NCBI GenBank assembly: GCA_031259845.1
Contig: JAIRKZ010000133.1
Coordinates: 1-42,016, forward strand
DNA length: 42,016 nt
DNA from: Tannerellaceae bacterium
Lineage (GTDB): Bacteria; Bacteroidota; Bacteroidia; Bacteroidales; Tannerellaceae
Direction: 5' to 3'
In this document: piece after piece, positions 1 through 42,016 of the stretch
Layout of the letters: each line of letters opens with the position of its first letter
Numbering within the stretch: the first letter of the stretch is position 1
Translations under genes and position numbers: made by a program
The notes under the pieces: model-generated
The model's input: the letters and a program-made list of their open reading frames with translations, nothing else
Told to the model about the DNA's origin: nothing
The model's database searches: none

Positions 1-3000
1 ATTCGGCTACTTCCTACGGCTATAATGTGGTGAAGGGAACGATTGACGAAAATGTATCGTGGACGGCGCAGGAAACCGATATAGTAGACGCGGAAATGAA
101 TAATCCGCTTGTGCTCCACAAAGGCGTCTATAAAGCGGCTACGGACAGCGCAGCTTACCAGCATCTGCCGGCCAATGCCGCCGCAGGCATCACCCTGCCC
201 GAAGGCGTTTCATTTCCTGAAAAAGACTTGCTGGGGAATACGATAGACTATACGCAAGCCACGCATAGCGGAGCCGTGCAGGCGTCTGCGCAGCAAATAA
301 CCGACCTTGTGATAGACCTCAAAGACGGGGATCAACTGGCCGCCGGAGCCACGCGCGCAGTCGTGGCCGAGCTGCTTCCCTGGGGTTCGGAACAGGCGAT
401 AAGCTGGAAAAGCTCGGCCCCGGCCATCGCTACCATCTCTGCCGAAGGCGTGATTCAGGCGATTAAAGAAGGCGAAACCACTATCACGGCTACGAGCGAA
501 GATATGCTTCATACGGCTTCGGCTACGCTCACGGTGGTAGGAGACTTCCCGCTCGAAGGCGTAGAACTGAACATCTCCGCCCTGTCGTTAGACCTGGGCT
601 ACGACAGGCAGCTAAGCGCATCCATCCTCCCCGCCGTAGCAGGCAGCAGGCCGCTTACCTGGACAAGCGAGGATGAAAACGTGGCAACGGTCAGCGCCAC
701 AGGATTAGTACAGGCCCGTGGCATAGGTACGGCCGACATAATCGTACAGGTAGACGGGACGGAACTGACCGACACCTGCGAGGTGACCGTGAAGGCAGCC
801 GACTATACAACCGGCGTCTTTATCGTGAACGAAGACTGGTTTGGGCATAACAACAGTACCCTCAACTACCTCTACCCCGAAACCGGCACATGGAACTACA
901 AGGTTATCCAGCATGAAAATGCCGAAGCCGGCATCCAACTGGGCGCCACCACGCAGCATGGCGCTATCTACGGGGGCAGGTTCTACCTGGTGTCCAAGCA
1001 GGCCACAGACCCCGGATCCGCCACGCCCGGCAGCCGACTGGCCGTAGCCGACGCCGCTACCATGAAGGTGGTGAAGGAGCACAAGGTACTGGCGGCGAAC
1101 GAGAACGGAACGTCTATTGCCGACGGGCGCAGCTTCTTAGGCGTAGACGAGCATAAGGGATACATCGGAACCTCGAACGGTATCTTTATCATCGACCTCG
1201 ATACGCACGAACTGACGGGCAAACAGATCACCGGCACGGAAGGAGACCCGCAGGGCGGAGACGATCCCGGACTGGGCGGCAATCCCGGCCTTTATACCGG
1301 GCAAACGGGCACGATGCTCCGCGCCGGCGACAATGTGTTTGCCATTCACCAGAAGGATGGCATCCTCATCATCAATCCTGCAACAGACCAGGTGCATACC
1401 GTGATTGGCGTGCCGGAGATTACCGAGAAGCAAACCCCGTATGACGAGGGCGTCTACGGCTCCATCGTACAGGCGAAAGACGGCTCCTTATGGGCCAGCG
1501 TAGCGGTTAAACGTAGTGGTTTGACGCCAGGCGCGGACTTCTTCGTGCGGATTGATCCCTTTACCTTCGACACCGCCCATGTGGCCATCACGCCCGGTAC
1601 AGGCGCAGGCGCATCGTGGTATGCCTGGACGCCAGACGCCTACTTTGCCGGGTTCAACGAGAACAAGCTCTACTGGGCGGCTACCGGCGCCTATATGTTC
1701 GCGCCCCTTACCGATTTGTATGAGTACAACATCGATACGAAAGAGCAGAGACTCCTGACAGACCTTCGCAGCTACGACGACGGGGCATGGCATATTTACA
1801 GCGCAAGCGTACGCATACATCCTGTGACGAACGAGATATATGCCACCCTCTTCCGCGCCAACGGCCAGCCTTACTACCGCACGGTGCGGATTAGTTCCGC
1901 CACGGGCGAGGTGCTGGAAACGTATCTGATGGAAAACAACTACTGGTTCTCGTCTATCCCCGTATTCCCCGACAACGCGCCTCCGGTGGTAGACGCCGCC
2001 CTGGGGGATATTTCCATCATGGGAGACACCTGCATCTATCTGGGCGATAAGGTGAGCGACGCCGACAACCTGGACGCCGCCATCGTAAAGAGCATCGCCG
2101 CCATTGGCAACAACGAGCTCTTCGGCGCCTTTATCCGCCACGACACGCTCTTTATCTCCCCGTTCGGGGAGGGAGACGCCACGCTCACGCTCAGGTTCAA
2201 TTCCAACGGCAAAGTAGTGGAGCGCGAGTTTACCGTTACCGTAGAGACGGGTTTCATCTCGTATCCTGTTACCGGCGTCTCGCTGAGCCAGGAGGCGGCC
2301 GCGCTCATGGCAGGCGAAACGCTGCAACTCACGGCCACCGTCTCCCCGGCTAATGCCACGAACAGGGAGGTAGTGTGGACGTCTGACAATGCATCCATAG
2401 CTTCGGTAGACGCTAATGGCTTTGTGAGGGCTCTTCAGGGTCCCGGCGTGGCCATCATTACCGCTACCACCGTAGATGGCGGCTTTACGGCAAGCTGCGC
2501 AGTGGCCGTAAACGCCCTGCCTCCCCAGCCGGGCGGCAGCCTGACGCTGGACAAGAGCGCCCTTACGCTGGCTCCGCTGGGAAGGGCTACGCTTACGGCC
2601 ACTGCCACCGGTTCGCTGGCAGGGCAAGCCGTTGTATGGACGTCGTCGAACACTGCTGTGGCCGGCGTTACGAGCGAAGGCGTAGTGATAGCTCTTACCG
2701 AAGGTACAAGTACCATTACGGCCAGTATCGGTTCCGTGTCGGCAAGCTGCGTTGTAACCGTGCGCTCCACGGCAACGGACATCGAGACGCTCGCCAGCCG
2801 GCAACCTTCAGTCCATTATGCCGGAGGCGTTCTTCACTTGCTGAACCTCGAAGGTTACGACTGCTACGTAACGTCTCTCAGCGGACAGCGCTTGCGCGTA
2901 ATCCGTCCTGCTTCACCCAGCGAAACGCATGCCCTCCGCCTTTCCGGAGGAGTGTACATCTTCACTGCACAGAAGAATGGCGGAAGGATAACATTCAAGT

Positions 3001-3014
3001 TCGTCGCGCTCTGA
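1..3014 (+). CDS. Large secreted Ig-like (BIG2)/DUF5074 multidomain protein, 5' end cut off by the window
   Basis: The frame is open from base 3, ahead of the first GTG at 27, so the true start lies left of the window. Numbering from that GTG, residues 1-90 look like the last turns and tail of a right-handed beta-helix (pectate-lyase-like). Two bacterial Ig-like (BIG2) domains follow at about 90-255, recognised by the ITATSEDM-type and VATVSATGLVQA strands. A DUF5074-like propeller opens with VFIVNEDWFGHNNST at about 260 and runs to about 650. A cadherin-like segment (about 655-745), two more BIG2 domains (about 750-915) and a C-terminal module ending GGVYIFTAQKNGGRITFKFVAL-like follow; the last resembles degenerate Por/type IX secretion tails. 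An extracellular adhesive or glycan-associated role is inferred. The substrate is unknown, and no catalytic residues are visible in the part present. Confidence 0.85.
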   Translation, partial: SATSYGYNVVKGTIDENVSWTAQETDIVDAEMNNPLVLHKGVYKAATDSAAYQHLPANAAAGITLPEGVSFPEKDLLGNTIDYTQATHSGAVQASAQQITDLVIDLKDGDQLAAGATRAVVAELLPWGSEQAISWKSSAPAIATISAEGVIQAIKEGETTITATSEDMLHTASATLTVVGDFPLEGVELNISALSLDLGYDRQLSASILPAVAGSRPLTWTSEDENVATVSATGLVQARGIGTADIIVQVDGTELTDTCEVTVKAADYTTGVFIVNEDWFGHNNSTLNYLYPETGTWNYKVIQHENAEAGIQLGATTQHGAIYGGRFYLVSKQATDPGSATPGSRLAVADAATMKVVKEHKVLAANENGTSIADGRSFLGVDEHKGYIGTSNGIFIIDLDTHELTGKQITGTEGDPQGGDDPGLGGNPGLYTGQTGTMLRAGDNVFAIHQKDGILIINPATDQVHTVIGVPEITEKQTPYDEGVYGSIVQAKDGSLWASVAVKRSGLTPGADFFVRIDPFTFDTAHVAITPGTGAGASWYAWTPDAYFAGFNENKLYWAATGAYMFAPLTDLYEYNIDTKEQRLLTDLRSYDDGAWHIYSASVRIHPVTNEIYATLFRANGQPYYRTVRISSATGEVLETYLMENNYWFSSIPVFPDNAPPVVDAALGDISIMGDTCIYLGDKVSDADNLDAAIVKSIAAIGNNELFGAFIRHDTLFISPFGEGDATLTLRFNSNGKVVEREFTVTVETGFISYPVTGVSLSQEAAALMAGETLQLTATVSPANATNREVVWTSDNASIASVDANGFVRALQGPGVAIITATTVDGGFTASCAVAVNALPPQPGGSLTLDKSALTLAPLGRATLTATATGSLAGQAVVWTSSNTAVAGVTSEGVVIALTEGTSTITASIGSVSASCVVTVRSTATDIETLASRQPSVHYAGGVLHLLNLEGYDCYVTSLSGQRLRVIRPASPSETHALRLSGGVYIFTAQKNGGRITFKFVAL

Positions 3015-3026
3015 TAAACTAACCGG

Positions 3027-3077
3027 AGAGAGGGTATATCCAAAAGCGCGCTTTTGGGTATACCCTCTCTTTTTTTT
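3027..3077 (+). terminator. Rho-independent terminator of the Ig-like protein gene
   Basis: A long, almost perfect inverted repeat is visible: GAGAGGGTATA and TATACCCTCTC as outer arms, and CCAAAAG/CTTTTGG as inner arms around a CGCG centre. Eight T follow directly on the plus strand (3070-3077), starting 12 bases after the stop codon. On the minus strand the stem is not followed by a T-run, so it should act mainly for the plus-strand gene. Confidence 0.92.
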
Positions 3078-3112
3078 AATACGTCTTGTCTTTTTTTTTA
3101 ATACGCCCTGTC
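3070..3112. repeat. Tandem duplication of about 21 bp at the 3' end of the M64 peptidase gene
   Basis: Two adjacent copies are seen at 3070-3090 and 3091-3112. Each is a run of 8-9 T followed by TAATACG, a variable triplet and TGTC. The second copy encodes the last residues and stop of the minus-strand M64 peptidase (D-R-A-Y-stop). The first would encode D-K-T-Y-stop in the equivalent frame. The first copy's T-run also serves the plus-strand terminator. Confidence 0.8.
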
Positions 3113-4387
3113 TGTAAGAAAATCAACCATACGCAAAATAGCCCGGCTGCATGCGGGGCAGAAGGGGGCGTAGTCACGCATCATGCAATGGTCCATCGGG
3201 CGGTAAATGCCTTTGGGCAGGTAGCCTCCCCCTTCGTAAACGCCCGGTTTGTCTTTCCATTCGTCGTTCAAGGGGGTGGGGATGGGGGTATGGGCAGGCA
3301 ATAAGTCTTGCCATTTACTGCCGAAATCAACCAGGGTGGTGATATTCGGTTCCCAGGGTTCTTTCTCTAAGTTGTAAAAAGCTTCGTCGTAGGCCACTTC
3401 CGATGAAAAATACTCGTCGGCCAGTCCTGCAAAGCTGTGGCCGAACTCGTGGACAAAGACAACGGGCGTACGGGCATTGTCCGACGTTCCCATGGCATAA
3501 AAATTATACATGCCGCCGCCGCCGTACATATCGGTATTGACTAAGATAAAAATAGCGTCGCAGGGCACGTTCCATACGGCGTTGCGGATGGATTTCATAT
3601 CCGGCGTGGTGAGGTAGCGGCTTACGCCGAAGGTGTAGTATCCCGCGTTCAGGGCCGTATTCTTAAAGACGCCTTTGCCCGAAACGTCTGTTCCGGATTC
3701 TCCGGATGCAAGCGCTACCGCCCATACATTGAAATCGTTGCGGCGCGCGTCGAAGGGCGGCGTATTGAATAATGATTCTGCAAATCTGCCGGCGTCTGCT
3801 TCAAATTTCTTTTCTTCCCGGGCGGTATATCCTTCGGCGATGAACACTAAATCTACCTTTGAAGCGGGGTCTCCTTTATACTGGATTTGCGTTACGGCGT
3901 TATCGTTCAGTTTTCCCCGGTCGATAAATATACTCGAAGGGTCTATATCCAGCGTCATCAACGTGTGGAATTGCATATCGCTCCTGTCTCGCCCGGTAAT
4001 CTCTAATACGGTTTCTTTTTTAGGGAAGGGCACGGATACGCTGTTTGTCCATGATTGCGTTTCGCGTTTGGCTTGTTCCGTTGAACGCCATTCTTCGAAC
4101 AGCGTATTGAAACCGCGCGAATAGATTAGTTGTTTGCCGGCTTTATCATACAGGTTTACATAATAACCGCCATAGTAAAACGTATCAATCAGGTTTTTCA
4201 CCGGGCCCCCCCACGCCGGCTCTTCACGCATTTGCTGCAAAGCCGCCTGCTGGCGTTCGCTATCGCCGCTGAGCGCAAAGTCTACGCGCAGGCTCTTTTT
4301 CTCAAACCAGTCGCCAAACCGTATCTGGGCATAACCGTTTGAGGCGACAAAAAGAAACAGGATTAACAAAGACTTTTCTGTTTTCAT
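3098..4387 (-). CDS. Secreted M64 family zinc metallopeptidase (IgA peptidase M64-like)
   Basis: The 429-residue product starts with a clear signal peptide (MKTEKSLLILFLFVASNGYA), so it is exported. The zinc-binding motif HEFGHSFAGLADEY begins at His313, with Glu314 as catalytic base and His317 as second ligand; this extended motif is typical of peptidase family M64. The N-terminal part (about 25-150) matches the beta-sandwich domain usually found in front of the M64 catalytic domain. The family name comes from a Clostridium IgA protease; the Bacteroidota members are mostly uncharacterised, so the substrate is unknown. It starts 20 bp after the DUF3467 gene and is probably co-transcribed with it. 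Its 3' end carries a small tandem duplication. Confidence 0.9.
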   Translation of the reverse strand: MKTEKSLLILFLFVASNGYAQIRFGDWFEKKSLRVDFALSGDSERQQAALQQMREEPAWGGPVKNLIDTFYYGGYYVNLYDKAGKQLIYSRGFNTLFEEWRSTEQAKRETQSWTNSVSVPFPKKETVLEITGRDRSDMQFHTLMTLDIDPSSIFIDRGKLNDNAVTQIQYKGDPASKVDLVFIAEGYTAREEKKFEADAGRFAESLFNTPPFDARRNDFNVWAVALASGESGTDVSGKGVFKNTALNAGYYTFGVSRYLTTPDMKSIRNAVWNVPCDAIFILVNTDMYGGGGMYNFYAMGTSDNARTPVVFVHEFGHSFAGLADEYFSSEVAYDEAFYNLEKEPWEPNITTLVDFGSKWQDLLPAHTPIPTPLNDEWKDKPGVYEGGGYLPKGIYRPMDHCMMRDYAPFCPACSRAILRMVDFLTDRAY

Positions 4388-4407
4388 ACTCCGTTATTAA
4401 AGATGGT

Positions 4408-4716
4408 TTATGCTTCGCCTTTTATACCGCCAATCGGGGGGATAAGGCCGTCTGCCCGGGCATTGCCGGTTTGCTGTTCAAACTTGGCGATATTATCCTC
4501 AAGGGCATATAATAAGCGCCTGGCATTGTCGGGAGTTAAGATTACCCGGCTTTTCACCTTTGCTTTAGGCATACCGGGAACGATACGGATGAAATCGATA
4601 ATGAATTCGGAAGACGAATGGGCTATGATGGCCAGATTTGCATAGGTGCCCTGAGCAATCTCTTCAGACAACTCAATCTGTATCTCATTCGCCGGATTGG
4701 TTTTGTTATTGTCCAT
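4408..4716 (-). CDS. DUF3467 family protein
   Basis: This is a short cytoplasmic protein of 102 residues. The central pattern TYANLAIIAHSSSEFIIDF followed by the VILTPDNARRLLYALEDNI segment is characteristic of DUF3467. In Bacteroidota this family is commonly found close to rpoC, as here, where only an araC-type gene intervenes. No function is established. There is no signal peptide or membrane segment. A promoter-like sequence lies about 28 bp upstream, and the M64 peptidase gene follows after 20 bp. Confidence 0.88.
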   Translation of the reverse strand: MDNNKTNPANEIQIELSEEIAQGTYANLAIIAHSSSEFIIDFIRIVPGMPKAKVKSRVILTPDNARRLLYALEDNIAKFEQQTGNARADGLIPPIGGIKGEA

Positions 4717-4743
4717 ACTATAATGTTTTTAAATAAATACGGA

Positions 4744-4777
4744 CAAATATAGGTATTTATCAATAAATAAAAGCAAA
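4744..4777 (-). promoter_or_regulatory. Predicted Bacteroidota promoter of the DUF3467-M64 pair
   Basis: A TATATTTG -7 box (4744-4751) is preceded by TTTG (4774-4777) with a 22-base spacer. The spacer is slightly longer than the usual 19-21, so confidence is moderate. Confidence 0.55.
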
Positions 4778-4805
4778 AACGACTACCTTCTCAGGCTGTC
4801 GTTTT
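4776..4805 (-). terminator. Possible terminator of the araC-type gene, overlapping the next promoter
   Basis: Inverted arms AAAACGAC and GTCGTTTT (4776-4783 and 4798-4805) flank a 14-base loop, and on the minus strand the stem runs into TTTTTGCTTTTATTT. It lies about 150 nt past the araC-type stop codon. Its T-rich tail contains the TTTG element of the downstream promoter. The stem is short. Confidence 0.45.
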
Positions 4806-4957
4806 CCGAATGTGTTTTTAATTCTCAATTCTTTAGACCAATGTAAAAAAAAATATCTTATACTGAACAAATGTAGAAGGTTTGCCTAAAACCACCAAAT
4901 ACTATTTTATCAATACATAATACTAATTCGTCAATTTTAGTGTGTGAAAGCCCTTTT

Positions 4958-5839
4958 TTATATTCTGAAACGCGAGTGGGCGTATCTTTCCCTGTATTGG
5001 GAAGGGGTTAAGGCTTTCTTTTTGCGAAAGACGCGATTGAAATTCGATAAATTATTAAAACCGCTTTTATAGCATATCTCGGAGATTGTGTAGCTGGTTT
5101 CAATCAGGAGGATAGCGGCTTCCGAAACGCGGATATCGTTCAGGTAATCAATAAATGTTTTTCCCGTCCATTTCTTCAGGAACCGGGTGAGGGACGATTC
5201 GCTTGTGTTTATCAGGCGGGCTACATCCGTTAAGGAAACCGGGCGTTGATAGTTTTCATGCAAATACAGCATGATAGTTTCCAGGCGGTTGCTATCCCTG
5301 TCTTTGAAATCGCTTACATTATTGGAGGTGTTCAAACGCCGGGCGGCATCGTCTGACGAGAGTATTTTCAGTATTTCAATCAAACGGAGGAAATTCCTGA
5401 AAGAATCGGGCGCGTCATCGGAGAGCATCTTAAGCTCCGGCCGGACACGCTCTATCATCTGACGGCTGAATACCAATCCGTTGGCAGCATTCTCAAACAT
5501 GCTCCTGATGGTTTTAAAATGCCTTTTGTTGATGAGGCTATCGAATAGCGAACGGTGAAATTGAATGGTAATTTCTATGGTTCCCTCAAATTTGCATTTG
5601 TGGTTGGAATAGGCATGCTTTGTTCCTCCCGCCACAAGAAGTAAATCCAAATCGCTTATTTCTTCGGCGGAATCATCTACAATGCGGATGGCGCCGGCTG
5701 CATTTTCAAGATAGTTTAATTCAAATTCAGGGTGTATGTGAGGAGGGTAGGGGAAACCTTCCTTATGCCGCTTCATCACAAAAAAACAATCTTCGGGCGA
5801 AAGCGATACAACTTCTTGCAGAACATCTGTCCGGCTCAT
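4958..5839 (-). CDS. AraC family transcriptional regulator
   Basis: A 293-residue cytoplasmic regulator. The N-terminal half (about 15-110) has the features of an AraC-type cupin sensor domain, with the HIHPEFELNYL segment. The C-terminal hundred residues carry the double helix-turn-helix: first helix pair around SLTDVARLINTSESSLTRFL, then the signature ISEICYKSGFNNLSNFNRVF and a TPSQYRERY ending. The ligand is unknown. It sits between rpoC and the DUF3467/M64 genes, all on the same strand, but has its own promoter and lies behind the rpoC terminator, so it should be an independent unit. Confidence 0.93.
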   Translation of the reverse strand: MSRTDVLQEVVSLSPEDCFFVMKRHKEGFPYPPHIHPEFELNYLENAAGAIRIVDDSAEEISDLDLLLVAGGTKHAYSNHKCKFEGTIEITIQFHRSLFDSLINKRHFKTIRSMFENAANGLVFSRQMIERVRPELKMLSDDAPDSFRNFLRLIEILKILSSDDAARRLNTSNNVSDFKDRDSNRLETIMLYLHENYQRPVSLTDVARLINTSESSLTRFLKKWTGKTFIDYLNDIRVSEAAILLIETSYTISEICYKSGFNNLSNFNRVFRKKKALTPSQYRERYAHSRFRI

Positions 5840-5856
5840 AATACAAAATGTGCCTG

Positions 5857-5887
5857 CAAATATAATTTAATTGATTAAAAGCACAAA
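5857..5887 (-). promoter_or_regulatory. Predicted promoter of the araC-type gene
   Basis: On the minus strand TTTG (5884-5887), a spacer of exactly 19 bases, then TATATTTG (5857-5864). This matches the Bacteroidota primary-sigma consensus (-33 TTTG, -7 TAnnTTTG). The -7 box ends about 17 bases ahead of the ATG. Confidence 0.75.
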
Positions 5888-5895
5888 CGTCCGGA

Positions 5896-5929
5896 TAAAA
5901 AAAGGCTACTGTTTTACGAGTAGCCTTCC
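5896..5929 (-). terminator. Rho-independent terminator after rpoC
   Basis: Nine-base arms AAGGCTACT/AGTAGCCTT (5902-5910 and 5919-5927) with an 8-base loop are followed on the minus strand by a run of seven T. It begins about 25 nt past the rpoC stop codon, and closes the tuf-rpoC transcription unit. Confidence 0.92.
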
Positions 5930-5952
5930 GGAATTATAAGATGAGAGACTTG

Positions 5953-8900
5953 TTAATCATTATCCCTTTTGTTTATCACTTTATTCATTATATTAAGTTC
6001 TACCACGTTTTTTCGGTTTGCATAGATACGCTCGAACTCATCTCTGGCGCCTACAACAAGTTTGTCGAAATCGCGCTGGCCTGTACCGGCGGGGATAAGA
6101 TGGCCGCAGATAACGTTTTCTTTCAACCCTTCCAGGCGGTCTATTTTTCCATTGATGGCAGCCTCGTTCAATACCTTGGTTGTTTCCTGGAAAGAAGCGG
6201 CCGACATGAAGCTGTTCGTTTGAAGAGCCGCACGGGTGATACCCTGGAGAATCTGGTTGGCAGTGGCGGGAACGGCATCGCGTACTTCAACCACTTTACG
6301 GTCGCGGCGTTTCAGCATACTGTTTTCATCCCTCAATTTGCGGGCTGTAACGATCTGCCCGGCCTGTAACGTCTGGGAATCGCCTGCATCCATCACAACT
6401 TTTTTGCCCCAGATACGGTCGTTTTCTTCCATTACTTCCAATTTGTCTACAATCTGCTGTTCGAGGAAGCGGGTATCTCCCGGATCAACTACTTCTACCT
6501 TGCGCATCATTTGGCGTACGATTACCTCAAAGTGTTTATCGTTAATCTTCACCCCTTGCAAGCGATATACATCCTGCACTTCGTTAACGATATATTCCTG
6601 CACGGCGGTAGGTCCCTTGATAGCTAAAATATCCGATGGGGTTATCGCTCCGTCGGACAGCGGCATACCTGCGCGTATATAGTCGTTTTCCTGCACCAGA
6701 AGCTGTTTGGATAGCGGCACCATGTATTTCTTAACTTCGCCTAATTTGGAAGTTACGGTTATTTCGCGGTTACCGCGTTTGATCTTTCCAAAACCTATCT
6801 CTCCGTCAATCTCCGCTACAACGGCCGGATTAGAAGGATTACGCGCTTCGAATAATTCGGTCACACGGGGAAGCCCGCCGGTAATATCGCCGGTTTTACC
6901 AACCGCACGCGGCATTTTTACTAATACTTCGCCGGCAATAACCGTATCGCCGTTTTCTTTCACCACATGGGCGCCCAAAGGCAAAGAGTAGTTTTTCAGG
7001 TGATTTCCCTTTTCATCAACGATATGGACAACAGGCGCTTTGGTCTTGTCTTTCGGTTCAATGATAATCTTCTCTTTTAACCCTGTTGTTTCATCGCTTT
7101 CAATTTTATAGGTAATCCCTTCAATCACACTTTCAAACTCGATTTTACCGGCTACTTCGGAAACGATAACGGCATTGAACGGGTCCCATTCGATAATCAT
7201 ATCGCCTTTCTTCACAGAAGCCCCGTTATGGAAGTATAATTTAGAACTGTAAGGAATGTTATGGGTTAACAAAACAATCTTCGTGTTCGGGTCTACAATA
7301 CGCATTTCCGCTAAACGGCTCACCACTACCTGGTAGGATTTCCCTGTAGCATCTACGGACTCAACCGAACGGAGTTCGTCAATTTCAAGGATACCATCAT
7401 ACTTCGATGTGATGCTGCTTTCCGTTGCAATGTTTGAAGCAATCCCCCCCACGTGGAATGTACGAAGCGTTAACTGCGTTCCCGGCTCGCCGATAGACTG
7501 TGCTGCGATAACGCCCACTACCTCGCCCTTCTGAACCATCGAGCTTGTAGCCAAGTTACGCCCGTAGCATTTGGCGCAAACGCCTTTTTTGGACTCGCAC
7601 GTAAGAACCGAACGGATTTCCACGCTTTCTATCGGGGATTCCTGGATTTTCCTTGCTGCATCTTCACGGATTTCATCGCCCGACTCTACAATCAACTCTC
7701 CGGTAAGCGGATGTTGAATATCGTGGACGGATACGCGCCCCAGGATACGCTCGTATAAAGAGGCTATGACTTCTTCATTGTTTTTGAGTTCTGTACAAAC
7801 CAGGCCGCGTAAAGTACCGCAGTCTTCTTCATTGATAATGACGTCATGCGAAACGTCTACCAGGCGGCGCGTCAGATAACCGGCGTCCGCCGTTTTCAAT
7901 GCCGTATCGGCCAAACCTTTACGGGCGCCGTGCGTAGAAATGAAATACTCAAGCACAGACAAGCCTTCTTTAAAGTTTGAGAGGATTGGGTTTTCAATGA
8001 TCTGACCGCCTTCGGCTCCGCTTTTTTGAGGTTTCGCCATCAAACCGCGCATACCGGAAAGCTGGCGAATCTGTTCTTTCGAACCGCGGGCGCCGGAATC
8101 CATCATCATAAATACAGAGTTGAACCCGTCATTATCGGCAGTGAGTTGTTTTATCAGGATTTCAGACAGACGACTGTTTATATGCGTCCAGGTATCGATA
8201 ATCTGATTGTAACGCTCGTTGAATGTAATGAATCCCATACTATAGTTAGCCAGGATTTGCTCTACTTCCTCATACCCTTCTTCCACCAGCTTGTCTTTTT
8301 CCTGCGGGATAAGTACGTCCGCCAGATTAAAAGACAATCCTCCTTTGAACGCCATCTGGTAGCCAAGGTCTTTAATGTCGTCGAGGAACTGAGCTGTACG
8401 GGCCACGCCACAAACTTTAATCACATCGCCGATGATATCGCGTAATGCTTTCTTTCCAAGAACGTCGTTTACAAAACCAACTTCTTTTGGAACATATTCA
8501 TTTACCATTACGCGGCCAACAGAAGTTTCCAACATTATCCTGACCGGATTTCCGTTTTCGTCTATATCATCTACATATACCTTAATAGGCGCGTGTATAT
8601 CCACCTGACCTTCATTGTAGGCGATAATGGCTTCTTCTTTTCCATAGAATGACAACCCTTCGCCTTTTGATCCCGGGCGTAATTTGGTTATGTAATACAA
8701 ACCAAGCACCATATCTTGTGAAGGAACCGTAATAGGAGCGCCGTTTGCCGGATTTAAGATATTGTGTGAAGCCAGCATCAACATTTGCGCTTCCAGTATC
8801 GCTTCATTACCTAATGGCAAGTGTACAGCCATTTGATCGCCGTCAAAGTCTGCGTTGAATGCAGTACATGACAGCGGATGTAACTGGATGGCTTTACCTT

Positions 8901-10257
8901 CTATCAATTTGGGCTGGAAAGCTTGTATACCTAAACGGTGCAAGGTGGGGGCGCGATTGAGCAATACGGGATGTCCTTTCATTACATATTCCAGAATATC
9001 CCAAACGACGGGTTCTTTACGGTCTACAATCTTTTTAGCCGATTTAACCGTCTTAACAATGCCGCGCTCAATTAATTTCCGGATGATGAAAGGCTTATAT
9101 AGTTCGGCCGCCATGTTCTTAGGAATACCGCATTCGTGCATTTTCAGTTCAGGGCCCACAACGATAACCGAACGGGCGGAATAGTCTACACGTTTACCAA
9201 GCAGGTTCTGGCGGAAACGGCCCTGCTTCCCTTTCAAACTATCCGAAAGGGATTTCAGCGGACGGTTTGCATCTGTTTTAACAGCGCTCGACTTGCGGGA
9301 GTTATCAAACAGGGAATCAACAGCTTCCTGAAGCATACGTTTTTCATTACGTAAGATTACTTCGGGCGCCTTAATGTCTATTAATCGTTTTAAACGGTTA
9401 TTACGGATAATAACCCGGCGGTATAAATCATTCAAATCCGACGTGGCAAAACGGCCGCCATCCAAAGGAACCAACGGGCGTAATTCGGGAGGAATAACCG
9501 GTACGACTTTTACGATCATCCATTCGGGGTTATTCCTTCCCCTGGACGCACGGAACGATTCTACAACCTGCAGGCGTTTTAACGCTTCGTTCTTGCGCTG
9601 CTGCGAACTATCTGTGCTGGCGCGGTGACGCAAATCGTAAGAAAGGGTGTCTAAATCCAGGCGGGCCAATAAGTCATATACCGCTTCGGCTCCGATTTTG
9701 GCAATAAACTTATTAGGGTCTGAGTCTTCCAGCAATTGATTTTCCTTTGGTAAATTATCTAATATCTGAAGATATTCTTCTTCTGATAAAAGGTCTAATT
9801 CGCCAACTGTGTCTATCGGGCCCGGTTGAATAACCACATATCTCTCATAATAAATGATAGAATCTAATTTCTTTGTTGGTATTCCTAATAAATAACCGAT
9901 TTTATTAGGCAACGAACGGAAGTACCAGATATGCGCCACCGGAACTACCAGATGGATGTGTCCCATACGATCGCGACGAACTTTCTTTTCCGTAACTTCC
10001 ACACCACAACGGTCGCACACAATACCTTTATAACGGATACGTTTATATTTTCCGCAATGACATTCATAGTCCTTAATAGGGCCGAAAATGCGCTCACAGA
10101 ATAACCCGTCGCGTTCAGGCTTGTAAGTACGATAGTTGATCGTTTCCGGTTTTAAAACTTCACCGCTTGAATTTTCAAGGATTTCTTCGGGAGAAGCCAA
10201 ACCGATTGTAATTTTTGAAAAGTTACTCTTTATCTTGTTTTCTTTTCTAAAAGCCAT
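5953..10257 (-). CDS. rpoC: DNA-directed RNA polymerase subunit beta'
   Basis: The largest catalytic subunit of RNA polymerase, 1434 residues. The N-terminal zinc ribbon is visible (CHCGKYKR and CDRCGVEV, about residues 66-90). The active-site magnesium-binding motif [12 protein letters not shown] lies near residue 467. The second zinc site is [14 protein letters not shown] at about 885-898. The C-terminal region contains the trigger-loop and jaw segments without visible frameshift. The gene starts 31 bp after the rpoB stop, so the two are co-transcribed, and a strong terminator follows. Confidence 0.99.
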
Positions 10258-10288
10258 AGTATAATTTATAAAGAGTTTATAGTTTTAA

Positions 10289-13200
10289 TTAATCTAATGT
10301 AAAGCTTAAACCGAGGCCTCTTAGTTCATGAAGCAACACGTTCAACGATTCCGGGATACCGGGATTTGGCATCGGGTCGCCTTTTACGATGGCTTCATAA
10401 GCTTTAGAACGCCCTACCACGTCGTCAGACTTGATAGTAAGTATTTCCTGCAATATATGGGCAGCGCCGAATGCCTCTAATGCCCAAACTTCCATCTCTC
10501 CGAAACGCTGGCCGCCGAATTGCGCTTTACCGCCTAACGGCTGCTGGGTAATTAATGAATATGGGCCAATAGAACGGGCATGCATTTTGTCGTCTACCAT
10601 GTGGCCTAATTTCAAGAAATAGGTAACGCCTACTGTAGCCGGTTGGTCAAAACGTTCGCCGGTTCCGCCGTCATACAGGTATGTTTTACCGTACCGGGGA
10701 ATGCCTGCTTTATCTGTCCAATCGTTTAAATCATCTATTGAAGCGCCATCAAAGATAGGAGTAGCAAACTTAACATTTAAGGTACTGCCTGTCCATCCCA
10801 ATACGGCTTCAAATATCTGCCCCAGGTTCATACGGGAAGGTACGCCTAATGGGTTCAGGCAAATATCTACGGGAGTTCCGTCTTCAAGGAAAGGCATATC
10901 TTCCTGGCGTACAATTTTGGAAACAATACCTTTGTTACCATGCCGTCCGGCCATCTTATCGCCTACCTGTATCTTACGTTTCTTCGCAATATATACTTTA
11001 GCCATTTGAACAATACCGGTAGGAAGTTCATCTCCAATGGTGAGGTCGAACTTTTTGCGCTTCAGGTCGGCGTCTAATTCTTTATATTTTTTCAGATAAT
11101 TCAGGATAATCTCCTTAATCAAGTCATTTTTTGCATTATCTGCCGTCCATTTACTAACCTGAATAGCGCTATAATCTAAGGTTTCCAATTCCTTACGGGT
11201 AAATTTGACTCCTTTAGGAATTACTTCTATATTCATGTAGTCTTTAACGCCCTGGGATATTTTCCCGTTGGTAAGTACCGTCAGTTTATCAACGAGTACG
11301 CTTTTCAGGTTCGCCATTTTCTGTTCAAATTCTTCATCAAGTTTTGGAAGAATCGCCTTGTCGGTTAATCTGGATTTACGTTTCTTAATCGCTTTTGAGA
11401 ACAAACTTGTTCCAATAACGACCCCGCGCAAAGAAGGCGTAGCTTTTAATGAAGCGTCTTTTACATCACCGGCTTTATCACCGAAGATAGCGCGTAATAA
11501 TTTCTCTTCCGGCGAAGGGTCGGATTCTCCTTTAGGCGTAATTTTACCAATCAGGATATCACCGGGTTCTATACGGGCTCCTACACGGACAATACCTCTT
11601 TCGTCCAGGTCTTTTGTCGCTTCTTCGCTCACATTCGGTATGTCCGAAGTAAGTTCTTCCATGCCGCGTTTTGTTTCGCGGACTTCCAGAATATACTCGT
11701 CTACATGGACAGACGTGAAAAAGTCTTCACGAACCATACGTTCGTTCAACACAATGGCATCTTCGTAATTGTAACCCTTCCAAGGCATATAAGCCACTTT
11801 CACATTACGTCCGAGAGCCAGTTCACCCTTTTGCGTAGAATAACCTTCCGTAAGGATTTGACCGGCTGTTACGCGGTCGCCCCGTTCGATAACCGGGCGT
11901 AAATCTACGGTTGTACTTTGGTTTGTTTTACGCCATTTAGGGATATGATAGGTCTTGACCGAATCTTCAAAACTGACAAAGTCTTCATTTTCCGTGCGGT
12001 CATATTTAATCTTGATACAAGTAGCGTCCACAAATACAACTTCGCCTTCGCCTTCTGCTATGATTTGCGTACGCGAATCTCTCGCTACATATTCTTCAAT
12101 ACCGGTACCTACAATCGGAGCGTCCGGACGTAACAACGGAACAGCCTGGCGCATCATGTTTGAACCCATCAAGGCGCGGTTTGCATCATCATGTTCAAGG
12201 AATGGGATTAAAGAAGCTGCAATAGAAGCAATCTGTGTGGGAGAAACGTCCATTAAGTCAACCTCAGCAGGAGTAACTAACGGGAAATCGGCTTCCAACC
12301 TTGATTTTACTCTGTCACGAATAAACCGTCCCTGATCATCCAACGGAGCATTGCCTTGCGCGATTGTTGATTCCTCTTCTTCTTCCGCCGTATAATATTT
12401 CAAGCCTTCGCTTGAAAAGTCTACCTGCCCGTTTTCTACACGGCGATAGGGAGTAGATATAAATCCAAGGTCATTGATCTTGGCATATACGCAAAGAGAA
12501 GAGATCAAACCGATATTAGGTCCTTCCGGCGTTTCAATCGGGCAAAGACGGCCATAATGTGTATAGTGAACGTCGCGCACCTCGAATCCGGCGCGTTCTC
12601 TTGACAAACCACCCGGCCCGAGCGCCGACAAACGGCGTTTGTGAGTAATTTCGGCCAATGGATTTGTCTGATCCATAAACTGGGATAGAGCATTTGTCCC
12701 GAAGAATGAGTTTACAACGGAAGAAATAGTCTTTGCATTAATCAGGTCTATCGGAGTAAAGACTTCATTATCGCGTACGTTCATACGTTCGCGAACGGTA
12801 CGGGACATACGGGCCAGGCCTATACCGAATTGGTTGTATAATTGTTCGCCTACCGTACGTACGCGGCGATTACTCAGGTGGTCGATATCATCAACGATTG
12901 CTTTTGAATTGATCAGTTCAATTAAATATTTGATAATTTCGATGATATCCTCTTTCGTAAGTACCTTGATGTCTTCGCTGGTAGCGACACCTAATTTTTT
13001 ATTTATCCTGTAACGCCCCACTTCTCCCAAATCGTAACGTTTCTCAGAAAAGAATAAGTTTGTAATAACTTCACGGGCGCTTGCTTCATCTGCCGGTTCG
13101 GCATTTCTTAATTGCCTGTAGATGTATAGTACAGCTTCTTTTTCCGAATTACTGGGGTCTTTTTGGAGTGTATTGTATATGATAGCATAGTCGGATAAAT

Positions 13201-14101
13201 TCTGGTCTTCTCTATGTAATAATATATTTTGTGTTCCCGATTCAAGTATCGCTTCAATATTATCATTATCTAATACCGATTCACGATCTATGATCACATC
13301 GTTACGTTCAATAGACACCACTTCACCCGTATCTTCATCTACAAAGTCTTCAACCCAGGTCTTTAATACACGGGCGGCTAATTTACGCCCGATTAATTTC
13401 TTTAAATTGGTTTTTGTAACCTTTACCTCTTCAGCCAAATTAAAGATTTCAAGTATGTCTTTATCACTTTCGAAACCGATGGCTCTTAAAAGGGTCGTAA
13501 CCGGTAATTTCTTTTTACGGTCGATGTAAGCATACATCACATTATTGATGTCTGTGGCAAACTCTATCCATGAACCTTTAAGCGGTATGATACGTGCAGA
13601 ATACAATTTTGTACCGTTTGCATGTATGCTTTGCCCGAAGAATACCCCCGGCGAACGATGCAACTGGGATACAACCACACGTTCCGCTCCGTTTATAACA
13701 AAGGTTCCTCTTTCAGTCATATAAGGAATTGGCCCCAAATATACGTCTTGTATTACCGTATCGAAATCTTCATGGTCCGGGTCTGTACAATATAATTTCA
13801 GTTTTGCTTTTAAGGGGACGCTGTAAGTCAGTCCGCGTGCAATACACTCGTCAATCGTATACCGGGGAGGATCGATGTAATAGTCTAAGAACTCTAATAC
13901 AAAGTTGTTACGGGTATCAGCAATCGGAAAATTTTCTGCAAATACCTTATATAACCCCTCCTTTTTTCTTTTCTCAGGAGGTGTATCAAGTTGAAGAAAG
14001 TCTTGGAACGACTTCAATTGTACTTCGAGAAAATCCGGATAAGGAAGTGAATTCTTTATCGAAGCAAAATTAATTCTTTGGTTGCCAGTTGTTGAAGACA
14101 T
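10289..14101 (-). CDS. rpoB: DNA-directed RNA polymerase subunit beta
   Basis: A 1270-residue RNA polymerase beta subunit. The rifampicin-pocket region is present with the sequences [19 protein letters not shown] and [18 protein letters not shown], close to the Escherichia coli sequence and without the common resistance substitutions. The C-terminal block [19 protein letters not shown], which contacts beta', is intact. The start ATG is preceded by a 108-bp gap to rplL that holds a large hairpin (14147-14181), so beta/beta' expression may be partly uncoupled from the ribosomal proteins. Confidence 0.99.
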
Positions 14102-14141
14102 TTAATAAGGAATTTATTGAACTTAATGAAAATATAGACAC

Positions 14142-14181
14142 AAAAAGGTTAAGAATCATTGATAAAAAATGATTCTTAACC
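14142..14181 (-). terminator. Hairpin with short U-run between rplL and rpoB (possible attenuator or processing site)
   Basis: Perfect 13-base arms GGTTAAGAATCAT and ATGATTCTTAACC (14147-14159, 14169-14181) enclose a 9-base loop. On the minus strand TTTTTGTG follows. It lies about 30 nt after rplL and 45 nt before rpoB. Because rpoBC must still be expressed, partial termination or RNase cleavage is more likely than full termination. Escherichia coli has an attenuator and an RNase III site at the same junction. Confidence 0.75.
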
Positions 14182-14209
14182 AAGTTACCTGATTCACAGG
14201 CTATAATAC

Positions 14210-14584
14210 TTACTTAAGCTCAACTTCAGCCCCAGCTTCTTCTAAGCTTTTCTTTAAACCTTCTGCGTCTGCTTTGGCAATACCTTCTTTGATATTGCTT
14301 GGAGCGCTGTCAACTAAATCTTTCGCTTCTTTCAAGCCCAGACCGGTTAATTCTTTTACTAGCTTAACGATTGCCAACTTATTAGCGCCCGGAGCTTTCA
14401 ATACTACGTCGAAAGAAGTTTTTTCTTCAACAACTTCAGCAGCGGCAACAGCAGGGCCGGCAACAGCAACGGCTGCGGCAGCAGGTTCAATACCATATTC
14501 TTCTTTAAGGATAGCCGCTAATTCACTAACTTCTTTTACGGTCAAGTTTACTAATTGTTCAGCAAAAGCTTTTAAATCTGCCAT
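14210..14584 (-). CDS. rplL: 50S ribosomal protein bL12 (L7/L12)
   Basis: A 124-residue stalk protein of the large subunit that binds translation factors. The N-terminal dimerisation domain (about 1-35) is followed by an alanine/valine/glutamate-rich hinge ([20 protein letters not shown]) and the conserved C-terminal factor-binding domain, including [20 protein letters not shown] and [15 protein letters not shown]. It follows rplJ after a 42-bp gap, the usual arrangement. A hairpin lies just downstream, before rpoB. Confidence 0.99.
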
Positions 14585-14626
14585 TTTTATATGATTTAAA
14601 TGTTTGTTTATCTATGTAATTTATTA

Positions 14627-15157
14627 TTATTTTTCTTCCAGAGTTTTTAATACTCCAAGGATGGTTTGGCCTGATGATTGAAGAGCGGAAATAACGTTCT
14701 TTGCCGGAGATTGCAACAAAGAAATAACATCTCCGATAAGTTCGTTTTTACTCTTGATATTTACCAAAACTTCCAGGTTCTCAGCGCCAATATAAAAGCT
14801 TTCTTGTACATAAGCAGCTTTTAATTGAGGCTTTACGTCTTCTTTATTCTTAGAAGCTTTTGTAAAATCTTTAATCAGGCGGGCGGGTACATTTGCCACA
14901 TGGGAAAACATGACTGCCGTATTGCCTTTTAAAGCGGCATACAACGGAGAATAATCTTCCTCCAGATTTTCCAACGCTTTCTTCAGCAATGTGTTCTTAA
15001 CAACAACCAACTTCACTTCTTTCTTATAACATTCTCTTCTTAATGCACTGGTTTTTCCTGCATTAAGAGATTCGATGTCTGTCAGATAGAAATGTGGGTA
15101 TGCTTTTATCGTGGCGGTGAGTTGTTCAATAATTTTGCTTTTATCTTCCTTTTTCAT
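14627..15157 (-). CDS. rplJ: 50S ribosomal protein uL10
   Basis: A 176-residue stalk-base protein that anchors L7/L12 dimers to 23S rRNA. The N-terminal rRNA-binding domain shows the family pattern TDIESLNAGKTSALRRECYK and VVKNTLLKKAL. The C-terminal helix (about 150-176) that docks L7/L12 is present. It starts 16 bp after rplA. No separate long leader that could act as an L10 autoregulatory site is visible in that 16-bp gap. Confidence 0.98.
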   Translation of the reverse strand: MKKEDKSKIIEQLTATIKAYPHFYLTDIESLNAGKTSALRRECYKKEVKLVVVKNTLLKKALENLEEDYSPLYAALKGNTAVMFSHVANVPARLIKDFTKASKNKEDVKPQLKAAYVQESFYIGAENLEVLVNIKSKNELIGDVISLLQSPAKNVISALQSSGQTILGVLKTLEEK

Positions 15158-15173
15158 TGTTCAATTGCTTTAA

Positions 15174-15872
15174 TTAATTTTCTTCAACTGACTTGGAGTC
15201 TATTTTAATACCCACACTCATAGTACTTGAAAGATAAATGCTTTTAATATATGTACCTTTAGCGGCAGATGGTTTCAGCTTGATCAGTGTAGAGATAAAT
15301 TCCTTTGTATTATCACGGATCTGATCCGGCGAAAATGAAACCTTTCCTACGGAAGTATGAACAATTCCGGTTTTGTCAACTTTAAAGTCTATTTTACCTT
15401 GTTTCACTTCCCTGATAGCCTGGCCGATGTCATTGGTAACGGTACCGCTCTTTGGATTCGGCATTAAGCCGCGAGGACCTAAAATCCTTCCTAAAGCGCC
15501 AATCTTACCCATAATAGAAGGCATGGTGATGATAACGTCAATATCCGTCCAACCTCCTTTTATTTGGTTGATATATTCATCTAATCCCACAAAATCAGCT
15601 CCGGCTTCTTTCGCTTCCGCTTCTTTGTCGGGTGTACATAATGCAAGAACCCTGACCTGCTTACCTGTTCCATGAGGCAATGAAACCACGCCTCTTACCA
15701 TTTGATTGGCTTTACGCGGATCAACTCCCAAACGGACGTCCACATCTACGGATGCATCAAATTTAGTAGTAGAAATCTCCTTTACTAAAACGGATGCTTC
15801 TTTTAATGTGTATGCTTTCCCAGGTTCAATCTTTCCTAAAACCAACTTCTGATTTTTTGTAAGTTTACTCAT
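15174..15872 (-). CDS. rplA: 50S ribosomal protein uL1
   Basis: A 232-residue protein of the mobile L1 stalk. Recognisable segments are [19 protein letters not shown] near the N-terminus and the glycine-rich [19 protein letters not shown], which are diagnostic of the family. Start and length are normal. It lies 16 bp after rplK and 16 bp before rplJ. In other bacteria L1 represses its own operon by binding the leader mRNA; no such site was traced here. Confidence 0.99.
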
Positions 15873-15888
15873 CTCAATTGCTTTTTAT

Positions 15889-16332
15889 TTAATTATTACC
15901 CGGGAAACTTCCTTTAACAGTAATCCCCATACTTCGTGCAGTCCCTGCTACCATTCTCATAGCAGATTCAACAGTAAAGCAGTTTAAATCAACAAGTTTA
16001 TCTTCTGCAATCGCTTTTACCTGATCCCAGGTAATTTCCGCAATCTTTTTACGGTTAGGTTCTGCAGAACCCCCTTTTAATTTAGCAACTTCCAGTAATT
16101 GAATAGCTACGGGAGGGGTCTTAACAACAAACTCGAAAGACTTATCGGCATAGTAAGTAATTACAACAGGTAATATTTTACCAGCCTTGTCTTGGGTCCT
16201 GGCATTGAATTGCTTGCAAAACTCCATAATATTGATACCCTTAGAACCTAATGCAGGTCCTACCGGCGGAGAAGGGTTTGCTGCTCCTCCTTTAATTTGC
16301 AATTTAATTTGTCCAGCAACTTCTTTAGCCAT
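15889..16332 (-). CDS. rplK: 50S ribosomal protein uL11
   Basis: A 147-residue protein of the GTPase-associated centre. The N-terminal [20 protein letters not shown] motif and the C-terminal segment ending [12 protein letters not shown] are both standard for the family. It is separated from nusG by 68 bp and from rplA by 16 bp. No unusual insertion or truncation is seen. Confidence 0.99.
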
Positions 16333-16400
16333 TTTTTCTAAAATTTATTGATTATAACATCAAAAACGAAAAGATTCATACAACTTCGTAACAAGTGGCA

Positions 16401-16943
16401 TTATTCTTTCTCTACTTGCATATATCCCAACTCAAGCGGGGTTTTTCTCCCGAAAATCTTAACCATTACTTTCAGTTTTTTCTTTTCCGTGTTGACTTCT
16501 TCAATAACGCCGCTAAACCCATTGAAAGGGCCGTAGGTTACTTTTACATTTTCGCCAACATAATACTGGATATCCAAATCATCCTGTTGCTCCAGCAACT
16601 CATCAACCGTACCTAAAATACGGCCAACTTCTGCCGGACGCAGAGGAACCGGATTATCCGAACCGCCAAGAAAACCGATGACATTGGGTATGTTTCTCAA
16701 TCGATGAGCTACTTCGCCTACTAAGGCAGCTTCCACTAAAACGTAACCCGGTAAATAGGCTCTTTCTTTTATCACCTTTTTACCATTCCGCATGGATACT
16801 GTTTTTTCAGTAGGAATTAACACTTGCGATACATAATCTCCTAAGTCCGTATTCTTTAATTCCGACTCCAGATATTCTTTCACCTTATTCTCTTTGCCAC
16901 TAATGGCACGGAGAACATAAAATTTCTTTTCGATGTCAGACAT
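16401..16943 (-). CDS. nusG: Transcription termination/antitermination factor NusG
   Basis: A 180-residue NusG. The N-terminal NGN domain (about 5-115) shows FYVLRAISGKENKVKEYLE and the conserved LPGYVLVEA and IPNVIGFLG stretches. The C-terminal KOW domain is VKVTYGPFNGFSGVIEEVN. NusG binds the beta' clamp and couples polymerase to Rho or the ribosome. It starts 15 bp after secE, as in most bacteria. Confidence 0.99.
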   Translation of the reverse strand: MSDIEKKFYVLRAISGKENKVKEYLESELKNTDLGDYVSQVLIPTEKTVSMRNGKKVIKERAYLPGYVLVEAALVGEVAHRLRNIPNVIGFLGGSDNPVPLRPAEVGRILGTVDELLEQQDDLDIQYYVGENVKVTYGPFNGFSGVIEEVNTEKKKLKVMVKIFGRKTPLELGYMQVEKE

Positions 16944-16958
16944 TACCTTAAAAGAGTA

Positions 16959-17159
16959 TTAAAAAATTCGCTCGTAGATAAATCGCATCATGTTTTCAAA
17001 GCTCATATCTACCACAAAGATCAATGCTGCAATTATAAGGGAAGCAAACATAACAACTACAGCGCTGTTGGAAAGTTCTATCCTTGTGGGCCAAGAAACT
17101 TTATAAACAAGTTCGTTATAAGATTCTTTTAAATATTTGATTAATTTCTTCATCTTCAC
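16959..17159 (-). CDS. secE: Preprotein translocase subunit SecE (short form)
   Basis: A 66-residue protein with a basic, amphipathic N-terminal helix (KKLIKYLKESYNELVYKVSW), the conserved V-x-WPTR hinge, and one membrane span (about residues 29-50, SNSAVVVMFASLIIAALIFVVD). This is the usual single-span SecE that clamps SecY. It is located directly upstream of nusG and downstream of tRNA-Trp, as expected. Confidence 0.97.
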   Translation of the reverse strand: MKMKKLIKYLKESYNELVYKVSWPTRIELSNSAVVVMFASLIIAALIFVVDMSFENMMRFIYERIF

Positions 17160-17173
17160 CTATAAATTTTTCG

Positions 17174-17246
17174 CACGGAAGGAGAGGCTCGAACTCCCGA
17201 CACCTGGTTTTGGAGACCAGTGCTCTACCGACTGAGCTACTTCCGT
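17174..17246 (-). tRNA. tRNA-Trp (CCA anticodon)
   Basis: The 73-nt cloverleaf on the minus strand has acceptor arms ACGGAAG/CTTCCGT, an anticodon stem CTGGT/ACCAG with loop CTCCAAA, giving anticodon CCA, and the T-loop TTCGAGC. The 3' CCA end is not encoded. It lies between tuf and secE inside the operon. Confidence 0.97.
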
Positions 17247-17250
17247 AAGA

Positions 17251-17277
17251 AGATAGCCGGATAAAATCCGGCTATCT
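17251..17277 (-). other. Intercistronic hairpin between tuf and tRNA-Trp
   Basis: Perfect 12-base arms AGATAGCCGGAT/ATCCGGCTATCT (17251-17262 and 17266-17277) surround a 3-base loop. On the minus strand only TCTT follows, then the tRNA begins within 5 nt. With no strong U-run it is more likely a stabiliser of the tuf 3' end or a tRNA processing signal than a full terminator. Confidence 0.75.
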
Positions 17278-17288
17278 GGTTTATCGAA

Positions 17289-18476
17289 TTAATCTAATAA
17301 TTCTGTTATCTGACCAGCGCCTACTGTACGTCCACCTTCACGGATAGCGAAACGTAAACCTACACTACAAGCAACCGGATAAATCAAATCTACAGTAATC
17401 GTTACATTATCGCCGGGCATTACCATTTCTGTTCCTTCAGGAAGGGTGATTTCACCGGTAACGTCTAATGTACGGATATAGAACTGCGGACGGTATTTGT
17501 TATGGAATGGCGTATGGCGGCCACCTTCTTCTTTCTTCAGGATATAAACCTCTGCTTTTACTTTAGAATGAGGTTTCACTTTTCCCGGGTGGGTGATAAC
17601 CATACCACGTTTGATTTCATTTTTGTCGATGCCGCGAAGCAACAAACCTACATTGTCGCCAGCTTGGCCTTCATCCAGAATTTTACGGAACATTTCCACG
17701 CCGGTTACAACAGACTTCATATTTTCTGCACCTAAACCGATGATCTGAACTTCTTCACTCGTTTTGATGATACCGGTTTCAATACGTCCTGTAGCAACTG
17801 TACCACGTCCTGTAATAGAGAACACGTCTTCAACAGGCATAAGGAAAGGTTTGTCTATTTCACGCGGAGGAAGTGGAATCCAAGTATCGCAGGCATCCAT
17901 CAATTCCATTACTTTTTCTTCCCATTGGGCGGCGCCGTCCAATGCGCCTAAAGCAGAGCCTCGGATCACCGGTGTATTGTCGCCGTCGAAATCATAGAAT
18001 GAAAGAAGTTCTCTCATTTCCATTTCTACCAGTTCCAACATTTCTTCATCGTCCACCATGTCACATTTATTCATGAATACAACCAATTTAGGAACGTTTA
18101 CCTGGCGTGCTAAAAGGATGTGTTCACGAGTTTGAGGCATAGGACCGTCGGTAGCGGCAACTACGATAATAGCGCCATCCATCTGTGCCGCGCCCGTAAC
18201 CATGTTCTTTACATAGTCAGCGTGGCCCGGACAGTCTACGTGCGCATAGTGGCGGTTCGATGTCTGGTACTCTACGTGAGCCGTGTTAATTGTGATACCT
18301 CTTTCTTTTTCTTCCGGGGCGTTGTCGATAGAATCGAATGTACGCAATTCGGAAAGCCCTTTCTTTGCCAATACTGTAGTAATAGCAGCAGTCAAAGTTG
18401 TTTTACCGTGGTCAACGTGGCCGATTGTGCCAATGTTAACGTGGGGTTTCGATCTGTCAAAACGTTCTTTTGCCAT
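17289..18476 (-). CDS. tuf: Translation elongation factor Tu
   Basis: A 395-residue GTPase that delivers aminoacyl-tRNA to the ribosome. G-domain motifs are [21 protein letters not shown] and the RGSALGAL segment. Domains 2 and 3 end with [14 protein letters not shown]. Length is normal for bacteria. It is preceded by four tRNA genes and followed by tRNA-Trp and secE, so its mRNA should be released by tRNA processing on both sides. Confidence 0.99.
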
Positions 18477-18536
18477 AACTTAATTGTTATTTATTTATAA
18501 TGTTTATATTCTAAATTAAATATCATCTTTAAAAAG

Positions 18537-18608
<72 letters not shown>

Positions 18609-18615
18609 AAACAAG

Positions 18616-18688
18616 AGCGGAAGACGGGGCTCAAACCCGCGACCCTCAGCTTGGAAGGCTAATGCTCTATCAACTGAGCTACTTCCGC
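18616..18688 (-). tRNA. tRNA-Gly (TCC anticodon)
   Basis: The 73-nt cloverleaf has acceptor arms GCGGAAG/CTTCCGC, anticodon stem TTAGC/GCTGA (one wobble) and loop CTTCCAA, giving anticodon TCC. CCA is not encoded. It is separated from tRNA-Thr(GGT) by 7 bp. Confidence 0.96.
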
Positions 18689-18734
18689 AATTTTTTCCTT
18701 TATAAAAGACCGGTTCACGCATAAACCAATCCAG

Positions 18735-18817
18735 TGGGCAGTGATGGATTCGAACCACCGAAGGCGTAAGCCAGCTGAGTTACAGTCAGCCCCATTTGGC
18801 CACTCTGGTAACTGCCC
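18735..18817 (-). tRNA. tRNA-Tyr (GTA anticodon)
   Basis: A class II tRNA of 83 nt with a long variable arm. Acceptor arms are GGGCAGT/ACTGCCC, anticodon stem GCTGA/TCAGC, loop CTGTAAC with anticodon GTA. Confidence 0.96.
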
Positions 18818-18854
18818 TTTGTATTGTAAAATATTGACTTCCGCCCATTCTCCG

Positions 18855-18928
18855 AGCCTCTTGTCGGATTCGAACCAACGGCCCCGAGATTACAAATCAC
18901 GTGCTCTGGCCAACTGAGCTAAAGAGGC
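18855..18928 (-). tRNA. tRNA-Thr (TGT anticodon)
   Basis: A 74-nt cloverleaf with acceptor arms GCCTCTT/AAGAGGC and loop TTTGTAA, giving anticodon TGT. The anticodon stem CGTGA/TCTCG has a central U-U opposition; otherwise it pairs. It is the first gene of the tRNA-tuf-rpo operon. Confidence 0.95.
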
Positions 18929-18953
18929 ATATACATTATATATAAAGGAACAA

Positions 18954-18977
18954 CCGTTTCGTCACAAGGCGAAACGG
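18954..18977 (-). other. Hairpin between hpf and the tRNA cluster, at the predicted start of the tRNA-tuf transcript
   Basis: Perfect 8-base arms CCGTTTCG/CGAAACGG enclose an 8-base loop. It is about 50 nt past the hpf stop codon and just downstream of the predicted -7 box, so the new transcript would begin at or inside the stem. It could be the hpf terminator (a weak T-rich stretch follows) or a structured 5' end. Confidence 0.6.
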
Positions 18978-18980
18978 CTG

Positions 18981-19011
18981 CAAATTTAGAGATTATTTCT
19001 TAGATACCAAA
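18981..19011 (-). promoter_or_regulatory. Predicted promoter of the tRNA-tuf-rpoBC operon
   Basis: TTTG (19008-19011), a 19-base spacer and TAAATTTG (18981-18988) on the minus strand make an exact match to the Bacteroidota -33/-7 consensus. It lies about 50 bp ahead of the first tRNA. No equally good promoter was noticed further down the operon. Confidence 0.8.
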
Positions 19012-19027
19012 ATTATTATTATTTTTT

Positions 19028-19327
19028 TTATTTAGTCCTGACTTTTTCTTTATACTTCACTAATTGCTTTCCCAATGCTTCGCTGCAAGCGTCAACCGCT
19101 TCCTCAAATGTATCGGCTATTTTCTCAGCAAAAAGTTCTCCGTTTTTAATAATAAGTTTGATAGATGCACTTTTGTTCTGTGCTGTTTCAGGTTTAATTA
19201 CTTTTAGAATTACTTCGGCTGTCATGATACCGTCGAAGTATTTTTCTAATTTTGAAACTTTCTTTTGAACAAATGCTTCCAGTTTGTCGGTAGCGTCAAA
19301 ATGGATGGATTGAATTTTAATGTCCAT
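19028..19327 (-). CDS. hpf: Ribosome hibernation-promoting factor (HPF/RaiA family)
   Basis: Read from the ATG at 19327, the product has 99 residues starting MDIKIQSIHFDATDKLEAFV. This start has a strong AAGGAGG ribosome-binding site 6 bases upstream, unusual for this genome, while a longer reading with 12 extra residues does not fit the family. The pattern of a short beta-alpha-beta-beta-beta-alpha fold and the EVILKVIKPETAQNKSASIK segment match short HPF. It binds the 30S decoding site in stationary phase. The start codon overlaps the end of xerC by 11 bases, implying translational coupling. Confidence 0.92.
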   Translation of the reverse strand: MDIKIQSIHFDATDKLEAFVQKKVSKLEKYFDGIMTAEVILKVIKPETAQNKSASIKLIIKNGELFAEKIADTFEEAVDACSEALGKQLVKYKEKVRTK

Positions 19328-20231
19328 AAAAACCTCCTTCTTTTTTTGCTCTTGGATGAGCATGATACACTTTTTTTAATTCTTCAAAGGTTGTATGTGT
19401 ATAAACACTGGTCGAGGCCAAACTGCTGTGTCCTAACAATTCTTTTACAGCGTTTAGTTCCGCTCCGTTGTTTAGCATACTTGTCGCAAATGAATGCCGT
19501 AATACATGAGGACTGCGTTTAGACAGCGTCGATATATCCGACAGACTTCTTTTTACTATATTATAAACAATACCTGTTGACAGTTGCTTGCCGTTTTTAC
19601 GTATAAAAAACCAGTCACTGCCGGAATCTGTTTCCTTGCCGCGTATTTCGGTATAAGCGATTAATAAGTTTTTAAGCCTTTCTGCAAATGGAATCAGTCG
19701 TTGCTTGTTTCTTTTGCCCGTTACTTTTAGCAGGGAAGCGCTGTAATCGACATCAGCGTTTTTAATTCCGACAAGTTCCGAACGCCTTATTCCGGTATCA
19801 TAGAGCAATTCCAGTATCAACCGGTTTCTTACGCCTTCAAAATCATCCTTAAACGAATCTCCGTCCAGTAGCAAATCCATCTCTTTTTCCCTGATAAAAT
19901 AAGGTAAGGGCTTTTTTGTTTTAGGGCCATTCAACAGGCGTAAGGGATTGGTTCGCACAATTCCTTGTTTGACAAGAAATTTGAAGAAAGATTTTAAAGA
20001 ACTTAGTTTCCGGTTTACCGAAGAAGCTGCAATACCTTCATCTAATAAAAAAACGATCCAATTCCGCACGATGTCGGAATCAATCGTTTCAGGTTCGAAC
20101 CGACTTTCATTATTCGCTTTCGCATATTCTTCAAATTGTTCTAAATCCTTAGCATACGAAAGAGCGGTATAATCAGAGTAATTCCGTTCGTACCGTATAT
20201 AATCTATAAACAAATCTATCAACCTATTCAC
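19317..20231 (-). CDS. xerC: Tyrosine recombinase XerC
   Basis: A 304-residue site-specific recombinase. The N-terminal SAM-like core-binding domain covers about 1-90. The catalytic set is complete: Arg149 in TGIRRSE, Lys173 in TGKRNK, His242 and Arg245 in HVLRHSFAT, His268 in LGHSS, and nucleophile Tyr277 in SVYTHTT. The housekeeping context (rpsU upstream, hpf overlapping downstream), the size and the absence of a phage or transposon neighbourhood favour chromosome-dimer resolution over a mobile integrase. XerC versus XerD cannot be decided strictly from sequence here. Confidence 0.9.
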   Translation of the reverse strand: MNRLIDLFIDYIRYERNYSDYTALSYAKDLEQFEEYAKANNESRFEPETIDSDIVRNWIVFLLDEGIAASSVNRKLSSLKSFFKFLVKQGIVRTNPLRLLNGPKTKKPLPYFIREKEMDLLLDGDSFKDDFEGVRNRLILELLYDTGIRRSELVGIKNADVDYSASLLKVTGKRNKQRLIPFAERLKNLLIAYTEIRGKETDSGSDWFFIRKNGKQLSTGIVYNIVKRSLSDISTLSKRSPHVLRHSFATSMLNNGAELNAVKELLGHSSLASTSVYTHTTFEELKKVYHAHPRAKKEGGFYGH

Positions 20232-20257
20232 CTTGCATCGACTTTTGTTCTATGCAG

Positions 20258-20289
20258 CGAATGTAAGAAATAGAATTTAAAAATACAAA
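20258..20289 (-). promoter_or_regulatory. Possible promoter of xerC-hpf
   Basis: TTTG (20286-20289), a 20-base spacer and TACATTCG (20258-20265), one base off TAnnTTTG, lie 27-58 bases ahead of the xerC start codon. Confidence 0.5.
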
Positions 20290-20310
20290 TCGGGGGAACT
20301 AATTCTTCTA

Positions 20311-20502
20311 CTATTCTTCCGCTTGTTGCAATTGCTGAACATAAACAGCGCGCATCATTTTCTTTCTTTTTTCCACAGAAGGTTTAATGAATGCCTGACG
20401 GCTTCTCAATTCTTTAACAATACCTGTCTTTTCAAATTTTCTTTTAAACTTTTTAAGCGCTTTTTCTATATTTTCGCCTTCTTTCAATGGAACTACAATC
20501 AT
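20311..20502 (-). CDS. rpsU: 30S ribosomal protein bS21
   Basis: A 63-residue highly basic protein. The opening MIVVPLKEGENIEKALKKFK and the central FEKTGIVKELRSRQAFIKPS are standard for Bacteroidota bS21. It lies near the anti-Shine-Dalgarno end of 16S rRNA; Bacteroidota ribosomes are known to occlude that sequence with the help of bS21, which agrees with the few Shine-Dalgarno motifs in this window. It has its own predicted promoter and precedes xerC by 79 bp. Confidence 0.97.
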   Translation of the reverse strand: MIVVPLKEGENIEKALKKFKRKFEKTGIVKELRSRQAFIKPSVEKRKKMMRAVYVQQLQQAEE

Positions 20503-20565
20503 ACGTTTTTTTGTTTCTTATTATTAATTGTTTTAACTAAATTACATATTTTTTAAGCGAGCGCA

Positions 20566-20597
20566 CAAAATTACGGATTGTTTTTGATATAATCAAA
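20566..20597 (-). promoter_or_regulatory. Predicted promoter of rpsU
   Basis: TTTG (20594-20597), a 20-base spacer and TAATTTTG (20566-20573) match the Bacteroidota consensus. The -7 box ends 63 bases before the rpsU start. Confidence 0.7.
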
Positions 20598-20643
20598 ACT
20601 TTTAGAAATATATTTCAGAAAGGAATCAAGGAATTGAAGAATT

Positions 20644-20677
20644 AAGGAGTTAAAGGATTAACCCCCTTTAACTCCTT
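20644..20677 (-). terminator. Probable terminator after susD
   Basis: Perfect 13-base arms AAGGAGTTAAAGG/CCTTTAACTCCTT (20644-20656, 20665-20677) with an 8-base loop lie 15 nt past the susD stop. The downstream tract (AATTCTTCAATTCC) is only moderately T-rich. Imperfect repeats of about 9 bases (AAGGAATCA, AAGGAATTG, AAGAATTA) continue beyond the stem. Confidence 0.7.
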
Positions 20678-20691
20678 GTTATTATAACATC

Positions 20692-22152
20692 TCAATCAAC
20701 GTAACCGGGATTTTGATAATCGAATCCGCCTTTCTTACCTTCGTTCACGGCGGAAGTAGGAAGAGGGAACAGATGACTGTTGACGCCCAGTCCGGTGATA
20801 TAATCTGTTTTACCGGCGTTGATACACTTTTGCGACATGATTTTTACATACTGGTTGTTACGGATCAAATCCTGGCGGCGCGTGCCTTCGTACCACAATT
20901 CGTGAGCGCGTTCCCACAGCAATTTGTCGATGAAATTGTCGGCTCCGCGGAAGTCGCCCGGTTGAAATGCCGTTAGCCCTGCACGCGTGCGTACCTGGTT
21001 GAGAAGTTCGACAGCTTCCTGTGTTACGGTTCCGCTTTGGTGTACAAGAGCTTCTGCCAATAGAGTAATGGCGTCTGCGTAGCGGTACACAATCCAGTCG
21101 GTATAGCATTCGTCTCCTACGCGGTCTGTCATGTCATATTTCATAGGCAGAACCCCTTCCTCCGAACCACCGTCTTGAATAACCAGCAGACGTTCATCGC
21201 CGGCTTCGAATGTTTCATAAAATTCGCGGGTCATCTTATATCCGCCCCATGAAACCACGTGCGGATACCATAAATGACTCTGATATTCACGCAAGCAGTT
21301 GACAGCCCATATCGTTTCCTTATTACCTTCGTTTGCAGAGGTGAAGACGTTTGCATAAGCCGATTCGGCGTTGCCTTTGTCGGTAACCAGTTGATAACCG
21401 TACTCGCTCTTCATCAGTTCGCGTCCTTCGGTAATGGCTTTGTCCCATTGCTTTGTTTGCATATAGAGCTTGAGCAACAGCATGTGGCAAAGGCCTTCGG
21501 TGAAGCGTCCGTAATCCTTACTGTCTGCATCGTAATTTTTGGGTAAGACGCCGATGGCTGCTCTTAACTTTGTTTCGATATAAGCGATTGTCTGTTCGTT
21601 GGTTTGGCGGGGTAAAATCACTTCATCCTGAGGGTTTTTCAATACTTCGAGATCGGCTACTATAACAGGCCCGTAAAAGTCCCACAAGAGGAAAGCAATG
21701 AATCCCTGTCCACATTCCAGTTCAGCGATAAAGCGTTTTTTAAGTTCTTCGTTCATCTCGATACCCTTAATCCGGTCGATAGTGAGTTCCATTTTGCTTA
21801 TCCATGGCAGATACGCCTCCCAGTTTCTCCTTGGGTTACGTTCTCCGTCTTTATTCTGGAAATTGGCGTATTCCAGTGGCCCCCAGTTGCCTTCTCCCCA
21901 GGAACAGAAACCGAAATCGGTAGCCATATCGCCTAACAGGTGGAACCCGGTGGCGGAATTGAAGGCTCCTGCGTATCCACTGTTGCGGAAGGCGGCATAG
22001 GCGTTGCCGGAAACCAGGTCGAGGGCATCCTGCTCGGTGGTGGGATACAGGGAAGAACTCACCTGGCTGTAATCTTCCGAGTCCAGGCTGCAACTCTGTG
22101 TGATGAATGCAGCGAACAACAGTGTTATTATATATATGTTTATCTTTTTCAT
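20692..22152 (-). CDS. SusD/RagB family outer-membrane nutrient-binding lipoprotein
   Basis: A 486-residue lipoprotein. The signal peptide ends in the lipobox TQSC, with Cys20 as the likely lipidated residue. The N-terminal TPR-like region and the C-terminal SusD block ending LFPLPTSAVNEGKKGG and QNPGYVD are typical of the family. SusD-like proteins sit as a lid on the SusC barrel and capture glycan or peptide ligands. It begins 18 bp after susC, forming a pair. No substrate-specific clue is visible, and no enzyme gene follows: the next gene is rpsU behind a terminator. Confidence 0.95.
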   Translation of the reverse strand: MKKINIYIITLLFAAFITQSCSLDSEDYSQVSSSLYPTTEQDALDLVSGNAYAAFRNSGYAGAFNSATGFHLLGDMATDFGFCSWGEGNWGPLEYANFQNKDGERNPRRNWEAYLPWISKMELTIDRIKGIEMNEELKKRFIAELECGQGFIAFLLWDFYGPVIVADLEVLKNPQDEVILPRQTNEQTIAYIETKLRAAIGVLPKNYDADSKDYGRFTEGLCHMLLLKLYMQTKQWDKAITEGRELMKSEYGYQLVTDKGNAESAYANVFTSANEGNKETIWAVNCLREYQSHLWYPHVVSWGGYKMTREFYETFEAGDERLLVIQDGGSEEGVLPMKYDMTDRVGDECYTDWIVYRYADAITLLAEALVHQSGTVTQEAVELLNQVRTRAGLTAFQPGDFRGADNFIDKLLWERAHELWYEGTRRQDLIRNNQYVKIMSQKCINAGKTDYITGLGVNSHLFPLPTSAVNEGKKGGFDYQNPGYVD

Positions 22153-22170
22153 GTCTTCTTTCTTTTTGAG

Positions 22171-25100
22171 TTAAAAACTAATATCTACTCCAAAACTGAA
22201 CGTACGCACATTCGGGTAAGAATAAGCGGCTGCATTCTCGGCGTTGGAATCAGAGGGGTTGTAGTCCGTTTCCGGATCCAGTCCGTTCCAGTTGCTGATT
22301 ACGAACGGGTTATTTACGCTTACGTTCAGCCGGATGTTGCTTGCTATGTTCTTAAGGCCGGGGATTGTGTATCCGAACGTGATGTTGCGGCAGCGCATAA
22401 ACCACACATTCTTCATAAAGTAATCGCCGGCGGAATCGCTTGATTTCAACAGATTGGGTACGGATGAATTGGGGTTATCCAGCGTCCAGCTGTCGAGGGC
22501 TTTCTGAGACATATTGTACAGCCCGCCGCTGGGTGCGGAAAAGCGGTAGGGCAGCCATGAGTCGTAGTAGCTTGCATCGCGCCAGCGCCCGGCCTCTCCG
22601 TATAGATATACATTGAGATCGATTCTTTTGTAGCGTATGGTATTGTTAAAGCCATACGAGAAATCGGGGTCTTTGGAGCCTATAAGTACTATGTCGCCAT
22701 CGCCTAAGGCATCCTGTTGCGTAAGGCTTTTTATTTTAACCTGGCCGGGGAGTAAGCCTTTCTGCCAGGCGGGGATTGTTTCGCCGGGTTGCAGCAAGCC
22801 GTCTGCCTGATAACTGAATATGGCGCGTATCGGATCGTTTACCGACTGATATTCGCGGGGTATCCAGTTGGGGTCGCGTTCTTTCCAGCGGTCTTTGTAT
22901 TTATAGAAAGTGAGGTCTGAAGTCCATACTAAATCGCGGGTTTTGATATTCACGGTATTTAGCGTAAGTTCTATACCCTGGCTTTGAGTGGCCCCGATGT
23001 TGGCGGCAATGGAAGTTACTTCATTGTAAGACGGCAGCGACTTGTTCGTTACCAGCAGATTGGAAATTACGCGGTCGTAATATTCTGCGGTCAGATTGAT
23101 ACGGTTGTTGAGGAAGCCCAGGTCTATCCCTATGTTCCATTCGCTGGTGGTTTCCCAGGTTATTCTGGGATTGCCAAGCGTACTTACGCCCATACCGGTT
23201 ACTCCCGTGCTGCCGAATACGTATTTCCAGTCGGATTTAAAATAATCCTGCACGCGGTTTCCCACGCTGGTGTTACCGGTTTGTCCGTATCCTGCGCGCA
23301 GTTTACCGTTGGATAAGATGTGGCGGGTATTTTCCATAAATGCCTCTTCGCTGAAGCGCCAGGCGCCCGATACGGAAGGGAAATATCCCCAGCGGTAATC
23401 GGGATTGAAATTGGATGATCCGTCGGCGCGCAAGGTGGCGGTGAGGAGGTATTTGTCGGCAAAGGCATAATTGATTCGCCCGAAAACGGAACTCAGCGAA
23501 CTCATCGTTTTACTGGAGCCAACCGTTTTTTCTCCTGAGCCGGCGCCCAGATTATTGTAGAGGAAATTATCTATCGAGAAGTTTGTATTTCCGGCATTGA
23601 ACCATTCGGCATTGAACTGTTGCCATTCATAACCGGCCAGGGCTGTGAGGCTGTGTTCGCCAAACGACTTCATGTAATTGGCCGTAAGGTTGAACAGATA
23701 ATCCATGCCGTCGTCCTGGGCCTGATTGGCATTACCGTTGGTTGTCTGGCCGTAGAGGGTGGTTTTCGGCAGATAGGTTTTACGTTTTGAAAATTTACGG
23801 TCGAAGCCCAGATTTGCTTTGACAAGCAGGCCCTTTACGGGTTCTACCGACAGGTATCCCGTGCCGAGTACGCGGTCTTTAATGGTGTTATCTTCGATAT
23901 CCAGCATAGACGCAGGGTTGGGGAATTGCTTGTATACGTTAGACTCCGAGAATTTCCCTTCTTCGTTATATACAGGTATGTTCGGCTCGAAGAAAGTGGC
24001 TACGCCAAGTATGCCCGAATTTTCAAACTGTCCGGTTCCCAGGGGAACGTTGTCGTATGTATTGCGGCTGATGTTGAATGTTAATCCGCCTTTTACGTAT
24101 TGGGAGAACTCATAATCGTTGTTCAGGTTGATGGTAAACCTTTGCATATTACTGTTCTTCAGGATGCCTTTCTGGTCGAAATAATTCAGCGAAGCCAGGT
24201 ATTTTGATTTATCGGAACCTCCGGCAATCGATACGTTATGAGATTGTTGCAGGCCTGTCCGCGTAACCTCGTCTATCCAGTCGGTGGTTTGCGCATTGGC
24301 AATCTCGGCATCCGTATATTTGGGCGTGTAAGCGTCCGGCATATTGGGCCTGGGCGTAACGTAAGCGGCGTAGGCGCCTTCCCCCCTGTCGCGTCTCCAT
24401 TTTTCGAGTTCGTACATATTGCTGAGCTTCATGTATCCGGGGGCGTCGAGTATTTTGTAATTGGAAGCGATTGTTTGAGCGGATACGTTGCCCGAGTAGG
24501 TAACGTTTGGCTTGCCGGCCTTACCGCGTTTGGTGGTGATGATAATTACCCCGTGCCCGGCGCGTGAGCCGTAGATGGCCGTTGCGGAGGCATCCTTCAG
24601 CACTTCAATGCTCTCTACGTCGGACGGGTTTATCATTTCCAGCACATTGTCCTGGCTCCCGGCGCTGTAGCGGTTTCCGCTGCCCGTAGAGGCCGATTTG
24701 GTGATGGGAAATCCGTCTACAATGATAAGCGGATCGTTACTTGCATTGATAGACGTTTGTCCACGGACGCGAAACGTAGCGCCTGCGCCCGGCTGTGCGG
24801 TAGCTTGCGTAACGCGAAGCCCGGCCGCTTTTCCCGCCAGCGCATGGCTTACGGAGGATAGGGTTCCTGTGGGCGAATCGTCCATTTTTATGGAGGATAC
24901 GGCGCCGGTGAGGTCGCGTTTTTTCTGCACGCCATAGCCTACCACCACCACTTCGTCTAAAGCCTGGGTGTTTTCTTCAAGCTTAATCTCGAATACGGTT
25001 TTGTCGCCCACGTTTATTTCCTTAGGCAAAAAACCGAGATACGATACGCTTAACGTAGCGTTCTGCGGGACGTCTAACGAAAACGAACCGTCTATGCCGG

Positions 25101-25527
25101 TCACCGTGCCGTAAGCCATCCCTCTTACCGCCACGGAGGCCCCTGCAACAGGTTCTCCGTCTCCATCTTTCACCACCCCTGTTATTTTCCTTTGTCCCTC
25201 TTGCGCCGGGCTTGCTTTTTTAGGGATAAGAAGGATGATGTTGTTATCCTGCTTCTGATAACTTACGTCGGCGCCTGACAATAATTGGGTGAGTACGGCG
25301 TCGATAGCGCCGTCTGTAACTTTCAGCGAAACGATTTTGTCAAGCCCTTCCAAATCGTTGTTGTAAAAGAATTTAAAGGCGCTTGCCGTTTCAATCTCTT
25401 TCAAGACTTCTTTCAGCCGTTTGTTTTTAACGTCGACTGTAATCTGCGAAAATAAACCGTGAGAGAGGAGTAACATACACAGGATGTGTACGACTCGTTT
25501 GCGATACAATAAAATTTTAAATCTCAT
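22171..25527 (-). CDS. SusC/RagA family TonB-dependent transporter with STN domain
   Basis: An 1118-residue outer-membrane protein. Residues 1-28 are a signal peptide. An STN domain (about 29-102), which talks to FecR-type anti-sigma factors, is followed by a carboxypeptidase-regulatory-like domain (about 113-185) and a TonB-dependent plug starting ALDEVVVVGYGVQKKRDL near residue 189. The barrel ends with RTFSFGVDISF, with a C-terminal phenylalanine as expected for outer-membrane barrels. The STN domain and the adjacent ECF sigma/FecR genes indicate signal-transducing transport. The ligand is unknown. Confidence 0.96.
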   Translation of the reverse strand: MRFKILLYRKRVVHILCMLLLSHGLFSQITVDVKNKRLKEVLKEIETASAFKFFYNNDLEGLDKIVSLKVTDGAIDAVLTQLLSGADVSYQKQDNNIILLIPKKASPAQEGQRKITGVVKDGDGEPVAGASVAVRGMAYGTVTGIDGSFSLDVPQNATLSVSYLGFLPKEINVGDKTVFEIKLEENTQALDEVVVVGYGVQKKRDLTGAVSSIKMDDSPTGTLSSVSHALAGKAAGLRVTQATAQPGAGATFRVRGQTSINASNDPLIIVDGFPITKSASTGSGNRYSAGSQDNVLEMINPSDVESIEVLKDASATAIYGSRAGHGVIIITTKRGKAGKPNVTYSGNVSAQTIASNYKILDAPGYMKLSNMYELEKWRRDRGEGAYAAYVTPRPNMPDAYTPKYTDAEIANAQTTDWIDEVTRTGLQQSHNVSIAGGSDKSKYLASLNYFDQKGILKNSNMQRFTINLNNDYEFSQYVKGGLTFNISRNTYDNVPLGTGQFENSGILGVATFFEPNIPVYNEEGKFSESNVYKQFPNPASMLDIEDNTIKDRVLGTGYLSVEPVKGLLVKANLGFDRKFSKRKTYLPKTTLYGQTTNGNANQAQDDGMDYLFNLTANYMKSFGEHSLTALAGYEWQQFNAEWFNAGNTNFSIDNFLYNNLGAGSGEKTVGSSKTMSSLSSVFGRINYAFADKYLLTATLRADGSSNFNPDYRWGYFPSVSGAWRFSEEAFMENTRHILSNGKLRAGYGQTGNTSVGNRVQDYFKSDWKYVFGSTGVTGMGVSTLGNPRITWETTSEWNIGIDLGFLNNRINLTAEYYDRVISNLLVTNKSLPSYNEVTSIAANIGATQSQGIELTLNTVNIKTRDLVWTSDLTFYKYKDRWKERDPNWIPREYQSVNDPIRAIFSYQADGLLQPGETIPAWQKGLLPGQVKIKSLTQQDALGDGDIVLIGSKDPDFSYGFNNTIRYKRIDLNVYLYGEAGRWRDASYYDSWLPYRFSAPSGGLYNMSQKALDSWTLDNPNSSVPNLLKSSDSAGDYFMKNVWFMRCRNITFGYTIPGLKNIASNIRLNVSVNNPFVISNWNGLDPETDYNPSDSNAENAAAYSYPNVRTFSFGVDISF

Positions 25528-25581
25528 AATACCTTGGTTTTTAATTTAATTAACAAAAAGTTTCTATCTTTAGCTATTCTG

Positions 25582-25589
25582 CAAAGATA
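25582..25589 (-). promoter_or_regulatory. Possible -7 box of susC
   Basis: TATCTTTG on the minus strand matches TAnnTTTG and ends about 54 bases ahead of the susC ATG. No TTTG is found at the expected distance upstream, which could fit recognition by the ECF sigma factor or an activator instead. Confidence 0.45.
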
Positions 25590-25840
25590 TATTTATACAG
25601 TTGGCTGTTATCTTTCCACTATTCGCCCTCGAATAATTAACTTTTATTAAGCATACGTTGATATAAGCGCCGGCATGATGAAGAGGGGAACCGCCTTCCT
25701 GTGGATAGCCCCGGCGATAACAACCGTCAGCTGGTTTGCCGCGAGGAGAGTAATAACGCCGGCATTAAGGCAGGGATAATTCCTCCGGGTAAGTAATGAC
25801 TGCCGGCAATGACCGGAGGCCGGGCAGACAAGGCGACAGG

Positions 25841-26092
25841 AAGCGGGGAAATGCCGCACGGAAAAGGGGAAATGCCGTGCGGAAACAGGGCAATTCCGTG
25901 TGGAAAGGAGGCGATTCCGTGCGGAAACAGGGCGATTCCGTGCGGAAAGGAGGCGATTCTGCGCGGAAACAGAGCAATTCCGTGCGGAAGCGGGGCGATT
26001 CTGCGCGGAAACGGGGCGATTCTGCGCGGAAAGGAGTCGATTCTGCGCGGAAACGGGGCGATTCTGCGCGGAAATTCTCCGATTCTGCTGCC
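25841..26092. repeat. Array of twelve 21-bp direct repeats between fecR and susC
   Basis: Eleven clear units and one degenerate unit follow each other without spacers, starting at 25841, 25862, 25883 and so on to 26072. The plus-strand core is GGGCGATTCTGCGCGG or GGGCGATTCCGTGCGG, preceded by AAACA, AAAGG, AAACG or AAGCG. The AAACA and AAAGG types alternate in units 3-7, suggesting duplication in 42-bp steps. Each junction forms a 12-bp near-palindrome of the form TTCCGTGCGGAA. The period equals seven codons, so heptapeptide ORFs (e.g. SAQNRPV or RAESPRF on the minus strand) appear in several frames; none has a recognised domain. Confidence 0.95.
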
Positions 26093-26109
26093 ATTGTGGC
26101 AGGAGACGA

Positions 26110-27099
26110 TTAGTTATACCTGTATAAATATACAATACCGTCGTCCGACCTGTAGTTAATGGAAGAAGTCAGCATAATTGCTTCCAATACGCTTTTGATA
26201 CTCGTATTGTCTATCGTTCCTGTAAATCGCATATTGGCCAGATGCAGGCTTTCAAATACGATGTCGATATTGTGCATGCGCGATATCGTTTTCATGATAG
26301 TTTCCAGCGATTCGTTTTCAAAGCGCAGGCGGTTTTGCCTCCAGGCGGTGTAGTCGTCGGCGTTTACTTTTTCGCGGGTAGCCGTTCGGGTTGTTTTATC
26401 ATACAGGATGCGTTCGTCGGGCGCCATTTCTATCTTTTCTACCGGAGTGGTCAGTTGTATTTTACCTGTGTTTAACACGATTGCAATATGCTTTTCATCG
26501 TCGTAAGCCTTAATGCCGAAACTTGTTCCCAATACCCTGATTTGTATATCCTCACATTCCACGATAAAAGGTTTCTCCGGGTCATGTTTTACATCGAAAT
26601 AGGCTTCTCCTTCCAGGCGGAGAAACCTGTTTTTGCGGTTGTAGTCATCAGGATATGTAATTTTCGAATCCGAATTGATAGCCACCATCGTGCCTTCCGT
26701 GAGCGTAAGGCTGGCCTTTTCGCCCTTGTTTGCAATCACTTCGAGCGAGGCCGCCTGCCGGGGCTTCAGGTATAGCCAGGCAGCAAACAGGATAACGGCA
26801 GGCAGCAGGCAGGCTGCAATCGCCCGCGTTGTGTCCGGGCGCAGCCAGGCGTAGCGCTTCTTTCCGCCGGCAGAGGCATGCGGCATAGCGCTATCGCCCG
26901 TCCGGGAACGTATATTCTCCAGCATTCTCATCTGTATATCCGGGCTGATAATGCCAGAGGCGTTTTCCATCCCCTCTTCCATCCATTTGCCAAGGCCGGC
27001 GTCATTTTCAAAAAACGACTTTAACCGTTTGATATCATCCCTCGTTGCTTCCCCCCGCAGATACCGTTCAAATGCAGGCAGGCAATTTTTTTTATTCAT
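26110..27099 (-). CDS. FecR family anti-sigma factor/regulator
   Basis: A 329-residue inner-membrane regulator. A cytoplasmic sigma-binding segment (about 1-90) precedes one membrane span (about 92-111, AIAACLLPAVILFAAWLYL). The periplasmic FecR domain follows, with LTEGTMVAINSDSKITYPDD and RFLRLEGEAYFDVKHDPEKPF-type strands, and a C-terminal DUF4974-like (STN-type) domain that contacts the transporter signal. It lies between the sigma factor (71 bp upstream) and the repeat array before susC. It should hold the sigma factor inactive, or activate it, depending on the SusC signal. Confidence 0.95.
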   Translation of the reverse strand: MNKKNCLPAFERYLRGEATRDDIKRLKSFFENDAGLGKWMEEGMENASGIISPDIQMRMLENIRSRTGDSAMPHASAGGKKRYAWLRPDTTRAIAACLLPAVILFAAWLYLKPRQAASLEVIANKGEKASLTLTEGTMVAINSDSKITYPDDYNRKNRFLRLEGEAYFDVKHDPEKPFIVECEDIQIRVLGTSFGIKAYDDEKHIAIVLNTGKIQLTTPVEKIEMAPDERILYDKTTRTATREKVNADDYTAWRQNRLRFENESLETIMKTISRMHNIDIVFESLHLANMRFTGTIDNTSIKSVLEAIMLTSSINYRSDDGIVYLYRYN

Positions 27100-27170
27100 T
27101 TTTCATTCAATAAATTAACTTCTCAACAAAAGATACAGTAGACCCGTAACAATCCGCTATCCTGTTTGAT

Positions 27171-27755
27171 TTAATTAACAAAAATACCTGTTAATAATAA
27201 CGCTATGATGCAATCAAAATATTTTGCCAGGCGCTCTTTCATAAAAGATATGGCCTTTGACAACTGCGTTTGCACCGTGCTTTCCGAAATCCGGAGCCGT
27301 TCTGCTATCTCCCTGACCGAGAGATTTTCTTTCCTGCTCAGGATAAATACCTGTTTTCTGGCCGGCGGCAGTTTGTCTGTTAAGCGGTCTATAAATTCCT
27401 CCAGCAGCTTCCCGTCCGTTTCTTTTTCCGTGCTGTTGTCTGCCTCGGCCTGAAACGATTGTATATATTCCCTGTAAATATATTCTATCGCCCGGTGTTC
27501 ATATTCATTTACCAGCCTGTTGCGGGCGATGGCGCACAGGTAAGCAATAAAAGACTTGTCAGGATTGAGGAAAGCGCGCGTTTCCCAAATCCTGACAAAC
27601 GTATTCTGAACCATTTCTTCCGCCAGATAAACGTCTCCCGAAGAAAGTTTAAGGATAAAATTGTATAACTTCCCACTGTATGTATGGAATAACATTTCAA
27701 ACGCTTGGGGCGAACCGTCGCGAAGTTTCAGCAGGATGTCTTTTTCTGTTTCCAA
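27171..27755 (-). CDS. ECF-type RNA polymerase sigma factor
   Basis: A 194-residue sigma-70 family factor. Region 2 spans about 20-88 (EEMVQNTFVRIWETR and the IARNRLVNEYE segment). Region 4 spans about 122-176, with a helix-turn-helix LSVREIAERLRISESTVQTQL. The linker between them is charged. The hydrophobic C-terminal tail (IIALLLTGIFVN) is unusual for a soluble factor but is seen in some Bacteroidota members. It heads the sigma/FecR/SusC/SusD locus; it starts 43 bp after pepC, with no clear promoter in that gap. Confidence 0.94.
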   Translation of the reverse strand: METEKDILLKLRDGSPQAFEMLFHTYSGKLYNFILKLSSGDVYLAEEMVQNTFVRIWETRAFLNPDKSFIAYLCAIARNRLVNEYEHRAIEYIYREYIQSFQAEADNSTEKETDGKLLEEFIDRLTDKLPPARKQVFILSRKENLSVREIAERLRISESTVQTQLSKAISFMKERLAKYFDCIIALLLTGIFVN

Positions 27756-27798
27756 TCGGTAAAAGTTATAGTAAAACTCCCGGCTACGTTAATCTTCG

Positions 27799-29199
27799 TC
27801 AGTCTTCGTTGCTAAACATCGGGTCCCATGCGGGCAGGCGTATGGGTTGCTGGCGGAGGATGCCGTTCACCCTGTTGGTGGCGTACCGGCTTTCGATAAC
27901 CAGGCGAAACATATATTCATCGAACCATTCATCCGTCATGATAAGGTGTCCGTTGTTGGCGCCGGGGCCCCAGCTGTTTTCCACCATCCATTTTACCGGC
28001 TTGCCGCTTTCGTCTAAATCTACGGCCATGAGCGTCATTGCATGGGAAGAGCCGCTGCTGAATGTTTGTATGCGCTGTTTCTTATCCATACCGAAAGTAG
28101 TTCCCATCAACGAAGCATAATCGTAATAGTTTACATCCAGCAACCCGCGTTCGCGGTCGAAGAATTTCCCTACGTCGCACGAGAAGTACATCATTACGCT
28201 GTCTTTAATCGAGCGGATAGCCATTTCTTTAATATCGTCTGCCGGCAGGTTTACGTACGTCCAGTTCTTCCCGTCGTACGCATGACGGTCGAAATCTATC
28301 TCATACAGTTTGTAATATTCGCGGCTGGGGTCGTTCATCAGCATCACATAGTTATTCTTTAAGTCGGCGCCGATAAACTCGCGGTAGAACGACTGAGGAG
28401 TGTATTCCCTGGTAGAAACGGGATTCCCTTTGGCGTCTTTCAGCGTCCAGGTAAAGGAAGCGGGCGGTTCGCCCAGCGTTAATACCAGCATGCGGTATAC
28501 AACGCCCAGCATTTCGGTTTTCTTTTTTTCCAGGCCCCCCGCGTTTGTTCCCGTAGCGGCCAGTTGGCGTAATTGCAAACCAAACTCTTTTAATTTCAGT
28601 GAAATCAGGTTTGCCATCATGCGGGTGTTATCGCTGCTGTACGTTTCGGTCATTACGTCGGCCGGCGCTACGCCGTATTTGGTCAGTATATCGGCCACCC
28701 CGGTAAATTGCCCGCCGTCGCTCAGCGGGTTTTTAAAGAGCCATTCCACCATCTTGTCGTCCGCCGGTTTATCACGCGTATCAATAATCCCTTGCAGAAA
28801 AAGATTGGCTTTTTCCAACTGATCCCAAAAGAAAGAATAGCTGTGCGAAAACTGGAAATCGGATAAATTATACCGGGCGATAATTTTAGAGCGGAACACA
28901 TTCAGCCCCGTAAACAACCAGCAACGCCCGGACGATTTCTGATTGGTAATACCTTTACTGTCTACCTTGTGGGAAAAGTAAGTATCAAAATTGTTCCTGT
29001 TGTCCAGGTTGACGGCCAGCTTGTTGATATCGTTATTCGTAATAGCGTTCCGCAGCGCCCTGTCTGTAGCCGTTCCCTGATACGACTGTTTGATTTGCAG
29101 GAGCATTTCGGGAGAAATCCCCCCCTTCGTTTGCTGGCTTTGTACGGATAGCGTAATCCCCAAAGCAAGAAAAGCCATCCACAGTTTGTTTTTTCTCAT
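27799..29199 (-). CDS. pepC: C1B family cysteine peptidase (bleomycin hydrolase/aminopeptidase C type), exported
   Basis: A 466-residue papain-fold peptidase. The catalytic triad is visible: Cys93 in SSGRCWLFTGLN, His386 in GSSHAMTLMAV, and Asn408 in VENSWG. Unlike the cytosolic PepC of lactic acid bacteria, it begins with a signal peptide (MRKNKLWMAFLALGITLSVQSQ), so it should work in the periplasm or outside, trimming peptides. It ends just before the sigma-factor gene on the same strand. Its own -7-like box lies about 35 bases upstream. The gene symbol follows the family and is not proof of the same substrate range. Confidence 0.92.
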   Translation of the reverse strand: MRKNKLWMAFLALGITLSVQSQQTKGGISPEMLLQIKQSYQGTATDRALRNAITNNDINKLAVNLDNRNNFDTYFSHKVDSKGITNQKSSGRCWLFTGLNVFRSKIIARYNLSDFQFSHSYSFFWDQLEKANLFLQGIIDTRDKPADDKMVEWLFKNPLSDGGQFTGVADILTKYGVAPADVMTETYSSDNTRMMANLISLKLKEFGLQLRQLAATGTNAGGLEKKKTEMLGVVYRMLVLTLGEPPASFTWTLKDAKGNPVSTREYTPQSFYREFIGADLKNNYVMLMNDPSREYYKLYEIDFDRHAYDGKNWTYVNLPADDIKEMAIRSIKDSVMMYFSCDVGKFFDRERGLLDVNYYDYASLMGTTFGMDKKQRIQTFSSGSSHAMTLMAVDLDESGKPVKWMVENSWGPGANNGHLIMTDEWFDEYMFRLVIESRYATNRVNGILRQQPIRLPAWDPMFSNED

Positions 29200-29233
29200 G
29201 ATGTATATTGTTTAAATATGTACTGACATTTTG

Positions 29234-29241
29234 CAAAGGTA
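29234..29241 (-). promoter_or_regulatory. -7 box of the peptidase gene
   Basis: TACCTTTG on the minus strand matches TAnnTTTG, ending 34 bases ahead of the ATG. No TTTG at the usual distance. Confidence 0.5.
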
Positions 29242-29296
29242 TGGATAAGAAATAAAAATGCCGCCAGAATAATCCCTCAAAAAAGAAAGAACCTGC

Positions 29297-29304
29297 TATA
29301 TTTG
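29297..29304 (+). promoter_or_regulatory. -7 box of the alpha/beta hydrolase gene
   Basis: TATATTTG on the plus strand matches TAnnTTTG and ends 38 bases ahead of the ATG at 29343. No clear -33 element. With 29234-29241 it forms a divergent promoter region of 143 bp. Confidence 0.5.
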
Positions 29305-29342
29305 CATCATTATCAAATTGACTAAATAAAATATATACGGCA

Positions 29343-30695
29343 ATGAAACAGTTTTTGCTTTTATCCATTTTGCTTTTCTTTCCTGTATCTTCCTGTTCGT
29401 ATTCACCCGATATTACCGGCAGGTGGTATGGGAGTATTGATATGGAGGGATTCAACATGCGGATTGTGTTTGATATTAAGCAATCCGGCTACGAGTATTC
29501 CGCTACCATGCAAAGCCCCGACCAGACAAAGGAAGAGGTTGCCGTAACGGCTGTAACCTGCGATAATGACAGGCTGGTTATCCGTATAGACAATATTGAT
29601 TTTTTGTATAAAGGAAAAGCAGGAAGGGATGGTATCATCCGGGGGGAGTTTACGCAAATGGGGCAAACGCGGCAACTGAATCTCTCGCACACGGAGATTG
29701 CTTCCGCTATCCGTGCGCAGGAGCCGGCGCCTCCTTTTCCGTACCGGGTGGAAAACGTAACGTTTGAAAACGACGAAGCCGGTATCCGCCTGGCCGGTAC
29801 GCTTACCTTACCCGAAGGGACGGATGGCGCAACGGCGGTGGTGTTGATATCGGGCAGCGGGCCGCAAAACAGGAATGAGGAAATGATGGGGCATAAGCCT
29901 TTTCTTGTATTGGCCGACTACCTGACGCGGCAGGGAATAGCCGTCTTACGCTTTGACGACCGGGGAGTGGAAGAGTCGCAGGGAGATTATAGCAAAGCTA
30001 CGCTGGCCGATTTTGCAACAGACGTAACGGCGGCCGTTGCTTATTTAAAAACAAGGAGAGAGATAAACAGGGATAAGATAGGGCTTATCGGGCATAGCGA
30101 AGGAGGCGGCATTGCCTTTATGCTGGCTTCGCAAAAGGTTCCGGCTTTTGTTGTCACATTGGCAGGCATGGGGGTTACGGGGCCGGAATTATTGGCCATG
30201 CAGCGGAAAGCCCTCTTCCAGGCCTCTGGCGTGACGGATGAATATATCAATCAGTTTAACGCCTATATGGCCGAAGCCCAGCAGGTGGCTGTAGAGGCAA
30301 AAAGCGCCTGGGAACTAAGGGAAGGCATTACAAGGATATTTACAGGAACCCCGGTAGAGAAGCAAATCGAACCGGCTATCCAGCAATTGTCTTCTCCCGA
30401 AATGGTCAGTTTACTGCAATATAATCCGGCAGAATACTTCAAAAACATCCGTTGCCCGGTCTTCGCCTTAAATGGAATGCGCGATTTGCAAGTACCTTCG
30501 GGCGAGAACCTTTCGGCCATATTGGATGGTATTACGGCCAATGGCAATAAAAATGTGAGGACAAAGCCTTATTTCAACCTGAATCATCTTTTCCAGACAG
30601 CCATGACCGGCCTCCCCAATGAATACGGAGCCATAGAGGAAACATTTAACGAAGAGGCCTTGCACGACCTGTCGGAATGGATTAAGGAAAGATAA
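29343..30695 (+). CDS. Lipoprotein alpha/beta hydrolase (serine esterase/peptidase type)
   Basis: A 450-residue product with a lipoprotein signal (lipobox VSSC, Cys18), so membrane-anchored outside the cytoplasm. Residues 20-125 form a small beta-rich domain of the kind that precedes many Bacteroidota hydrolases. The alpha/beta-hydrolase domain begins near 140; an oxyanion-type ISGSGPQNRNE lies at about 169-179, the nucleophile is Ser252 in GHSEGGG, the acid is likely the Asp in NGMRDLQVP, and the His is in LNHLFQ. Substrate unknown; ester or peptide bonds are both possible. It is the only plus-strand gene after 3014 and converges with the CBM9-like gene, whose stop is 10 bp away. Confidence 0.9.
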   Translation: MKQFLLLSILLFFPVSSCSYSPDITGRWYGSIDMEGFNMRIVFDIKQSGYEYSATMQSPDQTKEEVAVTAVTCDNDRLVIRIDNIDFLYKGKAGRDGIIRGEFTQMGQTRQLNLSHTEIASAIRAQEPAPPFPYRVENVTFENDEAGIRLAGTLTLPEGTDGATAVVLISGSGPQNRNEEMMGHKPFLVLADYLTRQGIAVLRFDDRGVEESQGDYSKATLADFATDVTAAVAYLKTRREINRDKIGLIGHSEGGGIAFMLASQKVPAFVVTLAGMGVTGPELLAMQRKALFQASGVTDEYINQFNAYMAEAQQVAVEAKSAWELREGITRIFTGTPVEKQIEPAIQQLSSPEMVSLLQYNPAEYFKNIRCPVFALNGMRDLQVPSGENLSAILDGITANGNKNVRTKPYFNLNHLFQTAMTGLPNEYGAIEETFNEEALHDLSEWIKER

Positions 30696-30705
30696 CGCTT
30701 CTTCT

Positions 30706-31773
30706 TTAGCGGCTCCACACCAGCCCGTCTTGCCGGATACTCCACACCTGGCCGTTGGGCAAGGGGAGGGTGATTTCGTACATAGACGGCGTATTGCTTA
30801 ACGTAAGCCGGGCAATCAATTCTTCCGGGCATACATCGGCAGCTTTTAAATCGGCAAGCGAAGCGGCATATTCGCCGAAAGCCTTATAGTATTGGTTTTG
30901 CCGGTAATACAGATTGCGTAATATCCATTTGGCGTCTTCGCCGGGATGCTTTATGAAGGTTTCTTCGCCTGTGCCAGCCGGCAGGCCGGATAGCTGGATA
31001 AATCCCCAAAATTCGGGCAGATGAATGTTTCTCGCATTACTTGGCGCCCATGCCCAGAAATGGTTGTCTACCTTGTTTTCCTCCCATTGGGCGCGCGAGA
31101 AGTTGGCGCGGATTTGTTCGCCGGCTTCCGGTTTGTTTTTTCCCGGCTTTAATTGGTAAATGGATTTCCAGGGCAGGAATATTTCCACGCTCCAGGATGT
31201 ATCCGTGTCGCTGGGGTTGTTTACTGTCCCGTTGATATGTACGGCTGATTTCATACCCATAAATTCCCAGTTGTCGAAGGCCAACCCTCCGTCGCGATAT
31301 GGCTTGGTAAGGAATAAATCCCATTCCGTCCCCAGGGCGTTTACCTCATACTCTGCATAGTTGTGCGTATCGTTGGCAGGATTGAAGAAAAACTCGAAAT
31401 TATTGTTCAGGAATAGAGGCGAGTCGTGTTCCGTCATATCGGCCCGGATATTTGGTTCTTCCATCGTAGCTGCTATATAAAGCCCATCATCATTGTAAGC
31501 CATTTTTACGCTTGTTTGCAGGAAAGGCTTGCGTAGGGTATCCCCTGCAATATCTGTAAAGGGGGATGTGCAAGGCGCCAGGTCCCATTCCCGGGACGAC
31601 AGGATGCCATCAATCGTAATAGCCGCCGGCGCTCTGTAACAAATATAAACCGGCGGATTGTATGTAACCGGCAAGTCATAACAGATTTCCCTCTTTTCTT
31701 CCTGCCGGGCAGCGCCTGAACAAGACGCCAGCAGGCAAATGGAAACGATTAAATACAGCGGTTTTGTGTTCAT
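30706..31773 (-). CDS. Carbohydrate-binding family 9-like lipoprotein
   Basis: A 355-residue protein with a lipoprotein signal ending LLASCSG (Cys19). The core (about 45-270) has the CBM9-like pattern: ITIDGILSSREWDLAPC, then VKMAYNDDGLYIAATMEEP and an NFEFFFNPANDTHNYAEYE strand. The remainder is a C-terminal tail rich in aromatic residues. Proteins like this bind sugar chain ends or act as surface glycan-binding accessories. It follows the gamma carbonic anhydrase gene after 30 bp and may be co-transcribed. No enzyme domain is visible. Confidence 0.85.
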   Translation of the reverse strand: MNTKPLYLIVSICLLASCSGAARQEEKREICYDLPVTYNPPVYICYRAPAAITIDGILSSREWDLAPCTSPFTDIAGDTLRKPFLQTSVKMAYNDDGLYIAATMEEPNIRADMTEHDSPLFLNNNFEFFFNPANDTHNYAEYEVNALGTEWDLFLTKPYRDGGLAFDNWEFMGMKSAVHINGTVNNPSDTDTSWSVEIFLPWKSIYQLKPGKNKPEAGEQIRANFSRAQWEENKVDNHFWAWAPSNARNIHLPEFWGFIQLSGLPAGTGEETFIKHPGEDAKWILRNLYYRQNQYYKAFGEYAASLADLKAADVCPEELIARLTLSNTPSMYEITLPLPNGQVWSIRQDGLVWSR

Positions 31774-31803
31774 ATAATTAAAGGAGTTAAACAGTCAACG
31801 CAG

Positions 31804-32319
31804 TTACTCGCCATACCATCCGGCATACAGATGGTAATTGCGCGCTATCTTTTGATTGATTTCTTTTGCTTGTTCGGGGTCTACCTTTTTTACGAATTTG
31901 GCGGGTACGCCGGCATAAATACTTCCGGGCTCTACGATTGTATGGCTGAGTACTACCGAACCGGCAGCAACGATTGCTCCTTCGCCAATCACCGCATGGT
32001 CTAAAACGACCGATCCCATACCAATCAGGGCGCCGTCGGCAATCCTTGCCCCGTGTATGGTTACGTTATGCCCTACGGAGACGTCGTTGCCGATCTCAAT
32101 GGTCGATTTCTCATATAATGTATGCAGCACGGAACCGTCCTGGATGTTCACCCCGTTTCCGATACGAATGGAGTTTACATCGCCGCGCAGCACCGTTCCG
32201 AACCAGATACTGCATCCTTCGCCTATTTCAACATCCCCGATGATAGCGGCATTATCTGCCAGATAGGTGTCTTTTCCTGTTTTCGGAGTAAATCCCCTTA
32301 CCGATTTTATTAAAGCCAT
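31804..32319 (-). CDS. Gamma-class carbonic anhydrase-like hexapeptide protein
   Basis: Read from ATG 32319, the product has 171 residues. A longer upstream reading would overlap the pepP gene and adds 58 unconserved residues, so I reject it. Left-handed beta-helix repeats are obvious (AIIGDVEIGEGCSIWFG, IRIGNGVNIQDG, IEIGNDVSVGHNVTIHG). The three zinc ligands of the gamma class are in place: His66, His84 and His89. Catalytic activity is plausible but many YrdA/PaaY-like members lack proof. It lies 17 bp after pepP. Confidence 0.93.
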   Translation of the reverse strand: MALIKSVRGFTPKTGKDTYLADNAAIIGDVEIGEGCSIWFGTVLRGDVNSIRIGNGVNIQDGSVLHTLYEKSTIEIGNDVSVGHNVTIHGARIADGALIGMGSVVLDHAVIGEGAIVAAGSVVLSHTIVEPGSIYAGVPAKFVKKVDPEQAKEINQKIARNYHLYAGWYGE

Positions 32320-32336
32320 ATATTTCCGTTGATAAA

Positions 32337-34118
32337 TTATATCTCTTTTGTTTTTTCCCTCAGCCACGCTTGCTCTTCTCCGGTAAGATGCGGGCTTAGT
32401 TTGTCGTATACCATTTGATGATATTTGTTTAGCCAGGCATGTTCGCGTGTGGAAAGCATGGAAGGTATTACTAACCGGGTATCGATATAACATAAGGTTA
32501 GGGTTTCGAAGGTAAGGAACCTGCCGTATTCGGTTTCACTGTCTTCTATGACTAACACCATGTTTTCGGTCCGTATGCCGTACAGGCCTTCACGGTACAT
32601 GGCAGGCTCGTCGCTCATCACCATACCCGGTTCTAATACCACCGGGTTTTCTTCCATACGGATACTTTGCGGCCCTTCGTGCACATTCAGGCAATGGCCT
32701 ATCCCATGACAGGTGCCATGCAGGTATTGTATGCCGGCGTCCCATAGCGCTTTACGGGCAAAGGCGTCAATCAGGCAGCCCCGTATACCGGCGGGAAACT
32801 TACACTTGGCTATCCCTATCGTACCTTTTAGCACACGGGTGAAATCTTTTTTCATCTGTTCGGAAGGCTCTCCCAGCGCAATGGTGCGGGTAACGTCGGT
32901 AGTGCCGTCTAAGTATTGCCCGCCCGAGTCCATGAGTAAGATACCTTCCGGCTTGATTTCCGCGTCCGTTTCCGGCGTGGCGCTGTAATGCACAATCGCC
33001 CCGTGAGGGCCATATCCGCAGATTGTATTAAAACTGTCGGAGATGTGTAAAGGTTGTTCGGCGCGCAAAGCGGAGAGCTTTTCGGTACAGCTTAGTTCCG
33101 TTACCCGGTTTCCTCCGGCCAGTTGTTTTTCCAGCCAGATATAGAAACGGGTGAGCGCAATGCCATCCTTTACCAGCGCATTACGAAACCCTTCTGTCTC
33201 CACCTTGTTTTTTATACTTTTCAGATGATTGGCAGGCGTAATGCCTTCAATGATTTCGCATCCTTTAGGTATCGCATTGAACAAGGCTACGTTTGTCCGG
33301 GCAGGATCAATAAAGACCGTTGTCTTTTCCGGCAACCGGGCGAGATAAGGCATAATCTTACTGTAACCGGCCAGTGTAACCCCTTCCTGTTTCAGATGTT
33401 CTGCCGTTTCGGGCGTCAGCTTTTCCGGCGAGATAAACAGTACGGTTTCATCCTCGGAAACGAAAGCGTAACTTACCGCCACCGGATTATAGATTACATC
33501 ATTCCCGCGTATGTTAAATGTCCAGGCAATCTCGTCCAAAGCGCATAATACCAGACAGTCGGCTCCTGCCTGGTGAAGCTTGTTATTAATAGCGTCCAAC
33601 TTATCGTGTACGGATTGCCCTGTGATTTCTACCGGGAGTTCAAAGATTTTGTTCGCAGGAACCGCCGGCCGACCGGCCCATATCCCGTCAATCAAGTCTA
33701 CAGACGTATTTAGTTTGATACCTTTCTTAGTTAGTTTTTTGTCCAGGTTACGCATATCCGCCACGCTGTATGATTGCCCGTCGAGGCCCACCGTTTGCCC
33801 TTCTTCCAGTTCGTGCAGCAGGAAGTCGTGAATGGAAGGCGTTTCCGGGAGCGCCAATTTATACAAGTCGATACCCGTATCTTTCAGTTGTCCGGCAGCT
33901 TGCAGGAAATAACGGGAATCCGTCCATAATCCGGCCTTGTCAGCTGTAACAACAACCGTCCCCGCCGACCCTGTAAAACCGGATATCCACTCGCGCGCTT
34001 TCCACCGGGCAGGCATATATTCGCTCAGGTGCGGGTCTGAGCCTGATATAATACAGGCGTCTGTTCCGTGCCTTTTCATCGCTTCCCTGAGGGCGCTCAA
34101 ACGTTCTTGTATGCTCAT
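32337..34118 (-). CDS. pepP: Xaa-Pro aminopeptidase, M24B family (long form)
   Basis: A 593-residue cytoplasmic metallopeptidase that removes N-terminal residues before proline. It has two N-terminal creatinase-like domains (about 1-300) and a C-terminal pita-bread catalytic domain. Metal ligands are visible in DSGGQYLDGTTDVT (two Asp), HGTCHGIGHCLNVHEGP (His), MSDEPAMYREG (Glu) and GIRTENMV (Glu). The three-domain length matches the eukaryote-like APP1 form common in Bacteroidota. The start overlaps the TapB-like gene by 4 bp (ATGA). Confidence 0.95.
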   Translation of the reverse strand: MSIQERLSALREAMKRHGTDACIISGSDPHLSEYMPARWKAREWISGFTGSAGTVVVTADKAGLWTDSRYFLQAAGQLKDTGIDLYKLALPETPSIHDFLLHELEEGQTVGLDGQSYSVADMRNLDKKLTKKGIKLNTSVDLIDGIWAGRPAVPANKIFELPVEITGQSVHDKLDAINNKLHQAGADCLVLCALDEIAWTFNIRGNDVIYNPVAVSYAFVSEDETVLFISPEKLTPETAEHLKQEGVTLAGYSKIMPYLARLPEKTTVFIDPARTNVALFNAIPKGCEIIEGITPANHLKSIKNKVETEGFRNALVKDGIALTRFYIWLEKQLAGGNRVTELSCTEKLSALRAEQPLHISDSFNTICGYGPHGAIVHYSATPETDAEIKPEGILLMDSGGQYLDGTTDVTRTIALGEPSEQMKKDFTRVLKGTIGIAKCKFPAGIRGCLIDAFARKALWDAGIQYLHGTCHGIGHCLNVHEGPQSIRMEENPVVLEPGMVMSDEPAMYREGLYGIRTENMVLVIEDSETEYGRFLTFETLTLCYIDTRLVIPSMLSTREHAWLNKYHQMVYDKLSPHLTGEEQAWLREKTKEI

Positions 34119-34789
34119 TTTATCTTACTTCTTAGTGAAACTATTTCCTGTACGGATTGAAGTTTTCCTTTGTTATCGTATGTTTCGGTTTTTACGATGC
34201 CGATATTTTTAGCATACCAACTGATTGTTTTTGTTTTTACTGTTTTCAATATGACTTTTGTGCTTATTTCGCTTTCTACTTTGAAACAGTCGAATGAACC
34301 GGCGTCTGTTTTTACCTCTTCCCTGGCCGTCACTTTATTATTTCCCGAAACGGTAGTAGCTACGCCCATTACTTTCGTTGTGTATGAATACGCTCCGATA
34401 TCCTTACCCACTTCGAGCGTTGCCGGAAAAGAGGGATATGTTCCGCTTACCTCTATGTTTTCGTTTATTGTGCCCAGCAAGACCTTCGCGTTGTATATCA
34501 CTGCTCCGTCTACAATCTCTATTGCTACCGGAACAGGCGGCATCAAAGTTTCTTTGTTTTTGTTGAACGCTTCAGTGGTATAGGTAACAGTAAAATTCTT
34601 AGCATCCTTTTTTTTCACCTCTGTAACGGCCATCCTGGCGTAAGATAAGACGTTCCCTTTCCCGTCTTTTATTACATATTCCACTTCCGTTCCCTGTTTG
34701 TCGAGAAAATAGACGTCTTGTGCGAACGTGTTCGTTGAAAACAGCGACAGGCATAAAGCAGTAAGGATAAAATTAAAAATTGTTCTCAT
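34115..34789 (-). CDS. Secreted TapB-like/DUF3108-type protein
   Basis: A 224-residue protein with a signal peptide (MRTIFNFILTALCLSLFSTNTFA). The body is a run of beta-strands with the pattern GTEVEYVIKDGKGNVLSYARM near the start and DAGSFDCFKVESE near residue 165, resembling the TapB/DUF3108 group of periplasmic proteins. The assignment is by pattern only. Function unknown. It is the first gene of the run TapB-like, pepP, gamma carbonic anhydrase, CBM9-like, and overlaps pepP by 4 bp. Confidence 0.75.
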   Translation of the reverse strand: MRTIFNFILTALCLSLFSTNTFAQDVYFLDKQGTEVEYVIKDGKGNVLSYARMAVTEVKKKDAKNFTVTYTTEAFNKNKETLMPPVPVAIEIVDGAVIYNAKVLLGTINENIEVSGTYPSFPATLEVGKDIGAYSYTTKVMGVATTVSGNNKVTAREEVKTDAGSFDCFKVESEISTKVILKTVKTKTISWYAKNIGIVKTETYDNKGKLQSVQEIVSLRSKIK

Positions 34790-34814
34790 GATTTCTTTTG
34801 TTTATTTTCAGGAA

Positions 34815-34846
34815 CAAAGATTGGAAAAAGTTTTTAACAATACAAA
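34815..34846 (-). promoter_or_regulatory. Predicted promoter of the TapB-like/pepP operon
   Basis: TTTG (34843-34846), a 20-base spacer, then AATCTTTG (34815-34822), one base off the TAnnTTTG consensus. It lies 25 bases ahead of the ATG. Confidence 0.6.
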
Positions 34847-34913
34847 TTTTCGGATTTCTAAAAAACGCAATACACGCCGTTTCGTAATTATAGAAATGCA
34901 ATTCCTTTAAAAC

Positions 34914-34954
34914 CGAAAACGACGTAAAATGGATTAGATTTTACGCCGTTTCCG
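34914..34954 (-). terminator. Hairpin after the coiled-coil gene
   Basis: Seventeen-base arms (34914-34930 and 34938-34954) pair with two G-U type positions around a 7-base loop. It lies about 30 nt past the stop codon of the coiled-coil ORF. The following CGGTTTTAAAGG is a weak T-run, so termination is plausible, not certain. Confidence 0.55.
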
Positions 34955-34982
34955 ATTGCAGTTTTGAAAGGAAATCATCATC

Positions 34983-35294
34983 CTACCTTTTGTCCGCAAT
35001 ACCCACTTGCTCCCATTTGGAGGCGTCGGTACTCAATTTGACTTTCTTTTTAATTTCCTGAAACTTCGTCCGAACTTCCGCCAATTTTCGATTGGCATCT
35101 TTGGATATGGGTCTTGCCTCTTCCATAAGCCGTTCAAGTTCCTGATTTTGTTTGTTCAATCCAGCATTTTCAGCCTCTAATTCACTGATTAACTGTTCAC
35201 TTACACCTGCGTTTTTCATGATTTCCGAATTATTACGCAGACCGGAAATTAACATTTCCGTTTTTTTTACCTGTTCACTGACTGTCTTTGACAT
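34983..35294 (-). CDS. Small coiled-coil protein of unknown function
   Basis: A 103-residue protein, charged, without signal peptide or membrane span. Residues about 35-90 have strong heptad character (ISELEAENAGLNKQNQELE and KLAEVRTKFQEIKKKVK), so a coiled coil is expected. The end SKWEQVGIADKR looks like a conserved tail. I do not recognise a named family. Its start lies 6 bp after a broken transporter ORF, inside a decayed region, so it may be the surviving part of a transferred unit. Confidence 0.65.
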   Translation of the reverse strand: MSKTVSEQVKKTEMLISGLRNNSEIMKNAGVSEQLISELEAENAGLNKQNQELERLMEEARPISKDANRKLAEVRTKFQEIKKKVKLSTDASKWEQVGIADKR

Positions 35295-35300
35295 AATTGT

Positions 35301-35795
35301 TTAATTTAAAATTTGTATATAATATTCACTATCTTCTATCCATGACTCCGAATTGTTCCCATCAGGTAGAATTCGTATTTTTTTTGATAAATCTGCTTTA
35401 CTATAATATCCCCTTAACGGTTTGTTCTTGAAAACAGGAGCAACAAATCTTACGGAGGAGTACACCGAACCTTTTGCGCGTTTGTGGACAGGTAACCCCA
35501 ATAATCCGAGAAGCAGAAAAATGCCTTTCCAATTAGTAAACAGCAACAACACGCCTCCCGCAACAGGCGCCGCAATCGGGGCAATTCCCAGCATACTTGT
35601 TGAAATTGTGAATTGTACCATTGAGACAGACGTCTTGAAATAATCGGTCAGAGCAGGCAATGCGGGCAGATACATGTCTGTAACTAAGGGCGCAAATGCC
35701 GTCATTCCCGATAACGCAACAAGCAAATAGAGTTTGCTGTTTATTCCTTTTAATTCATGCGAAATATGACGAATTTCCTTATCATTTTGAACCAT
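35301..35795 (-). pseudogene. Collapsed Bcr/CflA-type drug transporter, fused to an unrelated tail
   Basis: The 164-codon ORF starts like a Bcr/CflA MFS permease (LSGMTAFAPLVTDMYLPALP). After STSMLGIA it jumps directly to PIAAPVAGGVLLLFTNWKGIF, which in intact members lies about 90 residues later, so helices 3-5 are missing. Homology seems to go on through KGSVYSSVRFVAPVFKNKPL, then breaks off. The last about 30 residues (KIRILPDGNNSESWIEDSEY) do not look like a transporter and may be the end of another gene joined in frame. A working twelve-helix permease cannot be made. Confidence 0.8.
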
Positions 35796-35937
35796 AAAAA
35801 CAGAGGCTGTATGACCTCATCCGTTGCGAAAATACAAAAAAAAGTTTTCGATTGTAACCTCATAATACGAAAAAAAGTTTTGCGTATACTTGGTAATATG
35901 TTGTTTATTAGAAGTATACGAATTGTTAATTTCCCCC

Positions 35938-36632
35938 TCATTCCATCTTCTCTTTAGTCTCAATCAACTCCTTCGCCGTGTATCTCGGACGACGAAAAAT
36001 CTTTATTTCGGCTAATCGTCTCGGCATAGAAAATACGGCTCATGCGCAATAGTCCGTGGATTGCATAGAGGCAATAGACCAATGATAAGATAGTGCATGT
36101 ATTGCCATTCAAAGAAATAGCCGAGATACGCGGTGGTAAGTCCCGACAACTGCACGCTGCCGAAAATGATTGAATAAATCACGGGAAAAAATACGGCAAA
36201 ATTGCGTGTAGGCGTTATTCTCAGTTGGATGGACGAAAAACACTCGAAAGTTCCCCACATCCGTATGGCGCCGGAAACAAAACAGGTAAATACCAACACC
36301 GGCACGCTTTGAGTTGAGACGCAAATCAAATTGCACGCTATCAAACCGGAAGCGACAACCATAAAAATCGTGCGCGAGGCAAACCTGAATTTCAAGCGAA
36401 ACAGGATGGGAAAAATCATACTCATACCCACAAACGACGCCTCAAATGCCATCATAATATCCTCGTGCATCAGCGCTTTCACGCCCGTCATCTCGTGAAC
36501 GGAAGATATGTAAATGCCGCCTGAAAACTGAAACACCAGCGCAAAAAAGAGTAATGTACAAAATCGCGCCTGTATCGGTATTTTTTCCTTAAAAGCGGGA
36601 ATTGTCCGCAATAAATCGTCAATTGCGTGCAT
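35938..36632 (-). pseudogene. Truncated MFS efflux permease (EmrB-partner type)
   Basis: The ORF 36012-36632 encodes about 190 recognisable residues of a fourteen-helix-type MFS permease, with hydrophobic segments such as FCTLLFFALVFQFSGGIYI, then ends abruptly in an unrelated NPRTIAHEPYF tail. In another frame downstream, before a stop at 35938, FRRPRYTAKELIETKEKME reads like the charged C-terminus of such a permease. An internal deletion plus frameshift would explain both. The start overlaps the stop of the EmrA/HlyD-type fragment (TGATG), the normal operon arrangement. Confidence 0.7.
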
Positions 36633-37081
36633 CAGTCTTTGTATTTTACCTTACATTCCACATTCAATCCCGCCCGCAATTTTCGCATTGCTTCCCGACT
36701 GTTTCCCTCCGAAAAAACGATTTTAACGGGAACCCGCTGTTCGACTTTCACAAAATTCCCAGCCGAATTATCCTGCGGAACAACTGCATACTGCGCTCCG
36801 GTCGCCATCGAAATTGCCTGCACGCATCCTTTGCAGGTTACACCCGGAACAGTATCAATCTTTATATCAACCGGCATCCCTTCGCAAATATGCGCGGTTT
36901 GTGTTTCCTTGTAGTTGGCAATCACCCATTTTTCGCTCTCATCCACAATGGTCAGCAGCGTTTGCCCGATTTGCGCCAACTGCCCCTCCTGTATTGTTTT
37001 GCGTGAAGTAACGCCGTCGCAGGGAGCGGTAATCACAGTATAAGAAAGGTTTAAACCCAGGAACAAACAGGCATATTCCAT
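36632..37081 (-). pseudogene. C-terminal fragment of an EmrA/HlyD-type membrane fusion protein
   Basis: Only 149 codons remain of a family usually 330-400 residues long. From NLSYTVITAPCDGVTSRKTIQEG onward the sequence follows EmrA: the beta-barrel and membrane-proximal parts are present (VIANYKETQTAHICEG, ATGAQYAVVPQDNSAGNFV, LRAGLNVECKVKY). The N-terminal membrane anchor, lipoyl half and helical hairpin are absent. The first residues (MEYACLF) are probably from the junction with the DUF4886 remnant. Without the anchor it should not function. Confidence 0.8.
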
Positions 37082-37087
37082 CGTCTG

Positions 37088-37474
37088 TCAGCTAAGATGT
37101 ATCTTTATTTCTTCCGGTTTCAATACGGCAAAATGGGCGGCTTTATTTCCTGCCACGTTGATGCCGGTAATTTTCTCGAACCACGTACAAGCAACAGTAT
37201 AACCTCCTATCAGATAGTCCAGATGATAGCCGTCCCTGCAAAAATTATCCCTGATAGCGCTTGTCCGTCCGTTTTGGATGGCTGTGCCGGAAGGTATAAT
37301 AAAGGAAATGTCCGGTACGTTTTCTTTTACCCTATGCGTAGCATCAATGATGGCTGCATACTGCCCTGAATTGGGGCTTGCCTGCTGAAAACTGATGTAA
37401 TCCCACGGCTCATCTGCTATGGCATATTGCAGGACGGTACTTCTTCTTTCAAGCGTTTCCGCAGGAATTGCACA
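37088..37474 (-). pseudogene. 3' remnant of a DUF4886 (SGNH-like) gene
   Basis: Translating the minus strand from just after an in-frame TGA at 37475-37477 gives 128 codons without any ATG start. They include ADEPWDYISFQQASPNSGQY, ISFIIPSGTAIQNGRTS and RDGYHLDYLIGGYTVACTWF. This matches the C-terminal half of DUF4886 proteins, predicted secreted SGNH-type esterases. The 5' half with its signal peptide is missing. The stop (37088-37090) lies 6 bp from the first codon of the EmrA fragment, so a deletion junction probably runs between them. Confidence 0.75.
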
Positions 37475-37508
37475 TCAATTTACATTTCAAACAAATAAAA
37501 TCAGCTAA

Positions 37509-38324
37509 TCAAACGCCGCTGAATGCGCTGAAACCTCCGTCTACCGGCAGTAAGGCTCCCGTGATAAAACTTGCGGCGTCGCTGCACAGGAATTGTACCG
37601 CCCCGTTGAGTTCCGTGATGTCGCCGAAACGGTTCATCGGGGTTTTTGCCAGTACCTTGAGGCTGCGTTCGGTGAGCGAACCGTCAGGGTTGATGAGTAC
37701 CGCGCGATTCTGGTCGCCGATAAAGAAACCGGGAGCAATGGCGTTCACCCGGATGCCGTCGCCATATTTCAGCGCCAGTTCGCTTGCCAGCCATTGGGTG
37801 AAGTTGGCAACGGCTGTCTTGGCGGCGGAATAACCCGGTACGCGAGTGATAGCGCTGTAAGCAGCCATAGACGATACATTGACGATACACCCCTTTCCCT
37901 GTTTGGCCATCACTTTGCCGAATACGAGGGAAGGATACACCGTCCCGTTCATATTCAGGTTCGTTACTTTCTCCCAGCAGGAGACGTCCATGTCAAAGAA
38001 AGCCTGATCGGGGGCAAGGGTGGCGCCCGGCATATTACCGCCGGCAATGTTGAGCAGGATGTCGATGCGTTCCCAGCGGGCTACAATTTCTCCGGCAAGT
38101 TGTTCCAGGCTCGCGATGTCGAGCACATTTCCTGCAATGCCGATCACGTCTGCCCCATCTGCTTTGAGTTCTTCCACCCGTTTGTCTAATTGTTCGCGGC
38201 GGATATCGACGGCAACCACTTTGGCTCCCTGTTGCATGAAACATTTGGCGATACTGCCGCCCAGCACGCCTCCGGCGCCGGTAATGACTGCTACTTTGCC
38301 TGCAATACTGAATTGTTCATTCAT
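37509..38324 (-). CDS. uxuB: SDR family D-mannonate oxidoreductase (fructuronate reductase)
   Basis: A 271-residue short-chain dehydrogenase. The nucleotide-binding motif is TGAGGVLGGSIA (about 15-26), the catalytic tetrad includes Ser152 (NVSSMAAYS), Tyr165 and Lys169 in GYSAAKTAVANF, and NIAGGNMPG sits near residue 92. Placement directly after uxuA supports the role of reducing D-fructuronate to D-mannonate. Bacillus subtilis uses an SDR enzyme for this step, not the Escherichia coli UxuB type. A related sugar-acid dehydrogenase role cannot be excluded. It is the last gene of the glucuronate module. Confidence 0.85.
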   Translation of the reverse strand: MNEQFSIAGKVAVITGAGGVLGGSIAKCFMQQGAKVVAVDIRREQLDKRVEELKADGADVIGIAGNVLDIASLEQLAGEIVARWERIDILLNIAGGNMPGATLAPDQAFFDMDVSCWEKVTNLNMNGTVYPSLVFGKVMAKQGKGCIVNVSSMAAYSAITRVPGYSAAKTAVANFTQWLASELALKYGDGIRVNAIAPGFFIGDQNRAVLINPDGSLTERSLKVLAKTPMNRFGDITELNGAVQFLCSDAASFITGALLPVDGGFSAFSGV

Positions 38325-38365
38325 GATAATTCCCTTTTTAATACGTTCAATAATCTATCTTTCGT

Positions 38366-39547
38366 TCAAACTAATTGCTGTTTAAGCTCATCGTTAACGA
38401 CGGCCATCATACCCTCTACCTGCGCCAGCGCCAGCATACGCCCGTGAAACGAGTAGCCGGGGTTATACCCTTTATCTTCGTCTCCCAGCATCATACGCCC
38501 GTGGTCTACGCGCATGGGCAGCCCGGGGTTTTCCCTCTCGAATGTACGGATGAGGTCGATAAGATGCCCGCGCCCTTGCAGATGGGAGCTTTCGATAAAA
38601 TTCCCGCCCGGCATGGCTTCCGTACTGCGCAGGTGGACGAAATGGGTACGCCCGGCAAACTTCTTTGCCAACTCGCGGGTATCGTTATGTTCCCCGGCGC
38701 TCAGGGAACCGGCGCAGAAAGTAAGCCCGTTGTGCGGGTTGTCTACGGCGTTCAGCAGCCAGGCGATGTCTTCTTCGCTGGAGACAATGCGGGGAAGACC
38801 CAGTACCTGGAAAGGAGGATCGTCCGGATGTACGCATACGTTTACGCCATAAGCCTCGCATACCGGCATGATGGCGGTAAGGAAGCGGCGCATGTTTTCC
38901 CGCAACGCATCCCTGTCTATGCCGTCGTATAATGCCAGCAGCCGCTTGAACAGCAATACGGGGTCTTTATCCCCTTCTTTTATATTGCCATTGACAAATC
39001 CCTGTGTTTTTACAATGATTGTATCAATCAGCTCCTCTTTTCCGGATTCGGTAATCGTTGTATCAAGTTCCGCTACTTTGGCAAGTATATCAGCGGGATA
39101 GTCTTTTGCGGCTCCTGCGCGTTCGAGGATGCGCAAATCGAAATAGGCGAAGCGGGCATAGTCGAAATAAAGGGAGGAAGTACCATCCGCCCAGGGATGC
39201 CGCAAGTCTGTGCGTATCCAGTCAATAACCGGCATAAAGTTGTAACAGACGGTTTTTATGCCGCACTTGCCCAAGTTTGCCAGGCTGGTTTTATAATTCT
39301 CAATCAACCGGGCACATTCCGTTCCGCCGTATTTGATGGCTTCGCTTACGGGCAGACTTTCTACTACCGACCACCGAAGCCCGTACGATTCAATAAAATG
39401 CTTCAGGCTGCTGATGGCTTCTTCCGTCCAAACTGCTCCGTTTGGAACATCATGCAGGGCCGTAACGATACCCTCCACGCCTATCTGACGTAACATATCG
39501 AGGGTAATTTTATCTTTCCGTCCAAACCATCTCCACGTTTTTTCCAT
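38366..39547 (-). CDS. uxuA: Mannonate dehydratase
   Basis: A 393-residue TIM-barrel enzyme that dehydrates D-mannonate to 2-keto-3-deoxy-D-gluconate, using a divalent metal. The opening MEKTWRWFGRKDKITLDMLR and the conserved CVHPDDPP and HFVHLRST segments are diagnostic. The region GGNFIESSHLQGRGHLIDLI and the ending MRVDHGRMMLGDEDKGYNPG are also typical. Length is normal. It lies 16 bp after the GH67 gene and 41 bp before the SDR gene, all on one strand. Confidence 0.97.
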   Translation of the reverse strand: MEKTWRWFGRKDKITLDMLRQIGVEGIVTALHDVPNGAVWTEEAISSLKHFIESYGLRWSVVESLPVSEAIKYGGTECARLIENYKTSLANLGKCGIKTVCYNFMPVIDWIRTDLRHPWADGTSSLYFDYARFAYFDLRILERAGAAKDYPADILAKVAELDTTITESGKEELIDTIIVKTQGFVNGNIKEGDKDPVLLFKRLLALYDGIDRDALRENMRRFLTAIMPVCEAYGVNVCVHPDDPPFQVLGLPRIVSSEEDIAWLLNAVDNPHNGLTFCAGSLSAGEHNDTRELAKKFAGRTHFVHLRSTEAMPGGNFIESSHLQGRGHLIDLIRTFERENPGLPMRVDHGRMMLGDEDKGYNPGYSFHGRMLALAQVEGMMAVVNDELKQQLV

Positions 39548-39563
39548 TATAAATACTGTTTAG

Positions 39564-41522
39564 TTATCTGTTTTTATTTAATAATTCTGCCGAAGGGCAT
39601 TCGTAATTGCTGATAGGCAAACGTACCTTTTTCAAGGCTTCCAGGCTGTGAATGGGGCGTTCTATATCATCGGGAAGCGGTCTGCCGGCAAATTCCTGAA
39701 AGTAGAGCAAACAGGCGTCTTTCCACCAAACGGCGTCGCGCGCTTGGATGCCAAGCCGGGCCTGTACGTCATTAAACAGTTGGGGGTCTACCTGTTTTTC
39801 CATACTGTCCCAAAGCTGCTGGAACGCCCTTATCTGCCGTACGCCGCGGTCGTAGGTATAGCATAACTCATCCCACAGGGTGCGCCCGCTTTTCATCGTG
39901 TAACCCCACGGCACGTGATGGAACCAGAGTAAATACGCATCGGGGCACGAGCGGATATCGCCATATTGGCGGGCTAAACCGGCGGGATATTGGGCTACGG
40001 CATTGCTTCCGGCGTGGCTCCGGTCGAATCCGATTCCTGCCTCACCGGCTTTATGATAGTAAGAAGGCAGCCAGTCGGCGCGTGCTCCGGGAATATCGCA
40101 CCAGGGCTCCGGGCCGTAATGATGTCCCCAGGCAAAGAGGTGATGCAGGCCTAAGGGCATCATGTAGTTTACAGCCGCCTCATGGCTTTCCATCATCATT
40201 TCGCGGATGGGGTATACAAATGCTGTATCCTGCGTAAAGGTCTGCTTTAGCCATTCGCCGGCTATTTCTTCGGAGCTTAGGAAGGGATTCCAGGCTAATC
40301 GCCCGAATGCGTACCAGTTTGCCCGGGCAAAGGGATGGCCGCACCAATTAGCATCCGTCCCGGTATTGGCAACTCCGGCCATCGCTTTTAAGGAGGCAGG
40401 CGGTACGAAACCGAAAAACTCTTTCCACATAGGAGCCAGATAAACGAGGTGGTTGGAAAAGCCCAGATACTCCTGCGTGATTTGAAATTCAACCATCTGC
40501 CCGGTATGCGGCATGGCTCCGAACAACGGGCTGTAAGGTTCGCGGGGCTGGAAGTCTACCGGCCCGTTCTTTATCTGTACGATTACATTGCGGCGAAACT
40601 GCCCGTCGAGGGGTTGAAACTCCTGGTACGCCTGCTTGGCGCGGTCGGTATCCGTCGGGTTGTATACGAAGGCGCGCCACATAACGATACCTTTATACGG
40701 TTCCAGCGCATCGGCCAGCATATTTGCCCCCTCGGCATGGGTACGCCCGAAGTCGCAGGGGCCGGGTTGTCCTTCCGAATTGGCTTTTACCAGAAAACCC
40801 CCGAAGTCCGGAATAAGGCGGTATATCTCTTCCACTTTCCGCCTCCACCAGTTTACCACCTCTTTATCCAGCGGATCGGCCGTAGAGAGTCCGCCCAATT
40901 GTATGGGGGATGCAAAGTTTACGGAAAGGTACACACGTATGCCATACGGACGGAATACCCCGGCCAGCGCTTTTACCTTTTCCAGATGCTCAACCGCCAG
41001 CGTAGCAGAGGACGCATTTACGTTATTCAATACCGTAGCGTTAATACCAACGGAAGCATTGATGCGGGCGTATTCGCTATACCGCGCGGAGAGGACAGAG
41101 GGAAGCTCCTCCCAGTTCCAGAGGGAACGCCCGGCATACCCCCGCTCTACGGTTCCGTCGGGATTGTCCCAATGATTAAGTATGCGGAGGTCGTACAGCG
41201 GGTTTTCCTTTACCTGCAACGAACCGGTATCAGCGCCGGTAGCTTGCAGACGTAACAGATGGTATACGCCATAAAGCAGGCCGGTTTCGCCCGGAGAGCT
41301 GATTGTTACCCGCCCCTGCTCCGAATGTATCGTGAAGCCGTCTTCCTTCAACTGGCTGTCTTTCTTCAGAACGAGGGAAACCGGAGGCCCGTTCCACCTT
41401 TGCAATTCGGTTGATGCAAGCGTTAATACAGGCGTGCGTCCGGATATGGCGCCTTCCGTAGCAGCCGTCTTATTCCACCATACAGGCGCAATGATAATAA
41501 AGATAAAGAACAATCGTTTCAT
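39564..41522 (-). CDS. aguA: Alpha-glucuronidase, GH67 family, exported
   Basis: A 652-residue enzyme that removes (4-O-methyl-)glucuronic acid from the non-reducing end of aldouronic acids made from glucuronoxylan. A signal peptide (MKRLFFIFIIIAPVWWNKTAA) places it in the periplasm or outside. The N-terminal GH67N domain spans about 25-140. The catalytic barrel contains GFLVKANSEGQPGPCDFGRT, VEFQITQEYLGFSNHL and ANWCGHPFARANWYAFGRLA. The C-terminal domain is present. The start overlaps the GH43 stop by 4 bp (ATGA), indicating tight co-expression. Confidence 0.97.
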   Translation of the reverse strand: MKRLFFIFIIIAPVWWNKTAATEGAISGRTPVLTLASTELQRWNGPPVSLVLKKDSQLKEDGFTIHSEQGRVTISSPGETGLLYGVYHLLRLQATGADTGSLQVKENPLYDLRILNHWDNPDGTVERGYAGRSLWNWEELPSVLSARYSEYARINASVGINATVLNNVNASSATLAVEHLEKVKALAGVFRPYGIRVYLSVNFASPIQLGGLSTADPLDKEVVNWWRRKVEEIYRLIPDFGGFLVKANSEGQPGPCDFGRTHAEGANMLADALEPYKGIVMWRAFVYNPTDTDRAKQAYQEFQPLDGQFRRNVIVQIKNGPVDFQPREPYSPLFGAMPHTGQMVEFQITQEYLGFSNHLVYLAPMWKEFFGFVPPASLKAMAGVANTGTDANWCGHPFARANWYAFGRLAWNPFLSSEEIAGEWLKQTFTQDTAFVYPIREMMMESHEAAVNYMMPLGLHHLFAWGHHYGPEPWCDIPGARADWLPSYYHKAGEAGIGFDRSHAGSNAVAQYPAGLARQYGDIRSCPDAYLLWFHHVPWGYTMKSGRTLWDELCYTYDRGVRQIRAFQQLWDSMEKQVDPQLFNDVQARLGIQARDAVWWKDACLLYFQEFAGRPLPDDIERPIHSLEALKKVRLPISNYECPSAELLNKNR

Positions 41523-42016
41523 TCCCTTCCTCCGTCAATTGTAATAATATGGCCTTCCGGGTCGTAGGCCAGTCCGCATACTTTAAGGCTGCGCAACCAA
41601 GTTTTCCCGTCCGAAGGTACGCAATCATGATGAAATAAATACCATTTACCTTTATATTCTACAATGGCATGGTGAGTAGTCCATCCCGTTACCGGCGTCA
41701 GGACAACGCCTTGCCAGGTGAACGGGCCGTAAGGATTATCGCCGGTGGCATAGCATAGCCGGTGTGTATCGCCGGTGGAGTAGGAAAAATAATACTTCCC
41801 CTTATATTTATGCACCCAACTTGCCTCGAAGAAGCGGCGCTGATTGTCGCCCGCCCGTATCGCCCGTCCGTTTTCATCCAGAATAACTACCGGCCTCGGT
41901 TCTTCTGCAAATTCGAGCATGCCGGGGGCGAGCTTCGCTACTCTTGCAGGCAGGGCCGGTTCGTTATCCTCCGGGAAAGCGGCGGATTCCAGCGCCTTGT
42001 TGTCGCGATAGCGTTG
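41519..42016 (-). CDS. GH43 family glycoside hydrolase, 5' end outside the window
   Basis: The frame stays open to the right edge, so the true start is beyond 42016. The 165 visible codons are the C-terminal part of a five-bladed beta-propeller: FEASWVHKYKGKYYFSYSTG, TGDNPYGPFTWQGVVL and GWTTHHAIVEYKGKWYLFHH are characteristic of GH43 beta-xylosidases and alpha-L-arabinofuranosidases. FEASW provides the likely general-acid glutamate of the family. Linkage to GH67 suggests action on substituted xylo-oligosaccharides. Subfamily and signal peptide cannot be judged from this part. Confidence 0.9.
   Translation of the reverse strand, partial: QRYRDNKALESAAFPEDNEPALPARVAKLAPGMLEFAEEPRPVVILDENGRAIRAGDNQRRFFEASWVHKYKGKYYFSYSTGDTHRLCYATGDNPYGPFTWQGVVLTPVTGWTTHHAIVEYKGKWYLFHHDCVPSDGKTWLRSLKVCGLAYDPEGHIITIDGGRE

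Follow-up and report, generated by a model that had tools for sequence, protein, structure and literature searches.

The array between fecR and susC

The window, by which we mean the whole stretch of DNA analysed (42,016 nucleotides of contig JAIRKZ010000133.1, from a Tannerellaceae bacterium), contains an array of short tandem repeats between two minus-strand genes. The features at this locus are the following.

20692..22152, minus strand: susD-type protein (Pfam)
22171..25527, minus strand: susC-type TonB-dependent receptor (Pfam), downstream neighbour of the array
25665..25840, no strand: GC-rich, non-repeated stretch flanking the array
25765..26094, minus strand: open frame of 109 amino acids with 7-residue repeats across the array, judged not to be a gene
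25841..26092, no strand: array of twelve 21-bp units (12-bp dyad core plus 9-bp spacer)
25852..26073: eleven recognisable 12-bp cores (at most two mismatches to TTCCGCGCGGAA), with an exact 21-bp step in 10 of 10 cases
26072..26092, no strand: twelfth unit, degenerate, at the fecR end of the array
26110..27099, minus strand: fecR (FecR and FecR_C domains, Pfam), upstream neighbour of the array
27171..27755, minus strand: ECF sigma factor (Pfam)

The array is 252 bp long and consists of 12 head-to-tail units of 21 bp with no gaps between them. Each unit combines a near-palindromic core, whose consensus TTCCGCGCGGAA is a perfect palindrome, with a spacer. The array ends 17 bp from the fecR stop codon at 26110 and lies 313 bp from the susC start at 25527. 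The twelve directly abutting units of the original prediction, eleven of them good and one degenerate, are confirmed at 25841-26092, and its proposal of dyad sites spaced regularly at about two helical turns is supported. Tandem Repeats Finder describes the array at periods 21 (11.2 copies, 80% matches), 42 (4.7 copies, 88% matches, the highest of the three) and 63 (3.4 copies, 80% matches), a pattern in line with array growth by blocks of units, which had also been suggested. With up to two mismatches, TTCYGYGCGGAA occurs 33 times in the window compared with 14.6 expected, a count that none of 100 shuffles reached.

The GC-rich stretch at 25665-25840 is shorter and partly alignable in a second array-carrying genome (G008) and has, by eye, no counterpart in the array-less genome G016. 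The "susC promoter region" of the original prediction was not located by a sigma-70-type scan of positions 25400-26300, other promoter types being outside the reach of such a scan. Elsewhere in the window, two long open frames are separated by a tandem repeat of other sequence but likewise near two helical turns in period (period 22, 2.4 copies, 3063-3113).

A clade-specific family of intergenic arrays

The array is a member of a clade-specific intergenic minisatellite family. The source genome (3.66 Mb, 87% complete) contains 43 matches to a two-unit pattern at a tolerance of three mismatches, and none to the reversed control. A sequence search with the window array, together with one row added later, gave 18 array rows. 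They represent 17 loci, because the rows on contigs C172 and C56 both match a single array at the dxs locus of G008 and are therefore two ends of one array. All 18 rows are intergenic: for 17 of them, overlapping frames are either frames of the repeat itself or extend from a gene start outside the array, and the remaining row (L165) sits between two plus-strand frames. The genome search for the unit that had been recommended as a check on the original prediction finds it between diverse genes. Pfam, applied to the neighbours at nine of the 17 loci, identified fecR and susC; dnaB and corA; an ECF sigma factor and an M28 peptidase; a lipocalin-like protein and a hybrid two-component regulator; an E1-E2 ATPase and a DUF362 protein; as well as dxs, NAD kinase, a PBP-type binding protein and an O-antigen ligase-type protein. 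No common theme is apparent among these neighbours.

Cores hardly ever occur singly. The motif TTC(YR)3GAA is found 109 times inside arrays, but only three times outside them in 451 kb of the source genome, where 1.9 occurrences are expected. Some arrays at non-orthologous loci share flank modules, of 66-80 nt with 70-82% identity among C16, C107 and the C32/L122 locus, and of 26-34 nt between L064 and the L119/L128 locus, with two more matches of 33 nt each. This suggests that array and edge were copied together at a minority of loci. Terminal inverted matches are not clearly in excess: within 150 bp (30 rows), the longest averages 9.5 versus 9.2 in shuffled flanks, with one row reaching 13 versus a shuffled maximum of 12, and within 400 bp (28 rows), the mean is 11.2 versus 10.1, with maxima of 15 in both. 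On two contigs, the source genome also harbours a separate family with a TCTGAAAGCTTTCAGA-type palindrome (L219, 1669-2052; L227, 6930-7025), whose 41-bp period recalls the PgRS repeats of Porphyromonas gingivalis.

Among 40 genomes searched (the source genome and 39 relatives), only three carry the family, namely the source genome, G008 and G013, and probes made from G013 and G008 arrays again pointed to three of the 18 genomes of the genus. These three carriers are all draft assemblies in many contigs, G008 being 58% complete. By flank matches, seven of nine G008 loci and nine of ten G013 loci have a counterpart among the array loci of the source genome, and 12 of the 17 source loci recur in one or both of these genomes. 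At the window locus, the source genome has 11 cores and the orthologous G008 site 6; at the L071/L113 locus, the counts are 14 and 11, with 150-bp flanks that are 98.7% identical. Copy number is thus variable at a fixed locus between two species, as in a minisatellite (VNTR), and the copy-number change envisaged in the original prediction is borne out at the species level. In G016, which ranks next in closeness within the genus as judged by dxs and leuA identity, the dxs and fecR-susC neighbourhoods are both present and both without array. The simplest reading of these comparisons is that the family would have arisen or arrived after the split from G016. A comparison for an empty site at leuA gave no information, because the upstream sequence past the leader region differs among the source genome and the 8 of 17 congeners inspected.

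A scan for an exact three-core pattern in a wider contig collection, from which records of or near the source genome may be absent, returned 10 stretches, with units listed for six of them. Six stretches belong to JAISXD (Tannerellaceae bacterium Nc350_bin163), one to JAITRG (Tannerellaceae bacterium Roe453_bin14), and one each to a Planctomycetaceae MAG and two other Bacteroidetes MAGs. One stretch, L108, is of doubtful kinship to the family, since its cores depart from the consensus at 4-5 of their 12 positions. In the MAG labelled Planctomycetaceae, an 11-core array (L100, 7259-7480; cores such as TTCCACGCGGAA) runs in 21-bp steps near a contig end. In an uncultured Bacteroidetes (L102, 472-714), the core is TTCCGTACGGAA, and the spacer CACCAACTT recurs in inverted form (AAGTTGGTG) between cores. 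A two-core scan of viral contigs gave two weak stretches, of 3 and 2 units. In the open-access papers searched, we found no account of 21-bp arrays in this bacterial group.

Cores, spacers and candidate explanations

In the 39 array rows of the three genomes, 430 steps between units measure 21 bp and 7 measure 22 bp, and the result is the same when steps of 14-28 bp are allowed. The unit consensus over all rows is TTCCGCGCGGAAACGGGCGAT. Core positions T1, C3 and G10 are 97-99% conserved, and the core centre varies mainly by transitions, with the exception of position 8 (18 transitions, 19 transversions). Insertions and deletions are rare in the arrays (7 versus at least 653 substitutions), although the shortage relative to the flanks (9 gaps versus 320 in local alignments) is only moderate.

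Within any one genome, unlinked loci show coordinated changes of the core, and changes in the spacers are far less coordinated. When the units of all 39 rows were compared, with orientation assigned from the spacers, cores at different loci were more alike within than between genomes (an effect reached by 0 of 1000 permutations of the labels), whereas the same test on spacers was matched by 766 of 1000. Spacers are instead more alike at orthologous loci (0 of 1000). Cores carry a locus signal as well (1 of 1000, or 22 of 1000 without three rows). With a transition on either half of the palindrome counted, the mean fraction of units per array in the source genome, G008 and G013 is 0.44, 0.91 and 0.43 for the 4/9 transition, 0.14, 0.03 and 0.56 for 5/8, and 0.58, 0.39 and 0.16 for 6/7. 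All three differences exceed all of 2000 permutations, also without rows L126 and L164. Folded counts of non-consensus bases agree (0 of 5000 permutations for each of these pairs, 3 of 5000 for pair 2/11). Where loci are shared, G013 shows the 5/8 change more often than the source genome does at nine of nine, and G008 shows the 4/9 change more often at seven of seven, once narrowly (0.60 versus 0.54). In an oriented pair test by position, position 5 dominates (0 of 2000) and positions 4 and 9 contribute less (36 and 13 of 2000), with spacer position 16 scoring similarly to these (16 of 2000). Spacer positions 15, 16 and 21 reach 56, 68 and 67 of 5000 permutations (about 0.01), so that some exchange between loci is possible.

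Decay of methylated CpG is attractive as a source of the core changes, because most of them hit CpG bases. It is disfavoured, since the same contexts outside arrays, in aligned sequence that is largely coding, mostly show ordinary C-to-T rates like those of any C. The exceptions are based on small numbers: GCGCGG (3/13) and CGCGG (8/50) from G008 to G013, where the rate for any C is 0.071, and CGCGC (10/66) and GCGCGG (3/20) from G013 to G008, where it is 0.069.

We tentatively favour the view, short of regarding it as probable, that the dyad core, which recurs every two helical turns, is read by a putative trans-acting protein. Each unit would offer one symmetric site, roughly TTC-YRYRYR-GAA, two turns from the next, so that molecules of a dimeric, sequence-specific DNA binder could line up on the same helical face. 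The sequence that this binder prefers would have drifted in each species, dragging the cores of many arrays along and leaving the spacers to drift more freely. The job of such a protein could be chromosome organisation, silencing, or upkeep of the arrays. A protein that reads the core in trans gives the best fit, because copying from locus to locus should carry the spacers along, and a mutational bias should appear outside the arrays as well.

The main alternative, which we consider a serious if somewhat less attractive possibility, is a functionless minisatellite, similar to BrickBuilt of P. gingivalis, that was seeded at many sites in the ancestor of the three species and has since been resized by slippage and unequal recombination, with the cores coordinated by occasional conversion between loci. 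Whole-unit changes in copy number, the sub-structure at periods 42 and 63, the flank modules shared by non-orthologous arrays, the restriction to one clade, the position of several rows at contig ends and the weak genome signal at three spacer positions are all consistent with it. However, conversion of whole units would move spacers too, yet the strong genome effect is one of cores, and the same contexts outside arrays do not betray a general mutational bias.

A wider version of the protein-reading view is speculative and in our opinion rather unlikely: the genus (Tannerellaceae) would possess a system resembling satellite DNA, in which chromosomal dyad arrays are bound by a putative fast-evolving protein, with lineage-specific sequences and a lasting 21-23 bp period and dyad layout. 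If true, it would be a bacterial counterpart of fast-turnover satellite repeats and their binding proteins. Tandem Repeats Finder, run on sampled contigs of four genomes of the genus (208 kb of G016, 400 kb of G007, 246 kb of G000 without contigs C7 and C16, and 272 kb of G001), returned 72 arrays, 42 of them with a period of 20-24, 22 at about two, three or four times that length and 8 others; the "two-turn" bins (20-24, 40-47, 61-66 and 81-86) were picked after a first look at the data. Arrays of at least four copies number 24, 20 of them in G001, whose sample (L233-L252) has 32 tandem arrays in total, including 20 of period 20-24 with several unrelated sequences. Dyad symmetry above that of shuffled units (p<0.05) was found for 13 of the 42 consensus units (2 of 5 in G016, 3 of 13 in G007, 0 of 4 in G000 and 8 of 20 in G001). 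In G001, eight of nine core motifs tried form clusters, among them CGTGCGCACG, whose 16 steps all measure 21 bp, and TGGAACGGGCGTTCCA, with 23 bp on three contigs. In 100 kb of G020, a small control from another genus, there was no tandem array. Given the size of this control, we regard this wider pattern, including the richness of G001 in sequence-unrelated 21-23 bp arrays, as a lead rather than a result.

Very unlikely is a structural RNA, in which the transcribed array would fold into long stem-loops and thereby shield the upstream transcript or bring it to an end. Plus-strand RNA of the window array folds far beyond shuffles (z -6.6), and the array begins 17 bp past a stop codon. The well-folding strand is, however, antisense to fecR and susC, and the minus strand is modest (z -2.6). 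Among the other clearly asymmetric rows of the source genome between codirectional genes, L068, L070, L076 and L071 also fold better opposite to the genes, a selection made after the table had been seen and with the gene beside L076 judged from its ortholog; the weakly asymmetric L061 and L063, between plus-strand genes, fold slightly better on the plus strand. Moreover, four of the 17 loci lie between divergent genes (one with the second gene 1 kb away), and Rfam matches are far under gathering scores.

Spread of the palindromes by a Y1 tyrosine transposase, as for REP sequences and their RAYT enzymes, is highly improbable. The units are palindromic, extragenic, multicopy and species-specific, and one carrier, G013, encodes a full-length Y1_Tnp (129.9 bits, 158 codons uninterrupted by stops). 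But the source genome has only partial Y1_Tnp matches, none were found in G008 (58% complete) or in the array-rich G001 (86% complete), and the non-carriers G004, G007, G015 and G016 possess Y1_Tnp. The rarity of single cores also argues against this origin. The GTAG or CGTC tag is absent from the consensus TTCCGCGCGGAAACGGGCGAT; among 430 units, 4 contain GTAG/CTAC and 36 contain CGTC/GACG anywhere.

A switch in which copy number tunes downstream susC expression can scarcely be upheld, and susCD tuning is unlikely to be the reason for the existence of the array. The original prediction pointed to this link from the position between fecR and susC, and the copy number does differ at the orthologous G008 site. 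There are sixteen other loci, however, the Pfam-identified neighbours at eight of them share no theme, and the fecR-susC neighbourhood of G016 does without an array. The original prediction had itself stated that presence at random intergenic sites genome-wide, together with an identical fixed copy number in all strains, would argue for an inert repeat with no link to susCD control. The arrays do sit at many intergenic sites, and hence no special susCD link is left, whereas the copy number is not fixed. That the repeat is inert does not follow, because the cores change coordinately within each genome.

Least probable of all is a protein-coding repeat of seven residues. It is true that 21 is divisible by three, that open frames cross the array on both strands, that synonymous positions 6 and 9 of the F-R-A-E frame vary (17% and 49%), and that a stop-free frame continues for at least 120 codons past the array in 5 of 22 rows examined (5 of the 21 G008 and G013 rows), twice into dxs. 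Against this, the reading frame is lost at 22-bp steps in 6 of 39 rows, in-frame steps of 18 or 24 bp do not occur even when allowed, the amino-acid-changing positions 4 and 7 vary (18% and 31%) and the synonymous position 3 is 98% conserved, and the three frames of the array between fecR and susC have no Pfam match above cut-off. In G013, a 29-core array upstream of dxs (L131, 1-700; L126, 3-2561) is in frame with dxs in a stop-free stretch of 853 codons, and G008 has a similar one of 736 codons; these long frames are probably an effect of composition.

The core is unlikely to be a parS site of ParB, since near-canonical parS matches sit on another contig: a scan with the parS consensus found two (1 and 2 mismatches; L264 and L265) on C180 of the source genome, 7.4 kb apart, with one match per strand in a reversed-pattern control. 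CRISPR, described as repeats of 24-48 bp with non-repetitive spacers between them (PMC3733652), is ruled out by the 21-bp period and by 9-bp spacers that recur.

Relation to known repeat systems

What intergenic minisatellites such as BrickBuilt do in Bacteroidales is still unsettled. In the family described here, three species with orthologous arrays and interleaved core and spacer make a trans influence on the core separable from copying between loci. The same layout makes it testable whether a protein reads the repeat, with species-matched cores serving as bait.

Iterons and plasmid centromere repeats likewise space their sites by about two helical turns. They sit at a single locus for replication or partition, however, and the present arrays occupy 17 chromosomal loci. 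REP and REPIN elements are described as multicopy extragenic palindromes whose families differ between species and are sometimes tandemly reiterated, with GTAG or CGTC tags and an occurrence as singles, dimers and clusters (PMC3733652). Unlike these, as far as that description goes, our units form essentially only tandem arrays, lack a consensus tag and have no consistent link to a Y1 transposase.

By description, the closest known kin are two repeats of P. gingivalis, the 23-nt BrickBuilt and the 41-nt PgRS. PgRS/464 is a multi-copy element with 41-nt tandem repeats and MITE ends (PMC4596501); like it, the present family is multi-copy, belongs to Bacteroidales and has internal tandem repeats, and the 41-nt unit, though bounded by MITE ends, is near twice 21. 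BrickBuilt is portrayed in the same source as a minisatellite/MITE of spacerless imperfect tandem repeats at 19 loci in one genome, always intergenic, with whole units gained or lost between strains, some copies sharing flanks, long stem-loops predicted, and a subset of loci conserved in P. gulae as well (PMC4596501). Its 23-nt units are accompanied by a leader and a tail with IS5-like terminal inverted repeats, and bidirectional promoter activity has been reported (PMC4596501). Spacerless tandem units, many loci, the intergenic position, resizing by whole units, conservation of some loci in other species and predicted stem-loops are common to both. The family is nevertheless set apart from BrickBuilt, because the unit length does not agree (of 437 steps here, 430 measure 21 bp and 7 measure 22 bp) and terminal repeats are not clearly present. 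The units here have a dyad core, and sharing of flanks is limited to short modules in a minority of rows. What goes beyond BrickBuilt as there described is the coordinated drift of the cores between species.
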